Below, in pieces: positions 1 to 64,000 of a DNA stretch of 64,000 bases. The translations under genes and the position numbers were made by a program. The notes beneath the pieces are model-generated. The model saw only the letters and a program-made list of their open reading frames with translations. It was not told the origin of the DNA and ran no database searches. The stretch comes from Sulfitobacter maritimus (lineage in GTDB: Bacteria > Pseudomonadota > Alphaproteobacteria > Rhodobacterales > Rhodobacteraceae), in the NCBI RefSeq assembly GCF_013346665.1, contig NZ_JABVBB010000038.1, forward strand, positions 372,001 through 436,000, given 5' to 3'. The stretch's first letter is position 1; every line of letters begins with the position of its first letter.

Positions 1-848
1 ACCCCGACGATCAGCAGACCGTTCAGCGCGGTGAGCACCACATCCATTATGGTGAATATCCGCATCTCTCCCTGAAAAGTGCGGCGGGCCTCTTCGATAG
101 CCTCCCCGGCGAAATCGACCTCCAGATCATGATGGGCGAACATCTTGACCGAATGGATATTCGTATAGGCATCCACCACCCGGCCGGTCACCTGAGAACG
201 CGCATCCGAGGCGGCTTTGGACGCCGGCCCGACCCGTTTGATCGTCCAGACCACCAATGCGGAATAGAGCAGAAGCCATGCCAAAAGCGGCACTAACAAG
301 CGGATATCGGAGGTGGACAGCAAGACCGCCGCACCGATTACATAGGCCAGCGAATAGGACAGCGCGTCGAAGGTTTGAAACACCACCTCCCCCGCTGCCG
401 GGGGTGTCTGCATGATGCGATTGGCAATGCGTCCGGCAAAATCATTCTCAAACCAACCAACCGATTGTCGCAGCACATGCCGATGCGCACGCCAACGGAT
501 CAGCGTGCCAAAGTTTGGCAGGATCGTGTTGTTGAGCAACATGACGTCAAACGCCTGCACCATGGGCCGCAGGAACAGAACGGCCAGGGCGACCAACATT
601 AACTCGGTGCCATGAGCCTCCCACATCTGCATTGGATCATTGGACAGAAGATCAACGATGCGACCCATGTAATAGATCAGCCCAACCTCGATCGCTGCAA
701 CGAGGATCGCCATGATTCCGGCGAGCACGAAGACCTTTTTGAAGGGCTTCGCATAGTTGCGCATGAACGGCCAAAGCCCCTGTGGCGGGTGATCACCCTC
801 GACGTAAGGGAGGTATGGATCAACGAGGTTTTCAAAGAAGCGGAACAT
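1..848 (-). CDS. ABC exporter, N-terminal membrane part (runs off the window edge)
   Basis: The N-terminal ~282 residues of an ABC transporter with a fused membrane domain; the ATPase half lies beyond the left edge. The reading frame starts MFRFFENLVDPYLPYVEGD. Hydrophobic segments are visible at about residues 41-63, 82-98, 160-178 and 185-203, separated by the basic loops expected of a type I (MsbA/LmrA-like) exporter domain. Members of this family move lipids, drugs or peptides outward across the inner membrane; the substrate cannot be told from this half. The start is the ATG at 848, with a weak AAGG-type ribosome site. Upstream lie a 170-base gap with a possible tiny leader ORF and then cca, transcribed in the same direction. 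The ABC family call is firm; function beyond that is open. Confidence 0.85.
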   Translation of the reverse strand, partial: MFRFFENLVDPYLPYVEGDHPPQGLWPFMRNYAKPFKKVFVLAGIMAILVAAIEVGLIYYMGRIVDLLSNDPMQMWEAHGTELMLVALAVLFLRPMVQAFDVMLLNNTILPNFGTLIRWRAHRHVLRQSVGWFENDFAGRIANRIMQTPPAAGEVVFQTFDALSYSLAYVIGAAVLLSTSDIRLLVPLLAWLLLYSALVVWTIKRVGPASKAASDARSQVTGRVVDAYTNIHSVKMFAHHDLEVDFAGEAIEEARRTFQGEMRIFTIMDVVLTALNGLLIVG

Positions 849-930
849 AAGAAGGCCTTAGGATAAGACGTGCAAAAATGTCGGCGCCACCTAATGATGG
901 GGCCGAAAAACGGGCTGGGGCTATGTCAGC

Positions 931-957
931 TTAGCTGAACCAGATCCCACGGTACAT
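931..957 (-). CDS. Candidate 8-codon leader peptide upstream of the ABC exporter
   Basis: A nine-codon frame (MYRGIWFS, then TAA) is preceded by GAGGAGG at 966-972, eight bases before its ATG. This is a stronger ribosome site than that of the exporter gene 83 bases downstream. The stop codon is the loop of a small perfect hairpin (TCAGC-TAA-GCTGA, 926-938), and a second imperfect GCCCG/CGGC hairpin with a T-rich loop follows near 900-917. This layout resembles leader peptides that control transporter or resistance genes by ribosome position. No experimental or comparative support is available here, so its reality is inference; a chance ATG behind a purine-rich tract is the alternative. Confidence 0.35.
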   Translation of the reverse strand: MYRGIWFS

Positions 958-1017
958 TTTGCACACCTCCTCGGTTGATGTGCCTCAGTAGCCGAATTTA
1001 CCTATTTTGTCGACCTG

Positions 1018-2175
1018 TCAGCGCCCGTCCAGCAATTCGGCGGCGGTTAGGGTGAAGTCTGATGCGATCCACAGATGCTCCAGCCGGGCAAGTTCTTGGC
1101 CAAGCTCAGGGCCATTGAACCGGGGCATGAGGTCTTTGCCCTTCACAGGAAAACGCGCGGTAGACGCTCTTTCAATCGTCTCTAACACAGCACATTCGGG
1201 CATTTGTTCTGCAAGACACCCCCGCAACAGCGCTGCAGCGCGCGCGAGGTCCGCCCCATGGCGGTAGGCCAACTCCGGAAGACCAACCCCGGAAAATCCC
1301 TGTTCCTGCAACAGGGCAAGCGTTTTTGCCTCTGCCTTGCTCAGACGCAGCCGTTCACTCACCCCTTCCCCGCCCAGCGCGGCCAGACGGGTGAGCCAGT
1401 TCGGCGCGAGCCCCAAGGTCTGCTCAAAATGCACCAGCAGCGACATCCAACGGTCGTCACTGCCCGGTAGTAGCACCGGGAAAACCCCGGTTTGGCGCAT
1501 CAGCGCGAGAGCCGACGCAGGATCATCTGCCCGCAGTAACTTTCTAAATTCCTGCCCGACCCGCTCTGCGGAAAGTGTCTCTAACCCGTCAAGATTAGAG
1601 GCGATGGCGTCTACTGCGTCAGGGTCTGGCCCATCTTCTGGATCACCATACCAAGCCATAAATCGGAAATAGCGCAGCGTGCGCAGGTAATCTTCGCGAA
1701 TGCGGCGGTCTGCATCCTCGATAAAGCGCAGCCGCCGTGCGCGTAGGTCTGGCAAACCGCCCAAAGGATCAACAACCCGGCCTTCGGGAGTCGCATAAAG
1801 CGCGTTCATCGTGAAATCACGACGCCGCGCATCCTCGCGCATGTCAGTGGAGAAGGCGACGACAGCGCGACGCCCATCAGTGTCCACGTCGCGGCGGAAT
1901 GTCGTGATCTCAAAGGGCTTCCCGCCCGAAACTAAGGTCACCGTGCCGTGGTCAATGCCCGTTGGCACCGCTTTCACACCGGCGGCTTTGGCGAGAGACA
2001 TTACCACCTCTGGCGGCGCATCCGTCGATAGGTCTACATCGCTGTCTGGCAGACCCAAAAGCGCATCACGCACGCAGCCGCCGACAAAGTAAATCTGATG
2101 ACCGCCGCCCTGTACCACGCGACACACCTGCTGTGCATCCTCGTCTTGCAGCCAGCGGGTTTGGGGGGGAATCAT
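1018..2175 (-). CDS. cca: CCA tRNA nucleotidyltransferase
   Basis: Adds or repairs the 3'-CCA end of tRNAs using CTP and ATP. The 385-residue protein has the class II nucleotidyltransferase core: GGCVRDALLG at residues 32-41, the metal-binding DSDVDLS at 44-50, then RRRDFTMNALY and the RIREDYLRTLRYFRF helix. The rest is the helical neck, body and tail domain. The start is the ATG at 2175, which overlaps the stop of the upstream Nudix gene as ATGA, so the two are probably translationally coupled. A longer frame reaching 2226 begins at a TTG inside the Nudix gene and adds no conserved residues. Length and motifs fit alphaproteobacterial Cca/PcnB-type enzymes. Confidence 0.93.
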   Translation of the reverse strand: MIPPQTRWLQDEDAQQVCRVVQGGGHQIYFVGGCVRDALLGLPDSDVDLSTDAPPEVVMSLAKAAGVKAVPTGIDHGTVTLVSGGKPFEITTFRRDVDTDGRRAVVAFSTDMREDARRRDFTMNALYATPEGRVVDPLGGLPDLRARRLRFIEDADRRIREDYLRTLRYFRFMAWYGDPEDGPDPDAVDAIASNLDGLETLSAERVGQEFRKLLRADDPASALALMRQTGVFPVLLPGSDDRWMSLLVHFEQTLGLAPNWLTRLAALGGEGVSERLRLSKAEAKTLALLQEQGFSGVGLPELAYRHGADLARAAALLRGCLAEQMPECAVLETIERASTARFPVKGKDLMPRFNGPELGQELARLEHLWIASDFTLTAAELLDGR

Positions 2176-2768
2176 CTGTTCATTCGGGTCGCCCATGCGT
2201 GCAACATACGCGCGGTTGCGCCCCAAATGTAATAGGGGCCATAGGGAACAGTGTAATAATACCGTCGCTGACCGCGCCAGCGACGGGAATGCACAATGTA
2301 GTTGCTAGGGACCAGCACATGGTCGAGCGGCACGCGAAACACCTCTTCGACCTCACCGGGCTCTGGAACCACTTCGAACGCGCGGGTCACATGACCGATC
2401 ACCGGCGTCACGCTGAAGCCTGTTACAGTCTCATGCGCGGGCAGAACGCCCAATACATCGACGATCTCGCTCGGCAAGCCAATCTCTTCCCGCGCTTCGC
2501 GCAGAGCAGCGGCGATGACATCTGCATCACCGCCGTCTTGCTTGCCGCCCGGAAAGGCAATCTGTCCGGGATGGTGCTTTAACGCCGAAGAACGTTTGGT
2601 CAGGATCAATTCCAGCCGATCACCGGTATCGATCACCGGGGCCAACACACCCGCAGGCCGCAAAGCGCGGCCTTTGGGCAGTGTGACATCCGGGTTCAGG
2701 TCAAAATCAGAGGATTCCACCCCCGTCTGCGCAAGCGCTGCGCGGTAGGACTGGAATTTATCGCTCAC
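2172..2768 (-). CDS. Nudix hydrolase, CoA pyrophosphatase type
   Basis: A 198-residue Nudix protein of the CoA/NUDT7-like group, which cleaves CoA or related dinucleotide pyrophosphates. The Nudix box runs from GGK at about residue 74 to REAREEIGL at 90-98. It is preceded by GQIAFPGG, the extended signature of the CoA pyrophosphatase branch. The chosen start is GTG at 2768, one base after the hslO stop and six bases behind AAGG. A TTG at 2807 would add 13 residues inside hslO and lacks a ribosome site. The gene sits between hslO and cca in a tight leftward operon. Substrate identity is inferred from the family only. Confidence 0.85.
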   Translation of the reverse strand: MSDKFQSYRAALAQTGVESSDFDLNPDVTLPKGRALRPAGVLAPVIDTGDRLELILTKRSSALKHHPGQIAFPGGKQDGGDADVIAAALREAREEIGLPSEIVDVLGVLPAHETVTGFSVTPVIGHVTRAFEVVPEPGEVEEVFRVPLDHVLVPSNYIVHSRRWRGQRRYYYTVPYGPYYIWGATARMLHAWATRMNR

Positions 2769-2769
2769 C

Positions 2770-3744
2770 TCAGACCTTGGCCTCGAAACCCACTGACTCA
2801 GGATCAAGGTCGTAATGCGCCCCGCAGAACTGGCAGTCTGCGGTGACCCGACCTTCGTCCGTGGTCATCTTCTCGATGTCACGGGCGGAGTAGATCGACA
2901 GGCTCTGCCGCACACGGTCCTCGGAACAGGTGCAGCCGAAACGAACCGGCTGGGGATCATAGACTCGCGGTTGTTCCTCGTGAAACAATCGCAGCAACAG
3001 GTCCGTCGGTGGCACGCTGGGGCCGATCAGTTCGAGGTCTTCGACCGTGCCAAGCAGGATATTAATACGGTTCCAGTTCTCAGCATCATCGCCTTCGACC
3101 AAGTCATCGGCCTTAAGCACATCGCCCGAACCTTCACCAGATGCAGCCAAGGGGGATGCTTTGGGCATATGCTGCAACATGATCCCGCCTGCGCGCCAAT
3201 GCTCAGGCTCATCGGGGCCTGAGGATTTGCCGAAGCTCAGCGAGAAACGTGTTGGCAGTTGCTCGGACTGCGCGAAATAGGACTCAGCGCAGGCCGAAAG
3301 CGACCCAGCGGCCAAAGGCGTGATGCCTTGATAGGGGGTCATGCCTTTACCTTGGTCAATCATAATTGCGAAATAGCCTTCGCCTACCTGCTCAAACGGC
3401 GCGGCATCGGTCAGACGATCCGCATCATAGCTGGCATAGGCGCGAATACGGGCAGGTTCGCCCTCTTTCTCAGGGCCATAGTAATCAGTGGCGATCATCC
3501 GCACCGCACCCTTGGACTGGACCTGAAGCGACAGTTTCCAGCGCAGTTTAATGGTCTGCCCAATCAAAGCGGTCAGCAAAGCCATCTCGGCCACCAAGGC
3601 TTCGACCTGCGGCGGGTAATCATGCTGTTTCAAAATACCTTCCAACACGCCATCAAGCCGCGCCACGCGGCCGCGCATGTCGACATTGTCTAACTGGAAG
3701 GGCAGAACGGTATCGTCCCACGCGATTGTAGTTCCTTGGGTCAT
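2770..3744 (-). CDS. hslO: Hsp33 redox-regulated chaperonin
   Basis: Cytoplasmic holdase chaperone switched on by oxidation plus unfolding. The 324-residue protein has the Hsp33 core domain and the C-terminal zinc switch: C271-x-C273 in FGCTCSEDR and C304-x2-C307 in CQFCGAHY, all four thiolates present. The start is ATG 3744, preceded by AAGGA. In the 76-base gap shared with the divergent Nudix gene, the leftward strand carries CCCC-TATATA, reminiscent of a heat-shock (RpoH) -10, with a poor CTTT at -35; this is suggestive only. It heads the leftward operon hslO-Nudix-cca. Confidence 0.95.
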   Translation of the reverse strand: MTQGTTIAWDDTVLPFQLDNVDMRGRVARLDGVLEGILKQHDYPPQVEALVAEMALLTALIGQTIKLRWKLSLQVQSKGAVRMIATDYYGPEKEGEPARIRAYASYDADRLTDAAPFEQVGEGYFAIMIDQGKGMTPYQGITPLAAGSLSACAESYFAQSEQLPTRFSLSFGKSSGPDEPEHWRAGGIMLQHMPKASPLAASGEGSGDVLKADDLVEGDDAENWNRINILLGTVEDLELIGPSVPPTDLLLRLFHEEQPRVYDPQPVRFGCTCSEDRVRQSLSIYSARDIEKMTTDEGRVTADCQFCGAHYDLDPESVGFEAKV

Positions 3745-3820
3745 CGGGTTTCCTTATCGGGGGCCGCTTGGCATACCGCGTCTATATAGGGGCAGCAACC
3801 CATGGAAAAAGGGGCAGCGA

Positions 3821-4258
3821 ATGATCCGACGTACAGACCGACCACCAAGACCCGATAAGACCTATACGCCCCGGCCCGGAGTCTATGCCATCTTGCCGCT
3901 ACAGAACCGGTTTTTAATGACATTGGAACAGGCGGCACAGACCGAAGTGCAACTGCCCGGCGGCGGCATTGATCCGGGGGAGTCCCCTCTTCAAGCGCTG
4001 CACCGCGAAGTTATGGAAGAGATTGGTTGGCGCATTGCCCGCCCTCGCAGGCTGGGGGCGTTCCGACGGTTTACCTATATGCAGGATTACGACCTTTGGG
4101 CGCAGAAAATCTGCCACATCTACGTGGCCCATCCCATACGCCAGATCGCAGAACCAAGCGAGCCGCATCACGCCACGCTAGTACTCTCTGCGTCCGAAGC
4201 CATAGCAACACTGGCCAATGACGGTGACCGTATGTTTCTGCAACGCTATCTTGGCTGA
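3821..4258 (+). CDS. Nudix hydrolase
   Basis: A small (145-residue) single-domain Nudix protein. The box lies at about residues 47-69, from LPGGGIDPGES to HREVMEEIG, and all catalytic Glu positions are present. The substrate is unknown; this size is typical of (d)NTP or nucleoside-diphosphate-X pyrophosphatases. The start is ATG 3821, eight bases after AAGGGG. Longer readings upstream overlap the hslO promoter region and are unlikely. It diverges from hslO and its 3' end overlaps that of the convergent phosphatase gene by 13 bases. Confidence 0.85.
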   Translation: MIRRTDRPPRPDKTYTPRPGVYAILPLQNRFLMTLEQAAQTEVQLPGGGIDPGESPLQALHREVMEEIGWRIARPRRLGAFRRFTYMQDYDLWAQKICHIYVAHPIRQIAEPSEPHHATLVLSASEAIATLANDGDRMFLQRYLG

Positions 4259-5526
4259 GGGCCCAAATACTCAAACAATATGCCAGAGACATCATCCGGA
4301 AATTCGCGACTGCCCGCAAATTCGGACAGGTTCCAAACCAAGGCGCTCAGCAATGCCGGGCCACTGAAACGACGCAGATCGGTCAGCATCTCTGCCAACC
4401 CGGCCTCACCCAACATATTGCCCGCTCGGTCAGGACATTCAGTGACCCCGTCCGACAGCAAGAGCAAGCGATCCCCTTGGGACATCTGCACTTCAAACTG
4501 ATCGAACTTAACGCCCGACAGCAGGCCAACGGGAAACCCGCCTGTCCCGTTCTGCTCGATCCTCCCGTCATTGCGCAGCAAAGCGGGATGCGGATGACCA
4601 GCCTGCGCTATGGTTACGGCACCGCTGCTGAGATCAACAATCGCCAATATCAGCGTAAAATAATGCTCAGTATCCATTTCATCGAGCACCAGATCGTTCA
4701 GCTCCTCGATCACCTCACGGGGCGGCCGGGCGGCATAGCTTCCGTCGGGCTGCAAGCTTAGCGCCACATTCTGATCCGGTGCCGTGGCCGATAGATACCC
4801 CGCCAGCCGCGCGGTCATCAGCGCCGAACTGATGCCATGGCCCGAGACATCCAAACCAAACAGACCCAACTGACCAGGGCAAACCGGAAAATAGCCTACC
4901 AGATCACCCCCGACATGCCCCGCAGAGCGGAGCATCATGGACAGATTGCCCCCATCAAGGGCGCGGTATCGCTCTCGGATCAATGACTGCTGAAGCTTCT
5001 TGGCTTCAATCAAATCCTTTTCGATCACCGCCTGTGTGCGCTGCAATTCCCCCAACGTTTCTGAAATCAGATGGTTCTTCTGTGTCAGTTCCCGTTGCAT
5101 GTTCAAAATACGCTGGCCTGCGGTCATACGTGCGCGCAGTTCGGAGTTATTGACCGGCTTGGTAAGAAAATCATCGGCCCCGGCATCAAGCCCCCGCGCC
5201 ACTTCCGCCTTATCGCTTTTCGCAGTCAGCAGGATAAAATAGCCGTATTGATCCTGAGATAACGCGCGAAACGCGCGGCAAAACTCCAAGCCGGACAGGC
5301 CGGGCATCATCCAATCGCTCAACACGATCTGCGGCATCCGTTCGCGGCACAGCGCTAAGGCGGCTTCGCCTGTGCTTGCCTCCATCACCTCATAGCCCCA
5401 GCGTGTGAGTGATTTGCACAGGATACGCCGCTGCACTCGGCTATCATCAACGACCAAAACCAACACAGGTTCTACAGGCGCAGCTTGCGCCGATGTCTTG
5501 CAAGGTAGGTCCAGTTTCATGCGCAT
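4246..5526 (-). CDS. Response regulator with SpoIIE/PP2C-type phosphatase output
   Basis: A 426-residue cytoplasmic signalling protein. The N-terminal receiver domain (about residues 20-140) has the acidic pair D27/D28, phospho-acceptor D71 in LSDWMMPG and the KP motif in FLTKPV. A coiled-coil linker (about 140-190) leads to a SpoIIE-like Ser/Thr phosphatase domain with GLDVSGHGISSALM and LLLLSDGVTE metal-site motifs. Proteins of this build (RsbU/HsbR-like) usually dephosphorylate an anti-anti-sigma factor in a partner-switching cascade; no such partner is encoded here. A divergent Hpt gene next door could donate phosphate to D71. Start ATG 5526 is used; ATG 5520 is equally possible. Confidence 0.9.
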   Translation of the reverse strand: MRMKLDLPCKTSAQAAPVEPVLVLVVDDSRVQRRILCKSLTRWGYEVMEASTGEAALALCRERMPQIVLSDWMMPGLSGLEFCRAFRALSQDQYGYFILLTAKSDKAEVARGLDAGADDFLTKPVNNSELRARMTAGQRILNMQRELTQKNHLISETLGELQRTQAVIEKDLIEAKKLQQSLIRERYRALDGGNLSMMLRSAGHVGGDLVGYFPVCPGQLGLFGLDVSGHGISSALMTARLAGYLSATAPDQNVALSLQPDGSYAARPPREVIEELNDLVLDEMDTEHYFTLILAIVDLSSGAVTIAQAGHPHPALLRNDGRIEQNGTGGFPVGLLSGVKFDQFEVQMSQGDRLLLLSDGVTECPDRAGNMLGEAGLAEMLTDLRRFSGPALLSALVWNLSEFAGSREFPDDVSGILFEYLGPQPR

Positions 5527-5642
5527 ATATCCCGACAGTCGCCCTGCCTTAGCGCATGCCTACTTAACAGCTCATGAAGCCCATTGTGCGAACCGTTTTT
5601 TAACGTCCCCCCGCCAGAATGCCGCGCAACGGAGGTGGCAAA

Positions 5643-5984
5643 ATGATTGATTGGACACGCGTGCTCGAACTGCGCGATGAGGTCGGCGCCGAAGACTTTA
5701 ACGAGGTGGTCGATCTGTTCCTCGACGAAGTGCAAGAAGTGATTATGCGGCTCGACGATAACCTGCCCCCGGCGCAAGTTGAGGCTGATTTACACTTTTT
5801 GAAAGGAAGCGCGCTCAGCCTCGGCTTTGCCGCCTTCTCTGATCTATGTGAGACCGGCGAAAAAAAGGCCTCTGGCGGAGAGAACCTAACAGATGTCTTG
5901 CCTCGCTTGCGCGATTGCTATGCAAAGTCGCGGCAGATTTTCCTGAATGACCTTCCGCAAAAGCTGACCGCACCAGCGGTTTGA
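5643..5984 (+). CDS. Hpt (histidine phosphotransfer) domain protein
   Basis: A 113-residue stand-alone Hpt domain. The phosphorylatable H51 sits in HFLKGSALSLGF, matching the family HxxKGxxxxxG pattern. Such proteins shuttle phosphate between hybrid kinases and receivers. The start is ATG 5643, eight bases after GGAGG; an upstream in-frame start would place that ribosome site inside the gene. It diverges from the REC-SpoIIE gene across 116 bases, so the two probably share a control region and may form a phosphorelay pair. No cognate kinase lies in the window. The domain call is firm; the partnership is inference. Confidence 0.9.
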   Translation: MIDWTRVLELRDEVGAEDFNEVVDLFLDEVQEVIMRLDDNLPPAQVEADLHFLKGSALSLGFAAFSDLCETGEKKASGGENLTDVLPRLRDCYAKSRQIFLNDLPQKLTAPAV

Positions 5985-5989
5985 CCGAA

Positions 5990-7222
5990 TTAAAGCACGA
6001 ATTGCGCTAAAATCTCGTCATTCGTGATGTCGGTATAGGTAAAGCCTGATCTGGCCAATTGCTGCAGGAAGGGGGCGAAGTTCTCCGGCTGGCTCGTCTC
6101 GATCCCGATCAGAACCGACCCAAAGTTGCGCGCGGATTTCTTCAGATACTCGAACCGACAGATATCATCCTCCGGCCCCAGCATCATCAAAAACTCCTTC
6201 AGGGCGCCAGGACGCTGCGGCATCCGCAGGATGAAATACTTTTTAACACCGGAATAGCGCTGCGCCCGCTCCTTAACCTCAGGCAATCGCTCGAAATCGA
6301 AGTTTCCGCCGGAAGCCACGCAAACCACAGTCTTGCCCGCGATCTCATCCGCCACCTCGCTCAATGCATCGATCGACAGCGCGCCCGCAGGCTCCAACAC
6401 GATCCCTTCGACATTCAGCATCTCGTTGATTGTCACGCAAATCCGGTCCTCCGCCAGATGCACAACATCAGTGGGATCTACCCCGCTTAACCGCGCAAAG
6501 GTCCGCGCCCCGATCTTAGCAACCGCAGCCCCATCGACAAAACTATCAACAGGCGAGACATCCACTGGCTCTCCCGCTTCCAACGCGCGCGCAAAGCTCG
6601 GCGCCCCCGCAGGTTCAACAAAGGTGTAGCGGCAGGCGTCACCAAAGTAGCTCACTACCCCGGACGACAGCCCGCCGCCGCCCACTGGCAAAATCACGTG
6701 ATCCGGCACGCGGCCCAATTGCGCTTCGATCTCCACCGCAACGGATGCTTGCCCCTCAATCACATCATCATCGTCAAAGGGCGACAGAAAATGCGCCCCT
6801 TCAGCGGCACAAAACGCCTGCGCAGCTTTCAACGTCGCATCGAAATAGTCGCCAACAAGGCGAATCTCGACATTATCGCCGCCAAATATGCGGGTCTTCT
6901 GTACCTTCTGCTGTGGCGTAGTCACCGGCATAAAGACCACGCCGCGCACGCCGAAATGGCTACAGGCAAAAGCCACCCCCTGCGCATGGTTCCCCGCCGA
7001 AGCGCAGACGAACACCTGCTTCTCGGGGATCAACTTGCGCATCGCATTGAACGCCCCACGCAGTTTGTATGAGCGTACCGGGCTTAAATCTTCGCGCTTC
7101 AACCAGATATCCGCGCCAAACCGTTCGGACAGGTGTTCGTTGCGCAGCAGCGGCGTGGCTGGAAACAAGACGCGCAAAGCCTCTGCCGCCGCTTGTGCTT
7201 TATGTGCAAAATCATCCGCCAT
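5990..7222 (-). CDS. ilvA: Threonine dehydratase (biosynthetic type)
   Basis: PLP enzyme converting L-threonine to 2-oxobutanoate, the first committed step to isoleucine. In the 410-residue protein the PLP lysine is K53 in SYKLRGA; the phosphate-binding glycine loop VGGGGLSSG follows. The C-terminal ~80 residues (from YFILRMPQRPGALKEF) form one ACT-like regulatory domain, as in the shorter IlvA forms. The start is ATG 7222, behind AAGGAG; a longer frame back to 7360 passes through the promoter and is rejected. It is divergent from argG. Confidence 0.93.
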   Translation of the reverse strand: MADDFAHKAQAAAEALRVLFPATPLLRNEHLSERFGADIWLKREDLSPVRSYKLRGAFNAMRKLIPEKQVFVCASAGNHAQGVAFACSHFGVRGVVFMPVTTPQQKVQKTRIFGGDNVEIRLVGDYFDATLKAAQAFCAAEGAHFLSPFDDDDVIEGQASVAVEIEAQLGRVPDHVILPVGGGGLSSGVVSYFGDACRYTFVEPAGAPSFARALEAGEPVDVSPVDSFVDGAAVAKIGARTFARLSGVDPTDVVHLAEDRICVTINEMLNVEGIVLEPAGALSIDALSEVADEIAGKTVVCVASGGNFDFERLPEVKERAQRYSGVKKYFILRMPQRPGALKEFLMMLGPEDDICRFEYLKKSARNFGSVLIGIETSQPENFAPFLQQLARSGFTYTDITNDEILAQFVL

Positions 7223-7246
7223 CTGTGCTCTCCTTGCTGCTTCCCG

Positions 7247-7275
7247 TCGATAGGCGCGCAACCGGACCAGGTCAA
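7247..7275 (-). promoter_or_regulatory. Probable sigma-70 promoter of ilvA
   Basis: On the leftward strand TTGACC (7275-7270) and TATCGA (7252-7247) are separated by exactly 17 bases. They would place the start of transcription about 18 bases before the ilvA start codon. A short leader of that size leaves no room for an attenuator peptide. Confidence 0.45.
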
Positions 7276-7346
7276 CGCAGGCTTCAATCTTGCCCGCGCC
7301 CGCGAAAACCGCTACCTCGCAGGGCGAACTTGAAAGGAACCCCGTC

Positions 7347-8573
7347 ATGTCCGCGCCCAAGAAAGTCGTGCTTGCCTATTCCGGCGGCCTCGATACCTCG
7401 ATCATCCTGAAATGGCTGCAAACTGAATACGGCTGCGAAGTGGTGACCTTCACCGCCGACCTCGGCCAAGGTGAAGAGCTCGAACCGGCCCGCAAAAAGG
7501 CCGAGATGATGGGCATCGCCCCGGAAAATATCTACATCGAAGATGTCCGCGAAGAATTCGTCCGCGACTTCGTCTTCCCAATGTTCCGCGCCAATGCAGT
7601 CTACGAAGGGCTCTACCTCTTGGGCACCTCCATCGCCCGCCCGCTGATCTCCAAACGTCTTGTGGAAATCGCCGAAGAAACCGGCGCCGACGCGGTAGCC
7701 CACGGTGCCACCGGTAAAGGCAACGATCAGGTCCGCTTTGAACTGGCGGCCTATGCGCTGAACCCCGATATCAAAGTCATCGCCCCTTGGCGCGAATGGG
7801 ATCTGTCGAGCCGCACCAAACTGCTGGCCTTCGCCGAACAGAACCAAATCCCAATCGCCAAGGACAAACGCGGCGAAGCCCCCTTCTCCGTCGATGCCAA
7901 CCTGTTGCACACCTCGTCTGAGGGCAAAGTCCTCGAAGACCCAGCCGTCGACGCGCCCGACTACGTCTACCAGCGCACGGTTAACCCCGAAGACGCCCCC
8001 GACACACCCGAATACGTCGAAATCGGTTTCGAACGTGGCGACGCAGTCAGCATCAACGGCGAAGCCATGTCCCCCGCCACGATCCTGACCAAACTCAATG
8101 AGCTTGGCGGTAAACACGGCTGCGGCCGCCTCGATCTGGTTGAAGGCCGTTTCGTCGGCATGAAATCCCGGGGGATTTACGAGACCCCCGGCGGCACCCT
8201 GCTGCTTGAAGCGCATCGCGGCATCGAATCCATCACCCTCGACCGCGGTGCCATGCACCTGAAAGACGAGCTGATGCCGAAATACGCCGAGCTCATCTAC
8301 AACGGCTTCTGGTACAGCCCCGAACGCAAGATGCTGCAAGCTGCCATCGACGCAAGCCAAACCCATGTCACCGGCACCGTGCGCCTGAAACTCTACAAAG
8401 GCCACGCTCGCACCGTCGGCCGCTGGTCCGATCACAGCCTCTACTCCGAGGCTCATGTGACCTTTGAAGACGACGCCGGCGCCTACGACCAAAAAGACGC
8501 CGCAGGCTTCATCCAGCTGAACGCCCTGCGCCTCAAACTGCTCGCCGCCCGCGACAAACGCAGCAAAGGCTGA
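7347..8573 (+). CDS. argG: Argininosuccinate synthase
   Basis: Joins citrulline and aspartate using ATP in arginine synthesis. The 408-residue protein carries the PP-loop AYSGGLDTS at residues 10-18, and the usual [13 protein letters not shown] and [17 protein letters not shown] segments. The start is ATG 7347, with AAAGGA eight bases upstream; an upstream in-frame extension lacks a ribosome site. The gene stands alone on this strand, opposite ilvA. A 460-residue open frame on the other strand is a compositional shadow of its GC-rich codons. Confidence 0.96.
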
Positions 8574-8610
8574 AGCACGGGCCGAAAACCCTCCTTCATC
8601 CTTTCTTAAA

Positions 8611-8645
8611 TACCCGCGGGGGTCCGGGGGCAGCGCCCCCGGCGG
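8611..8645. repeat. GC-rich dispersed-type hairpin element
   Basis: A perfect 8-bp inverted repeat, CCGGGGGC-AGC-GCCCCCGG (8624-8642), sits 50 bases after argG, flanked by AAATACCCGCGGGGGT. From memory, near-identical tracts recur after genes in many Rhodobacteraceae genomes, so this is probably one copy of a dispersed palindromic element. No T-run follows on the argG strand, so it is a weak terminator at best. No other copy was noticed in this window. Confidence 0.5.
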
Positions 8646-8664
8646 CCTGCCCCGGCCGCAACGC

Positions 8665-8694
8665 AAAAGGCCCGAGCGTTCCCGCCCGGGCCTT
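8665..8694 (-). terminator. Rho-independent terminator of the secreted-protein gene
   Basis: Read leftward, an 8-bp stem AAGGCCCG/CGGGCCTT (8667-8674 with 8687-8694) closes a 12-base loop and ends in TTTT, 20 bases past the stop codon of the gene at 8714. Confidence 0.65.
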
Positions 8695-8713
8695 CTCCAA
8701 ATTTACAGCCAGA

Positions 8714-9127
8714 TCATTTAGCGGTGACGACCTTCATCACCAACTCCCCTTCTGGCTTAATTGGGCCATCTTCCTTAGCACCCAACGTATATTCGAATAC
8801 ACCGGTTTTCATGCCGCCCTCTTCGGAATGCACCATAAGCATCAGCATATCACCTGAGGCGACTTCCTCTTGCAATATCGCCGCCACATCCGTGCTCTCC
8901 CCGGCCCGCAGCGGCGCATAGGCAACGACGGGGCCGGGCTTCATATCAGCATCGGTCCGGTGCACGACCAGCCAGCCATTTTCGCCTGCCATAACCTTAT
9001 CCGCCGTTACGACACCGCTTGATACGTCTTGATCAGAAGCTTCCACCATCGGCGTGGCATGAGCCGCGGCAAAGGCGGCGCCGGTTGTCAGAGCGAATGC
9101 GAGTGTTGCGCTTGTCAGAATTCTCAT
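8714..9127 (-). CDS. Secreted protein with a DUF7282-like domain
   Basis: A 137-residue protein with a clean signal peptide (about residues 1-20, cleavage near AFA-AAHA). The mature part has the pattern DQDVSSGVVTADKVMAGENGW followed by LVVHRTDAD, a beta-rich arrangement resembling the DUF7282 family of exported proteins. No catalytic residues or cysteines are apparent. The start is ATG 9127, behind a full AGGAGG. It is divergent from an exported MsrA across 226 bases. Function is unknown; the domain name is a recollection of pattern. Confidence 0.7.
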   Translation of the reverse strand: MRILTSATLAFALTTGAAFAAAHATPMVEASDQDVSSGVVTADKVMAGENGWLVVHRTDADMKPGPVVAYAPLRAGESTDVAAILQEEVASGDMLMLMVHSEEGGMKTGVFEYTLGAKEDGPIKPEGELVMKVVTAK

Positions 9128-9353
9128 TTGGTTTTCCTCCTGTTGAACCTGACACAGTCACGTGTGGTCTCCGTTCAAAGTTTCGCACCTCTCTAATTAA
9201 TTCCTACGGCATAAAAATGCGCTTTAAACGATGCGGGCTCATCCCGGTGCCATCCGCCCTCTTCAATTTGGCTTCACTACAGCGTGACTTTCCCCACCCT
9301 GATCTTGCGCTACCCTCGACCGCGCGGCAGCGTTAGCGCAAAGGAGGACCGTC

Positions 9354-10019
9354 ATGTTCCGAAAAAGAATCGTAAAGCCCACCATCCTTACTCTTGCCAT
9401 CGCCCTCGGCTTTGTCGTGCAAAGCAGAAGCGCTGAAGCGGCAGAGACTGAGGTGCTAACCGTCGCAGGCGGCTGTTTCTGGTGCGTAGAGGCCGACTTC
9501 GAGTCGGTACGGGGGGTGAAAGAGGCCGTGTCCGGCTTTGCCGGGGGGCGAACCAAGAACCCGACCTACAAACAAGTCACAGGCGGCAACACTGGCCATT
9601 ATGAGGCCGTGCAGATCACATTCGATCCTTCCGTGGTCAGCCGAGATACGCTGCTCGACCTCTTTTTCCGCTCCATCGACCCGACAGACGCCGGGGGTCA
9701 ATTCTGTGATCGCGGCGAAAGCTACCGCACCGCAATCTTTGCAGGCACTGCCGCGCAGAAAGCCGCAGCAGAGGAAGCGAAAGCCGAGGCTCAGGCCGCT
9801 TTGGGCACAGAAGTCGTGACACCAATCCTGGGCGATGCGCCGTTCTACCCGGCAGAGAGCTACCACCAAGATTACTACAAGAGCAGCGATCGGCTGGCTT
9901 TCAGCAGCGTTGGCTTGGGGGTCAAGAAATCGGTGGCCTACAAACGCTACCGCGAAGGCTGTGGGCGCGATGCGCGGGTGAAACAGCTTTGGGGTAGTGA
10001 CGCGCCTTTTGTTAACTAA
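9354..10019 (+). CDS. msrA: Peptide methionine sulfoxide reductase A, probably exported
   Basis: Reduces methionine-S-sulfoxide in proteins. The catalytic cysteine is C41 in GGCFWCVE, and the ESYHQDYY segment typical of MsrA is present. The 221-residue protein begins with a basic stretch and a hydrophobic segment (about residues 10-22) ending in an AEAA-like cleavage site. This points to a periplasmic enzyme rather than the usual cytoplasmic one. The start is ATG 9354, with AAAGGAGG seven bases ahead. How its cysteines would be re-reduced outside the cytoplasm is not evident: no msrB or thioredoxin-like partner is adjacent. The next gene is convergent, three bases away. Confidence 0.93.
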   Translation: MFRKRIVKPTILTLAIALGFVVQSRSAEAAETEVLTVAGGCFWCVEADFESVRGVKEAVSGFAGGRTKNPTYKQVTGGNTGHYEAVQITFDPSVVSRDTLLDLFFRSIDPTDAGGQFCDRGESYRTAIFAGTAAQKAAAEEAKAEAQAALGTEVVTPILGDAPFYPAESYHQDYYKSSDRLAFSSVGLGVKKSVAYKRYREGCGRDARVKQLWGSDAPFVN

Positions 10020-10022
10020 CGG

Positions 10023-10898
10023 TTAGACGTCAAAATCATGGTCCCTGACGTCCTTGAGGTCGGGGATCACATCGGCTGTGCCGTGGCGCGTTACCATCAG
10101 TGCTCCGGCCCGCATGGCAAGATCAATGGCCTGTGGCATCGTCATTCCCCGATCCAACCCTGCGACAAGGTAGCCGGTAAAGGTATCGCCCGCGCCGGTG
10201 GTATCGACGGCCTCAACCGGGTAGGCCGGGTAGGTTTCGATCCGATGCACCTTGTTAGAGACCCATTCGCATCCACCTGCGCCCAGCGTCACAACGATAT
10301 CATCCACTGGCAGTTGCCGCAGTTCAGCGCCGGTCGCTTTGCGCAATTGTGCCGCTTCAACCTCGTTCAGGACGAGCAAATCGATATGGTCGATAATCGC
10401 TAAAATGGCCTCTGGATCGAAAGGCGCAGCGGCATAAGCCAGCCGCAGGCCTAGGGTCTTGCCAGTGCGCGCCGCAAAGTTCTGACCATTGGTCTCATTC
10501 TGCATCAACAGCCAATCACCCGATGAAGCCTCGCTCAGCGCCGCTCCGATCATCTCTTCGGTGAACTCGTGGTTGGTGCCGGGAAAGATAACGATGTTAT
10601 TCTCCCCCTCAAAATCGACAGCGATATTCGCGTGGCCGGTCGCCCCCTCCATCAAAGTGATATGCGCGGTTTCGACCCCATATTCCAACAGCCGTTCCAA
10701 CGCCCATCCACCATCAGCACCAAGGGCGCCGATATGCATAACCCGCGTCCCGGCACGTGCTGCGGCGACCGACATATTGGCCCCTTTACCACCTAGACCC
10801 TGCCGAAACTTTCGCGCGGAAATGGTCTCCCCCGGTCCCGGCAGATGCGGCAGCAGATAGAAGTTATCCGCGTTGATAGAGCCGAGATTCCAGATCAT
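10023..10898 (-). CDS. PfkB-family (ribokinase-like) sugar kinase
   Basis: A 291-residue kinase with both PfkB signatures: GGKGANMSVAAARAG near residue 37 and DTTGAGDTFTGYLVAG near 232, with the catalytic Asp in the latter. It most resembles ribokinases, but the substrate is not settled by sequence. Its start overlaps the maeB stop as TGATG, so it is coupled to and downstream of the malic enzyme gene. That suggests a carbon-metabolism role, but there is no transporter or regulator next to it. It ends convergent with msrA. Confidence 0.85.
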   Translation of the reverse strand: MIWNLGSINADNFYLLPHLPGPGETISARKFRQGLGGKGANMSVAAARAGTRVMHIGALGADGGWALERLLEYGVETAHITLMEGATGHANIAVDFEGENNIVIFPGTNHEFTEEMIGAALSEASSGDWLLMQNETNGQNFAARTGKTLGLRLAYAAAPFDPEAILAIIDHIDLLVLNEVEAAQLRKATGAELRQLPVDDIVVTLGAGGCEWVSNKVHRIETYPAYPVEAVDTTGAGDTFTGYLVAGLDRGMTMPQAIDLAMRAGALMVTRHGTADVIPDLKDVRDHDFDV

Positions 10899-13156
10899 CA
10901 GCCCACCTTACAGGCCGCAAGAATGGCCATGTTCAGGATGTCATTGGCTGTCGACGCCGAAGAGCAGATTTGGATCGACTTATCCAAACCCGTCAGGATC
11001 GGTCCGAGCACCGTGGCTCCAGCCATTTCTTGCATCAGTTTCACCGAAATGCTGGCTGAGTGCCGCGCAGGCACCACAAGAATATTCGCAGGGCCGGTGA
11101 GGCGCGAGAACGGATAGTTCGCTTGGCTGGCAGCATTGAGCGCCACATCGACAGTCATCTCGCCTTCGTACTCAAAATTTACCCCACGACGATCCAGCAC
11201 CTCGGGCGCGAGGTGCATCTTCTCGGCCCGCTCCGACACAGGATAGCCAAAGGTCGAGAAGCTGACAAAAGCCACCCGTGGCTCCAACCCCAAGTGCCGC
11301 GCGACCCGCGCACCGCTTTCGGCGATATTGGCCAGATCGTGTTCGTCGGGCCATTCATGCACCAGCGTATCAGCGATAAAGACGATCCGCCCCTTATGCA
11401 GCAACGCCGTGATCCCGGCGGCGCCCGCTTTGGCGTTGGCCTCAAAGACATGGTTGAGCCGTTCCAGCACATGCGCCGATTTGCGGGTGGCGCCAGTGAC
11501 CAGACCGTCACCGTGACCATGCGCCAACATCAGCGCCGCAAAAACGTGACGATCACGTGACGCAAGGCGGTGAATGTCTTTGCGGTCAAACCCCTTGCGC
11601 TGCAAGCGGCCGTAGAGGAAATCTTTGTAGGTCTGCAAATGCTGCGTATTGGCGGCGTTCACCACCTCCAACTCGCGCACGGCGTCCTCCATGCCACTGG
11701 CTTCCAGCTTGGCGCGGACGTCATCTTCGCGCCCAACGACCAGCGCTTTGCCCAACCCGGCACGCTGATACATTACTGCGGCACGCAATACCTTTGGATC
11801 GTCGCCTTCGGCAAAAATCATCCGTGCTTGGTTGGCACGTGCCCGCGCATTGATGCCGCGTAGGATGCTCGCGGTCGGGTCCATGCGCGATTTCAGACCG
11901 ACTTCATAGGCGTCCATATCGATGATCGGACGACGGGCAGCGCCCGTATCCATCCCCGCTTTGGCTACGGCTGGGGGAATACGGTGAATAAGACGGGGGT
12001 CAAAAGGCGTTGGAATGATGTAATCGCGCCCAAAGGTCAGCGTCTTGCCATAGGCCAGCGCCACCTCATCTGGCACATCTTCCCGCGCTAATTGCGCCAA
12101 AGCATGGGCGCAGGCGATCTTCATCTCGTCGTTAATGGCGCGGGCATGAATATCCAGCGCCCCACGGAAGAGATAGGGGAAGCCCAGCACGTTATTCACC
12201 TGATTGGGATAATCCGAACGGCCTGTGGCGACGATAGCATCCATGCGGACCTCATGCGCCTCTTCTGGCGTGATCTCCGGGTCCGGGTTCGCCATGGCAA
12301 AGATCACCGGATCATCGGCCATAGAGGCGACCATATCAGGCGTCACAGCCCCCTTCGCAGATACGCCAAGGAAGACATCAGCGCCCTTCATTGCTTCTTC
12401 GAGCGTGCGCAGCTCGGTATTAGCTGCATGGGCCGATTTCCACTGGTTCATGCCCTCAGTGCGACCTTGATAGATCACACCTTTCGTGTCGCACATGATG
12501 CAGTTGTCGTGTTTCGCGCCCATCGCTTTGAGCAACTCTAAGCACGCGATCCCCGCCGCCCCGGCACCATTCAATACGATCCGCACATCTTCGATCTTTT
12601 TGCCCGACAGATGCAGCGCGTTGATCAGACCTGCCGCACAAATGACCGCCGTGCCGTGTTGGTCGTCATGGAAAACGGGGATGTCCATTTCCTCTTTCAG
12701 ACGCTGTTCAATGATAAAACATTCCGGCGCCTTGATGTCTTCGAGGTTGATGCCCCCAAAGGTCGGCCCCATCAGCTTGCAAGCGTTGATAAAAGCTTCG
12801 GTGTCTTCTGTGTCGAGTTCAATGTCGATGGAGTTTACATCCGCAAAGCGCTTGAACAGCACCGCCTTGCCTTCCATCACCGGCTTGGACGCCAGCGCGC
12901 CGAGGTTTCCCAGCCCCAAGACTGCTGTCCCGTTGGACACCACGGCGACCAGATTGCCCTTGTTGGTATAGTCATAGACTGTTTCTGGGCTTTCGGCGAT
13001 CGCCTCACAGGGCACGGCGACACCCGGCGAATAGGCAAGGCTCAGGTCCCGCTGGGTGGTCATCGGCACTGTAGCCGAGATCTCAAACTTTCCGGGCGTC
13101 GGTTCAAGGTGAAAGGCAAGCGCCTCTTCAGAGGTGATACGGTTCTTTCTCGTCAC
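10898..13156 (-). CDS. maeB: NADP-dependent malic enzyme with C-terminal phosphotransacetylase-like domain
   Basis: Oxidatively decarboxylates malate to pyruvate. The 752-residue protein is the large bacterial form. The N-terminal malic enzyme part has SLAYSPGVAVPC, FHDDQHGTA and the NAD(P) fold VLNGAGAAGIACLELL; the last ~320 residues form a PTA-like domain, usually regulatory (acetyl-CoA sensing) rather than catalytic. The start is GTG 13156 (VTRKNRITSEEAL), seven bases after AAAAGGG. A longer frame to 13351 would begin at TTG and run through the divergent mutS promoter. pfkB follows with an overlapping start. Confidence 0.94.
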   Translation of the reverse strand: MTRKNRITSEEALAFHLEPTPGKFEISATVPMTTQRDLSLAYSPGVAVPCEAIAESPETVYDYTNKGNLVAVVSNGTAVLGLGNLGALASKPVMEGKAVLFKRFADVNSIDIELDTEDTEAFINACKLMGPTFGGINLEDIKAPECFIIEQRLKEEMDIPVFHDDQHGTAVICAAGLINALHLSGKKIEDVRIVLNGAGAAGIACLELLKAMGAKHDNCIMCDTKGVIYQGRTEGMNQWKSAHAANTELRTLEEAMKGADVFLGVSAKGAVTPDMVASMADDPVIFAMANPDPEITPEEAHEVRMDAIVATGRSDYPNQVNNVLGFPYLFRGALDIHARAINDEMKIACAHALAQLAREDVPDEVALAYGKTLTFGRDYIIPTPFDPRLIHRIPPAVAKAGMDTGAARRPIIDMDAYEVGLKSRMDPTASILRGINARARANQARMIFAEGDDPKVLRAAVMYQRAGLGKALVVGREDDVRAKLEASGMEDAVRELEVVNAANTQHLQTYKDFLYGRLQRKGFDRKDIHRLASRDRHVFAALMLAHGHGDGLVTGATRKSAHVLERLNHVFEANAKAGAAGITALLHKGRIVFIADTLVHEWPDEHDLANIAESGARVARHLGLEPRVAFVSFSTFGYPVSERAEKMHLAPEVLDRRGVNFEYEGEMTVDVALNAASQANYPFSRLTGPANILVVPARHSASISVKLMQEMAGATVLGPILTGLDKSIQICSSASTANDILNMAILAACKVG

Positions 13157-13326
13157 GACATGGCCCTTTTCCTGCTTCGAAATCTTTTTAGCCACGATCG
13201 CGGGGCTACACAACGCGGGCGCGGCGTCAGCGCAGATTTGCACGACAAAGACCGCCCATCGCACCCGCACCCCCTTTCCCTGCTTCGGGGGGTTTTGTAG
13301 GGTCCGCGCGGCAACAGGGGGCAGCC

Positions 13327-15972
13327 GTGCAGTCAGAAAAAGTAACGCCAATGATGGCGCAATACCTTGAGCTTAAAGCGAACCACGCGGATGCGCTGCT
13401 GTTTTACCGCATGGGCGATTTCTACGAGATGTTTTTTGACGATGCCATCGCCGCGGCGGAGGCGTTGGACATTGCGCTGACCAAACGCGGCAAACATCAG
13501 GGCAAGGACATTGCTATGTGCGGCGTGCCAGTCCATGCCGCCGAAGGCTATCTGCTCACGCTGATCCGCAAAGGCTTTCGTGTGGCTGTTTGCGAACAGA
13601 TGGAAAGCCCCGCAGAAGCGAAAAAACGTGGCTACAAAGCGGTCGTGAAACGCGATGTGGTGCGGCTGGTCACCCCCGGTACGCTGACGGAGGAGTCGCT
13701 GCTCGAGGCGCGTCGTCACAACTACCTCGCAGCTTTTGCAGAGGTCCGTGATGCCTGTGCGCTGGCGTGGGTGGATATCTCAACAGGTGCGTTCCATGTG
13801 ATGCCTTTGGCACAGGTGCGGCTGGGTCCGGAACTGGCGCGGCTTGCGCCCTCGGAGTTGATTGTCTCGGAAGCGAAAGAGGGTGATTTGCACGAAGTCG
13901 TCTCTGAATTCGGCATAGCCCTGACAGGTTTGGCACGCTCGGCGTTCGACAGCACCAGTGCCGAAAAGCGCGTTTGCGAATTGTTTGACATTGCGACCCT
14001 CGAAGCCTTTGGCAGCTTTACCCGTGCCGAGGTTTCCGCCATGGGCGCGGTAATAGAATACCTCACCATCACACAACGCGGCAACCTGCCACTGCTGCGC
14101 CCGCCCCAAAAAGAGGCCGAAGCCCGCACCGTTCAGATCGACGCGGCGACCCGGCGCAATTTGGAACTGACACATTCGCTAAACGGGGGGCGCGCGGGAT
14201 CGCTTTTGTCGATCATGGACAACACAGCCACCGCCGCCGGTGCGCGACTGCTTGAGCGGCGTATCTCCAGTCCATCGCGGGTTGTCGATGTGGTGAAAAC
14301 CCGCGCAGATGCGGTGAGCTTTGCCTTTGACACACCGCGCATTGCCCAAGTCATCCGCGAGCGTCTGCGCAATGTCCCAGACCTTGACCGTGCGCTTTCC
14401 CGGTTGTCCCTAGACCGAGGCGGGCCGCGCGACCTTGCGGCCATTCGCAACGGGTTAATCGAAGCAGAAGCCCTGCATCAGTCCCTGACAGAACATGATC
14501 TACCCGATCTTCTGAAAGATGCCGCCGAAGGCTTGCAGGGTCATGGCGCGTTGATCGACCTATTAGACAGCGCCTTGGTCGCCGAGCCACCGTTGATGGT
14601 GCGCGATGGCGGGTTCATTGCGCCGGGCTATGACGAAGACCTCGACGCCGCGCGGCAGTTGCGTGACGAAGGCCGGGGTGTGATCGCTGGGATGCAGCAG
14701 CAAATCGTCTCTGAAACGGGGATTTCATCCCTCAAGATCAAACATAACAACGTATTGGGCTATTTCATCGAATGCACCGCCACCCATGCGGAAAAGATGC
14801 TCTCCCCGCCCCTGTCAGACACTTTTATCCACCGTCAGACGACAGCCAACCAAGTGCGTTTTACCACGGTCGAACTGTCAGAGTTGGAGACGAAAATCCT
14901 CAACGCGGGAAACAACGCGCAGGAGATCGAAAAGCGACTCTATGAAAGGTTGCGCAATGCGGTTCTGGATCATGCTGTCGAGATCGGCGGTGCGTCTTCC
15001 GGATTGGCCGAAGTCGATCTTGCCGCCGCGCTGGCGGACCTTGCCCGCAGCGAAAACTGGACCCGACCCCGTGTCGATATGAGCCGCGCTTTCGACATCA
15101 AAGGCGGTCGCCATCCCGTTGTCGAACGTGCCTTGGCCCAGCAATCGGGCGAGCCGTTCATTGCCAATGACTGCGACCTGAGCGCAGAGGGCGAGGCGGC
15201 AAATATCTGGCTGCTGACTGGTCCGAACATGGCGGGTAAATCGACCTTTCTGCGTCAGAACGCGTTGATCGCATTGATGGCGCAGATGGGCAGCTTCGTG
15301 CCCGCCTCGTCAGCACATATCGGCATCGTCAGCCAGTTGTTCAGCCGCGTCGGCGCGTCAGATGACCTCGCCCGAGGTCGCTCAACCTTCATGGTCGAGA
15401 TGGTGGAAACCGCTGCAATTTTAAACCAAGCCGACGACCGTGCGCTGGTGATCCTTGATGAGATCGGGCGTGGCACGGCGACCTATGACGGGCTTTCGAT
15501 CGCTTGGGCCACGCTGGAGCACCTTCACGACGTGAATCGAGCGCGGGCACTGTTTGCCACCCATTACCACGAGATGACCGCCCTCGCAGGCAAGCTGCCA
15601 GGGGTCGATAACGCAACTGTGGCGGTGAAAGAATGGGAGGGCGACGTCGTTTTCCTGCATGAAGTCCGCAAGGGCGCCGCAGACCGGTCTTATGGTGTCC
15701 AGGTCGCGCAGCTTGCAGGTCTGCCCGCCCCCGTCATCGCCCGCGCGCGTGTGGTGCTAGAAGCCTTGGAAAAAGGCGAACGCGAAGGCGGAGCAACGCA
15801 AAAGACCTTGATCGACGATCTGCCGCTCTTTGCCGTCAGCCCTACCCCGCAACCACAGCCAGCTAAGACCTCTGCGGTGGAAGAGAAGCTGAAAGAGGTC
15901 ATTCCCGACGAACTCTCCCCGCGGGAGGCGCTTGAGCTGATTTATAAACTAAAAGAGGCGGCCAAAACCTGA
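13327..15972 (+). CDS. mutS: DNA mismatch repair ATPase MutS
   Basis: Recognises mismatches and starts methyl- or nick-directed repair. The 881-residue protein has the mismatch-reading F-x-E in FYEMFF, Walker A GPNMAGKSTFLRQ, Walker B LVILDEIGRGTATYDG and ATHYHEM. The C-terminal tail (SPREALELIYKLKE) matches the tetramerisation helix. The start is GTG 13327, with AGGGGG six bases before. ATG 13351 is an alternative but would drop the VTP residues usual in relatives. A GC-rich C5/G6 repeat (13270-13292) lies in the gap shared with divergent maeB. Confidence 0.96.
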   Translation: MQSEKVTPMMAQYLELKANHADALLFYRMGDFYEMFFDDAIAAAEALDIALTKRGKHQGKDIAMCGVPVHAAEGYLLTLIRKGFRVAVCEQMESPAEAKKRGYKAVVKRDVVRLVTPGTLTEESLLEARRHNYLAAFAEVRDACALAWVDISTGAFHVMPLAQVRLGPELARLAPSELIVSEAKEGDLHEVVSEFGIALTGLARSAFDSTSAEKRVCELFDIATLEAFGSFTRAEVSAMGAVIEYLTITQRGNLPLLRPPQKEAEARTVQIDAATRRNLELTHSLNGGRAGSLLSIMDNTATAAGARLLERRISSPSRVVDVVKTRADAVSFAFDTPRIAQVIRERLRNVPDLDRALSRLSLDRGGPRDLAAIRNGLIEAEALHQSLTEHDLPDLLKDAAEGLQGHGALIDLLDSALVAEPPLMVRDGGFIAPGYDEDLDAARQLRDEGRGVIAGMQQQIVSETGISSLKIKHNNVLGYFIECTATHAEKMLSPPLSDTFIHRQTTANQVRFTTVELSELETKILNAGNNAQEIEKRLYERLRNAVLDHAVEIGGASSGLAEVDLAAALADLARSENWTRPRVDMSRAFDIKGGRHPVVERALAQQSGEPFIANDCDLSAEGEAANIWLLTGPNMAGKSTFLRQNALIALMAQMGSFVPASSAHIGIVSQLFSRVGASDDLARGRSTFMVEMVETAAILNQADDRALVILDEIGRGTATYDGLSIAWATLEHLHDVNRARALFATHYHEMTALAGKLPGVDNATVAVKEWEGDVVFLHEVRKGAADRSYGVQVAQLAGLPAPVIARARVVLEALEKGEREGGATQKTLIDDLPLFAVSPTPQPQPAKTSAVEEKLKEVIPDELSPREALELIYKLKEAAKT

Positions 15973-15982
15973 CCGCCTCTTT
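15952..15982. terminator. Bidirectional terminator between mutS and grpE
   Basis: A perfect 10-bp inverted repeat, AAAGAGGCGG (15952-15961) and CCGCCTCTTT (15973-15982), overlaps the last codons of mutS. Both strands end in a T tract (TTT rightward, TTTT leftward), so it can end both the mutS and the grpE transcripts, which converge here. Confidence 0.75.
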
Positions 15983-16003
15983 CCAAACCGAACCGCTAAG
16001 CGC

Positions 16004-16567
16004 CTAGCTTGCTGGCGTCGAAGACACGCCAACCTGCGCAGGGCGCAGCAAACGGTCATGCAGCATGAAGCCTTCAGCAGAGACCTGAATGATCTCACCC
16101 GCGACCGTTCCCGGCACTGGCGCTTCGAACATCGCTTCGTGGTGCTTCGGATCGAACTTATCGCCCACCTCGGGCGCGATCAGTTCGATACCGTGCTTCT
16201 TAAACACGTTCAGCAGCTCGCGCATGGTCAGTTGGATACCTTCCAACAGCGGGCCAAGCGACTCGCGCTGCTCGTCCGTGGTGGTTTCCAACGCGCGTTT
16301 CATATTGTCATAGACCGGCAGCATGTCACGGGCGAGCTTTGACCCGCCGTAGTTTTCTGCCTCGCGCCGGTCCTTGTCAGACCGTTTGCGCGCATTCTCT
16401 GCGTCGGCCAGCGCACGCATGAAACGGTCACGATACTGATCCCGCTCGGCGCGCAACTCCTCTACCGCGAGCGCTTTCTCATCGATCTCGGCCATTTCTT
16501 CGGCGTATTCTTCAGCTTCGGCGCTGTCGATCTCGTCCAAAAAATCGTTTTCTTTCGGCTCTGCCAT
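16004..16567 (-). CDS. grpE: Nucleotide exchange factor GrpE
   Basis: Releases ADP from DnaK. The 187-residue protein has an acidic coiled-coil N-terminus, a central dimer helix (RDRFMRALADAENARKR), and the C-terminal beta wing with the GDKFDPKHHEAMFE and GFMLHDRLLRPAQV signatures. It lies nine bases downstream of hrcA in an hrcA-grpE pair; dnaK/dnaJ are not in the window. It ends at a bidirectional terminator shared with mutS. Confidence 0.96.
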   Translation of the reverse strand: MAEPKENDFLDEIDSAEAEEYAEEMAEIDEKALAVEELRAERDQYRDRFMRALADAENARKRSDKDRREAENYGGSKLARDMLPVYDNMKRALETTTDEQRESLGPLLEGIQLTMRELLNVFKKHGIELIAPEVGDKFDPKHHEAMFEAPVPGTVAGEIIQVSAEGFMLHDRLLRPAQVGVSSTPAS

Positions 16568-16576
16568 GTTCCACCT

Positions 16577-17641
16577 CTAGTTCCGGTCGGAAATCAGCTT
16601 TCCCACCAGTTGTGCCGTGTAGTTCACGATCGGCACGATACGTCCATAATTCAAGCGGGTCGGGCCAATGACACCCACGGCCCCGATCACTTTACGATCA
16701 GCGTTCATATAAGGGGAAACCACCAGAGAGGAACCCGAAAGTGAGAAAAGTTTGTTTTCCGAGCCGATAAAAATGCGAACACCCTCCCCATCCTCAGCAA
16801 GTTCGAGGAATTCGGCGATGTCCCGCTTGCGTTCGAGGTCGTCAAACAGGCTGCGGATGCGTTCCAGGTCTTCAGCCTCGCTTTCGTTGTTGAGCAGATT
16901 CGAGCGTCCGCGCACAATGAGCCGTTCAGAATGTTCATTCTCACCGTCCCACAGCACGGCGCCGCTTTCGACCAACTGCTGCGCCAACACATCGATTTCC
17001 TGTCGCCGCTTAGCGATCTCTTGTTTTATGCTGCGTTGCAATTCGCTGATTGTCTTGCCTTCGACAAAAGCGTTCAGGAAATTCGCCGCTTCGCGCATGG
17101 AGCTTGGGGTCTGACCGGGCGGCGGGGTAAAGAGCCTGTTCTCCACATGGCCGTCAGAAAATACCAGAACCACCAGCGCCCGTTCCGCCGAAAGAGAGAC
17201 AAATTCGATATGTTTGATAGGTGCTTCATGCTTGGGAGTCAGCACGAGTGACGCGCCATGGGTCACGCCAGACAGGGCCGAGCCGATCCGGTCGAGCAGC
17301 CCCCCTACATCCGAAGAGTTATTGCCAAGGGTGGCGTCGATCTTCTCGCGGTCGAGCTCCGTCGGATCGCCGATCTCGATCATCCCGTCGACGAACATCC
17401 GCAGGCCCAACTGTGTTGGAATACGTCCGGCAGAGACATGTGGGCTGTCGAGCAGACCCATATACTCCAGATCTTGCATCACGTTTCGGATCGTCGCCGC
17501 CGATACCTTTTCGCTAAAATCGCGCGTCAGGGTCCGTGACCCCACCGGGTCTCCGCTTTCCAGATAGCCTTCGACCACCCGGCGAAAGACTTCGCGGGAT
17601 CGATCGTTCATATCTTGTAGCAATTCAGGCGTGTTTTTCAT
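16577..17641 (-). CDS. hrcA: Heat-inducible transcription repressor HrcA
   Basis: Represses class I heat-shock genes by binding CIRCE operators. The 354-residue protein has the N-terminal winged helix (SAATIRNVMQDLEYMGLL), the SAGRIPTQLGLRMFVD segment and the C-terminal GAF-like region ending VVSPYMNADRKVIGAVGVIGP. No CIRCE inverted repeat is visible in its own 110-base upstream gap, so it does not look autoregulated; its targets must lie elsewhere. The start is ATG 17641, behind GAGGAG. It is divergent from rph. Confidence 0.95.
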   Translation of the reverse strand: MKNTPELLQDMNDRSREVFRRVVEGYLESGDPVGSRTLTRDFSEKVSAATIRNVMQDLEYMGLLDSPHVSAGRIPTQLGLRMFVDGMIEIGDPTELDREKIDATLGNNSSDVGGLLDRIGSALSGVTHGASLVLTPKHEAPIKHIEFVSLSAERALVVLVFSDGHVENRLFTPPPGQTPSSMREAANFLNAFVEGKTISELQRSIKQEIAKRRQEIDVLAQQLVESGAVLWDGENEHSERLIVRGRSNLLNNESEAEDLERIRSLFDDLERKRDIAEFLELAEDGEGVRIFIGSENKLFSLSGSSLVVSPYMNADRKVIGAVGVIGPTRLNYGRIVPIVNYTAQLVGKLISDRN

Positions 17642-17661
17642 GGGTGCTCGCTCTCCTCTCT

Positions 17662-17690
17662 AATAAAGGTACAAGCCGGGCAAACGTCAA
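17662..17690 (-). promoter_or_regulatory. Probable sigma-70 promoter of hrcA-grpE
   Basis: Leftward TTGACG (17690-17685) and TTTATT (17667-17662) are spaced by 17 bases, with the hrcA start codon about 20 bases further on. Confidence 0.4.
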
Positions 17691-17751
17691 TCGGGGTTGC
17701 ATCAAAGCCGCGTGGGGCGGTATCCCCGGTCAACATTAAAAAGGATATGTC

Positions 17752-18465
17752 ATGCGCCCCTCTGGCCGGAAACTCGATGAAATGCGCGCCGTCTCGATCG
17801 AGACAGGTTTTACCAAACATGCCGAAGGGTCGGCCCTGATTAAGATGGGCGATACCCATGTGCTTTGCACCGCCACTATCGAGGACCGCGTGCCGCCGTT
17901 TATCAAAGGCTCAGGTCTGGGCTGGGTCACTGCAGAATACGGGATGTTGCCCCGCGCCACCAATACGCGGATGCGCCGTGAGGCCGCATCGGGCAAGCAA
18001 GGAGGCCGCACGGTTGAAATCCAGCGTCTGATTGGCCGTGCCCTGCGCGCAGGCGTGGATCGTTCCGCTTTGGGTGAGCGGCAGATCACCGTCGATTGTG
18101 ACGTGCTTCAAGCCGATGGCGGCACCCGCTGCGCGTCGATCACCGGCGGTTGGATCGCGCTGCGTCTGGCGGTCAACAAATTGATGAAGGCGGGCGATGT
18201 CATCTCTGACCCGCTGGTCGATCCGGTCGCGGCCGTGAGCTGTGGCATCTATGCAGGCCAGCCGGTGCTGGACCTTGATTACCCAGAGGATTCTGAAGCC
18301 GGCGTCGACGGTAACTTCATCATGACCGGCTCAGGTAAGCTGATCGAAGTGCAGATGAGCGCAGAAGGCTCTACTTATAGCCGTGACCAGATGAACCAAC
18401 TGATGGACTTGGCTGAAAAAGGCGTGAGCGAATTGGCAGAAATTCAAAAATCGGTCACAGCATGA
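17752..18465 (+). CDS. rph: Ribonuclease PH
   Basis: Phosphorolytic 3'-5' exoribonuclease that trims tRNA 3' ends. The 237-residue protein has the RNase PH core with [26 protein letters not shown] and [18 protein letters not shown]. The start is ATG 17752, with AAAAAGGA upstream. Its stop overlaps the rdgB start as ATGA, and hemW follows, giving a three-gene rightward operon. Confidence 0.97.
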
Positions 18466-19073
18466 CCCGCAAATTCACCGAAAAACGCATTCTTATTGCC
18501 ACGCATAATGCGGGCAAACTGGACGAAATGCGGCAACTGTTCGCGCCGTACGGAGTTACCGTTGTCGGCGCTGCTGAGATGAATCTACCCGAGCCGGAAG
18601 AAACGGAAACGACCTTTGTCGGCAATGCACGGATCAAAGCGCACGCGGCTGTCAAGGCGACCGGCCTGCCCGCTTTGGCCGATGATTCCGGCATTGAGGT
18701 CGAAGCGCTCGACAATGCGCCCGGTGTCTATACAGCCGATTGGGCCGAAGCCGAAAATGGCCGTGATTTTCTCATGGCCATGACCAAAACACGCAATCTG
18801 CTCGAAGAGAGGAACGCCCCCCACCCCCGTCGCGCCCGCTTTTGCGCGACCCTGGTGCTGGCTTGGCCAGATGGGCATGACGAGGTCTTTGCAGGTAAAG
18901 TGAACGGCACCCTCGTTTGGCCGATCCGAGGGGCGCTTGGCCATGGATATGACCCTATGTTTCAACCCGACGGGTATGAGATAACCTTTGCCGAAATGGA
19001 CGCCGAGCAGAAAAATCGCATCAGCCACCGGGCCGACGCCTTCGCAAAATTGATTGCAGGTTGTTTTGGCTGA
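18462..19073 (+). CDS. rdgB: XTP/dITP pyrophosphatase (HAM1 family)
   Basis: Removes non-canonical purine nucleotides (XTP, ITP, dITP) from the pool. The 203-residue protein has the family landmarks [41 protein letters not shown], and C-terminal GYDPMFQP and [10 protein letters not shown]. The start overlaps rph as ATGA, and its last codons overlap the hemW start. Confidence 0.96.
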
Positions 19074-20220
19074 AGATTGGCAACAGGGCGGCTTCGGCCT
19101 CTACATCCACTGGCCGTTCTGCGAAGCGAAATGCCCCTACTGCGATTTCAATTCGCATGTAAGCCGTAGCATTGACCAACGCGCTTGGCGCGATGCGTAT
19201 CTGGCTGAACTGCAGCGGGCTGCCGATGAAACTCCGGGCCGATTCCTCAATGCGGTCTTTTTCGGCGGCGGCACCCCCAGTCTGATGGACCCAGATGTGG
19301 TCGCCGATATCATAGCCGCGATCCGCCGACATTGGCCCACCGCAAACGATTTAGAAATCACACTGGAAGCCAACCCCGGCTCTGTCGAGGCCGGTCGTTT
19401 CGCCGCCTATCGGCAAGCCGGGGTCTCCCGCGTCTCTATGGGCATCCAAGCGCTGAACGATGCAGACTTGAAACGCCTCGGCCGCTTGCACTCAGCGCAG
19501 GAAGCTATGACGGCGTTTGAGACTGCGCGAAACGCATTTGATCGTGTTAGCTTCGATCTAATCTATGGGCGACAAGATCAAACGGTTGCAGAGTGGCAAA
19601 GCGAGCTAAAACAAGCTCTATCCCTCGCGATAGACCATATCTCACTCTATCAGTTGACCATCGAACAAGGCACCGCTTTCGGAGATCGCTACGCACGTGG
19701 AAAATTGCGCGGCCTGCCCGATGAAGACCTTGGCGCGGATATGTTCACGGCGACGCAAGACATTTGTAACGACATGGGCATGCCCGCCTATGAGGTCTCA
19801 AACCACGCGCGCGACGGTGCGCAGTCCCGGCATAATCTGATATACTGGCGCTACGGGGACTATATTGGGATCGGCCCCGGTGCGCATGGGCGATTGACGT
19901 TGCAAGACCAGAAATTGGCCACCGTCGCTTACAGTAACCCGCAGCGGTGGCTTGACGGTGTCGCAAAAGGGGATGCCGAAAAACCGCGCGTTGCGATCAG
20001 TCGGAGCGAACAAGCGACGGAGTTCCTGCTTATGGGCCTCCGCCTGAAGGAGGGTATCGACCTGAAACGCTACACCGCCCTAGCCGGGCATGAGATCAAT
20101 CCAGACGCTATAAAGCATCTGGAAAATATCGGAATGGCGACGCAGCGAGACGATAGATTATTCGTTACAGATCAAGGGGTTATGGTCTTGAACGCTGTGA
20201 TCGAAGCTTTGCTACCTTAA
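19066..20220 (+). CDS. hemW: HemW, radical-SAM haem chaperone
   Basis: A 384-residue radical SAM protein related to coproporphyrinogen dehydrogenase HemN. The [4Fe-4S] triad is C19, C23 and C26 in [11 protein letters not shown], with no extra upstream Cys. Together with the FFGGGTPSL motif this favours HemW (haem delivery to respiratory enzymes) over HemN. The start is uncertain: TTG 19066, five bases after AGG, is preferred; TTG 19054 would add four residues. Both overlap rdgB. Its stop overlaps the convergent parB stop within TTAA. Confidence 0.92.
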
Positions 20221-21116
20221 GCGCTTCCAAGCAAACGGCAAAGCTCGTCGAGCTCTTCAAGCGTCTTATAATGCAATGTCACCTTACCCGCTTCTTGCCC
20301 GGGCTTATGGTCAATCACGACCTTCATTCTAAGGTTAGCTGACAGATCGCCTTCAAGCGCCTGAGTATCGGCATCTTTCTCTGAGCGCGCTGAGGGGCGC
20401 TCCTTATTTACCATATTATCGCGCTCGCCAGCCTGGTCTTTCTTGACCAAAGCCTCTGTCGCCCGCACGGACAGACCCCCTTTAACCACCTGCTGTGCAA
20501 GTTTCATCGGATCTTTCGCCGGGATCAATGCCCGCGCGTGGCCAGCGCTTAATTCATTCTGTCGCACCATTTCTTGCACGGGTTCGGGCAGGTTCAAAAG
20601 ACGAAGCAAATTTGCGATATGGCTCCGGCTTTTGCCAAGAGCTTCGGCCATCTTCTCTTGGGTATGGCCAAACTTATCCATCAACTGACGATAGCCCGCA
20701 GCTTCTTCGACCGAGTTCAAATCCGCGCGTTGGATGTTTTCGATGATTGCGACTTCAAGAACTTCGACGTCGGTGAATTCTCGAACGATAACCGGAAGAC
20801 TGTGAACTTTCGCAATCTGCGACGCCCGCCAACGTCTTTCGCCCGCGACGATTTCGAACATCCCGCCGTCCATAGCGCGAACGATAAGCGGCTGAATGAC
20901 GCCTTTCTCGCGGATCGACGCAGCGAGGTCATCTAGATTCTCTTGCTCGAACCGCTTCCGCGGCTGATCGGGATTGGGCTTGATCCGCTCTATGGGAACG
21001 AACTGCTCTGCCGCCGCTGCGCCTTTCGCTGCAACGGTCTCTGTCTCTGCTACATCAGCCATCAGTGCCGACAACCCCCGGCCGAGACCGCGTTTACGCT
21101 CATGTTTATCTGCCAT
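20217..21116 (-). CDS. parB: Chromosome partitioning protein ParB
   Basis: Binds parS, spreads on flanking DNA as a CTP-dependent clamp and works with ParA to segregate origins. The 299-residue protein has the N-terminal CTP-binding domain (PNPDQPRKRFEQ, GVIQPLIVR, GERRWRAS, ENIQRADLN), the HTH region (GHTQEKMAEALGKSRSHIANLLRLL) and a C-terminal dimer domain. The start is ATG 21116, behind AAGGTGG, ten bases after parA. Two perfect parS sites lie 1.4 and 3.3 kb upstream in the same operon. Confidence 0.97.
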   Translation of the reverse strand: MADKHERKRGLGRGLSALMADVAETETVAAKGAAAAEQFVPIERIKPNPDQPRKRFEQENLDDLAASIREKGVIQPLIVRAMDGGMFEIVAGERRWRASQIAKVHSLPVIVREFTDVEVLEVAIIENIQRADLNSVEEAAGYRQLMDKFGHTQEKMAEALGKSRSHIANLLRLLNLPEPVQEMVRQNELSAGHARALIPAKDPMKLAQQVVKGGLSVRATEALVKKDQAGERDNMVNKERPSARSEKDADTQALEGDLSANLRMKVVIDHKPGQEAGKVTLHYKTLEELDELCRLLGSA

Positions 21117-21125
21117 TCTGCCACC

Positions 21126-21935
21126 TTATTCGCCATTGTTTTTTATCAGTTCCGCCGCCAAATCGCGGTAGGCTTGTGCACCCTTAGAGGATGAGTCATA
21201 GCTCAGCACAGGAACCGCAAAACTTGGAGCCTCGCTCACTCTCACATTTCTTGGAATTACGGTCTTAAAGACGAGTTCCCCCAAATTGCTCCGCGCGTCG
21301 CTCTCAACCTGTTGCGACAGATTATTGCGCCGATCGTACATCGTAAGAAGCACACCTTCTATCCGAAGATCCTTGTTGCCGGACTGTCGTACTTCTCTGA
21401 TCGTCAACATAAGTTGTGAAAGCCCTTCGAGCGCGAAAAACTCACTCTGCAACGGCACGAGGACAGACTGGGCTGCGATCATTGCGTTAACCGTTAAGAG
21501 GTTTAGCGACGGCGGGCAATCGATCAGAATATAATCAAGGTCAAAAGCATCCATCTGCGTCTGTCGAAGCGCGTCATGAAGCAAAAAACTCCGCTTCTCG
21601 TTAGAGAACAACTCAATATCGGCCGAACTCAAATCTACTGTGGCGGGAACAATTAATAGCCCCTCAGTACTAGTGGTTTGCACGACATCGTCTAATGCAA
21701 CATCATCCAGTAAGAGGTCATATGTCGTGTATTGCCTGTCATCGACCTCAACGCCAAGTCCAGTAGACGCGTTGCCTTGCGGATCAAGGTCAACCACGAG
21801 AACCCGCTTATCCTGCTCTGCTAAGCCGGCTGCCAGGTTGATCGTCGTGGTCGTCTTTCCCACACCCCCCTTCTGATTGGCGATAGCAATGATTTTTGGC
21901 GCCTTTGGTCGCGATAAATCAGGCACGAATGACAT
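21126..21935 (-). CDS. parA: Chromosome partitioning ATPase ParA
   Basis: Deviant Walker ATPase that moves ParB-parS complexes along the nucleoid. The 269-residue protein has the deviant Walker A KGGVGKTTTTINLAAGLA, then VDLDPQGNASTGLG and ILIDCPPSLNLLTVNAM. The start is ATG 21935, inside the end of rsmG (17-base overlap). It belongs to the leftward run rho-mnmE-mnmG-rsmG-parA-parB. This stretch looks visibly less GC-rich than most of the window. Confidence 0.97.
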   Translation of the reverse strand: MSFVPDLSRPKAPKIIAIANQKGGVGKTTTTINLAAGLAEQDKRVLVVDLDPQGNASTGLGVEVDDRQYTTYDLLLDDVALDDVVQTTSTEGLLIVPATVDLSSADIELFSNEKRSFLLHDALRQTQMDAFDLDYILIDCPPSLNLLTVNAMIAAQSVLVPLQSEFFALEGLSQLMLTIREVRQSGNKDLRIEGVLLTMYDRRNNLSQQVESDARSNLGELVFKTVIPRNVRVSEAPSFAVPVLSYDSSSKGAQAYRDLAAELIKNNGE

Positions 21936-22521
21936 CCTTAATCATCAAAACGGAAGCTTCTGGGTTCGTCTTACTTGGTATTGTATTCAGCGTATAATCC
22001 CACGTTTTGCGTGCTATCTCATCTTCGGTTTTCCAGCTACCGCCCTTTGGGAACAATGCCGTGCCTTTTGGGTGTAGATGACGCTCCGCAAATTCAAGGA
22101 GCTGACTGAGATTGCTCAATGCTCGGGCGGATAGAACGTCAGCGTGCTGAGGCTCCAGATTCTCAATTCGATCATTTAGTACACACCCTTCGATCTCTAA
22201 CTCTCGTAATACAGTATTGAGGAAGGCGCATTTTCTCTGATCGCTCTCGACCAATGCAACGCGGAACCGCTTCTTTTCCATGTTCATAATTGCGACAACT
22301 ATCCCGGGGAAGCCCCCACCGCTGCCGATGTCGAGCCAATACCCCCTAGCATTAACAAGATGGAATACCTGTGCAGAATCAGCGATATGACGGTCCCATA
22401 GGTGTTCCAAGCTTGATTTGGATACCAAATTGATCTTGGGATTCCATTTCCGGACTAGTGCGGCATAGGCTTCCAACCGGTCCATTGTTTCACGTGAAAC
22501 ATCCGATAGGTCCATAGTCAT
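21919..22521 (-). CDS. rsmG: 16S rRNA (guanine527-N7)-methyltransferase RsmG
   Basis: Methylates G527 of 16S rRNA. The 200-residue SAM-dependent enzyme (GidB) has the motif [15 protein letters not shown] near residue 67 and [16 protein letters not shown]. Its start overlaps the mnmG stop as ATGA. Codons for VSRET near the N-terminus contain a perfect parS palindrome (22486-22501), so the protein and the centromere site share sequence, a common alphaproteobacterial arrangement. Confidence 0.96.
22486..22501. other. parS centromere site 1 (within rsmG)
   Basis: The 16-base palindrome TGTTTCACGTGAAACA matches the universal ParB-binding consensus exactly. It lies in codons 7-12 of rsmG, 1.4 kb upstream of parB and about 5.1 kb from the predicted oriC. 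Confidence 0.93.
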
Positions 22522-24374
22522 GCGCTTTTCTTTCCCCGACGAAGCCAGGCAAGGATTAGGGTCAGGGCGGCTGGTGTCATCCCTTCAACACGCGCCGCAT
22601 TAGCGATCGAGTTCGGCTGAGCCTTCTGCAACTTTAGCTTCAATTCGTTTGAAAGCCCGGAAAGAGTGGCGTAATCGAAATCTGTCGGGATTTTGATGGC
22701 CTCGTCGTGTTGAAGGGCGAGAATGTCTTTCTTTTGTCGTTCGATATAGGTCGCATAGAGAGCATCCCTCTCGATCTGTTCCTGTATCTCTGTCGAGAAT
22801 TCGGCCAGATCAGACCTAAGCGCTATAAGCTGATGAAACTTCACATTCGGAAAGGACAATACCTGAAATGCATTCCGTTTCGATCCATCTTGATTAACCT
22901 CGATACCAGCATCACGAAGTTGTGACGGGGTATAAGTGGTCTCAGACAACCTCTTTCGCACGTCTTTAAGAGCTTCCGATTTAACTTCAAAAAGGTGCCG
23001 GCGGGTGTCGGAGCAACATCCCAGGCGAATGGCCCACGGCGTCAGGCGTTGATCAGCGTTGTCTGCACGAAGAGATAACCGGAATTCTGCGCGGGAGGTA
23101 AACATGCGATAGGGCTCCGTCACCCCGCGCGTGGTTAGGTCATCAATCATGACGCCAATGTAGCTATCCGACCGGCGGAATAAAACTGGTTCCGCCCCTT
23201 GACTACTAAGCGCCGCATTCAGTCCAGCCACGAGCCCCTGAGCCGCAGCTTCTTCATAGCCGGTAGTTCCGTTGATCTGGCCCGCCAAATACAAGTCATC
23301 GACATTCTTTACGGCCAAGGTAGCATCCAACGCGCGCGGGTCGATATAATCATACTCAATGGCGTAGCCGGGCTGAAGGATTACAGCATTTTCCAATCCC
23401 CGCATCGTGCGGACATATTTTTCCTGAACATCCTCAGGCAAAGATGTCGAAATGCCATTCGGATAAACAGTGAAATCATCAACGCCTTCGGGTTCAAGGA
23501 AAACCTGATGAGACTCTTTCTCCGCGAAACGCACGACTTTGTCTTCGATTGACGGACAATACCGAGGCCCCACACCATCAATATGGCCGCCGTACATAGC
23601 AGACCGCTCCAGGTTTTCTCGAATGATTGCGTGGGTTTTTGTATTCGTGTGCGTGATTCCGCAGGAGACTTGCTTCGCAGACGTTCCGTTAGACAGGAAT
23701 GAGAACAAGACCGGCTCATCGTCGCCTGGTTGCGCGTCTAAAATGTCCCAATTTATCGTGCGACCGTCTAGCCGCGGAGGCGTTCCAGTTTTTAGTCGCC
23801 CCATGGGGAGGTTAAAGGAATCGACGCGTTCGGCCAAGCGGACTGAAGCCTTATCCCCCATCCGCCCACCAGAGCGCGATACGTCACCAATGTGAATGAC
23901 GCCGCGGAGAAATGTACCTGTCGTAAGAACAACGCTTTTTGAAGATAGTTCGCTGCCATCAGCAAATTGTACGCCGCATACCGCGGTGCCGTCCATACGG
24001 AAATCAACAACCTCTCCTTCCACTATGGTGAGGTTTTCGGTGTTTTCAATTTCTTCCAGCATTGTCTGCTGATAGATTTTCCTATCCGCTTGCGCGCGTG
24101 GCCCTTGAACGGCAGGTCCCTTACGGCGGTTAAGAAGGCGGAACTGTATACCGGCTCTGTCCGCTACACGCCCCATAAGGCCATCCATTGCATCGATCTC
24201 TCGAACGAGATGACCCTTTCCCAAACCGCCGATAGCGGGGTTACACGACATGACGCCGATTCCGCTGCGGGACATGGTAACCAATGCAGTGTTCGCGCCA
24301 AGCCGCGCCGCAGCGTGTGCAGCCTCGGTTCCCGCATGACCTCCGCCAATAACGATGACATCAAAATGTTTCAC
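22518..24374 (-). CDS. mnmG: tRNA uridine-34 carboxymethylaminomethyl synthesis enzyme MnmG
   Basis: FAD enzyme that, with MnmE, makes (c)mnm5U at the wobble position. The 618-residue protein has [16 protein letters not shown] at its N-terminus and [18 protein letters not shown] and C-terminal tRNA/MnmE-binding regions; length is normal. The best start is GTG 24374 (VKHFDV), eight bases after GGAG. GTG 24383 is too close to that ribosome site. A parS palindrome (24367-24382) covers the chosen start codon. It lies just downstream of mnmE and overlaps rsmG. Confidence 0.95.
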
Positions 24375-24382
24375 GTGAAACA
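24367..24382. other. parS centromere site 2 (over the mnmG start codon)
   Basis: A second exact TGTTTCACGTGAAACA, 1.88 kb from the first. It sits in the mnmE-mnmG junction, between the GGAG ribosome site and the first mnmG codons, and includes the GTG start. Confidence 0.93.
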
Positions 24383-24387
24383 CTCCA

Positions 24388-25671
24388 TTATTTACCGACG
24401 CAAAAACTGCTAAAGATTTCATCCAGCAGGTTCTCAACGCCAATCAGCCCTACCAACGATTCAAGGCTACGAACCGCATAGCGGAGCTCTTCCGCGGCCA
24501 AATCATAGGACTCTGGCCCTTGAGTGAGAATAACATCAACTTCGGCTAAGGACGAGGCAGCTTTTTCCAGAGCGACACGATGCCGCTCATGGGTTGCAAG
24601 GCCGATGTTTGAACTGCGAGTGGACAGGGTCTCCTGGACCTTAGCGATCAACGCGTCGATCCCCTCGCCGGTTTTACCAGACACGCTATCTAGCCGTTTT
24701 ATAAGGTCCGCTTTTGGGCGCACAAAAATATCGCCGGACTGCATTTTAACGCCGAGTTCTTCATTTGGCTCTGTCAGAAATACTCTCAGATCAGCAAATT
24801 CTGCACGTTCACGTGCGCGATTGATCCCGATCGATTCGACTTGATCATCGCTTTCCCTGAGGCCAGCCGTATCTAGTAACGTTACGGGCAGGCCGTTCAA
24901 GTCCATCCGCACTTCGATCACATCGCGGGTCGTTCCGGCGATCTCGGACGTAATGGCGGCCTCACGGCCAGCGATCGCGTTTAACAGCGTAGATTTCCCC
25001 GCGTTGGGCGCGCCGACGATCGCAACCTCAAAACCATGGCGGATACGTTCCGCGACATGAGTACCAGCGATTTCTGCCTTCAAATCTTTATTGACGTCGC
25101 TGAGCAGGGATGCCACCTCTGGCGTCACATCGACCGGCACCTCTTCGTCTGCGAAGTCAATCGTCGCTTCTAAAAGTGCTGCGGCGCGGATCAGATTCGC
25201 GCGCCAGGCCTCAACCCGCTTACCGAGATGGCCCGATAAGACCCGAACAGCTTGCTTTCGCTGCGCCTCGGTTTCGGCCTCAATAAGATCGGCGAGACCT
25301 TCGACCTGAGCAAGGTCAAGTTTCCCATTCTCTAGCGCACGTCTAGTGAATTCGCCAGCTTCGGCCGCACGGGTTTCATCAAACGTCGATAGCAAAGACA
25401 ACATCGCACGAACGACGGCAATCGAGCCATGAAGATGCAGTTCAATAACGTCTTCGCCCGTAAAGGAATTTGGACCGACGAAACTCAGCACCAACGCTTG
25501 GTCAATTACCTCGCCGTCGGCGCTATACAAGTTGCGCAGAACTGTATCGCTCCGGTCAACGGGTTTACCGGTGATCTCTTGAGCGATTGCAAAGGCACGC
25601 GGGCCAGAGATGCGGATGACCGCCACCCCTGCCCGGCCCGGCGCGGACGCTTGGGCGAATATCGTATCCAT
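24388..25671 (-). CDS. mnmE: tRNA modification GTPase MnmE
   Basis: Partner of MnmG in wobble-uridine modification. The 427-residue protein has the N-terminal folate-binding domain, then G1 [15 protein letters not shown]2 IAGTTRD, G3 DTAGLRES and the C-terminal FCVGK tail that matches the family CxGK motif. The start is ATG 25671, 32 bases after rho. A small GTTATT/AATAAC repeat in that gap is too weak to count as a terminator. Confidence 0.96.
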
Positions 25672-25703
25672 AATTCACTAACCTATTGTTATTGCTAAAT
25701 AAC

Positions 25704-26975
25704 TCAGGTGTTCATGGAGTCGAAGAAATCCGAATTCGACTTAGTTTGCTTCAGTTTTCCAAGCAGGAATTCAATAGCATCCGTCGTTCCCATCGGGTTG
25801 AGAATACGGCGCAGAACGAAGGTTTTCTGAAGATCGACCTTATCGACCAACAGGTCTTCTTTTCGCGTGCCGGATTTGAGGATGTCGATGGCGGGGAAGA
25901 CGCGCTTGTCCGCGATCTTGCGATCTAGCACAATTTCTGAGTTACCGGTGCCTTTGAACTCTTCAAAGATTACCTCGTCCATCCGGCTGCCGGTGTCGAT
26001 CAACGCGGTGGCGATAATGGTAAGCGAGCCGCCCTCTTCGATGTTTCGCGCAGCACCAAAGAAACGCTTCGGACGTTGCAGCGCGTTGGCATCAACACCA
26101 CCCGTAAGAACTTTACCGGAGGACGGAACCACGGTGTTAAACGCCCGCCCCAAACGCGTGATCGAATCGAGCAGGATCACAACGTCGCGCTTATGTTCGA
26201 CCAAGCGCTTCGCCTTCTCGATCACCATCTCGGAAACGGCCACGTGGCGGGTTGCTGGTTCGTCAAAGGTAGAAGAGACGACCTCCCCCTTCACCGAACG
26301 TTGCATGTCGGTAACCTCTTCAGGACGTTCATCAATAAGCAACACGATCAGATAGCATTCGGGATGGTTCTTTTCGATGCTATTGGCGATGTTTTGAAGC
26401 AGAACGGTCTTACCGGTGCGCGGCGGCGCGACAATCAGCGAACGCTGACCCTTACCAATGGGCGAGACCAGATCGATAATGCGGGCGGAGCGGTCTTTGA
26501 TCGTCGGGTCGTCGACCTCCATCGTCAGACGCTCATCCGGGTAAAGCGGCGTGAGGTTTTCAAAGGCAACTTTGTGGCGGGCCTTCTCAGGTGCCTCAAA
26601 GTTGATCTTGGTAACTTCAGTCAGCGCAAAGTAGCGTTCCGTATCATCAGGCGCTTTTATCAACCCTTCGATGGTGTCCCCGGTGCGCAGCGACCATTTC
26701 CGGATCATATCGGGCGAGACATAGATGTCATCGGGGCCCGGCAGATAGTTCGCTTCGGGCGAGCGGAGGAAGCCGAACCCGTCCTGCAACACTTCTAGCA
26801 CACCGTCGCCGGAAATCTCCCAACCGTCATCCGCCCGTTCGCGGAGAATCTGGAACATCATCTCGCCCTTACGCATGGTCGAGGCGTTTTCGATCTCCAA
26901 CTCTTCGGCCATGGCGAGCAGATTTTTCGGTGTCTGCGCCTTGAGATCAGCGAGGTTCAGCGTTTCGGTTGTCAT
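25704..26975 (-). CDS. rho: Transcription termination factor Rho
   Basis: Hexameric RNA helicase that ends transcription at Rho-dependent sites. The 423-residue protein has the N-terminal RNA-binding domain ([21 protein letters not shown] cold-shock fold) and the ATPase core with [28 protein letters not shown] and the R/Q-loop [20 protein letters not shown]. The start is ATG 26975. A good promoter leaves a leader of about 90 bases, a normal place for Rho autoregulation. Confidence 0.97.
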
Positions 26976-27064
26976 GGAGCATCCTGTTCAGCCGCAGCAG
27001 AAGCGGGCTGGTCGACTATTTGAATGTGGCAGGCAGATACCGCCCCGGACGGGACAGTGGCGCA

Positions 27065-27093
27065 GATATAGGCAACGCGGCTGAGCGAGTCAA
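27065..27093 (-). promoter_or_regulatory. Probable sigma-70 promoter of rho
   Basis: Leftward TTGACT (27093-27088) and TATATC (27070-27065) with a 17-base spacer. The -35 starts inside the hemJ-rho gap, giving an untranslated leader of roughly 85-90 bases before rho. Confidence 0.55.
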
Positions 27094-27098
27094 TCAGC

Positions 27099-27548
27099 TT
27101 AGAATTTCACCACGACTGAGAAGACGATCACGATCATCAAAAGCGTCGGCACCTCGTTCAAAAGGCGAAACTGGCGACCTGTCACCGTGCTCTCGCCGCT
27201 TTCGACCGATTTTACCTGTTTTTTAAGCCAAATATGGAAAACCGTCATGGCGATCACGCTGGCCCCTTTGGTCCAAGGCCAGATCATCGTCCAGTCCACG
27301 ATTCCGGGCGTCAGAACGAGCGCGAGGCCAAACACCCAGGTCGCCATCATCGCGGGCCGCATGATGAACTGAGCGAGCTTATATTCCATCATCGAAAAAG
27401 TGTCATGCATCGGGCCGCTGGTACCAGCCTGCTCCACATGATGCACGAAGAGCCGCGGCAGATAGAAGAGCGCGGCCATCCAACTGATGACGGACACGAT
27501 ATGGAGCGCTTTGATCCATGGGTAAGCATAGCTGAGAAGGTCAAACAT
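27099..27548 (-). CDS. hemJ: Protoporphyrinogen IX oxidase HemJ
   Basis: Membrane enzyme of late haem synthesis (UPF0093 family). The 149-residue protein is mostly four hydrophobic helices, with the conserved His in KALHIVSVISWMAALFYLPRLFVHH and a C-terminal LLNEVPTLLMIVIV helix. It is the first leftward gene next to the predicted oriC. HemJ is the usual enzyme in Rhodobacterales, which lack HemG. Confidence 0.92.
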   Translation of the reverse strand: MFDLLSYAYPWIKALHIVSVISWMAALFYLPRLFVHHVEQAGTSGPMHDTFSMMEYKLAQFIMRPAMMATWVFGLALVLTPGIVDWTMIWPWTKGASVIAMTVFHIWLKKQVKSVESGESTVTGRQFRLLNEVPTLLMIVIVFSVVVKF

Positions 27549-27954
27549 GGGGAAGGCTCCGGTGTGCGTGCTTCTTTCTTAATAAATAAGAAAAGAGAAA
27601 AGATGTAGTTGATTGTAGGGCGCCAGATTCCTGTGGATTAATGATTTATACCGCCGCTTATCAACAGGTGAACAAACTTCCCGACGCCCTGTGGAAAAAA
27701 CGGCTTCGATTCGCTAATATTCAATTTTCTCAATATCTTGCCAGCGTATTTTCCGGGGGACAAAATGTATCAAAGCGGGGATAACCAGTGAAGTGCGGTG
27801 GTTATACGCACAAGCGGCTTATCCCTATCCATGGGGGTGGGAATCGGCGACAAAACTCGCGACTCGGGGCGAGATTTGCGGCCTTGTGCTGTCAACGTTT
27901 ATCTCGCAGAACAAACCCTCAGGATTTGCGCCAGTTCACCACAGGGTTATCCAC
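27549..27954. other. oriC: Predicted chromosomal replication origin (oriC)
   Basis: A 406-base gene-free stretch between divergent hemJ and maf. DnaA boxes: TTATCCACA exact (27947-27955), and three one-mismatch boxes, TAATCCACA (27632-27640, minus), TTATCAACA (27658-27666) and TTTTCCACA (27690-27698, minus). Two-mismatch boxes lie at 27777-27785, 27802-27810 and 27819-27827. Two AT-rich tracts (27570-27615 and 27705-27740) could be the unwinding element. Four GANTC (CcrM) sites lie at 27626, 27708, 27841 and 27861. The flanking genes diverge from it, parS sites and parAB lie nearby, and this hemJ/maf neighbourhood is where alphaproteobacterial origins are expected. dnaA is not in the window. 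Confidence 0.85.
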
Positions 27955-27955
27955 A
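27947..27955 (+). promoter_or_regulatory. Consensus DnaA box touching the maf start codon
   Basis: The only exact TTATCCACA in the origin region. Its last base is the A of the maf ATG, so DnaA bound here would cover the translation start region and any promoter just upstream. Confidence 0.7.
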
Positions 27956-28554
27956 TGCCGCAAAAATTCGTCCTCGCCTCCGGCTCGGAGATCCGTGCGC
28001 AGCTCTTGCAACAGGCTGCGATTGCGCATGAGGTGATCCCCGCACGCATTGACGAAGAGATGATCACCGCCGCCCTGCGCAGTGAGGCGGCGAAGCCGCG
28101 TGATATTGCCGATACATTGGCCGAGATGAAGGCGCGGAAGGTGAGCGAGAAGCTCCCCGGTGCTTTGGTTTTGGGCTGCGATCAGGTGTTGGAGCATCGT
28201 GGGGAGATGCTGCATAAGCCTGCGAACCGAAATGAGGCCATCGCGCAACTGCATTTGTTGCGCGGGGACCGCCATTCGCTGCTCTCTGCCGCAGTGCTTT
28301 ACGAAGATGGCAAACCGCTGTGGCGGCATGTCGGTCAGGTGCGCCTTCGAATGCGCGAAGCGAGTGATGCCTATATCGCAGACTATGTTGAGCGAAACTG
28401 GGAGAGCATCCGCCACGCCGTGGGCTGCTATAAGCTTGAGGAAGAAGGCGTGCGGCTGTTCAGCCAGATCGAAGGGGATTACTTTCACGTCCTCGGTATG
28501 CCATTTCTTGAACTGCTTAACTATCTGACGCTGCGCGGAGACCTGCCGACATGA
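27955..28554 (+). CDS. maf: Maf family nucleotide pyrophosphatase
   Basis: Cleaves modified or non-canonical nucleoside triphosphates. The 199-residue protein has the Maf N-terminus FVLASGSEIRAQLL and the DIADTLAEMKARKV, GCDQVLEHRG and HAVGCYKLEEEGVRLFSQIEGDYFHVLGMP segments, placing it near the YceF branch. The start is ATG 27955. Longer in-frame readings would run through the DnaA boxes. AGGG lies nine bases upstream. It overlaps aroE as ATGA and heads the rightward origin arm. Confidence 0.92.
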   Translation: MPQKFVLASGSEIRAQLLQQAAIAHEVIPARIDEEMITAALRSEAAKPRDIADTLAEMKARKVSEKLPGALVLGCDQVLEHRGEMLHKPANRNEAIAQLHLLRGDRHSLLSAAVLYEDGKPLWRHVGQVRLRMREASDAYIADYVERNWESIRHAVGCYKLEEEGVRLFSQIEGDYFHVLGMPFLELLNYLTLRGDLPT

Positions 28555-29384
28555 GCCTATCGAAAATCCCCCTTGCCGGTGTGATCGGCTCGCCCATTGC
28601 GCATTCCAAATCCCCACAGTTGCACCGTCATTGGTTGGAGACTTACGGCATCGCCGGCCACTACGTGCCGCTCGACGTTGAACCGGGCGACCTCAAAGAA
28701 GTGCTTAGAACGCTGCCGAAGATGGGTTTTGTCGGCGTGAACTTGACCATTCCGCATAAAGAAGCGGTGATGGAGATCGCGGACCTTATTACGGACCGCG
28801 CCACGCTGATCGGTGCGGCGAATACGCTGATCTTCCGCGCAGATGGGAAAATCCATGCGGACAACACCGATGGCTATGGCTTTATCGAAAACTTGAAGGC
28901 CGGTGCGCCGGATTGGGATCCGAAAACCGGGCCAGCAGCGGTACTGGGCGCCGGGGGTGCTGCGCGGGCGGTGGTGTCGGCCTTGATCGACGCGGGCGTG
29001 CCAGAGATTTGCCTCTCGAACCGCACTCGCGTGCGGGCAGAGCAATTGCAGCGCGATTTTGGCAACCGTGTCACCGTTGTCGATTGGGTGCAGGCGGGTA
29101 ATATGCTGGATCACGCCAATTTGGTGGTAAACACCACTTCGCTTGGGATGATCGGCAAAGGTGCCTTGCGCGTGCCGCTCGACGGGCTGCGCCCCGGCAC
29201 GGTGGTGACCGACCTCGTCTATGCGCCGCTGCGCACACATCTGTTGGAAACAGCCGAGGAAATGGGCTGCGTCACTGTCGATGGGCTGGGCATGTTGTTG
29301 CATCAAGCGGTGCCGGCTTTTGAACGGTGGTTCGGCACTCGGCCGGACGTCGACCGCGCCACACGCACGGCGGTGCTACGCTGA
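28551..29384 (+). CDS. aroE: Shikimate dehydrogenase
   Basis: NADPH-dependent reduction of 3-dehydroshikimate in the aromatic pathway. The 277-residue protein has GVIGSPIAHSKSPQLH (substrate site), VNLTIPHKE with the catalytic Lys, and the nucleotide fold VLGAGGAARAVVSAL. It overlaps maf (ATGA) at its start and coaE (TGATG) at its end. Confidence 0.96.
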   Translation: MSLSKIPLAGVIGSPIAHSKSPQLHRHWLETYGIAGHYVPLDVEPGDLKEVLRTLPKMGFVGVNLTIPHKEAVMEIADLITDRATLIGAANTLIFRADGKIHADNTDGYGFIENLKAGAPDWDPKTGPAAVLGAGGAARAVVSALIDAGVPEICLSNRTRVRAEQLQRDFGNRVTVVDWVQAGNMLDHANLVVNTTSLGMIGKGALRVPLDGLRPGTVVTDLVYAPLRTHLLETAEEMGCVTVDGLGMLLHQAVPAFERWFGTRPDVDRATRTAVLR

Positions 29385-29974
29385 TGTTTCACTTGGGGCT
29401 CACCGGGTCAATTGGCATGGGGAAGTCGACAACGGCAAAGATGTTTGCCGAGGAAGGCTGCGCAGTCTGGGATGCAGACGCGGCGGTGCATCGGCTTTAT
29501 GCCAAGGGCGGTGCTGCGGTAGCGCCAATGCAGGCGGAATTTCCCGCGGCGATCGTAGAGGGCGCGGTCTCCCGCGGAGCGCTTAAAGAAGCCATCGCCG
29601 CTGATCCAACGGCCCTGCCCCGGATCGAAGCGATCGTGCATCCGCTGGTGGCCGAAGATCGCGCAACATTTCTTGCTGACGCAGAGAGCGACATCGCCGT
29701 GCTCGACATACCGCTGCTGTTTGAAACAGGCGGTGACAACGCAATGGATGCGGTCGCATGTGTCAACATCCCCGATGACATCCAACGCGACCGCGTGCTC
29801 GCCCGCGGCACGATGACGGAGGCGCAATTCGACGCCATCCGCGCCAAGCAGATGCCCGCCAAAGAGAAGTGCGCCCGGTCAGACTATGTGATAGAGACCG
29901 ACACGCTCGACCATGCCCGCGCGCAGGTTCGGGCGGTGATCCGCGACATCAGGGAAAAACTGCGCCATGCGTGA
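29384..29974 (+). CDS. coaE: Dephospho-CoA kinase
   Basis: Last step of coenzyme A synthesis. The 196-residue P-loop kinase has LGLTGSIGMGKSTTAKMF at its N-terminus, WDADAAVHRLY and DIPLLFETGG. The start is ATG 29384, sharing its A with the aroE stop; a longer frame to 29327 lies inside aroE. It overlaps dnaQ by eight bases. Confidence 0.96.
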   Translation: MFHLGLTGSIGMGKSTTAKMFAEEGCAVWDADAAVHRLYAKGGAAVAPMQAEFPAAIVEGAVSRGALKEAIAADPTALPRIEAIVHPLVAEDRATFLADAESDIAVLDIPLLFETGGDNAMDAVACVNIPDDIQRDRVLARGTMTEAQFDAIRAKQMPAKEKCARSDYVIETDTLDHARAQVRAVIRDIREKLRHA

Positions 29975-30656
29975 AATCGTACTCGATACCGAAACCACCG
30001 GCTTTGACCCCGAAAGCGGCGACCGGATCGTTGAAATCGGCGCGGTTGAATTGATGAACCATATGGCGACGGGTGAGACCTATCACCAGTACGTCAACCC
30101 CGAACGCTCCATGCCCGAAGAGGCGTTTCAGGTGCATGGGCTGGGCGACGATTTCCTGCGCGACAAGCCCAAGTTCGCGCAGATCGGGCGGCAGTTCCTA
30201 GATTTCATCGGCGATTCCAAGCTGATCATCCACAACGCTGCCTTCGACATCAAATTCCTCAATGCCGAGCTGCGCTGGATGGGTCTGCCGCAAATTCCTT
30301 GGGAGCAAGCCCTCGATACGCTTGAGATCGCGCGCAAACGTTTCCCCGGCTCGCCTGCATCGCTCGACGCGCTTTGCCGCCGTTTTGGCATCGACAACAC
30401 ATCGCGGACCCTGCACGGCGCTTTGCTGGACAGTGAAATTCTGGCGGAAGTCTATCTGGAACTGATTGGCGGGCGGCAGCCGGATTTTGCGCTGTCTTCG
30501 GCCCCAGAGCGGAAAACGGGGGAGCCTGACACCCGTTGGACCCCGAAACCGCGACCCAACCCCCTGCCCTCGCGTTTGACAGAGGCCGAAGCCGCCGCCC
30601 ATGCCGAATTTATCAGCAAACTGGGCGACGACGCGCTGTGGAAACAGCTGGGCTAA
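29967..30656 (+). CDS. dnaQ: DNA polymerase III epsilon subunit (proofreading exonuclease)
   Basis: 3'-5' exonuclease of the replicative polymerase. The 229-residue DEDDh protein has LDTETTGFDPESGDRIVEIGAVE (Exo I), HNAAFDIKFLNAEL (Exo II) and HGALLDSEILAEVYLELIGG (Exo III). A flexible tail follows, ending in a short polymerase-binding-like helix. It overlaps coaE and ends three bases from the convergent secB stop. Confidence 0.96.
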   Translation: MREIVLDTETTGFDPESGDRIVEIGAVELMNHMATGETYHQYVNPERSMPEEAFQVHGLGDDFLRDKPKFAQIGRQFLDFIGDSKLIIHNAAFDIKFLNAELRWMGLPQIPWEQALDTLEIARKRFPGSPASLDALCRRFGIDNTSRTLHGALLDSEILAEVYLELIGGRQPDFALSSAPERKTGEPDTRWTPKPRPNPLPSRLTEAEAAAHAEFISKLGDDALWKQLG

Positions 30657-30659
30657 CGC

Positions 30660-31142
30660 TTAAGCGTCGGCTTTAGGCTTGTTTTCGGCCTGACGGCGGG
30701 CAACTTCGTTGCGGTAGAGCGACAGGAAGTCGATGTTTTCGAGGTTCAGCGGCGGGAAGCCACCGTCGCGGGTCACGTCGCTCACGATGCGGCGCAGGAA
30801 GGGGAAAATCATGCGCGGGCATTCGATCAGCAGATAGGGGTGCATCTGCTCTTCCGGCACGTTTTCAACTTGGAAGATGCCAACGTAATCGATTTCCAGC
30901 AAGAAAAGCGTCGCATCGCCCTCTTTGGCCTTGGAAGTGATGTTCAGCTTGATCGCGGTTTCGAACTGATTGTCACCGCCGCGCTTTTTCGCATCAAGGT
31001 TGACCTGAACCTGCACGTCTGGCTGCACATCGGCAGGCGCGCCCTTTTGCGCCATGATGTTTTCAAACGACATGTCGCGGATGAACTGGCCCAATACGCG
31101 CATCGAAGGCTGCTGAACTTGGGGTGTTTCGTTTTCTGCCAT
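30660..31142 (-). CDS. secB: Protein-export chaperone SecB
   Basis: Tetrameric chaperone that keeps preproteins unfolded and passes them to SecA. The 160-residue protein has the family core FIRDMSFEN, FLLEIDYVGIFQ, CPRMIFPFLRRIVSDVTRDGGFPPL and NIDFLSLYR. The start is ATG 31142, behind AGGA, 65 bases after fxsA on the same strand. Confidence 0.97.
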   Translation of the reverse strand: MAENETPQVQQPSMRVLGQFIRDMSFENIMAQKGAPADVQPDVQVQVNLDAKKRGGDNQFETAIKLNITSKAKEGDATLFLLEIDYVGIFQVENVPEEQMHPYLLIECPRMIFPFLRRIVSDVTRDGGFPPLNLENIDFLSLYRNEVARRQAENKPKADA

Positions 31143-31207
31143 GGTCTGTGTCCTGTTGTGGTTAATTCTTTAAATCCAGCCGGACTTATCAGTTTGACTG
31201 GCGTCGC

Positions 31208-31705
31208 TCAATCCTTTGTCCAGCCGGATGGGCCCTTGGTCTGGCGGGGCTGTTCGGGGATTTCGTGAAAATCACCATCGATCACGTCGCCGCGTGGATC
31301 ATGCCGATGGTGCGGGCCGGAGCGCGGACCCTGCCCGCCCGGCGTGCCAAAGCTCTGAACCTTTACACGATCCCGAATCGCACGATAGGCAGCGGCCCGA
31401 AACCGTGGAATCAGAAAGGCAAAGCCGACCGCATCGGTAAAGAAACCCGGCGTGAGCAATAATGCGCCGGAGAACAGGATCATCGCTCCATGCACCAAAG
31501 GCTCCGTCGGGTCGCGCAGGTCAGAGAAGGAACTGCGCAACTGCCCCATCGCAATCGCCCCCTGAGAGCGCACCAACCACGTGCCCAGAATGGCCGTCAG
31601 CACCACAACGGCAAGTGTCCAGCCAAGGCCGATGGCCCCGCCAACTTGGATGAAAAGCGTGATCTCGATCAGAGGCACGGCGATAAATGCGATCAATAGC
31701 CACAT
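31208..31705 (-). CDS. fxsA: FxsA family membrane protein
   Basis: A 165-residue cytoplasmic-membrane protein. Three hydrophobic segments are visible (about residues 2-20, 25-45 and 75-98), with PLIEI and GWTLAVVVLTAILGTWLVRSQG typical of FxsA, and a basic/His-rich C-terminal tail. In E. coli FxsA is linked to phage T7 exclusion; its everyday role is unclear. The start is ATG 31705, behind AAAGGA; a longer frame back to 31756 has no good start. It is divergent from the Tim44-domain gene. Confidence 0.9.
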   Translation of the reverse strand: MWLLIAFIAVPLIEITLFIQVGGAIGLGWTLAVVVLTAILGTWLVRSQGAIAMGQLRSSFSDLRDPTEPLVHGAMILFSGALLLTPGFFTDAVGFAFLIPRFRAAAYRAIRDRVKVQSFGTPGGQGPRSGPHHRHDPRGDVIDGDFHEIPEQPRQTKGPSGWTKD

Positions 31706-31809
31706 GCGGCAGGGTCCTTTCGCTGGGGGCAGAGTGGACTTGCCCCGGTCGAACACCTACATAAGAGCTTAACCTGCATGTTTCCATGCCACCCCTGAAT
31801 GAGGTTTCG

Positions 31810-32472
31810 ATGAATTCTCCCCTGATACAGCTTCTGGTGCTTGCCGGTATCGCCGTATTCCTGATCCTGCGCCTGAAAAACGTGCTCGGCACCCGCGAAG
31901 GTTTCGAGAAGCCTCCGGTGTCAGATCAGTCGCCAGCGCCCCGCAGCGGCGGACCGGCTTTTGAAGTCATCGAAGGTGGCCCGGATCTTGATATTACAGA
32001 TCATGTGCCTGCCGACAGCACGTCGGGCAAAGCATTGGCCGAGATGAAACGGCTTGAGCCATCCTTTGGCGTCAGCGATTTTCTGCAAGGTGCGCGTGGT
32101 GCCTATGAGATGATCGTCATGGGCTATGAGCGCGGCGATCTAAAAGAAATCCAACCGTTCCTTGCAGAAGATGTCTACGAGAGCTTTGTCGATGGCGTGG
32201 CCGCCCGTGAAGATCAGGGTTTGACCATCGATGCCAATTTCATCGGCGTGCGTGAGATGGAGCTGGTCGACGCCCGTCTGGACGAGACCACCAAGGAAGC
32301 AGAGATGACCATCCGCTTTGTGGGAGAGTTGACTTCGGAAGTACGCAACCGCGAAGGGGAGGTTGTCGAAGGCAGCAGCACTGAGATCAAGCGCCAAAAA
32401 GACACTTGGGTTTTTGCCCGCATCATGGGCTCGGATGATCCAAATTGGCTGTTGGTTTCCACAGACGGGTAA
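31810..32472 (+). CDS. Tim44-like domain protein
   Basis: A 220-residue protein with one N-terminal membrane segment (about residues 4-20), a Pro/Ser/Asp-rich linker, and a C-terminal Tim44/TIM44-related domain (from FLQGARGAYEMIVMGYERGDLKEIQPFLAEDVYE). Alphaproteobacterial members (TimA-like) are bound to the inner membrane and are related to the mitochondrial import motor anchor; their bacterial role is not settled. Its position beside secB and fxsA hints at the envelope. The start is ATG 31810, with GAGG five bases before. mltA follows. Confidence 0.9.
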   Translation: MNSPLIQLLVLAGIAVFLILRLKNVLGTREGFEKPPVSDQSPAPRSGGPAFEVIEGGPDLDITDHVPADSTSGKALAEMKRLEPSFGVSDFLQGARGAYEMIVMGYERGDLKEIQPFLAEDVYESFVDGVAAREDQGLTIDANFIGVREMELVDARLDETTKEAEMTIRFVGELTSEVRNREGEVVEGSSTEIKRQKDTWVFARIMGSDDPNWLLVSTDG

Positions 32473-33506
32473 TCCATGCGCTTGGCGCTTTGGCTCTGCT
32501 GGCAGGGGGTGGCATGACTCTGCCAGCTAATGCAGAAGTGCATTATGAAGTCTTGGATTTTGCCGATCTGGACGGCTGGGCCGAGGACGACCACGCCGCC
32601 GCGTTCGAGGTCTTCACCAGCACCTGCGGCGACATGAAAGATGTCGATTGGCGGGCCCTGTGCAAACTGGCCAAAGATGGGCCGGACCCCCGCCAGTTTT
32701 TCGAACTGTTCTTCCGCCCGGTACTGATGGAAGATGGGAAAGACCCGCTTTTTACCGGCTATTTTGAGCCCGAGTTGGACGGAGATCTTTATCCTTCAGC
32801 CCGCTTTCAATATCCGATCTACGCGATGCCCCCAGAGGCCGAAGAGGTCCGTCCCTGGTTGACGCGGCGTGAAATCCTCGACGGAGATGTCATGCGCGAC
32901 CGGGGGTTGGAGATTGCTTGGGTCGATGATCCGGTGGAATTGTTTTTTCTTCAAATTCAAGGTTCTGGCCGCATCCGCCTGCCTGATGGCAGCTATCTGC
33001 GCGTGGGCTATCGTGGGGCAAATGGGCATGATTACCGCTCCGTCGGGGTCGAACTGGTGCGGCGTGGGGTCTATGAGGCGCATCAGGTCAGCGCCGATGT
33101 GATCAAGAATTGGGTGCGTCGCAATCCGGAGGATGGACGCGAGTTACTGTATCATAACCCGTCTTACGTCTTCTTTCGCGAGGTGAGCCGCGTGCCGGCA
33201 GACAAAGGGCCGCTCGGGGCCATGAACCGCTCAATCACCGCCATGCGCAGTGTCGCGGTCGACCCGTCGCACGTGCCGCTCGGCGCGCCCATCTGGCTTG
33301 AGAAAGATGGCAAAGAGCCGCTGCGCCGCCTGATGATCGCGCAGGACACTGGCTCGGCCATTAAAGGTGCACAGCGCGCCGATGTATTTTTCGGAACCGG
33401 AGACAAAGCAGGCCGTGAAGCGGGCCGCCTGCGCGATCCGGGGCGGATGCTGGTCCTGATGCCGATCCAACGCGCTTACGCTTATCTGCCTGAAAGTGCT
33501 ATATGA
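32445..33506 (+). CDS. mltA: Membrane-bound lytic transglycosylase A (5' end uncertain, possible frameshift)
   Basis: Cleaves peptidoglycan to 1,6-anhydro-muropeptides. The MltA domain (DPLFTGYFEPELDG, FFLQIQGSGRIRLPDG) is followed by a 3D domain with the catalytic Asp in IAQDTGSAIKGAQRADVFFG. The frame includes a signal peptide (hydrophobic LGALALLAGGG, cleavage after ANA), but no ATG or GTG precedes it; the only start in frame is TTG 32445, inside the Tim44 gene. ATG 32476, placed well behind the Tim44 stop, is one base out of frame and stops after 13 codons. One extra base at the CTTT near 32484-32487 would join it into a textbook signal peptide. So it is either a TTG start, a real frameshift, or a sequence error. 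Confidence 0.85.
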   Translation: MAVGFHRRVIHALGALALLAGGGMTLPANAEVHYEVLDFADLDGWAEDDHAAAFEVFTSTCGDMKDVDWRALCKLAKDGPDPRQFFELFFRPVLMEDGKDPLFTGYFEPELDGDLYPSARFQYPIYAMPPEAEEVRPWLTRREILDGDVMRDRGLEIAWVDDPVELFFLQIQGSGRIRLPDGSYLRVGYRGANGHDYRSVGVELVRRGVYEAHQVSADVIKNWVRRNPEDGRELLYHNPSYVFFREVSRVPADKGPLGAMNRSITAMRSVAVDPSHVPLGAPIWLEKDGKEPLRRLMIAQDTGSAIKGAQRADVFFGTGDKAGREAGRLRDPGRMLVLMPIQRAYAYLPESAI

Positions 33507-34087
33507 AACGGCGACGTTTAAACGACGATGATCTGGCGCTCTGGCGTAAGGTGGCGGAGCGGACCGAGAAACTCGATCTCAAAACGCTCTTTACCCCTGA
33601 AATTGATGCGCCCCCGCCTGCCCCGCCCCAAGTGCGGCGGGCCAAGCTGGCTGTGCAGGGCAGTAAACCGCAGCCGCCGGTCAAAAAACACGCCCATGAT
33701 CTGCGCCCTGCCCTCGCCGAACAGATGAAATCGGCGCCGGTTCAGATGGATTACAAAGCCTTCGGCAAACTCAAGCGTGGCAAGCTACGCCCGGAGGGGC
33801 GCATTGACCTGCATGGGATGACGCTGGACCGCGCCCATCCGGCACTGCAAGGCTTCATCTTAGACGCGCATCGGCGCGGCAAACGGCTGGTTTTGGTCAT
33901 CACCGGCAAGGGCAAGCGCCGCGACGACGGCGGGCCAATCCCGGTGCGTGACGGGGTGCTGCGCCATCAGGTGCCGCAATGGTTGTCGATGCCGCCGATA
34001 AATTCCGTCGTGCTTCAGGTCACGCAGGCCCACGTCAGCCACGGCGGCGGCGGTGCCTATTATGTCTATCTGCGCCGCAACCGTTAG
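33503..34087 (+). CDS. Smr domain protein
   Basis: A 194-residue protein. A basic, proline-rich N-terminal half is followed by a small MutS-related (Smr) domain, with the LDxH-type motif in GRIDLHGMTLDRAH (about residues 100-113) and the TGKGKR loop. Smr domains are nucleases acting on DNA or on mRNA of stalled ribosomes; which applies here is unknown. The start overlaps the mltA stop as ATGA. Its stop overlaps the convergent MFS stop within TTAG. Confidence 0.9.
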   Translation: MKRRRLNDDDLALWRKVAERTEKLDLKTLFTPEIDAPPPAPPQVRRAKLAVQGSKPQPPVKKHAHDLRPALAEQMKSAPVQMDYKAFGKLKRGKLRPEGRIDLHGMTLDRAHPALQGFILDAHRRGKRLVLVITGKGKRRDDGGPIPVRDGVLRHQVPQWLSMPPINSVVLQVTQAHVSHGGGGAYYVYLRRNR

Positions 34088-35301
34088 GTTGGCAGTTTGG
34101 GTCTATAGCGGTGGATCGCCCAGCCTGCCAAAGCTGCTGCCACGAGATAGTAAAGTGCAATCGGCAACATCTGATCTGGGAAATCAACGCCTAGATCGAT
34201 AAACAGCCCCGTCACTCCCGGCCCGATCGCAGAACCAAAGACCATCAAGGCTGCCGCAACAGCTTTGATCGCGCCCACATGCCGCGTTCCGTAATACTCC
34301 GCCCAGAATGCCGCCGGCGCGGTGGACTGCATGCCCTGCCCCGCACCAAAGATGATCAGCCCGACGCCTGCCATCCAAAGCGTGTCCGCATAGGCCAGCA
34401 CGACAAAGGCAACGGCAAAAGGAAGCATCTGTACCGGCACCACGCGGCTCACCCCAAAACGGTCTATCGCCCAGCCAGACAGAAAGGTGCAAGCGACAGC
34501 AGATAGCGTATAAATGGGCATCAGCGCGACGAATTCGACCAGTTCCCAGCCTTTCATCTCAACCAAATGCACTTGATGAAAGAACAATGCGGTGCCCCAG
34601 GCCGCAGGCCCGACAGCAAAGGGGATCATCATCCAGAACAGGCCGGAACCGAACATCTCTTTGCGCGTCCAATGCCGCCCCTGCATCCCCGCCCGCTGTG
34701 CTTGTTCGGCCATGGACTGCGGCGTGCGCTCTTGCCGTAGCAGCACAAGGATCACCGGAATAGTCAGCAGCACCAGCACCGCCGCCAAGACCCACAGGCT
34801 GCGCCAGTGAAAGCTGGCGAAAAGTGCGACGAAGATTACCGGGAGGAAGGCTTGCCCCGCCGCAAACCCCATTGATGACAGCGACAGTGCCTTGCCCCGC
34901 GACGCCTCAAACCAGCGAACCATCGCGACCTGTCCAAGCTGAGACATCATCCCCTGCCCGGTCAGCCGCAGCGCGTAGATCACAAAGATCAACGCGATCC
35001 AGTTCGGCACCGCTGCCATCGCAATGCACGCGCCCGCGAGCGTCACCATCACGCCAAAGGCCAACACCCGTACGCGAAAGCGATCCGTCAGCACCCCGGC
35101 CCAGACCATCGTCAGCGCCGACAAAGTGGTGCCGATGGTATAGATGCCACCCCATTGCCCATCGCTCAGGCCAAAGTCGCCCTTTATCGCGCCCGCAAAG
35201 AGCGAGATGAAATAGGTTTGCCCATAGGACGAGGTGAAGGTCAGCAGGAAACCGGCCAATAGAAACAGCCAGTTACGCCGCAGAAATAAAAGGTACTCCA
35301 T
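34084..35301 (-). CDS. Major facilitator superfamily transporter
   Basis: A 405-residue membrane protein with twelve hydrophobic segments. It has the MFS loop 2-3 signature in AGVLTDRFRVRVLAFG and a repeat in the second half (SGWAIDRFGVSRVVP). It resembles oxalate/formate or monocarboxylate-type carriers, but the substrate cannot be read from sequence. The start is ATG 35301. A perfect 11-bp inverted repeat covers both the start codon and its AAGGGG, so translation may be conditional. It lies 37 bases downstream of hslU. Confidence 0.88.
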   Translation of the reverse strand: MEYLLFLRRNWLFLLAGFLLTFTSSYGQTYFISLFAGAIKGDFGLSDGQWGGIYTIGTTLSALTMVWAGVLTDRFRVRVLAFGVMVTLAGACIAMAAVPNWIALIFVIYALRLTGQGMMSQLGQVAMVRWFEASRGKALSLSSMGFAAGQAFLPVIFVALFASFHWRSLWVLAAVLVLLTIPVILVLLRQERTPQSMAEQAQRAGMQGRHWTRKEMFGSGLFWMMIPFAVGPAAWGTALFFHQVHLVEMKGWELVEFVALMPIYTLSAVACTFLSGWAIDRFGVSRVVPVQMLPFAVAFVVLAYADTLWMAGVGLIIFGAGQGMQSTAPAAFWAEYYGTRHVGAIKAVAAALMVFGSAIGPGVTGLFIDLGVDFPDQMLPIALYYLVAAALAGWAIHRYRPKLPT

Positions 35302-35326
35302 GCCCCTTCATCGCCGGGGCATGGAG
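35296..35326 (-). promoter_or_regulatory. Perfect hairpin sequestering the MFS start codon
   Basis: On the leftward strand CTCCATGCCCC (35326-35316) and GGGGCATGGAG (35306-35296) form a perfect 11-bp stem with a nine-base loop. The 3' arm contains the GGGG of the ribosome site and the ATG of the MFS gene. It could end hslVU transcripts, but no T-run follows directly; control of MFS translation is the alternative. Confidence 0.55.
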
Positions 35327-35338
35327 AAATGGAAAGCC

Positions 35339-36646
35339 CTAAAGAACGTAGCGGCTAAGATCGGTCGACCGGGTCAATTCGCCCAAGTTCGCCTCAACAA
35401 AATCCGCATCAACGGTGATTTCCTGCCCGGACCGATCCGGCGCGTCGAAGGAGACCTCCTCAAACACCCGTTCCATCACGGTATAGAGCCGCCGCGCACC
35501 AATGTTTTCGACCGAGGTGTTCACATCTGCCGCGATCTTGGCCAACGCCGCGATGCCGTCATCGGTGAAGGTGACGGTCAACTCTTCGGTGCCCATCAGC
35601 GCGGTGTACTGCCGTGTCAGCGCGTTGTCGGTTTCGGTCAGGATGCGAACGAAATCCTCTTCGGTGAGCGCCCGAAGTTCGACACGGATCGGCAGGCGGC
35701 CTTGCAACTCGGGCAGCAGGTCCGACGGTTTCGCGATGTGGAAGGCACCGGACGCGATGAAGAGGATATGATCGGTCTTCACCGGACCGTATTTGGTCGA
35801 GACCACCGTGCCTTCGATCAGCGGCAGAAGATCGCGCTGCACGCCTTCACGTGAAACATCACCGCCGCGCGCATCAGAGCGGGCGCAGACCTTGTCGATC
35901 TCATCAAGGAAGACGATGCCGTTCTGTTCCACCGCATCAATCGCGGCGCGGTTCACGGCTTCTTCGTCGAGCAGTTTGTCAGCCTCTTCGCCGAGCAGCA
36001 CGTCATAACTATCGGCCACGGCCATGCGTTTTTTAGTCGTGCGACCGCCCATGGCTTTGCCAAAGATATCGCCAAGGTTCATCATCCCCATGCTGCCGCC
36101 GGGCTGGCCCGGAATGTCCATCATCGGGAAGGGGCTGGAAGTGTCGGCGACCTCAAGCTCGATCATCGTGTCGTCCAACTCACCGGCGCGTAGCTTTTTG
36201 CGGAACATTTCGCGGGTGCCATCACGCGCATCAGTCCCGGCGATGGCATCAATCACGCGCTCTTCGGCGGCTTGCTCGGCCTTTGCCTTCACATCTTCGC
36301 GCATAAACTCGCGGGTCATGGCGATGGAACTGTCGAGCAGATCACGCACAATTTGTTCAACGTCACGCCCAACATAGCCGACTTCGGTAAACTTGGTCGC
36401 TTCAACCTTGATAAAAGGCGCACGGGCCAGTTTGGCCAAGCGGCGGCTGATCTCAGTTTTACCCACGCCTGTGGGGCCGATCATCAGGATGTTCTTTGGG
36501 TACACTTCATCGCGTAGATCGTCTGCCAGTTGCTTGCGCCGCCAACGGTTGCGCAGGGCCACGGCAACGGCACGTTTGGCGTCTTTCTGGCCGATAATAT
36601 AGCGGTCCAACTCAGAGACGATCTCGCGGGGGGTTAGGTCAGTCAT
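35339..36646 (-). CDS. hslU: ATP-dependent protease ATPase subunit HslU
   Basis: AAA+ unfoldase of the HslVU (ClpYQ) protease. The 435-residue protein has Walker [20 protein letters not shown], the pore GYVGRD loop, the intermediate domain, Walker [12 protein letters not shown] and the [17 protein letters not shown] motif. Its C-terminus DLSRYVL inserts into HslV. It starts at ATG 36646, overlapping hslV as ATGA. The codons for VSRE contain a degenerate parS-like palindrome. Confidence 0.97.
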
Positions 36647-37203
36647 GCGGTGATTTTCTCCACGGTGAGGTTGCCGTTGGTATAGACGCAGATGTCGGCG
36701 GCAATCGCCATCGCATCGCGGGCGATGGTCTCGGCGTCGCGGTCGCTTTCCATCATGCCACGTGCAGCGGCAAGGGCGTAGTTCCCGCCGGAGCCAATCG
36801 CGGCGACTTCATGCTCCGGCTCCAGCACATCGCCTGCACCGGTGATAACGAGCAGGTCCTTACCATCCGTGACGATCAGCATCGCTTCGAGCTTTTGCAG
36901 GTACTTATCGGTGCGCCAATCCTTGGCCAGCTCCACGCTTGCGCGGGCCAACTGCCCCGGTGTCGCTTCCAGCTTGGCCTCAAGCCGTTCCAGTAGTGTA
37001 AATGCATCAGCGGTAGAGCCAGCAAAGCCCGCCACCACATCATAGCCGCCGGGGCTGAGCTTGCGCACCTTCCGCGCGGTGCCTTTGATCACGGTCTGGC
37101 CAAGGCTGACCTGTCCGTCACCGGCAATCACCACTTCGCCGCCTTTTTTGATGCCAATGATCGTGGTCCCGTGCCAACCGGGGAAATCGTCGTTCTGTGC
37201 CAT
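36643..37203 (-). CDS. hslV: ATP-dependent protease proteolytic subunit HslV
   Basis: N-terminal threonine protease of HslVU. The 186-residue protein has a ~12-residue propeptide before the catalytic Thr in [39 protein letters not shown] is the usual C-terminal signature. The start is ATG 37203, behind AGGAGG. A heat-shock-type promoter lies about 25-55 bases upstream. hslU follows by overlap. Confidence 0.97.
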
Positions 37204-37226
37204 GGGGCCTCCTGTCGCTTGGCGCT

Positions 37227-37257
37227 CTATATGGCCCCCATGGTCATGCGGGACAAG
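37227..37257 (-). promoter_or_regulatory. Heat-shock (RpoH-type) promoter of hslVU
   Basis: Leftward CTTG (37257-37254) and CCATATAG (37234-37227) match the alphaproteobacterial RpoH pattern (CTTG, then a CCATAT-like -10), with 19 bases between. Transcription would start near 37220, just ahead of AGGAGG and the hslV ATG. The fit to the known heat induction of hslVU makes it plausible. Confidence 0.5.
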
Positions 37258-37494
37258 GGCAGCGGCGCTCGCGGACAGGGGGCCATCGCGTTACCGGCCA
37301 TCGATGCGAGTACCCAACTGTTGTTGAACTCTATCCTCAACCCACCTCTGCACGCGGAAACGGCGCTGCGTTATGGCGAGATTGATGTCCGCCATATCGA
37401 GGTGAAAGCAGACCTGTCCGATCTTGCAGGCCGCTTAGGCGCAGCGTCGCAGGCAGGACCGCCGATCTTTTTGGTTCAGGGAAGACGGCATTAA
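37231..37494 (+). CDS. Hypothetical protein, 87 residues (uncertain gene)
   Basis: An open frame starting [12 protein letters not shown], with a codon pattern that looks coding (mostly G/C third positions) and an ordinary soluble composition ([19 protein letters not shown]). It matches no family I recognise. There is no convincing ribosome site at ATG 37231; ATG 37240 and 37246 are alternatives. Its first codons overlap the predicted hslV promoter on the other strand, which counts against it. Without it, 37204-37621 would be a 418-base gap holding only the hslV promoter and the trxA terminator. Confidence 0.35.
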
Positions 37495-37560
37495 CGCTGG
37501 ACGCCCGGGGGGCCGTGGCGCAGGTCGCACTAAGGCTTCGGCGCTTTGGCTAGGCAGATC

Positions 37561-37590
37561 AAAAAAGGGCGCCCCAAAAAGGCGCCCGTT
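37561..37590 (-). terminator. Rho-independent terminator of the trxA transcript
   Basis: Leftward, GGGCGCC (37587-37581) pairs with GGCGCCC (37573-37567) around a seven-base loop and is followed by TTTTTT (37566-37561). It is a textbook intrinsic terminator 32 bases after trxA, and the probable end of the regB-to-trxA run. Confidence 0.88.
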
Positions 37591-37621
37591 CTTCAAACTC
37601 ATATCACGCAAAGCGCTGATA

Positions 37622-37942
37622 TCAGATGGATTCTTCGATCCAGCTTTGAAGTGCCGCTTTCGGGCGCGCACCGGCGAGGTTCGAAATGACCTGACCGTCT
37701 TTGAAGATGAACAGCGCCGGGATGCCGCGCACGCCGACCTGAGCAGGCGAGTTCGGGTTTTCGTCGACGTTGACTTTGACGATCTTCACGCGACCGCTCA
37801 TTTCATCCGAAAGCTCTTCGAGCGATGGGCCGATCTGTTTGCACGGGCCACACCATTCGGCCCAGAAATCGACCAGAACCGGAATGTCCGAATTTTTGAC
37901 TTCGGCGTCGAAAGTGTCGTCGGTGACTGCGACGGTTGCCAT
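37622..37942 (-). CDS. trxA: Thioredoxin
   Basis: General cytoplasmic disulfide reductant. The 106-residue protein has the active site WCGPCK in [19 protein letters not shown] and the cis-Pro in [11 protein letters not shown]. No signal peptide is present. The start is ATG 37942, 36 bases after addA on the same strand. It is followed by a strong terminator. Confidence 0.97.
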
Positions 37943-37978
37943 GATGCTCTCCTGACAGGAATTGGTTAAGGCCTGAAC

Positions 37979-40900
37979 CTAAGAACGCGGGGCGGTGGCG
38001 TCAAGATATGGCAGGGCATGGAGTGACTTTGTCACGATATCGTTGGGAAGCACCATTAGATCAGCTTTGGCCGTCCACAGGATCGCCGTTTCGATCCGCC
38101 GGTCGGGGTAGATTTGCTGCAGCATATGCGCGTAGGCCCCCATCTGACGCAGCAACCCATCTGGGCAGGCCTCGGGGCTGGTCGGCACCACGCGGTTGGT
38201 CTTGAAATCCACGGCGAGGATATGATCCTCGGCGATTACCAGACGGTCGATGGTGCCGTGCAACCGCTGATCGCCCAGACTGCCGGTAACAGGCACTTCG
38301 GCAAATGTCGTCTCGTCAAAAAGCGCGGCGAGGGCGGGCGTGTTGAGCACGGCTCCAGCCTCATCCTGTGCGCGTTGAATGACGTCGTCGGCATGGTGAC
38401 GCCGCAGCCGGTTGAGGAAAATATCCCGTGCGTCAGCGTTCATCAGCGGAAGATGTTCGAGCAGTTCATGCACCAAAGTGCCGTAGCTTAACGCCGTTTC
38501 CATATCGAACCCCGCTTCGCCCGCCAGTGCTTTGGCACCCCCCAGATCAGAGGGGGACAGGGTTTTAATCTCACTTTTTGGTGCGGGCGCTGCGCGGATA
38601 AAAACAGGGTCTAATACAGGCATTGTGACGGTTTCAGGAAGGGTTTCTACCACCTCAAGCGCGTCCCAATCCCCTTGCTGATACCGCAGCGTGCCATCCT
38701 CTGACAGCTGTTCTGCCTGCAATCGTGTCAGGGCCGCTTCGGTGATCTGATACCAAGAGGAGCCGTCTTTCGATAACTCACCCGCAGCAGCCACGATCAG
38801 CCATTTTTCGGCGCGGGTCATGGCGACGTAAAGCAGGCGCAAACGTTCTTGCAGTTCCGCCCCTTTCATTTCATCCAGCCGGACGCGCATGGGCTCTGGC
38901 ATGTCCTCCGCGGCGGCCTTCCACAGTGGCGTGCCGTTAAGGGTGATAATGTCGTCTTTGACATTCACATCGCGCCGCCCGGTGTCGGGTAGGATCACAA
39001 TAGGCGCTTCCAGCCCTTTGGCGCCATGCACCGTCATCACTCTGATCTGGTTCGACGCGCTGTCGATTTGACGTTTGATCTCCAGATCATCGGTCTGCAT
39101 CCACTGCAGGAAACCGGTCAGACTTGGCACCGAGCCGCGCTCATAGGCAAGCGCTTGGCTCAGCATCGCGTTGATCCCGTCTTCGGCTTCCGGCCCCAAC
39201 CGCGCGAGCAGTTTACGTCGACCATCGTGCCGCGTCAGAATACGTTCAATCAGGTCATAGGGCCGCAGATAATCTACCTGCGCCCGCAGGTCGCGCAGCA
39301 CGGCAAGGGTCGGGGCATGTTGCTCGGTCAGCTTGCGCAGCGCTTGCCAAAGGTGATCCTCTTTGCGGTAATGCGCAACGGTAAAAAGATCCTGCTCAGA
39401 CCAGCCAAAAAGCGGCGATTTCAGCGCGGTGGCGAGTGATAAATCATCGTCAGGCGTCGCCAAGAAGGACAGGATCGCCGCCAGATCTCGTACTGCCAGT
39501 TCCGCGCCGACCTTCAGGCGGTCGGCCCCAGCAATGGGCAATTCTGCCGCCTTACAAGCGCGGATGATCTCGGAAAACAGGGCCGAGCGACGTTGGACAA
39601 GGATCAGAAAATCGCCCGGCTGAATCCGCCGCCGGGCGAGGGTGCCTTGGCTATCGTCGGGAAGGTAATGGGGCTCTGTGGTCAGCTCTTTGATGCGCCG
39701 CGCGATACGTTCTGCCAATTGCACCGTGTGATGGCGCGCACTGCGGCGGTCAACAGGGTCGGTCCAGTCACCTTCCTCATCAGGGCCCGCTTTTTCGATA
39801 AACGGCCAAAGATCAACGCGCCCCGGCAAAAGGTCTTTGAAGGCTTTATGGCCTTCGTCATTTGCGAAACCGCTCTGGATATCGGGGTCAAAAACGCCAT
39901 CAACCGCTTGCAAAATGGCCGAAGAAGAACGGAAGGAATAGGCTAGGCTGCGACGCTGGAAGAACTGGCCGGCCTCACCGATTTTTTGTTCAAAGGTCAC
40001 GCCTTTGCGGTCCAACTCTTCAGGGTCCGCGCCTTGAAAGGAATAGATCGACTGTTTCTTGTCACCGACAACGAACAGGGTGCGGTCCACGTCATTCCGA
40101 GCGCCCGCACCGCTGTAAAATTCGTCCGTCAGCCGCTCAATCACGTCCCATTGTCGGGGCGAGGTGTCTTGGGCTTCGTCCACAAGGATGTGATCGATGC
40201 CACCATCGATCCGGTACAGCACCCATGCCGCTACGGCTTTGTCGGTTAACAAAGCGCGGGCTTTCAGGATCAGATCGTCGAAGTCGAGCCAGCCGCGCTT
40301 TTGCTTTTCATTCGCATAGCGATCAAGGAAACGGCTGGCGAACCGGTGCAATACATAGGATTTGCGCGCCGCCTTTAGCGCCAGCCGCGCAGCGCGCGCG
40401 TCTTCGACACGTTGCATCAGCTGTTCGAGCTGGGGCATCTGTTCGGCAATGACCTTTTGCGTCGGCTTGGTCGGGAAACTGCCGATTTTGGCGGTATAGG
40501 GGGCCTTGGCACCGCTGCCGGTGAGCAAGATTTTTTCGAGCATTGGCAGAGCCGAGAGATCGTAGCTCTCAATCTCTTGCAAGGCCGCCCCGGCCTTCCC
40601 GTCATTTCCGCCTTTAGCGAGCAAATGTGGAATGATCTCCGCCATCATTGCCGCTTCGCTGCCCAGAAACACCGACCCGGCGATCTTGTCCTCCGTCAGG
40701 TCTGCGGGTTGGTCAAAAAGCGCCAGTATTTCGGGCCACGAGCGGGTCTCGGCAAAGGCATCGCGCTGGCCAACTATGCTGCGGGTGAGGCTGGCGAAAT
40801 CCTCGCCGGTATAGTGCCGCGCAAGGTCCGCGACGAGCGGCGCGTCTTCGTTTTCGGCCATTTCATCAATAATCTCGGCCCGTAGCAGATCAGCCGCGCG

Positions 40901-41353
40901 GTCTTCGATTTCGGTGAACTGCGGGCTGACCTGTGCCTCTAGCGGGAAACGGCGCAACAAGGCGGCACAGAAAGAGTGGATGGTCTGAATTTTTAGCCCG
41001 CCCGGCGTTTCAATCGCGCGGGCAAAGAGGGTGCGCGCATTACGTAGTTGTTCAGGCGCCAACTCACCCGCGACGCCAAGATCGGCCAAGGCATTGCGCA
41101 GGGCATCGTCTTTCAACATCGCCCATTCGCCGAGACGTTTGAACAGGCGGTTCTGCATCTCAGACGCGGCGGCTTTGGTGTAGGTCAGGCACAGGATATG
41201 CTGCGGCTCGACGTCATCCAAGAGCAGCCGCGCCACGCGGTCGGTCAGCACGCGGGTCTTGCCAGAGCCTGCATTCGCGGTCAGCCATGTGGAGGCATCG
41301 GGCCGCGCAGCGTCGATTTGGGCGCGGGTGGCATCGTTGAAATCACGCATCAT
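37979..41353 (-). CDS. addA: AddA helicase-nuclease subunit
   Basis: With AddB it processes double-strand DNA ends for RecA. The 1124-residue UvrD-like protein has Walker A TANAGSGKTRVL at about residues 24-35, motif II LVDEAQDTSPRQWDV, motif VI YVAMTRAEKWLIVAA and a C-terminal RecB-type nuclease (LAVDFKTNRVVP). The start is ATG 41353, overlapping the addB stop as ATGA; a longer frame to 41392 lies inside addB. Confidence 0.95.
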   Translation of the reverse strand: MMRDFNDATRAQIDAARPDASTWLTANAGSGKTRVLTDRVARLLLDDVEPQHILCLTYTKAAASEMQNRLFKRLGEWAMLKDDALRNALADLGVAGELAPEQLRNARTLFARAIETPGGLKIQTIHSFCAALLRRFPLEAQVSPQFTEIEDRAADLLRAEIIDEMAENEDAPLVADLARHYTGEDFASLTRSIVGQRDAFAETRSWPEILALFDQPADLTEDKIAGSVFLGSEAAMMAEIIPHLLAKGGNDGKAGAALQEIESYDLSALPMLEKILLTGSGAKAPYTAKIGSFPTKPTQKVIAEQMPQLEQLMQRVEDARAARLALKAARKSYVLHRFASRFLDRYANEKQKRGWLDFDDLILKARALLTDKAVAAWVLYRIDGGIDHILVDEAQDTSPRQWDVIERLTDEFYSGAGARNDVDRTLFVVGDKKQSIYSFQGADPEELDRKGVTFEQKIGEAGQFFQRRSLAYSFRSSSAILQAVDGVFDPDIQSGFANDEGHKAFKDLLPGRVDLWPFIEKAGPDEEGDWTDPVDRRSARHHTVQLAERIARRIKELTTEPHYLPDDSQGTLARRRIQPGDFLILVQRRSALFSEIIRACKAAELPIAGADRLKVGAELAVRDLAAILSFLATPDDDLSLATALKSPLFGWSEQDLFTVAHYRKEDHLWQALRKLTEQHAPTLAVLRDLRAQVDYLRPYDLIERILTRHDGRRKLLARLGPEAEDGINAMLSQALAYERGSVPSLTGFLQWMQTDDLEIKRQIDSASNQIRVMTVHGAKGLEAPIVILPDTGRRDVNVKDDIITLNGTPLWKAAAEDMPEPMRVRLDEMKGAELQERLRLLYVAMTRAEKWLIVAAAGELSKDGSSWYQITEAALTRLQAEQLSEDGTLRYQQGDWDALEVVETLPETVTMPVLDPVFIRAAPAPKSEIKTLSPSDLGGAKALAGEAGFDMETALSYGTLVHELLEHLPLMNADARDIFLNRLRRHHADDVIQRAQDEAGAVLNTPALAALFDETTFAEVPVTGSLGDQRLHGTIDRLVIAEDHILAVDFKTNRVVPTSPEACPDGLLRQMGAYAHMLQQIYPDRRIETAILWTAKADLMVLPNDIVTKSLHALPYLDATAPRS

Positions 41354-44307
41354 TCCAGATCCTCCGGCTTGACCGCCGTGGTGCCATCCCATTCCCCGAA
41401 ACGGGCCAGTTGGTCGTAGTTTCCTGCGAAAGCATCTGTCTGCACCATGCGCCGGGCAGTGAAGCCTTGGCCTTCGTCAAGGTAGCGCGACAATAGCGCG
41501 TGCAGCCCGGCCAATACTTCCTGAGGGGTTTCTTCATCCAATGGGGCGGCCACTTCGACAGGTTTGGAGCCTAGCCCGATAAAAGCCGCATGGGCCACAT
41601 GGGCCACCCCCACTTCGGGGAAACCGCCGCGTTCGACCATGGCCGCTTCGATCAGCAGTTGTTTGTCAAACAGCCGCTGTTCCTTTTTGCCCGGCGGGGT
41701 GCCGGTTTTGTAGTCATAGATCAGCACATCGCCGTTGTCGGTCTGGTCGATCCGATCTGCGAAACCGCTGAGGGTAAATCCAAGGTCCGCGAAGGTGTGG
41801 CTGCCGCGCGCGCCTTGCTCAAAGGCGACGGGGCTGGAGAAGGCCGCACGGATGCGTTCGCGGGAAATGAACCAGTCCGCGATCCGGTCTATCCGTGCTA
41901 GCCACATGGCGCGGGCAGCGGGCCAAGGCGCTTCTTCTTCCAACACCTGCGCGGCAACATCCATCAAGATTTCGCGGGTCAGCCGCGCCGGATCGCGGGC
42001 CACGAGCTTGACGAAATTCTCCATAATCCGGTGCAACACGATACCGCGCACCGGCGCGTCGGGTGATTGTACCAGAGGATTGATCGCGCGCAGTTTCAGG
42101 CTGTGTTTGGCATAGATGGCATAGGGGTCGCGGATCAGGGTCTTGATCTCGGTGACGGACAGTTTGCGCGGGCGGGCCGCACGCGGGGGGCGGGGGGACG
42201 GACGCGTGGCCGGGGGGGTGCGGTCCACCGCCTCTAGCGCGCGGACCTGATCCAACCACCGCACACCGCGTTGCTGCATGGCTTTCCACGCTTCCGGTCC
42301 GCCGGTTTCGGCCAATCCGCCCAGCAGGTTGCCCAGTCGGTTCAGCCAGCGCGACGGGACCATCTCTGCCTCGTCCGACCGGATGGCACGGGTGATCCAG
42401 ACCTCTGGGCTGGCGATGGCTTGTTGATAATCATGCGCCGAAAGCCCGATGCGCCGTTCAGGCAGCAGCAACCCTGCTTTCTCGCGCATTTGACGGTTCA
42501 GCCAAGGGTCGGGTGGTGGTGCTTCGGGCCATGTCCCTTCGTTCAGGCCGCCAAGGATGACCAGATCGGCGCCCTGAACCCGCGCCTCCATCGTGCCCCA
42601 GATCATAATGTCAGGGTGCGGCGTATCGGCCTCACGCACCTCTTCTTGGGACAGCAATGCGCCCAATAGATCGGCGTAATCCGACGGATTCATCGCGCCA
42701 CCATGCACAGCATGTTCGGTCAGATTGGCCATGACGCCCTCTGCCGCGATGCCCGCGCCCTGCTGCCAAAGCAGGTGTTCGGGATCGGCGGTTTGCCCGG
42801 CAGCGATCTTCTCGGCCAGCGCCAAATGTGCGGCCACGCAATCGGGCAGGGGCCGTTCGCCGGGGGTGTCATGGCCCGGAAAAGTCTCGCTTACCCAAGT
42901 GATCCAGTTCTGAAAGCCGCTAGGGTCTTCCATACGTTTGGCCGCCCGCTCTGCTATTTCAGAAAGTCCGTCGGCGTCTGGATAGGGTAGGCCATGACGG
43001 CGAATTTCGGCCTCAAGGCGCTGGGTGTAAAGCTGGTGAAAGTTCCGCCCAGTGCCGCTATGGGTCAGCGGGTGTTTCAACAAGGTCAGCAGCGCTTCGG
43101 CATCCAGTTTGCGCACGAAAAGCGCTGCAACATGGCGCAGGAACCGCCCCGGAGGCGACAGTTGCAAAGGCATCCCGGCGCTATCGTCTGGCAGGATGTT
43201 CCACCGGTCAAGCGCGGCGGTCACCTGACGGGTGAGCATCCGGTCGGGCGTAATCAGCGCCGCCTTTACGCCGTCCTCCGCAGCTTGGCGCAGACGCAGC
43301 GCGATGGCGAGCGCTTCGACCCGGGGCGTTGGCGCTTCGATCAGCGTAATATCAGCCGTGGCGCCCTCAAGGTCCTCCAGTTTTGGCCCTTCGTTGAGCC
43401 ACGCATGGGTCACCGGGGCAGGGCGCAGGGACAACGACAGCAGCTTGTTCCGCGCGGCAGATACGGGAGGCATCTCGCACCATGGCATGATAGCACCCCG
43501 TGGGACATCAAGCATGTTCATCAGTTTGCGGAACCGGTATTGCGGGTGATCTTCAGCCAGAAGCGCCTGATCCAGCTCGTTCCAAACGGCGGTAGGCATC
43601 TCGAAGTCGAAACCCGGCAGAATGATCGCCCCCTGCGGCAGGCGGGCCACGGCTTCCATCAGCAGCGCCGTTGTCCCACGCGAGCCGGTGGACCCTGCAA
43701 GGATCACCGGATGTTGCGGCGGGTTGTCTTGCCAGCGGGCGATGATCCGCGCAACCAACTGCCGCCGCCGCGCCTCGGCATCAGGGCGCGTGGTGGTTTG
43801 GCCAAGGTAGTCATGGGCGATGGCAAGGAAGCGCTGCGCGCGCTCCCAATGCGCCGACAGGTTGCCGACATCCAGCCCGGCCACGGTCTCGGGCGAAACA
43901 CCTTCGCCCTGCATTTCGTCGATCAGCCCAGCAAGACTGTCTGACAGGGCATAAAGCGAGGCGCGTGGTGCGAGGTCGGGTGCGGCATCGAGCAGACGCG
44001 AAACAAGTTGGATCAACTCCAGCCGCCGCTGCAACGGCGGCGTGGGTGCGGGCAGCGCGATGCCGGGGGCCAGAGCGTCAAGGTCGGTAATCAACCGAAT
44101 CCGCGGCAGGAAACCCGCGGGGCCAGTATCAAAATCATGGCGCAGGCGGCGCGCCATCCGGTTGGTGTTCACCAGTAGTTCAACCCGGGCCATCGCTTCG
44201 GGCGGGCTGTCCTCCAACCGATCGCAAAGCCCCCGCACCAAGCCGCGTGGGAAGTCGACGCCGGGGGCAAGACCAAAGACGCGGGGCGTGTCTTGCGGCT
44301 CAAACAT
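41350..44307 (-). CDS. addB: AddB nuclease subunit, alphaproteobacterial type
   Basis: Partner of AddA. The 985-residue protein has a C-terminal nuclease domain (GFADRIDQTDNGDVLIYDYKTG). There is no Walker A motif at its N-terminus, and I see no C-terminal cysteine cluster, so the Fe-S clasp of Bacillus AddB appears absent. Both traits fit alphaproteobacterial AddB. The start is ATG 44307, behind CAGG; GTG 44313 is an alternative. It overlaps the murU stop by eight bases. Confidence 0.9.
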   Translation of the reverse strand: MFEPQDTPRVFGLAPGVDFPRGLVRGLCDRLEDSPPEAMARVELLVNTNRMARRLRHDFDTGPAGFLPRIRLITDLDALAPGIALPAPTPPLQRRLELIQLVSRLLDAAPDLAPRASLYALSDSLAGLIDEMQGEGVSPETVAGLDVGNLSAHWERAQRFLAIAHDYLGQTTTRPDAEARRRQLVARIIARWQDNPPQHPVILAGSTGSRGTTALLMEAVARLPQGAIILPGFDFEMPTAVWNELDQALLAEDHPQYRFRKLMNMLDVPRGAIMPWCEMPPVSAARNKLLSLSLRPAPVTHAWLNEGPKLEDLEGATADITLIEAPTPRVEALAIALRLRQAAEDGVKAALITPDRMLTRQVTAALDRWNILPDDSAGMPLQLSPPGRFLRHVAALFVRKLDAEALLTLLKHPLTHSGTGRNFHQLYTQRLEAEIRRHGLPYPDADGLSEIAERAAKRMEDPSGFQNWITWVSETFPGHDTPGERPLPDCVAAHLALAEKIAAGQTADPEHLLWQQGAGIAAEGVMANLTEHAVHGGAMNPSDYADLLGALLSQEEVREADTPHPDIMIWGTMEARVQGADLVILGGLNEGTWPEAPPPDPWLNRQMREKAGLLLPERRIGLSAHDYQQAIASPEVWITRAIRSDEAEMVPSRWLNRLGNLLGGLAETGGPEAWKAMQQRGVRWLDQVRALEAVDRTPPATRPSPRPPRAARPRKLSVTEIKTLIRDPYAIYAKHSLKLRAINPLVQSPDAPVRGIVLHRIMENFVKLVARDPARLTREILMDVAAQVLEEEAPWPAARAMWLARIDRIADWFISRERIRAAFSSPVAFEQGARGSHTFADLGFTLSGFADRIDQTDNGDVLIYDYKTGTPPGKKEQRLFDKQLLIEAAMVERGGFPEVGVAHVAHAAFIGLGSKPVEVAAPLDEETPQEVLAGLHALLSRYLDEGQGFTARRMVQTDAFAGNYDQLARFGEWDGTTAVKPEDLE

Positions 44308-44992
44308 CGGCACCTGCCAAGAGGCTCTCGGCCAAGGCGATGCCGCCGGGATGACCGACGTCGCACCAGCGTCCGGGGTAAGGTAGGCCGAACAGCCCTT
44401 CGCGTTGCAGCATTATGTCCCACAAGATGTTAAGCGAAAAACGATCTGCGTCGATCTCCGTCAGCAGGTCGGTTTTGATGATTTGCACACCGCCATAAAC
44501 ATTCCCCGGACCGCGGGTCAGCCGCCCATCCTGCCCAATCGCAAAATCGCCCTTGCCTTCATGACCCAAAGTTTGGCTCAACGGTACGGTCATCAAAAGC
44601 GCGTCCATTCGGTTTGGCTCCCAAGCGTCACGCAGCAGTGTTAGCGGGTTTGGGCCGGCCCAGATTGCGTCGCTGTTCATGGTGAATACAGGCCCACCCC
44701 CAAGCAGCGGCAAGGCATTGCGCAGTCCGCCGCCGGTATCCAAAATGTCGGGCGTCTCTAGGATCGTCGCAACACCCAGTGGCCGCAGATGCGCGTCAAG
44801 CTGCTCGGGGAGGTAGTGCAGGTTCGCGACGATTTTGCGCGGCGCGATGTCCTGCGCCAGCTTTAGCGCATGGTCAATCAACGGACGGCCGGCCAAGGGC
44901 ACCATCGGCTTTGGTTGGGTCTGGGTCAGATGTTTCATACGCGTGCCGAAACCGGCCGCGAACATCATTATGGCGTCGGGTTGGTCGCGCAT
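44300..44992 (-). CDS. murU: Nucleotidyltransferase, probable MurNAc-1-phosphate uridylyltransferase
   Basis: A 230-residue sugar-nucleotide transferase with FAAGFGTRMKHLTQTQPKPM, the catalytic N-terminal signature, and FTMNSDAIW at the metal site. Its neighbour is an AmgK-like kinase. The AmgK-MurU pair turns recycled MurNAc into UDP-MurNAc and bypasses the fosfomycin target MurA in Pseudomonas. The assignment rests on family plus this pairing; mannose-1-phosphate guanylyltransferase is the alternative. The start is ATG 44992, inside the end of amgK. Confidence 0.8.
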   Translation of the reverse strand: MRDQPDAIMMFAAGFGTRMKHLTQTQPKPMVPLAGRPLIDHALKLAQDIAPRKIVANLHYLPEQLDAHLRPLGVATILETPDILDTGGGLRNALPLLGGGPVFTMNSDAIWAGPNPLTLLRDAWEPNRMDALLMTVPLSQTLGHEGKGDFAIGQDGRLTRGPGNVYGGVQIIKTDLLTEIDADRFSLNILWDIMLQREGLFGLPYPGRWCDVGHPGGIALAESLLAGADV

Positions 44993-45975
44993 TGGCTCTT
45001 CAGATGCTCCAGAAATTCGGGGGTCGGGCAAGGCAGGACACCATCGATGCTGCGTGCCACCGGGGCCAGCGCGGGGTGGCGCAGATTATGTTGCAGATAA
45101 TTCCAGACCCGCGGGATCAGATCGACATAATGTGCCTTTCCATCACGCAGGCACAGGCGGGCGAAAATGCCCAAGATACGGAGATTTCGCTGCGCACCGA
45201 GCAGAGCGTAAGCGCTGCGAAAGTTTTCCGCGTCTTGGCCGGTCTGCATCAGGTAATAGTCAACCATATGCGCTTCGATCGCAGGCGACACATCGCGGCG
45301 GGCATCTTGCAAGATAGAGACGAGGTCATAGGCCGGATGCCCCACAAGCGCGTCTTGGAAGTCGAGCAAACCGACACGGGCCACGCCCTGACGATCCGGC
45401 AGCCACAACAGGTTCTCGGCATGATAGTCGCGCAGGATCACCACGTTCGAAACCGGGTCTAACACCTGCGCCAGCGGATGGAATGCAGCGGCAAAAGCCG
45501 CGTACTGCTGTTTTCCATCGGGCGCGTAGAACTCAAACGCCGGAACGGCCATATCCGTAAGCCATTGCGCATCGCAGCGCGGCAGATCGGGGGCGGAGGC
45601 ACGGTGGAGGTGAACCAACACATCAACTGCCGCGCGGTACAATGGCGCCTCCCGCGTGGGGTCGTCGGCCATCAGGCGGGCGAAAAGATCATCGCCAAGG
45701 TCTTCAAGCAAAAGCAGTCCCTGCTCGGGATCGGCATGGTAGATGGCTGGCGCACTTAGGCCAATCGATGTGAGATGAGCCGCGACCGCAAGGAACGGGC
45801 GCACGTCTTCACCTCGTTCCGGGGGCGCATCCATTAAAATGGCGCTCTGTCCATCCGCCCGATGCAGCCGATCATAGCGCCGGTTTGACGCATCTCCGGC
45901 CAATACTTTGCGGGAGGCATCCGCCCAGCCTGCGTCTTGAAGGAAGCTTTGAATGAGGTGGCTACGTTGGGTCAT
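44968..45975 (-). CDS. amgK: Phosphotransferase, probable MurNAc/GlcNAc anomeric kinase
   Basis: A 335-residue aminoglycoside-phosphotransferase-fold kinase with the Brenner-type motif LRDYHAENLLW and GLLDFQDALVGHPAYDL (DFQD metal site). Encoded with a MurU-like transferase, it fits AmgK, which phosphorylates the anomeric OH of MurNAc or GlcNAc during cell-wall recycling. mltA elsewhere in the window makes anhydro-muropeptides that could feed it. It starts at ATG 45975, overlapping tsaE as ATGA. Confidence 0.82.
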   Translation of the reverse strand: MTQRSHLIQSFLQDAGWADASRKVLAGDASNRRYDRLHRADGQSAILMDAPPERGEDVRPFLAVAAHLTSIGLSAPAIYHADPEQGLLLLEDLGDDLFARLMADDPTREAPLYRAAVDVLVHLHRASAPDLPRCDAQWLTDMAVPAFEFYAPDGKQQYAAFAAAFHPLAQVLDPVSNVVILRDYHAENLLWLPDRQGVARVGLLDFQDALVGHPAYDLVSILQDARRDVSPAIEAHMVDYYLMQTGQDAENFRSAYALLGAQRNLRILGIFARLCLRDGKAHYVDLIPRVWNYLQHNLRHPALAPVARSIDGVLPCPTPEFLEHLKSQCATNPTP

Positions 45976-46448
45976 GCGATCCGCCACGCCTTCAATCTAT
46001 CCCCCCATTCGGCCCCTTCCCACTGTGCCACAAGTTGACGGCTTTGGTCATCGGGTCCGGGTGAGAGATCAATATGCAGCGCCTGCGCCGGCGTAAGTGG
46101 CCCCAGACGGTCCGGCCATTCAACAAGACAGATCGCGTCATGGAAAGCGTCCACAAGACCAAGTTCTTCGATCTCATGTGTCGATGTCAGGCGGTACAGA
46201 TCCGCGTGCCAGATCGCGCTAGTTTGTCCCTCATAGGTTTGGACGAGGGTGAAGGTCGGGGAGGGAATGTCTTCGGGCTCGGCCAAAAGATTTTGGATCA
46301 AGGAGCGGGCGAAATGTGTCTTGCCAGCACCGACATCGCCGGAGAGTAAAATTACATCGCCCGGCCGAAGTAAATCGGCCAATGCGCGGGCGCGATTGGC
46401 GGTGTCTTCGGGACTGGTGAGCGTAACAGATAGGGTTTCGGCGGCCAT
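45972..46448 (-). CDS. tsaE: tRNA t6A synthesis ATPase TsaE
   Basis: ATPase of the TsaBDE complex making threonylcarbamoyl-A37 in tRNA. The 158-residue protein has Walker A LSGDVGAGKTHFARSLI, then SPTFTLVQTYEG and HADLYRL. TsaD is also in the window (57.3 kb). The ribosome site is weak. It overlaps amgK. Confidence 0.94.
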   Translation of the reverse strand: MAAETLSVTLTSPEDTANRARALADLLRPGDVILLSGDVGAGKTHFARSLIQNLLAEPEDIPSPTFTLVQTYEGQTSAIWHADLYRLTSTHEIEELGLVDAFHDAICLVEWPDRLGPLTPAQALHIDLSPGPDDQSRQLVAQWEGAEWGDRLKAWRIA

Positions 46449-46505
46449 GCCCCATGCTTAGCGTTCCCATGAGCAGCCGCAAGATCAAAGCGGTCGTCTT
46501 CCCTG

Positions 46506-48032
46506 TCACTCGGAGGGTTGGCGTTGATCTGTTTCGTTGCGTAATCCTGACGCTCCGCGATGCGCATTAGCATCAGACATCACGCGAAACCGCACCAAGG
46601 TGGCACCCGAAGCGATTGCTGAGATTTCGCAGCGCAGCGGCGTGCTGTTCTGAGGATGAACTGTCATGCTCCAGCCGCCACGGTCCCCCCGCCCTGAAAC
46701 AAATTCGGCAATCTCGGTCCAGTGCGGGTTGGGCGCTGAATTTTTGCGCCAGACATCAATCGCGTCCGATATGGTGATAGCCGCAAAGCTGTTTTCCGGG
46801 TCTTGTTGCCAAAGCTCACGGTAGGCTGCATTGCTAAAAGTCAGCACGCCAGCGGCGGAAAAGACGGCGAAACTGTCTTCTAACTTGTCCAGCAAGCTCT
46901 GGCTCACCTCCAACTCCGCGCGGAAATTTCTGGTCAAGGTCACTTCGGCGGTGATGTCTTCGATCAGAAACGCAGTGGCCCCATCCGGATGAGGGCGTCC
47001 CATGACGCTATAGGTCTGGCCAGTCTCGAGGGTCCAAGTCTCCTGATAGCGCCCATCGGTTGCTGCCGCGATCACCTCCGCTATTTCCTGCCGCCAGTTC
47101 AGGTAGTTCTTAGGCTCCGGCATATGACGATTTTCGCGGAGCTGGTCGAAAAAGGACACCATTGTCGGGCGTGCGCTGAGAAAGGGCGCGGGCAGGGCGG
47201 TCAGATCAACGAGGGCGGGATTGAACAGAGCCAACTGACCATTGCGGTCAAAAATTGCGAGACCGATTGAGAGATGTGCAAAGGTCTTGGCGAGGGTTTG
47301 CACAAAGTTGCGCTGCGCGTCCTCTGCCGCAACCACAGCATCGATACAGGTGGCATGATATATCTGAACCCCGTCGATCGATGTGGTGGTCAGGGCATAC
47401 CAATTTGGCCGCTCTTGCCTGTCGCCTTGCAAGCAGACGCGGTTAGGGTGCTCCGGCTCCGGCGTGCTAAACAGCGCGGCGCCGCTTGCGTTTGGGCTGT
47501 GCTGCGCACTGCGTTTGAGTGTTGCATAGGCGCGGTTATGCCAGATGATTTGACCACTGACGTTGGTTTGCCAAGCCGGGTTGGGGCTGCAGTCGCTGGC
47601 GCGGCGCAGGGCGGCAAACTGTTCATCCGCCTCCCGCGCAACATCAGGGCGGGTTCGCGCAATCGGCATGTGCAACCAGCAAAGCGCATCGCGCCAGCTG
47701 ATCCGCACTTCGCCCGGACTGTCGCCATCTTCGGCCCGCAGGGTCAGGCTGCCGGGATGACCTGCACGTGGCAGCGTGGGGAAATCAGGGAAACGCGGCA
47801 GCAACGCGCCGCGAATATCCTCCCACTCATGATGGCCGGGCGCGAGGGCGAAGCGGGTCAGCGCCATGTCTGAGCCATGTAGCAGATGACCGTCCTCAAA
47901 CAGCAGACTCATGCTACCGTCGTCTTGGGCGAGCATCGGGGTGGCTGAAGTAGGTATGCGGAGCAACCAAAGCGCCGCCGCAGCACTACAGCAGATCGTG
48001 ATTAGCAGTATGAAGACGTCTTGCAATGCCAT
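46506..48032 (-). CDS. Membrane-anchored PAS-domain protein without a kinase domain
   Basis: A 508-residue protein. It has one N-terminal membrane helix (about residues 5-25) and then PAS-like modules: one around WQTNVSGQIIWHNRAYATL, one around LSIGLAIFDRNGQLALFNPAL and one around LEDSFAVFSAAGVLTFSNAAYREL. No HisKA, ATPase, GGDEF, EAL or HTH domain follows; it ends in an unstructured tail. It may be a pure sensor or scaffold acting through a partner, possibly RegB, whose gene is 90 bases upstream on the same strand. The start is ATG 48032, behind AAAGGA. A perfect CtrA-type motif lies about 52 bases upstream. Confidence 0.82.
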   Translation of the reverse strand: MALQDVFILLITICCSAAAALWLLRIPTSATPMLAQDDGSMSLLFEDGHLLHGSDMALTRFALAPGHHEWEDIRGALLPRFPDFPTLPRAGHPGSLTLRAEDGDSPGEVRISWRDALCWLHMPIARTRPDVAREADEQFAALRRASDCSPNPAWQTNVSGQIIWHNRAYATLKRSAQHSPNASGAALFSTPEPEHPNRVCLQGDRQERPNWYALTTTSIDGVQIYHATCIDAVVAAEDAQRNFVQTLAKTFAHLSIGLAIFDRNGQLALFNPALVDLTALPAPFLSARPTMVSFFDQLRENRHMPEPKNYLNWRQEIAEVIAAATDGRYQETWTLETGQTYSVMGRPHPDGATAFLIEDITAEVTLTRNFRAELEVSQSLLDKLEDSFAVFSAAGVLTFSNAAYRELWQQDPENSFAAITISDAIDVWRKNSAPNPHWTEIAEFVSGRGDRGGWSMTVHPQNSTPLRCEISAIASGATLVRFRVMSDANAHRGASGLRNETDQRQPSE

Positions 48033-48083
48033 TTCGGAAGATCCTTTCGGCAAATGCACCCGCCCTATGCTGCCGCCAATAAG

Positions 48084-48099
48084 TTAACAAATGGTTAAC
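48084..48099. promoter_or_regulatory. CtrA-type binding motif upstream of the PAS gene
   Basis: TTAACAAATGGTTAAC: two TTAA half-sites exactly seven bases apart, with the C usual after the second, matching the TTAA-N7-TTAA(C) consensus of the cell-cycle regulator CtrA. It is within a longer GTTAAC-N5-GTTAAC palindrome (48083-48099), in the regB-PAS gap. Confidence 0.6.
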
Positions 48100-48122
48100 G
48101 CGCCAAAGGTGGCCCTTTTTTA

Positions 48123-49514
48123 TCAAGCAGTTTGCGGCTGGTTTTCTGAAGCCATCGCATCCTCAGCGCCAAGATCAAGCAACCGTCGCGGCCAGACAAC
48201 TTCTACCACCGCGCCACTGCCCGCCGGGGGCAGCCCGCGCAGCCAACCGCTGTCTGACCCATTGGCAAAACGCAGCCGCCCGCCGCCACGCTCAAGAAAG
48301 GTTTTTGCGATGAACAACCCTAGCCCCATGCCTTCATAGGCAGGGCGGGCAGACGCGTCGGACGGGCTGCTGCGACGACGCAAAAAGGGATCGCCAATGC
48401 GCCCCAAATCTTGCGGCGGAAACCCCGGCCCATCGTCGATAATCCGAACCGAAATGTTATCTGCTGTCCATTCGGTCTCAATCCAAACGGTGGTTTCCGC
48501 GAAATCCACAGCGTTTTGGACAAGGTTGCGAAGCCCATAGATAATTTCCGGTCGGCGCGGGATTGTAGGCGGGCGGCCATGGCCGACAAGCATCGGGTTG
48601 TCCGAGAATATAACCGATTTGCCCCGGCACAAATGCGGCTCGGCGGCCTCTTTTATCACCGCAGTAAGGGGCGCGCGTTGCATATGTGGATCGTCTTTTC
48701 GCGAGCGGCCCATATCGCGCAGGATGTCTCTGCAACGATCCGCCTGATCGCTGATCAGCGCGGCGTCGTCAGCGAGGTCAGGGCGGTCTTCCAACTCGCC
48801 CAGCAACTCAGTGCTGGCCAGTTTGATGGTGGCCAAAGGCGTGCCGAGTTCATGCGCAGCGGCGGCGACCACGCCGCTGAGGTCTGACAGTTTCTGCTCT
48901 CGCGCCAATACCATTTGTGTTGCAGAAAGCGCGTCGGCCATCGAATGCACTTCGGATGTGATGCGGCGGGAATATGCGCTGGTGAAAACAATCGCGATCA
49001 AAAGCGCGATCCATTGGCCAAAGACAAAGATACGCGGCAATTCAAGCGCGTCGCCCGATTCCGTGACCAGCGGCAGATGCCACAGCGCAAGCACAGAAGC
49101 AGCAACGATCGCCGTCGCGCCAAGCACCAATGTGGAGCGCAGACTAAGCGCCGTGGCAGAGATCGTCACCGGTGCCAGCAGCAGCAAGGCGAAGGGATTG
49201 TGCAGCCCGCCGGTCAGCCCCAAGAGTGCCGTGAGCTGCAGCAGATCAAAGAGCACCATGGCGAGGTTCTCTTTTTCAGTCAGACGTTTGTTCTGCGGAA
49301 AGACAAACCCGGCTACGAGGTTGCCTACCACCGACGCCCCGATCACGAGGTAACAAAGCCCGAACGCCAGTTGCAGCCCGAACATCCATTGCGCGATGGT
49401 TACAGCGGCCAACTGCCCCATGATAGCGAACCAGCGCAGCAAGATCATCGTGCGCAGTCTGATCCAACTGGCGCGGGTACGTCCGCTTAGGGGTCGTATG
49501 TCTGGCTGCGTCAT
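48123..49514 (-). CDS. regB: Redox sensor histidine kinase RegB/PrrB
   Basis: Inner-membrane kinase that reports respiratory redox state to RegA. The 463-residue protein has six hydrophobic segments. It has the quinone-binding motif GGLHNPF at residues 102-108, the H-box AAAAHELGTPLATIKL with H221, the redox-switch cysteine C261 in ADRCRDILRDMGR, and N/G boxes (LRNLVQNAVDFA, GMGLGLFIAKTF). The start is ATG 49514, with AAGGGG six bases before. It is divergent from senC/regA. Confidence 0.95.
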   Translation of the reverse strand: MTQPDIRPLSGRTRASWIRLRTMILLRWFAIMGQLAAVTIAQWMFGLQLAFGLCYLVIGASVVGNLVAGFVFPQNKRLTEKENLAMVLFDLLQLTALLGLTGGLHNPFALLLLAPVTISATALSLRSTLVLGATAIVAASVLALWHLPLVTESGDALELPRIFVFGQWIALLIAIVFTSAYSRRITSEVHSMADALSATQMVLAREQKLSDLSGVVAAAAHELGTPLATIKLASTELLGELEDRPDLADDAALISDQADRCRDILRDMGRSRKDDPHMQRAPLTAVIKEAAEPHLCRGKSVIFSDNPMLVGHGRPPTIPRRPEIIYGLRNLVQNAVDFAETTVWIETEWTADNISVRIIDDGPGFPPQDLGRIGDPFLRRRSSPSDASARPAYEGMGLGLFIAKTFLERGGGRLRFANGSDSGWLRGLPPAGSGAVVEVVWPRRLLDLGAEDAMASENQPQTA

Positions 49515-49613
49515 CTTTACCCCTTCACGTCTTTGCGTCTTGCATCGCCTGCAATCTAGCGTAGGTCTGCCGCGAAACACGATCAAGAGCGCCCATTGGC
49601 GCAGGAGGCTGAC

Positions 49614-50225
49614 ATGAAACGGATGGTCGCATTTGGCGCTGTTGGCGTAGCAGCAGTATTTCTCGCAGGCACGGCCTTTATGGTCCTGCAGGGGGAGGAC
49701 GACGCCTATGCCTCCTGCCGCTCAAGCCAAGTGGCGGGCGGGGATATCGGCGGGCCGTTTGAGTTGGTGAACAGCGCCGGCGAGACCGTGACTGATACAG
49801 ATGTCATCAAAGAGCCTGCTTTGGTGTATTTCGGCTATACCTTCTGCCCCGACGTCTGCCCGCTGGACGTGGACCGTAACGCCGCGGCGACGGAAATCTT
49901 GGAAGAGCGTGGCCAGAGCATCACCCCGGTTTTCATCACTGTGGACCCTGCGCGGGATACGCCAAAGGTCGTGGGCGAGTTTGCCGAAGCCATGCACCCA
50001 CGGATGGTGGGCCTGACCGGCTCGCCTGAGCAAGTGAAGGCCGCGAGCCAAGCTTACCGCACCTATTACAAAGCGCATCCGCCGCAGGATGGCGAATACC
50101 TTGTTGATCATTCCACCTTTAGCTATCTGGTGATGCCCGGCGAAGGCGTGGTCGATTTCTTCCGCCGCGAAGTTCGGCCCGAGGAGATGGCAGACAAAAT
50201 TGGCTGCTTCCTCGACCAACGGTAA
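49614..50225 (+). CDS. senC: SCO1/SenC/PrrC copper chaperone
   Basis: Membrane-tethered thioredoxin-fold protein that delivers copper to cytochrome oxidase. The 203-residue protein has an N-terminal anchor (about residues 5-24), the copper-binding CPDVCP with C78 and C82, and the distal His in YLVDHSTFSYL. The start is ATG 49614, behind AGGAGG. It lies between regB (divergent) and regA, the conserved Rhodobacterales order. The 99-base gap with regB holds a TTGCA-N5-TGCAA repeat at 49540-49554 of unknown meaning. Confidence 0.95.
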   Translation: MKRMVAFGAVGVAAVFLAGTAFMVLQGEDDAYASCRSSQVAGGDIGGPFELVNSAGETVTDTDVIKEPALVYFGYTFCPDVCPLDVDRNAAATEILEERGQSITPVFITVDPARDTPKVVGEFAEAMHPRMVGLTGSPEQVKAASQAYRTYYKAHPPQDGEYLVDHSTFSYLVMPGEGVVDFFRREVRPEEMADKIGCFLDQR

Positions 50226-50276
50226 AATTGACCACGGGCTTGTGTCGCACCATATTAAGCGCGAGAGGGGACGTTG

Positions 50277-50825
50277 ATGCCGGATATTTCTGACCTTGGT
50301 CCAGACCGCACGCTGCTGCTTGTGGATGATGACGAGCCGTTTTTGCGCCGCCTTGCCAAAGCAATGGAAAAACGCGGTTTTGAAGTTGAGACCGCAGGGT
50401 CGGTGTCGGCGGGCAAAGCGATAGCCACCGCGCGGCCCCCGGCCTTTGCCGTGGTGGACCTGCGGCTTCAAGATGGCAATGGTCTTGATGTCGTCGAAGT
50501 GCTGCGTGAACGGCGTGCTGATACGCGGGTGGTGGTGCTGACAGGCTATGGCGCGATTGCGACGGCGGTGGCAGCGGTGAAATCGGGGGCCACGGACTAC
50601 CTCTCAAAACCCGCCGACGCCAATGACATCGTGAATGCGCTACTGGCCACAGGGGGCGATTTGCCAGAACCGCCGGAAAACCCAATGAGCGCAGACCGTG
50701 TGCGGTGGGAGCATATCCAGCGGGTTTACGAGTTGTGTGACCGCAATGTCTCAGAAACCGCGCGACGGTTGAACATGCACCGTCGGACATTGCAGCGGAT
50801 TTTGGCCAAACGCTCGCCGCGCTAA
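50277..50825 (+). CDS. regA: Redox response regulator RegA/PrrA
   Basis: Global regulator of photosynthesis, respiration, carbon and nitrogen genes. The 182-residue protein has a receiver domain with phospho-acceptor D61 (VVDLRLQDGNGL), a proline-rich linker PEPPENP, and a C-terminal Fis-type HTH (CDRNVSETARRLNMHRRTLQRILAKR). The start is ATG 50277, behind AGAGGGG. It ends in a CTAA overlap with the convergent GNAT gene. hvrA, which follows regA in Rhodobacter, is not present here. Confidence 0.96.
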   Translation: MPDISDLGPDRTLLLVDDDEPFLRRLAKAMEKRGFEVETAGSVSAGKAIATARPPAFAVVDLRLQDGNGLDVVEVLRERRADTRVVVLTGYGAIATAVAAVKSGATDYLSKPADANDIVNALLATGGDLPEPPENPMSADRVRWEHIQRVYELCDRNVSETARRLNMHRRTLQRILAKRSPR

Positions 50826-51301
50826 AGCTCGTAGCGTTTCCAGATTTTATCGACGCAGCTGCCATTGGCCAATTCGCTGTTGGGCAGACGTTTAAAATCT
50901 TCGAACCCTCGGCTTTGGTAATAGGCCAGCCCGCCGGCATTATCTGCGCGTATAATGGCGTGGATATGCCTGTACCCAAGGTCTCGGGCTGCTTCCTTCG
51001 TCCGCTCAAACAGTGCAGAGCCGATCCCCAAACCTGTCTCTCCCAGCCGCACAAAAGTCGCTATATCAACGCCGTCTTCGGGCAAGTCGGGATGCGGCTC
51101 GATATACTGAAATCCTTTGACCGTACCGTGCTCGTCTTCGGCCAGATGCCAGGCGCTGTCCGGTGCGGCCATCCAGCTTTGCAACTCGCGAGGGGTGACT
51201 GGGGTGACCATAGCGGTGGTGCCGCCCTTAGCGATAATCGCGTTCAGAAGTTGCGCTAACGCACGTGTATCCAACGCTCCGGCGCGGCGGATATGGATCA
51301 T
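50822..51301 (-). CDS. GNAT family N-acetyltransferase
   Basis: A 159-residue acetyltransferase-fold protein. The acetyl-CoA motif region is GETGLGIGSALFERTKEAARDLGY (Q/R-x-x-G-x-G/A replaced by a G-rich variant), followed by IRADNAGGLAYYQSRGFEDF. The substrate is unknown. The start overlaps the HD-hydrolase stop as ATGA, so both are co-expressed. Confidence 0.85.
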   Translation of the reverse strand: MIHIRRAGALDTRALAQLLNAIIAKGGTTAMVTPVTPRELQSWMAAPDSAWHLAEDEHGTVKGFQYIEPHPDLPEDGVDIATFVRLGETGLGIGSALFERTKEAARDLGYRHIHAIIRADNAGGLAYYQSRGFEDFKRLPNSELANGSCVDKIWKRYEL

Positions 51302-51894
51302 GCTATCTCGCGCAGCAGCGCTTCAAAGCGCCCAGTGAATTCGTTCCGCACTTCGACAGGGGGGCGCAGCAGGATGTTCAGCCCGTCCATCAACGCGGTG
51401 TCGGGGCGGCCAAAGAAACGGGTAGCCTCGGCTTCGGAAAAGCCCGCGATCTGGCTTGCCTCCATCCACGCGCTGACACGATCGGCCTTTTTGATCTGCT
51501 GTTTGACGCGCACTGGCAGATTGGCAGGCAGTCCGAACCGCAGATGGACGGCGGTGGTCAGACGCTCATCCAAGGCGCGGTAATTAGGACCAACAGCCGT
51601 TTTGACCGGCGAGATCATATCGCCAATCACATATTCCGGCGCGTCATGCAGCAGAGCAGCCAAACGCCACTTTGCCGGGGCGCGCGGCGCGATGCGGGTG
51701 AAAATCGTCTCTACCAAAAGCGAATGTTCGGCCACGGAATAAGCATAGTCCCCCCGGGTCTGCCCATTCCAACGCGCGACAAAGGCCAAACCGTGGGCGA
51801 TGTCCTCAATCTCAACATCCACCGGGGTTGGGTCTAGCAAATCAAGCCTGCGGCCAGAGAGCATACGTTGCCATGCGCGGGGTTTTTGGGCCAT
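51298..51894 (-). CDS. HD-domain hydrolase, YfbR-like
   Basis: A 198-residue HD-domain phosphohydrolase. Metal ligands are visible in SVAEHSLLVE, ALLHDAPEYVIGDMISPVK and KKADRVSAW, the arrangement of YfbR-type 5'-deoxynucleotidases. Nucleotide turnover is the likely role, but the substrate is untested. The start is ATG 51894, behind AAGGA; an earlier frame to 51933 is less likely. It is divergent from a small secreted protein gene and upstream of GNAT. Confidence 0.85.
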   Translation of the reverse strand: MAQKPRAWQRMLSGRRLDLLDPTPVDVEIEDIAHGLAFVARWNGQTRGDYAYSVAEHSLLVETIFTRIAPRAPAKWRLAALLHDAPEYVIGDMISPVKTAVGPNYRALDERLTTAVHLRFGLPANLPVRVKQQIKKADRVSAWMEASQIAGFSEAEATRFFGRPDTALMDGLNILLRPPVEVRNEFTGRFEALLREIA

Positions 51895-51971
51895 CGCCTG
51901 CGGTCCTTCTCTTGGCAATCCTTTGGGAACCATTCCCCTGTATTTCTGTTCATCCCACGAAGGAGATAATC

Positions 51972-52274
51972 ATGAAACCCGTTTTTTCCGGTCTGATACT
52001 TGCAGTTACATTTGGCAGCTTTGCCGGTATCGCCCAAGCAGAAGAAGTCTGCATGCCGCAACATGAGATGAAATCCGCGCTGATCGACTGGTACGGCGAA
52101 GCGCCCGTCCCCGGTCAGGCGAAAGACAACAGCCAGTTGTGGGCATCCGAGCAAACCGGGACTTGGACATTGGTGAGATCCATGGCGGACGGAAACGCCT
52201 GTGTTTTGGCACAGGGCAAAAACTGGATGGAAGGCGTTACCGACAATAAGCAATTGGCCGCCTTGCTGGACTAA
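51972..52274 (+). CDS. Small secreted protein of unknown function
   Basis: A 100-residue protein with a clear signal peptide (about residues 1-23, cleavage after AQA). The mature ~77 residues begin EEVCMPQHEMKSALIDWYGE and contain two cysteines, which may form one disulfide, and several tryptophans. No family recognised. The start is ATG 51972, behind GAAGGAG. It precedes ahcY by 86 bases on the same strand. Confidence 0.8.
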   Translation: MKPVFSGLILAVTFGSFAGIAQAEEVCMPQHEMKSALIDWYGEAPVPGQAKDNSQLWASEQTGTWTLVRSMADGNACVLAQGKNWMEGVTDNKQLAALLD

Positions 52275-52360
52275 GCGAGCAAGGCCAACCGTCCATATAG
52301 ATTGAGAACTGATCGCTGAGATGCTAGGCGACCTCCAACACCTCTAGACAGGAGCGCCGC

Positions 52361-53752
52361 ATGGCCCACGACTATATTGTTAAGGATATCAATCTGGCGG
52401 CCTACGGGCGTAAAGAGCTGGACATCGCTGAAACTGAAATGCCCGGCCTGATGGCGCTGCGTGAAGAATACGGCGACAGCAAACCGCTGAAGGGCGCGCG
52501 GATCGTTGGCTCGCTGCACATGACCATCCAAACCGCCGTGTTGATTGAGACGCTCGTGGCACTCGGCGCTGATGTGCGTTGGGCGTCTTGCAACATCTTC
52601 TCGACCCAAGACCACGCTGCGGCTGCCATTGCCGAAGCGGGCGTTCCGGTTTTCGCGATTAAAGGTCAGTCGCTGGTTGAGCATTGGGATTACCTCGACA
52701 AATCCTTTATGTTCCCCGATGGCCCGAACCTGATCCTCGACGATGGCGGCGATGCGACGCTCTATATCCTCTTGGGCGCGCGAGTGGAAAACGGTGAAGA
52801 TGAGCTGATCGCCGTGCCTAAGTCCGAAGAAGAAGAGGCGATCTTTGCTCAGATCAAGAAACGCATGGCCGAAAGCCCCGGCTGGTTCACTAAGATGCGC
52901 GATCAGATCAAAGGCGTGTCCGAAGAAACCACCACCGGCGTGCACCGTCTCTATGATCTCGTGAAACAGGGCCAATTGCCCTTCCCCGCGATCAATGTGA
53001 ACGACTCTGTCACAAAGTCGAAGTTCGACAATAAATACGGCTGCAAAGAAAGCCTTGTCGACGGCATCCGCCGCGCCACGGACACGATGATGGCCGGCAA
53101 GGTCGCGGTCGTGATGGGTTATGGCGATGTGGGCAAGGGTTCCGCCGCGTCGCTGCGCGGTGCTGGTGCGCGGGTCAAGGTCACAGAGGTTGATCCCATC
53201 TGTGCCTTGCAGGCTGCAATGGACGGTTTTGAAGTCGTGCTGTTGGAGGATGTCGTCAGCACGGCCGACATCTTTATCACCACCACGGGCAACAAAGACG
53301 TGATCCGCATCGAGCACATGCGCGAGATGAAGGACATGGCGATCGTTGGCAACATCGGCCATTTCGACAATGAAATTCAGGTTGCCAGTCTAAGAAATCA
53401 CAAATGGACCAATATCAAAGAGCAGGTGGACATGATCGAGATGCCGAATGGCAATCGGCTGATCCTGCTCTCTGAGGGCCGTTTGCTGAACCTTGGCAAT
53501 GCGACCGGGCATCCGTCTTTCGTGATGTCGGCGTCCTTTACCAACCAAGTGCTGGCGCAGATCGAACTGTGGGAAAACACCGATAAATACGGCAACGACG
53601 TTTACATCCTGCCGAAACATCTGGACGAAAAGGTTGCGCGTCTGCATCTCGACCGGATCGGCGTGAAATTGTCCAAGTTGGACCCAGAGCAGGCCGCATA
53701 TATCGGCGTGTCGCCTGATGGTCCGTTCAAGCCGGAGCATTACCGCTACTAA
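52361..53752 (+). CDS. ahcY: S-adenosylhomocysteine hydrolase
   Basis: Splits SAH to adenosine and homocysteine, keeping methyltransferases active. The 463-residue protein has the SAHase signatures [30 protein letters not shown], the NAD site [17 protein letters not shown] and C-terminal [23 protein letters not shown]. The start is ATG 52361, behind AGGAG. The 86-base leader shows no recognisable SAH or SAM riboswitch. It ends in a strong terminator. A long antisense frame is a shadow. Confidence 0.97.
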
Positions 53753-53783
53753 TATCAGCGGTTCCCTGCCGGATATTTAAGAG

Positions 53784-53822
53784 AGCACCGCCTGATTGAT
53801 TTCAGGCGGTGCTTTTCTGTTT
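53784..53822 (+). terminator. Rho-independent terminator of ahcY
   Basis: A perfect 12-bp stem, AGCACCGCCTGA (53784-53795) with TCAGGCGGTGCT (53802-53813), six-base loop, then TTTCTGTTT. Confidence 0.9.
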
Positions 53823-53964
53823 CGGCTTCAAATCTCTGTAAAATAATAGAATTTTCGCTCAATCGGCGGATTCAGGCACATTCCTGCCCGCTTCCGAAAG
53901 CTGCCGGAACATCTACCCGAGAGCGGTGTTTCCTCCCCAGACCAACACCGAAAGGAGTTCGAAA

Positions 53965-54834
53965 ATGAAACGTACATTCCTGAATTCAACCGTCGCCGCG
54001 CTCGCTCTGACCGCAGGCACCGCCTTTGCACAGGATGTAGACGCCACCGCAGACGCGGCCGCTGAGGCCGAAGCAACCGTCGCGGGTGAAAGCGTAAGCA
54101 ACAGCGCAGATGATCTTGGCAACTCGCTGAAAAAGCAGGCTGAGGATACGGCGCAGTCCCTGCGTGATACCGCAGACGACACTGCCGATGCCATCGATGG
54201 TGCCGTGGATTCAGCTACCGACACGGCCGATGCTGACGTTGATGCCGATGTTGAGACTGATAGCGAGATGGCGTCTGACACCGAGATGGAGACAGACACA
54301 ACGCTGGACGCGGAAGCTGATCTGAACGGCAACTCCGACTCCGAGTCGAATTCGACTTTGAGCGCCGAGACCGACAGCGATATCGACAGCAATACAGACA
54401 CTGATCTCGCCTCCGACGATGATGCAGAACTGGACAGCGACACCGACCTGACCGCTGGCGTCTCTTCGGATACCGAAACCGCGATGGAAACGGACGTCAC
54501 GCGCACCGACACCAGCATGAGCAACGCTTTTGCCGGGATGGTTGCCGGTGATTTGATCGGTCAGACTGTGGTCGAAGCCGATGGCGAGAAAGTTGGCGAA
54601 GTCGACTATGTGATCAAAACCGATGAGGGCTATGCTGCAGTTGTTGGCATGGGCGGTTTCTTGGGCCTTGGCGAGCGCACCGTCGCAGTGCCGCTGGAAG
54701 AGATTTCCATGGCTGCTGAAAACGACCTGAAGCTGAGCGCTTGGACCAAAGCCGAGCTGGAATCCCAGCTCGAGGTGAACAAAGGCGAGATCGAAGCACT
54801 GGAAACAGACGCTCCCCTCGACGACGCGTCTTAA
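53965..54834 (+). CDS. Secreted, highly acidic PRC-barrel protein
   Basis: A 289-residue protein with a signal peptide (about residues 1-22, cleavage after AFA). It continues with ~150 residues of Asp/Ser/Thr/Glu-rich, low-complexity sequence built of SD, TD and AD repeats (ETDSEMASDTEMETDT, DSDIDSNTDTDL). It ends in one PRC-barrel domain (about residues 190-265: DLIGQTVVEADGEKVGEVDYVIKT through RTVAVPLEEI). PRC barrels occur in the photosynthetic reaction centre H subunit and in RimM; secreted ones are poorly understood. The start is ATG 53965, behind AAAGGAG. The net charge is extremely negative, suggesting Ca2+ binding or an extended spacer. Confidence 0.85.
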   Translation: MKRTFLNSTVAALALTAGTAFAQDVDATADAAAEAEATVAGESVSNSADDLGNSLKKQAEDTAQSLRDTADDTADAIDGAVDSATDTADADVDADVETDSEMASDTEMETDTTLDAEADLNGNSDSESNSTLSAETDSDIDSNTDTDLASDDDAELDSDTDLTAGVSSDTETAMETDVTRTDTSMSNAFAGMVAGDLIGQTVVEADGEKVGEVDYVIKTDEGYAAVVGMGGFLGLGERTVAVPLEEISMAAENDLKLSAWTKAELESQLEVNKGEIEALETDAPLDDAS

Positions 54835-54857
54835 ACCTCAACCCTAACGGTCTATTG

Positions 54858-54884
54858 GAGGCGCCCCTTGCGGGCGCCTCTTTC
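54858..54884 (+). terminator. Rho-independent terminator of the PRC-barrel gene
   Basis: GAGGCGCC (54858-54865) pairs with GGCGCCTC (54873-54880) and is followed by TTTCTG. A second small repeat, TGCGCC/GGCGCA, lies at 54891-54908. Confidence 0.75.
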
Positions 54885-55000
54885 TGTGTATGCGCCCGTG
54901 CAGGCGCATTCACAGAAATAGTTTGCGAAACAGTTGTTTGACCTTAGGCTGCGGCACAAGGACCCTAGCGAGGGCCGAAATGACACAAGGGAGTATTGAT

Positions 55001-55342
55001 ATGGGCAAACGTGACGAATGGATCGCGAAATATGCTGAGGACCTGCGCAACAAATGCGGTGTAGAGCCTGATATGGACCTGTTAACCAAGGTAACCATCG
55101 GCTGCGGCCCGTCGATCTATAACGCGGACGCTCAAACCGTTTCGGCTGGTGATACGGCAGAATTGAACACGGTGAAGGACAACTTTCTGATCAAGAAGCT
55201 CGGCCTGCCGGATGACGAGCATCTGATGGGCGGTATTCAAAAGGCGATTGAGACCTATGGCCGCTCTGAACGCAACAAATACCGTGCTGTGATCTATTAC
55301 CTGCTGGTCAAGCATTTTGGTAAAGAAAGCGTCTATGCCTGA
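55001..55342 (+). CDS. DUF2853 family protein
   Basis: A 113-residue cytoplasmic protein beginning MGKRDEWIAKYAEDL, with KVTIGCGPSIYNADAQTVS and YRAVIYYLLVKHFGK, which I recognise as the DUF2853 family. Its biochemical role is unknown. The start is ATG 55001, with AAGGGAG about eight bases before; an in-frame ATG at 54980 (behind GAGGG) would add seven residues. Confidence 0.85.
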   Translation: MGKRDEWIAKYAEDLRNKCGVEPDMDLLTKVTIGCGPSIYNADAQTVSAGDTAELNTVKDNFLIKKLGLPDDEHLMGGIQKAIETYGRSERNKYRAVIYYLLVKHFGKESVYA

Positions 55343-55389
55343 CGGACTAGGGGCCAGCGTAACGCTTTGTTTATAGGTAACTAAAACCT

Positions 55390-55591
55390 TTACAGCAGCC
55401 CTGTTTGGTTAAGCGCGTATTTCGTTTTTCCAAGGGGTTTGAGATACTCGGAAGTTGCCTAAATCGGTGCTTTCGGGTATCCCTATTACATCGGCCAGGA
55501 CGGCCAGAACGAGATTTCGAATACGTGTGTGGTGGATTTGGGAGCACACGGGGTGAGAAAGGGTTCTGGCGGGGTGCCGGAACCCTTTTTT
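55390..55591 (+). ncRNA. Candidate structured RNA ending at a strong terminator
   Basis: The 281-base gap 55343-55623 holds no credible protein gene but ends in a strong rightward terminator. Within it CGCGTATT (55414-55421) can pair with AATACGTG (55520-55527, one G-T pair), closing a ~100-base interior with small GGGTATCCC and GGCC-N5-GGCC hairpins. That would suit a rod-like small RNA (for example 6S-like). A long 3' untranslated tail of the DUF2853 gene is the plain alternative. No consensus promoter was identified; the 5' end is a guess. Confidence 0.3.
55560..55591. terminator. Strong terminator, usable on both strands
   Basis: AGGGTTCTGGC (55560-55570) pairs with GCCGGAACCCT (55576-55586), 11 bp with one T-G pair, and a T6 run follows rightward. 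Leftward it ends in TTTCTC after the EVE-domain gene. Confidence 0.85.
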
Positions 55592-55623
55592 CGTTTTTCA
55601 GTGTTGGACCGGGGCAAATTTGC

Positions 55624-56043
55624 TCAGGGCGTCGTAGCGCCCAAAGCGCAGATGATTTGCCATTCCTGCGCTGTCACAGGCTGCACGGATAGGCGGGGAC
55701 TTTTCACCAACACCATATCGCTCAGCCGAGGATCAGCTTTGATCGTATCAAGCGTCACTGGCGTCACAAAGGGCCGCACGGCTTTGACGTCGACACAGTC
55801 CCAACGGTCATCATCAGTCGTGCTATCAGGATGCGCCTCGGCACAGACTTCGACGATCCCCACTATTTCGCGGTCTTTCTGGGAGTGGTAAAAGAAGCCC
55901 AGATCCCCAAGCTGCATTTCGCGCATGAAGTTACGCGCCTGATAGTTGCGCACGCCGTCCCATTCTTCGCCCGCCTCACCTTTGGCCAGTTGGTCCTCCC
56001 AACTCCATGTCACGGGTTCGGTTTTGAACAACCAATAGGCCAT
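55624..56043 (-). CDS. EVE domain protein
   Basis: A 139-residue single EVE domain, from AYWLFKTEPVTWSWEDQ through WDGVRNYQARNFMREM to the GDLGFFYHSQKDREIVGIVEV strand, with family length. EVE domains bind modified bases in nucleic acids. The stand-alone bacterial form has no settled role. The start is ATG 56043, sharing a base with the YciI stop (TAATG). Confidence 0.92.
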   Translation of the reverse strand: MAYWLFKTEPVTWSWEDQLAKGEAGEEWDGVRNYQARNFMREMQLGDLGFFYHSQKDREIVGIVEVCAEAHPDSTTDDDRWDCVDVKAVRPFVTPVTLDTIKADPRLSDMVLVKSPRLSVQPVTAQEWQIICALGATTP

Positions 56044-56315
56044 TAGCCGATGACCCTGTTCCAATGGGTCAGGGTCACGCTTTTGAACAGACCAGCCTTT
56101 GCATAGGGGTCATTTTCGGCCCATGTCCGCGCCGCGTCCATGTCCGCGACGTCAAGAATGATGAGCGAGCCGATCATTGTACCCTCGTCGTCCAGCAAAG
56201 GCCCAGCTTGGGCAACGGCATCGCTTGATTTCAGATAGGCCAGATGGTCCGGACGGTTTTCCTGCCTAATCGACAGTGCATCTGGTTTGTCATGGGCGAA
56301 GAGGGCAACAAGCAT
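56043..56315 (-). CDS. YciI family protein
   Basis: A 90-residue ferredoxin-like fold protein of the YciI/YCII group, with the conserved His in RPDHLAYL and Asp in AENDPYAKAGLF. Function is unknown; some relatives act on small aromatic substrates. The start is ATG 56315, behind AAAGGAAG. It sits two bases from gpsA and overlaps the EVE gene, in the run tsaD-gpsA-yciI-EVE. Confidence 0.92.
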   Translation of the reverse strand: MLVALFAHDKPDALSIRQENRPDHLAYLKSSDAVAQAGPLLDDEGTMIGSLIILDVADMDAARTWAENDPYAKAGLFKSVTLTHWNRVIG

Positions 56316-56316
56316 A

Positions 56317-57270
56317 TCATTCTTCCTTTAGGGGTCGGGTGAGTAGCGATTTCAAGGCAGTGGCGACATCGAGTTCATTGTCGAGCAGAGCAGCCACCGC
56401 GCGGGTGATGGGCATATCAAGCGACGCATCCCGCGCCAGAGCATCGACAGCGCGCGCTGTGGCGGCGCCCTCAACCGTTGTGTCCGCGTCAAAGGCGTGG
56501 CCAGCCCCCAGCGATTGGCCCAAACGATAATTGCGTGACTGTTCGGAGGTGCAGGTCAGCGTCAAATCTCCGAAACCTGAAAGCCCCGCCAGTGTCGTCG
56601 GCTCCGCCTGCAAATGCGCTGCAAGGCGCTGCATTTCCGCATAGCCGCGTGTCATCACGGCAGCACGCGCGCTCTCTCCCAGCCCGGCACCAATAGCCGC
56701 ACCGCTGGCGATGGCGATCACATTCTTTAGCGCCCCGCCAAGTTCGGCACCGATGGTATCCGTGGTGCGGTAGAGCCGGATGTTCTCGGTCGTGAGTGCT
56801 TTTTGCAGATCGGCGCCCGCGCTGGCATCCGCGCAGGCAAGGGTCAAAGCAGTGGGGAGGCCGCGGGCAATATCAGCCGCAAAGCTCGGCCCGGTGAGGA
56901 TCGCAGCTGTCGCGTTGGGAATGGTCTGTTCGATAATGGTGACCGGCCCACATCCGCTGCGCAATTCGATACCTTTGCAGCAGGCAACAAGGTGTTTCCC
57001 GGCAAGGTTGTCGGCCTGCGCTGTCAGCAAGTCGCGCAGCTTTTGCATGGGCACGGCGAGCAGCAGAATATCGGCCTGTGCAGCCTGCGCGAAATCATCC
57101 GTTACAGCCAGATCATCCGGAAAAGCACAACCGGGCAGGCGTTTGCTGTTCTCCCGCGTGAGGTCCATATCCCCCAGCTGCCGCGCCCAGAGGGTGACAG
57201 GTTCCTTGCGGGCCAATGAGATTGCCAGCGCCGTGCCAAACGCTCCTGCGCCGAGAACTGAAATGCTCAT
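56317..57270 (-). CDS. gpsA: Glycerol-3-phosphate dehydrogenase [NAD(P)+]
   Basis: Makes sn-glycerol-3-phosphate for phospholipids. The 317-residue protein has the nucleotide-binding [18 protein letters not shown], then [28 protein letters not shown], the catalytic-Lys segment [21 protein letters not shown] and [17 protein letters not shown]. It starts at ATG 57270, overlapping tsaD as ATGA. Confidence 0.96.
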
Positions 57271-58358
57271 GCCTTGGCCCCCTTTTTCCCGCTGCCAAGC
57301 ATTGATGGGCGGACCGTATCCAGCGGCCAGCGTGGGCGGGCCGAAAGGCTCAAGTCATCGAAGCCACGTTCCGCCGCTTGTTCGGCAGCAGCAAAAGCGA
57401 TCATCGCGGCATTGTCTGTGCACAGCGCGAGCGGCGGCGCGATGAACCGCGCCGATTGCTCTGCTGCGACCGCCTCTAGCGCCGCGCGAATGGATTGGTT
57501 CGCAGCCACGCCACCCGCCACGCAAAGCCCAAGCGGCGCGTCTTGGGGGTAGTTGGCAAAGGCACGGCGGGTCTTTTTTGCCAGCACCTCGACCACGGCG
57601 GCTTGAAATCCGGCGGCAAGATCGGCTTGATCCCGGTGCGTCAGCCCGCCCGCATCGGCCATAGCTTTGTCCCGCGCGCGTAGAACTGCCGTTTTCAAGC
57701 CAGAGAAGGACATATCGCAGCCGTCGCGATCCAACAGTGGACGGGGTAGCGCAAAGCGCTCAGGATCACCGGTTTTGGCGCAAGCCTCAATCGACGGGCC
57801 TCCGGGTTGGGGCAGACCGAGCAGCCGGGCAACCTTGTCAAAGGCTTCACCCGGCGCGTCGTCAATGGTCCCGCCAAGCCGTTCAAAATTGTTCGGCCCG
57901 CGCACCATCAAGAACTGGCAATGCCCGCCGGAAACCAGCAACATCAGATAGGGATATGGCACATCGTCTGTCAGACGGGGCGTTAGGGCGTGGCCTGCCA
58001 GATGATTGACCCCGTAAAGAGGTTTGCCCGTGGCTGCCGACAGACCTTTGGCGCACATCACCCCCGACACCACGCCACCGATCAGCCCCGGCCCTGCGGT
58101 CACGGCAATGGCATCGATCTGAGGCAAGGCGATCCCGGCCTCGGCGAGCGCGTCTTCGACACAGTGATCGAGCTTCTCGGCATGGGCGCGTGCTGCAATC
58201 TCGGGCACGACCCCGCCAAAATCCGCATGCAACGCCGTTTGACCTGCAACGACAGAGGACAACACCGCGCCGCGCCCGTCTTCGTCAATACGTACGATGG
58301 CGGCGGCGGTATCGTCGCAGCTGCTTTCCAATCCTAGAATGAGCTGAGGTCTGGGCAT
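57267..58358 (-). CDS. tsaD: tRNA t6A37 threonylcarbamoyltransferase TsaD
   Basis: Catalytic subunit that transfers the threonylcarbamoyl group to A37 of ANN-reading tRNAs; works with TsaE, also in this window. The 363-residue ASKHA-fold protein has [15 protein letters not shown], the metal-binding [15 protein letters not shown] and [16 protein letters not shown]. The start is ATG 58358, behind CGGAAAG; a much longer frame to 58898 runs back through hemD and is rejected. Confidence 0.96.
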
Positions 58359-58433
58359 GGGGGCTTTCCGTTGCAAGGCACCTGTACCGCAGGTAACACC
58401 GCTGTCAGCCGCAAACAATGCCGGAGCCCTCAC

Positions 58434-59132
58434 ATGACGCAGCCAAGACTGCTTCTGACCCGCCCGCCTCAGAGTTCGGCCGTTTTTCTGAAACGGTTGC
58501 CTTCTGCCCTTCATAAGGGGGTCGTGGTGTCGCCTTTGATTGAGATTGTACCCAGCGGCGACGCGCCAGACTTGAGCGGCTATGCCGGCGTGATCTTTAC
58601 CTCGGCAAACGCCGTTGCCAATGCGCCCGCGGGGGAGGGGCGCCCGGCCTATTGTGTGGGGCCGCAGACGACAGAGGCAGCGCTCGCGGCAGGCTGGCAA
58701 GCGCAGATGTCGGGCTTTGACGCGGTTTCGATGATTGCAGAACTGTCTGGTCGCGCCGACCTTGGGCCATTGCTGCATCTGGCTGGTCTGCACCGGCGCG
58801 GTGACATTGCAGGAGACCTCACGGCAACCGGGCTGACCACTGACGTCCATACCCTTTATGAGCAGCGTCTTTTGGCGCTTAGCGATGAAGCACAGCACTT
58901 GTTGCAGGGGGATGACCCGGTGCTGGTCCCGTTATTTTCCCCGCGCAGCGCCGCGCAGTTCGCGCGTGAGGCTGCGCGCACCGCTCAAGTGCTTGCGGTT
59001 TCAATCAGCGATGCCGCCGCACAGGCGCTTGAAGGCCTGCCGCTACGTGCGCATGATGTGGCAGCGCTCCCAACGGGTGAAGCTATGGCAGAAGCCGTTG
59101 AAAAACTGTTCCGCCGCTCCACCTTGCCTTGA
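58434..59132 (+). CDS. hemD: Uroporphyrinogen-III synthase
   Basis: Closes hydroxymethylbilane to uroporphyrinogen III. The 232-residue protein shows the loosely conserved two-lobed pattern of the family: [14 protein letters not shown] at the start, [33 protein letters not shown] and a late [12 protein letters not shown]. Position supports it: it is followed by mic60- and hemY-like genes, as usual in alphaproteobacteria. The start is ATG 58434, seven bases after GGAG. hemC is not adjacent; tsaD lies on the other strand. Confidence 0.9.
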
Positions 59133-59204
59133 GAGGCGCATTTATGCCGGGTAAGCTTGCTGCGGCAAGCGATAGACAGGTTCAGAATCGGAAAGGCGGG
59201 CGGC

Positions 59205-60740
59205 GTGGCGAAACCCAAAAAGACTGTCACTAAAAGCGAAGACAACGAGACCGCAGCCGATAAAACGGTGTCAGACAAGTCAGAAGCGACAACACCCATG
59301 CCGGAGGACAAACCGTCTGCAACGCAGACTGGTGATAAGGCCCCATCGACTTTTGAGACGGATAAGCCAGATGCGAAAACTGTGGACGCGGCTGAGAAAG
59401 ACAACACAGCCAAATCTGCGGTAAAGACGTCGGCTGAGGTTGAAACCTCTGCTGCCACTGACAAATCGGATACCGCCCCCGCGTTGGATGAGGCGAAGCC
59501 AAAAGCATCAGATGCCTCAACGAAGCCATCGCCGGTGACGCCCGAGAAAGCCAAGGCCGATACTTCCCCCCCCGCAACCGCCAAGCCGCCGAAGACCACA
59601 ACTGACAAAGACAGCAGCAAGCCGTGGGACAAGGGTGCGAGCAAAGCGACCAGCGCATCGCCCACCAGCTCCACGTCGACTGCAAAATCGGACAGTGCAA
59701 AGACAGATACTGCAAAGCCAAGCGAAAAGACTCCAGCCGAGAAGCCGGTACAGAACACCAAGGCGCCAGAACCTGTCGTCAAAGAGCGCAAGCGGAGCGT
59801 CTTTTTCCCGATGGTGCTGGGCGGTCTTATCGCCGGCGGGTTGGGCTATGCGGCTTCGGAATACGATGTGCTTGGCAATCGCGCGCAGAACGAAGCGGCG
59901 CTGCAAGAAGCACTCGACGCGCAACAAGCCCGTATCGCAGAACTGGAAACCCGCGTTGACGCCCCTGCACCAGAGCCCGAAACCCCGCCGGAAGTTGCCG
60001 CCCTCACCGAAGAGTTGACCACCGCTCGCCAAGAGCTTGCGACGTTGCAGGAGCAGTTAGCCGGGATCGATAGCCGTTTGACGACGGTCGAGAAGCAGCC
60101 TGCCAGCGGCGGAGACAATGAAATCGCTGTCGCGGCATTTGAGCGTGAGATGGAAGCGTTACGGAACTCTGTCGCCGAACAACGCAGCGAAATCGAAGCC
60201 TTGCTTGAAAACGCCCAAAGCGTGGAAGAAGCGACCGCCGAAGCGGCTGAGGCCGCCCGCGCGCAAACGGCGATGTCTCGGATCAACACGGCCCTCGCGG
60301 CTGGACGGCCCTTTGACGCGGTTTTGGCTGAACTGCAGGCGGCAGGTGTCGAAGACATCCCCGAAGCGCTGAGCGCAGCCAGCGGTGGTGTTGTTACCCT
60401 TGCCAACCTTCAGTCACGCTATCCTGACGCCGCCCGCGCGGCTCTTGCGACGGCGCGTGCAGAGGTGCCGGAAGGGGGCGAAAGCGGTTTTGGCAGCTTT
60501 TTGAAGCGCCAGTTGGGCGCACGCTCCGTCGCCCCGCGCGAGGGGACGGACCCGGATGCCGTACTGTCGCGTGCCGAAGCCGCTGTGCGCGATGGCCGCC
60601 TAACCGATGCGCTGGCCGAGATTGAAACGCTATCAAACGCTGCGCAAGACGCCATGGCGGACTGGCTTGCCGATGCACGCGCCCGTCAAGCAGCGGAAAA
60701 CGCCGCTGACGACCTGTCACAACGCCTGACGGCAAACTGA
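59205..60740 (+). CDS. Mic60/mitofilin-like inner membrane protein
   Basis: A 511-residue protein of the alphaproteobacterial Mic60 group, homologous to the mitochondrial crista-junction protein. It has ~185 residues of Lys/Thr/Ala/Asp-rich disordered sequence, one membrane helix (about residues 196-212, FPMVLGGLIAGGLGYAA), a coiled coil (about 220-345) and a C-terminal mitofilin-type region. The start is GTG 59205 (VAKPKKTVTK), eight bases after AAAGG. Its place between hemD and hemY is the known conserved context. It probably shapes or tethers intracytoplasmic membrane. Confidence 0.88.
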   Translation: MAKPKKTVTKSEDNETAADKTVSDKSEATTPMPEDKPSATQTGDKAPSTFETDKPDAKTVDAAEKDNTAKSAVKTSAEVETSAATDKSDTAPALDEAKPKASDASTKPSPVTPEKAKADTSPPATAKPPKTTTDKDSSKPWDKGASKATSASPTSSTSTAKSDSAKTDTAKPSEKTPAEKPVQNTKAPEPVVKERKRSVFFPMVLGGLIAGGLGYAASEYDVLGNRAQNEAALQEALDAQQARIAELETRVDAPAPEPETPPEVAALTEELTTARQELATLQEQLAGIDSRLTTVEKQPASGGDNEIAVAAFEREMEALRNSVAEQRSEIEALLENAQSVEEATAEAAEAARAQTAMSRINTALAAGRPFDAVLAELQAAGVEDIPEALSAASGGVVTLANLQSRYPDAARAALATARAEVPEGGESGFGSFLKRQLGARSVAPREGTDPDAVLSRAEAAVRDGRLTDALAEIETLSNAAQDAMADWLADARARQAAENAADDLSQRLTAN

Positions 60741-60750
60741 GGAACGACAA

Positions 60751-62256
60751 ATGCTTTGGTCTCTAATTAAAATCGTTCTTTTCGTCGTGCTGGTGGCCGC
60801 GCTCGCCTGGGGGGCTGGGTTCTTGCTGGAAAGCGAAGGCGGAATACAACTGACCGTCGCTGGCACTGAATATACCCTCGGCCCTTTGCAATCGGTGATC
60901 GCGGTCGCACTGCTGATGTTGGCTGTCTGGGTGCTGCTCAAGATCGTGGCGCTGCTGTCTGCCACTTGGCATTTCCTGAATGGTGATGAGACTGCCCTGT
61001 CGCGTTATTTCGACCGCAACCGCGAGCGTAAAGGCTATCAAGCGCTGTCTGACGGGCTTATGGCGCTCGCCAGCGGTGAGGGGCAGGTCGCTATGGCCAA
61101 AGCCGCGAAGGCAGACCGCTACCTGAAACGCCCGGCTTTGACCAATCTGCTCACCGCTCAGGCCGCCGAACTGGCCGGAGATCGGCGCAAGGCGGAGCGG
61201 ACCTATCGCAAGCTGGTCGAAGACGAAAAGACCCGTTTCGTCGGTGTGCGCGGCATCATGAAGCAAAAGCTGGCCGAAGGTGATACGGAAACCGCGTTGA
61301 AACTGGCCGAAAAAGCCTTTGCCCTGAAGCCGAACCACGAAGAAACCAGCGACACGCTGCTCAAGTTGCAGGCCGATAAGCATGATTGGTCCGGAGCGCG
61401 TCAGACGTTGCAGGCCAAGTACAAAAACGGCCAACTGCCGCGTGATGTGCATAAACGCCGCGATGCGGTACTTGCGTTGTCTGAAGCCCGCGATGTCATC
61501 GCCGAGGGCAACAGCATCGAAGCGCGTGAAGCTGCGATTGAAGCGAACCGATTGTCGCCTGATTTGGTCCCGGCAGCGGTCATGGCCGCACGCGGTTATA
61601 TCGCGCAGGACAAACCGCGTTACGCTTCTAAGATTCTGCAAAAAGCGTGGAGCGTTCACCCGCACCCAGACCTTGCCGCTGCCTTTGCAGAGATCCAGCC
61701 CGATGAGACTCCGCAACAGCGGATCAAACGCTTCCGCGCGCTGACCAAATCGCAGCCGGACCATCCCGAAACCAAGATGCTGCTGGCCGAGTTGCACATC
61801 GCGAATGAGGACTTTCCCGAAGCCCGTCGTGCGCTTGGCAATCTGGTGGAGACTGATCCTTCGGCCCGTTCCGTCACACTGATGGCCGCGATCGAGCGGG
61901 GCGAGGGCGCGTCGGATACGGTGGTCAAAGGCTGGCTGACACGTGCGCTCAATGTCTCGCGCGGGCCACAGTGGATCTGTGAAAACTGCCACCATATCCA
62001 TGCAGAGTGGAAGCCGATCTGCGAGAACTGCAAGAGCTTTGACACGCTGGAATGGAAGACACCGCCGCTGTCGGAAGTCGCGACGCCAAGCGGTGTGCAG
62101 ATGCTTCCGCTGATCGTCGGCACACCCGAGACCACCCCGACCGAAGGCGCGGTGGTAACGCGCAGCGACGATATCGAAGAGGCGGAGTTGGTGACGGAGC
62201 CAGAAGAGCCTACCAACTCCGATGCCCCGAGAAAGGCGCCAGACCCTACAGCTTGA
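60751..62256 (+). CDS. hemY: HemY-like TPR membrane protein with C-terminal metal ribbon
   Basis: A 501-residue protein. Two N-terminal membrane helices (about residues 4-24 and 46-66) are followed by the HemY_N domain and TPR-like helical repeats. A four-cysteine ribbon lies near the C-terminus: C410, C413, C424 and C427 in WICENCHHIHAEWKPICENC. The ribbon layout (CxxC-x10-CxxC with nearby Trp) resembles the rubredoxin-like domain of the LPS regulator LapB. HemY's role in haem synthesis is undefined. The start is ATG 60751, behind GAGGAA. Its end overlaps the convergent GNAT gene by 11 bases. Confidence 0.88.
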   Translation: MLWSLIKIVLFVVLVAALAWGAGFLLESEGGIQLTVAGTEYTLGPLQSVIAVALLMLAVWVLLKIVALLSATWHFLNGDETALSRYFDRNRERKGYQALSDGLMALASGEGQVAMAKAAKADRYLKRPALTNLLTAQAAELAGDRRKAERTYRKLVEDEKTRFVGVRGIMKQKLAEGDTETALKLAEKAFALKPNHEETSDTLLKLQADKHDWSGARQTLQAKYKNGQLPRDVHKRRDAVLALSEARDVIAEGNSIEAREAAIEANRLSPDLVPAAVMAARGYIAQDKPRYASKILQKAWSVHPHPDLAAAFAEIQPDETPQQRIKRFRALTKSQPDHPETKMLLAELHIANEDFPEARRALGNLVETDPSARSVTLMAAIERGEGASDTVVKGWLTRALNVSRGPQWICENCHHIHAEWKPICENCKSFDTLEWKTPPLSEVATPSGVQMLPLIVGTPETTPTEGAVVTRSDDIEEAELVTEPEEPTNSDAPRKAPDPTA

Positions 62257-62695
62257 TGTCGTAGGTGACCCAGTTGGTGCGCGTGGCGAGCTTGTCATAA
62301 ACGCCACGGCCACGGTAATTGTCCTCGGCCGTGATCCAGCGCACAAGGCTCCACCCGCGTTTCTGAGCGATCTTTTGTACCTCCCCGATCAGCGCGTCGG
62401 CAGCCCCGCTGCCGCGTGCTTGCGGCTCCACAAAAAGATCGTCGAGGAAGCAGCCCGTTGCCGCCGCCAAGGGGCGCGCGAAATGCCGGAAATGGGTCAG
62501 GCCGATCACCCGGCCATCCGCATTCTCGCAGACCAGCCCTTCGACCTCGGTCAAGGGATCATGCAGCCAAGACCAGACCCGCGCTCGCATCTCCGGCGTC
62601 TGCTCGACTTTATAAAACTCAGCATAGCCTTGATAGAGCCGCTCCCAATCGGCGCGGTCATGGTCTTTCACGGTTCGGACTGTAAGGTCGGACAT
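62246..62695 (-). CDS. GNAT family N-acetyltransferase
   Basis: A 149-residue acetyltransferase with the full fold: VRTVKDHDRADWERLYQGY start, FLDDLFVEPQARGSGAADALI (acetyl-CoA loop R-G-S-G-A) and TAEDNYRGRGVYDKL. It resembles the YkkB/diamine-acetyltransferase-like group, but the substrate is unknown. The start is ATG 62695, behind AAGGGAG; an upstream extension lies in nadC. It follows nadC on the same strand. Confidence 0.88.
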   Translation of the reverse strand: MSDLTVRTVKDHDRADWERLYQGYAEFYKVEQTPEMRARVWSWLHDPLTEVEGLVCENADGRVIGLTHFRHFARPLAAATGCFLDDLFVEPQARGSGAADALIGEVQKIAQKRGWSLVRWITAEDNYRGRGVYDKLATRTNWVTYDIKL

Positions 62696-62738
62696 GGCGG
62701 GCTCCCTTCGCTGCTGCGCGATCTTTGCCCCAGTTGGT

Positions 62739-63584
62739 TCAGAAATCCAGCCCAAGGTCCAGCGTTGACGCAGAATGTGTCAGCGCGCCCATGGAAATGT
62801 AGTTGACCCCCGTTGCCGCGACCTCGGCAAGGCGCGGCAGGGTCATATTGCCCGAGGCCTCCAACACGATGCGCCCCTGCGCCATTTCGACGGCCTGCGC
62901 GAGGGTGGAGGTGTCCATGTTATCCAGCAGCACCACATCCGCGCCGCCTTCGTCCAAGACCTCTTCGAGTTGCGCCAGCGTGTCCACTTCGATCTCGACC
63001 CGGATCATATGCGAGGCATTGGCTTTTACCGCCTGCAACACAGGCCGGATGCCCCCAGCGGCGGCGATGTGGTTGTCCTTGATCAGGATGGCATCTGAGA
63101 GCGAGAAGCGGTGATTGAACCCGCCGCCATGCAGCACCGCCTGTTTTTCGACCATGCGCAGCCCCGGCGTGGTTTTCCGAGTGCAAGTGATGCGGGTCTC
63201 GGTGCCTTTCGTCTCGGCCACGCAGGCCGCCGTCAGGGTGGCGATGCCCGACAGGCGCCCCGCAAAGTTCAGCGCCACACGTTCAGCGGACAAGATCGCG
63301 GCGGCCGCGCCTTCGATCTCCATCAAGACATCGCCTTTTGCGATCTTGCAGCCATCTTCTTTCAGCGTGCGCACCTCAAGCGTGGGATCAACGAGGTGAA
63401 AGGCCAGCCGCGCGATTTGCATGCCTGAGACGACCCCATCTGCGCGGCTGCGCAGCCGAGCGGCATAGGTTGTCCCTGCGGGGATCACGCTGCGGGTGGT
63501 GACATCGCCATAGGTGCCGAGGTCCTCCATCAAGGCGGCACGGACCAGCGGCTCAAGGATCAGGTCGGGCAGGGCGGTGGTCAT
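62739..63584 (-). CDS. nadC: Nicotinate-nucleotide pyrophosphorylase (carboxylating)
   Basis: Quinolinate phosphoribosyltransferase of NAD synthesis. The 281-residue protein has EDLGTYGDVTTRSVIP, RVALNFAGRLSGIATLT, TRKTTPGLRMVEKQAVLHGGG with the catalytic residues, LIKDNHIAAAGG and EVEVDTL-type strands. It starts at ATG 63584, overlapping the nadB stop as ATGA. Confidence 0.96.
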   Translation of the reverse strand: MTTALPDLILEPLVRAALMEDLGTYGDVTTRSVIPAGTTYAARLRSRADGVVSGMQIARLAFHLVDPTLEVRTLKEDGCKIAKGDVLMEIEGAAAAILSAERVALNFAGRLSGIATLTAACVAETKGTETRITCTRKTTPGLRMVEKQAVLHGGGFNHRFSLSDAILIKDNHIAAAGGIRPVLQAVKANASHMIRVEIEVDTLAQLEEVLDEGGADVVLLDNMDTSTLAQAVEMAQGRIVLEASGNMTLPRLAEVAATGVNYISMGALTHSASTLDLGLDF

Positions 63585-64000
63585 CTTGGGGCGTCCTCGG
63601 GGTTGGAGCGGCGGACGCGGGCCTCCGCCAATGTCATGAAGCTGCGCGCAGCTTCGGGGCGTGTTTCGGGATAGTCGGTGCGGCAGTGCGCGCCGCGGCT
63701 TTCGCGGCGGGCAAGGGCGGCAGCGGCGATCAGGGTTGCGGTGGCTGTCATGTTTTGCAGTTGCGCACAGTCGGGTTGTGCGGCCTCAATCTGCGCAATG
63801 GTGGCAAGGGCGCGGCGCAGCCCTGTCGCATCGCGCAGGACGCCGACATCGCGCGTCATGGTTTGGCGCAACTCGGTGACGAGGGCCGCATCAGGCGTTT
63901 CGCCAGTAGGGAGATCGGGCAGGGCTACCGTGTCGCTACCGCCTGCGCCGCACTCCTCCAGCATGTCCTGCGCCGCGCGGCGGGCAAAGACGAGCGCTTC
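63581..64000 (-). CDS. nadB: L-aspartate oxidase, C-terminal end (cut by the window edge)
   Basis: The last ~139 residues of NadB, entering from the right edge in frame (EALVFARRAAQD) and ending in the helical C-terminal domain with LRQTMTRDVGVLRDATGLRRAL and ARRESRGAHCRTDYPE, both typical of NadB. It oxidises aspartate to iminoaspartate ahead of quinolinate synthesis. Coupling to nadC by ATGA supports the call; the FAD domain lies outside. Confidence 0.92.
   Translation of the reverse strand, partial: EALVFARRAAQDMLEECGAGGSDTVALPDLPTGETPDAALVTELRQTMTRDVGVLRDATGLRRALATIAQIEAAQPDCAQLQNMTATATLIAAAALARRESRGAHCRTDYPETRPEAARSFMTLAEARVRRSNPEDAPR

Follow-up and report, generated by a model that had tools for sequence, protein, structure and literature searches.

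The gap between hemJ and maf, in the 64-kb window analysed here (the whole stretch of DNA from C32:372001 to C32:436000), is almost certainly the chromosomal replication origin, as a first-pass annotation had considered probable, and this assignment is supported by a cluster of DnaA boxes, by the turn of the GC skew of contig C32 and by the conservation of the boxes in relatives. Considered as a whole, the region is very probably best explained as an origin with an unwinding module at its hemJ edge. The origin call is well supported but expected. Less expected is an unwinding repeat that, in the relatives examined, is strongly conserved at the published geometry yet breaks the middle-adenine rule, together with a DnaA in which the adenine-reading residue is changed too, and the gap is described here as an ordinary, well-supported origin with a candidate variant unwinding element.

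For comparison, loci were taken from the best 80 out of a set of at least 564 HemJ relatives, almost all of which belong to the Rhodobacteraceae judging from the record titles; a divergent maf adjoins hemJ in 67 of the 80, giving 68 maf-bearing regions with the window included, in which the gap measures 385-452 nt (median 407). Both this set and the DnaA set used below are the best rows of longer lists, and both are therefore sets of close kin. The features of the window are as follows.

20217..21116, minus strand: parB (PF02195, 2.4e-35; TIGR00180, 5.5e-58)
21126..21935, minus strand: parA, a ParA-type ATPase (PF13614, 8.8e-62; PF01656, 3e-30)
22486..22501: parS, perfect TGTTTCACGTGAAACA
24367..24382: parS, perfect TGTTTCACGTGAAACA
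27099..27548, minus strand: hemJ (PF03653, 8.5e-55; TIGR00701, 1.6e-38, 132 bits, below its cut-off of 138)
27549..27954: oriC, in the hemJ-maf gap; highest DnaA-box density of the contig, skew minimum 112 bp off
27571..27602: AT-rich tract, proposed duplex-unwinding element; 27575-27614 is 80% AT; 1 of 25 positions variable
27600..27618, plus strand: DnaA-trio-like block, 3'->5' GAT GTT (A) GTT GAT GTA GAA; 0 of 20 positions variable
27619..27631: 13-nt spacer from the first trio to box B1; box at 13 nt in 40 of 63 anchored regions
27632..27640, minus strand: box B1, TAATCCACA; at most 2 mismatches in 52/68 regions, at most 1 in 39/68, perfect in 0/68; TAATCCACA itself in 29/68
27658..27666, plus strand: box B2, TTATCAACA; at most 2 mismatches in 55/68
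27690..27698, minus strand: box B3, TTTTCCACA; lineage-specific, box in 6/68
27776..27784, minus strand: degenerate central box (2 mismatches); box with at most 2 mismatches in 34/68
27802..27810, plus strand: degenerate central box (2 mismatches); 27/68
27819..27827, plus strand: degenerate central box (2 mismatches); 15/68
27935..27943, plus strand: weak box R2 (2 mismatches), in tandem with R1; 19/68
27947..27955, plus strand: perfect box R1, TTATCCACA, overlapping the maf start codon; at most 1 mismatch in 50/68, perfect in 26/68
27955..28554, plus strand: maf (PF02545, 2.3e-43; TIGR00172 above its cut-off)

The gap had been described as gene-free from 27549 to 27955. This holds for its content, bounded by the HemJ start at 27548 (reading leftwards) and by the Maf start, but not for its last base, since the final A of the perfect box is the first A of the maf ATG and position 27955 therefore lies one base inside maf. 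Of the 67 loci that have a Maf match, 58 show homology extending to residue 1 of Maf, at 27955. A longer, GTG-started maf reading frame (27793-28554) would add 54 residues to Maf inside the origin; a start as far upstream as 27793 is possible in only 9 of the 68 regions, so that automatic annotation may err here, and an in-frame stop occurs within 20 codons upstream of maf in 28 of the 68.

The four principal boxes reported at first pass, an exact TTATCCACA at 27947 and one-mismatch boxes at 27632 (minus), 27658 (plus) and 27690 (minus), were all recovered. Boxes with at most one mismatch number 12 in the whole window against a shuffle mean of 6.9, and 7 of 100 shuffles attain 12; given that this number is just mildly high, it is the clustering that carries weight. 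Clustering was tested in C32 alone, one-mismatch boxes numbering 387 altogether, and the 773 kb of this contig hold 79 boxes with at most one mismatch, or 0.042 per 407 nt. The densest 407-nt window of C32 starts at C32:399632 and holds 4 boxes, the next densest that does not overlap it holds 2, and the gap is the sole dense DnaA-box cluster of the contig. The box positions 27632, 27658 and 27947 are kept among the relatives examined, B1 being perfect in none of the 68 regions and yet kept, as though a moderate site were retained on purpose. The asymmetric spacing remarked on earlier, with most boxes on the hemJ side, is present in the window; it is in part particular to this lineage, as the box at 27690 is lineage-specific and the central cluster (27764-27835), whose best-kept sites are boxed in 27 to 34 of the 68 regions, has degenerated here, so that the asymmetry reflects partly a local loss.

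A skew inflection elsewhere would have told against the origin. With the sequence of C32 covered whole save 50 undetermined bases, the cumulative GC-skew minimum was found at C32:399437 (position 27437 of the window), 112 bp to the left of the gap, and the best single change point at 399 kb (381-429 kb being its 95% range by block bootstrap). The skew was followed in 5 of the 38 contigs, namely C32 whole, C28 (737 kb) in 17 samples and C21, C26 and C30 in one 20-kb sample each; C28 is positive in 16 of its 17 samples and hence has no turning point, and single samples of the other three say little. A second test used 60 evenly spaced 20-kb samples of the complete chromosome of Pseudooceanicola spongiae, where the orthologous gap is at 3,213,608-3,214,041. 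The best two-segment fit turns there at sample 3,128,810, one step to the left of the sample that holds the gap, and the sampled cumulative minimum is at sample 3,056,047, two steps to its left; inside the gap-holding sample itself the minimum is at 3,213,991, within the gap.

The neighbourhood also contains a partition system, as had been noted for the surrounding 7 kb or so: parA, parB and two perfect parS sites lie at distances of about 3 to 7 kb. The sites at 22486 and 24367 are identified by what we take to be the parS consensus, TGTTTCACGTGAAACA. No NCBIfam ParA model is above its cut-off among the 25 matches listed for parA, and the name of this gene therefore rests also on the adjoining parB and on parS.

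Among relatives, no 400-nt window of the locus exceeds the gap in number of boxes in 78 of 81 regions (the window and 80 loci), the exceptions being L044 (at a contig end), L053 and L079; on average a gap contains 3.58 boxes, whereas a 400-nt window of these loci contains 0.126. In this count the 13 regions without a Maf match, of which 12 are titled Paracoccus and the other is L044, are represented by 520 nt upstream of hemJ (99 nt for L044, where the contig ends), which is longer than the windows compared; these 13 are left out of the alignment and of box occupancy, leaving 68 rows, and L044 is also left out of the module analysis. In eight of the Paracoccus loci (L037, L043, L049, L052, L067, L068, L075 and L077) aroE is the next recognised gene and no maf relative was found; in four further Paracoccus loci neither maf nor aroE was found on that side of the origin. 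At closer range, BLASTN of the gap across the genus found it in 30 of 62 genomes, and the window was aligned with the nine genus relatives matched over most of the gap. Across these 10 genomes, 1 of 36 box positions is variable against 96 of 371 others (Fisher p = 7.6e-4), so that the boxes are, as anticipated for an origin, conserved in close relatives; in the same genomes the trio block (27600-27619) has 0 of 20 positions variable and the AT-rich tract (27575-27599) 1 of 25.

The base composition likewise agrees with the first-pass description. AT content is 51.7% in the gap and 40% in the contig, and of the two AT-rich tracts claimed one is established by count, 27575-27614 being 80% AT, a level attained by 6 of 77,335 40-nt windows of the contig (10-nt steps), and the other, near 27714-27735, is visible by eye. 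The GANTC sites are also present, four (27626, 27708, 27841 and 27861) against 0.38 expected from the contig density, or about ten times that density. Over the 68 gaps the mean is 1.74 sites, any one position is common to at most 8 of the 68 and 23 have none; GANTC is therefore no fixed part of the origin and was rejected as a positioned element. It may be observed separately that one GANTC of the window falls inside the 13-nt spacer between box and trios. Sites for CtrA (TTAA-N7-TTAA) and IHF, which are typical of Caulobacter and were sought by simple consensus only, gave 7 and 8 matches in total in the 68 gaps, and were set aside as conserved parts given that they are nearly absent.

The hemJ edge of the gap, 27571-27640, has a layout similar to that of the basal unwinding system (BUS) of Bacillus subtilis, with a DnaA box, a 13-nt spacer, six triplets and an AT-rich tract, and the identification of this stretch as an unwinding module, with its polarity towards hemJ, is judged probable by analogy with that system. 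Nearly every region printed shows the same order towards hemJ, namely a box, an interval of about 13 nt, CCCTAC or something close to it, the triplets, and then a CT-rich run ahead of an AT-rich tract; exact CCCTAC occurs in 48 of 81 regions. In the 63 regions that can be anchored on CTAC, the window included, a box lies at exactly 13 nt in 40 and at 4 nt in 15, and there is none in 6; given that 17 of the 80 modules lack an exact CTAC anchor and are excluded, this register count favours a canonical first trio. In the window the first trio is 3'-GAT-5', 13 nt from B1, which fits the published spacer of 10-13 nt, although the anchor itself imposes GAT, and the triplets are interrupted by one extra base. 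The commonest BUS spacer is 13 nt and the commonest layout has tandem boxes, according to the survey in PMC8287927. As in B. subtilis, a box or tandem boxes are followed at 13 or 4 nt by GC-rich bases and six triplets starting from 3'-GAT-5', and after the triplets, with the same polarity, by an AT-rich tract. The difference lies in the middle base, which is A throughout in the B. subtilis trios and here is mostly T in trios 2-5 and G or A in trio 6.

The origins of Caulobacter and Rickettsia lie in the gap between hemE and COG1806 (PMC1914354), and the gap described here appears, from its layout and neighbourhood, to correspond to that origin with both flanking genes replaced. It shares with the origins of Caulobacter crescentus and Rickettsia prowazekii a length of about 400 bp (404 bp in Caulobacter; PMC1914354), a corresponding neighbourhood, DnaA boxes and richness in AT, and differs from them in its flanks, hemJ and maf, and in lacking conserved consensus sites for CtrA and IHF. 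The high-affinity Caulobacter box given in PMC4285127, TGATCCACA, departs from the consensus at position 2, a departure common to B1. In the present genome hemE is at C32:449528-450553, about 50 kb from the gap, and COG1806, which was found in 133 of 192 sampled alphaproteobacterial genomes, was looked for and not found. Twenty class genomes were picked by hand, not at random, from the higher-scoring of the 133; in 17 of them the 700 nt upstream of COG1806 reach hemE, and in many of the 20 regions boxes and an AT-rich tract are, by eye, arranged alike. Since hemE and COG1806 do not flank the gap and the correspondence is one of layout and neighbourhood, the gap would be a derived form and no strict member of that family, and since the layout is kept though both flanks have been replaced, the module seems to be part of the origin and not of hemJ. 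The origin has outlived both flanking genes. The 101 Rhodobacteraceae origins predicted by Ori-Finder (PMC6699656) are of the same family and were placed by skew, DnaA boxes and nearness to parAB; the portions of that report describing them give neither flanking genes nor an unwinding element, unlike the description offered here.

The triplets are phased. In the 130 nt on the hemJ side the longest run lacking G has a median length of 44 nt, and elsewhere in the gap the longest run lacking G, or lacking C, has one of 22 nt; the first 21 nt of the hemJ-side run show a 3-nt periodicity of C (z 13.5; G on the trio strand), A (6.8) and T (4.2); over the next 21 nt the periodicity is gone for C (z -0.4) and A (-1.4), with T at 2.0. 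C-periodicity (z 4.5) was also found over the 13 of 20 class segments whose G-free run is 24 nt or longer. The periodicity analysis as a whole excludes L005, 7 of 79 runs that are short and the 7 of 20 class segments below 24 nt. With the register set by the first trio, the family consensus on the plus strand, read 3'->5', is GAT GTT TTA GTA GTA GGA, the commonest middle base being T in trios 2-5 and G or A in trio 6. With a one-base shift allowed, 50 distinct modules gave z 12.1 for G at the first position, 7.2 for T at the middle and 1.6 for A at the middle, and 49 mutually dissimilar gaps gave 11.8, 7.3 and 2.1; as the shuffles keep composition only and the sequences are related, these z-scores are upper limits and it is their order that is the point.

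The published rule was applied in a simplified form of the published program, which seeks a box with at most 2 mismatches and, at up to 16 nt, at least three trios of the form 3'-NAN-5'. No such element was found in the window, on either strand, anywhere in the gap. Towards hemJ it was found in 22 of 81 regions against 92 of 1620 shuffles in which the boxes are destroyed too, and over the whole gap and both strands in 63 of 81 (34 towards hemJ, 49 towards maf) against 182 of 810 full shuffles. When the boxes were kept and the next 25 nt shuffled, however, the pattern stood at 120 of 551 boxes against 120.2 expected, and since the excess vanishes once real boxes are kept, the excess over full shuffles stems from the boxes: the published middle-A trio rule carries no signal beside the boxes of these gaps. 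A generic scan for ANC triplets, positive in 72 of 81 regions, was rejected as evidence, as 288 of 1620 shuffles attain its threshold and the scan imposes A and C. In the literature listings searched no alphaproteobacterial trio variant was found, the one paper listed that names DnaA-trios together with Alphaproteobacteria and Caulobacter being, from its title, on epsilonproteobacteria; predicted elements for the species considered here may be given in the supplementary tables of the BUS survey and in DoriC.

The middle base is of interest with regard to the DnaA residues that read it. In B. subtilis DnaA captures the first and the second base of each trio and the third faces away, the G being held by Arg202 and Glu228 and the A by Asn187 (with Glu183), and exchange of this A for T slows opening whereas exchange for C does not, according to the account in PMC10721633. 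Aligned to the DnaA chain of 8btg, which carries the same numbering, the DnaA of the present genome has Lys for Arg202, keeps Glu228 and has Tyr for Asn187. The chain in 8btg is taken by us to be that of B. subtilis, and those in 2z4r and 1l8q, which carry Asn and Gln at the place of residue 187 in the alignment, to be those of Thermotoga maritima and Aquifex aeolicus. Tyr187, Lys202 and Glu228 are found in all 119 readable homologues of the best 120 of 8000 DnaA candidates, the other one being outside the count as the anchor pattern was unmatched. In the 20 picked class genomes residue 187 is Tyr in 15, Phe in 3 and Asn in 2, so that the Asn of B. subtilis is replaced by Tyr or Phe in 18 of them, as it is by Tyr here; of the two with Asn187, one (G169, L258) has by eye three canonical trios in a row and the other (G119, L267) none such. 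The pocket for G thus appears to be kept in kind and the contact with A to be lost, as the triplets themselves suggest, although this is a correlation across one lineage.

Carried over from the mechanism in B. subtilis to the location, boxes, spacing and conservation observed here, binding, unwinding and firing would proceed as follows. DnaA would bind the boxes across the gap, with the outward-facing B1 (27632-27640) at the hemJ edge as the launching site, and from B1 DnaA-ATP would polymerise over the 13-nt spacer onto the plus strand and capture the six triplets from 27618 down to 27600. This capture would prise open the adjoining AT-rich tract, 27571-27602, at which the helicase would then be loaded. 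The box at the maf start, as the other conserved pole, probably holds the DnaA complex at its far end.

Three other explanations were weighed. That replication starts at another place, such as dnaA, with the gap as a DnaA-regulated promoter region, is scarcely credible: in many bacteria oriC does lie at dnaA, and a perfect box over the maf start is what a DnaA-repressed promoter might have, but the skew turns at the gap and not at the one full-length, clear dnaA match (TIGR00362; C32:318 kb, 82 kb from the gap), a second box cluster is absent from the contig, and the neighbourhood matches that of the Caulobacter origin. It is considerably less far-fetched, although still improbable, that the gap is oriC and its conserved hemJ-side block is the promoter or leader of hemJ. 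Exact CCCTAC indeed lies 51-84 nt upstream of hemJ in 47 of 48 regions (in L078 the exact match is elsewhere) and the block is CT-rich on the coding strand of hemJ; however, a similar arrangement of box, spacer, triplets and AT-rich tract is seen by eye in many of the 20 COG1806-type regions (the fixed trio-like pattern, searched for automatically, in only 3), the C-periodicity recurs in 13 of these 20, where the neighbour is hemE (17/20) and not hemJ, and the 13-nt and 4-nt spacings fit the published unwinding geometry.

The remaining alternative concerns only how the module is read, and is a serious if rather doubtful possibility: the trios may be ordinary ones in a 3'-T-A-G-5' register, with the middle A kept and DnaA reading nothing new. 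In the register set by the phase of C the commonest triplet is ATC (136), which is 3'-TAG-5' with a middle A, and in T. maritima tandem TAG trinucleotides (5'->3') are the essential motif of oriC, the eTrio being essential for single-strand binding as presented in PMC10316083. The repetition of trinucleotides is common to both, but the repeat here, written 5'->3', is GAT (ATG or TTG in the G-first register) and not TAG, and the DnaA boxes differ. Moreover, per-column information ranks the middle base of the TAG register lowest, alone or in a tie, and 55 of 195 triplets have a base other than A there, in a scan that imposes the outer A and C; the first trio, which the anchor imposes, and the 13-nt spacer set a register with G first and T in the middle; and the Asn that reads A is absent from DnaA. 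Reading the triplets as 3'-G-T/A-N-5', not 3'-G-A-N-5', with Tyr in place of Asn187, is favoured tentatively, as a plausible account somewhat short of an even chance. It is with the same reserve that Alphaproteobacteria might be said to open their origin by a diverged DnaA-trio code, anchored on the captured guanine (3'-G-T/A-N-5'), in which, in most of the class, the aromatic residue at 187 would stack on the second base instead of hydrogen-bonding with it. If repeat and pocket had changed jointly, the chance-level occurrence of the published motif beside the boxes would be accounted for. Were the two changes linked, the trio code would not be universal but would co-evolve with DnaA, origin-finding software should seek G-phased triplets in Alphaproteobacteria, and an experiment swapping a single residue and a single base would become possible.

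Besides dnaA there is a weak match to a DnaA domain (6.7e-7) at G000:C22:3226-3513, with an in-frame TAG, perhaps a broken DnaA-like ATPase. At the other edge of the gap, R1 is the box most often perfect among the window's four and sits, by eye, between a possible ribosome-binding AGGG and the maf ATG. In addition to its place in the origin the maf-start box may also gate maf, and DnaA could repress maf via R1.
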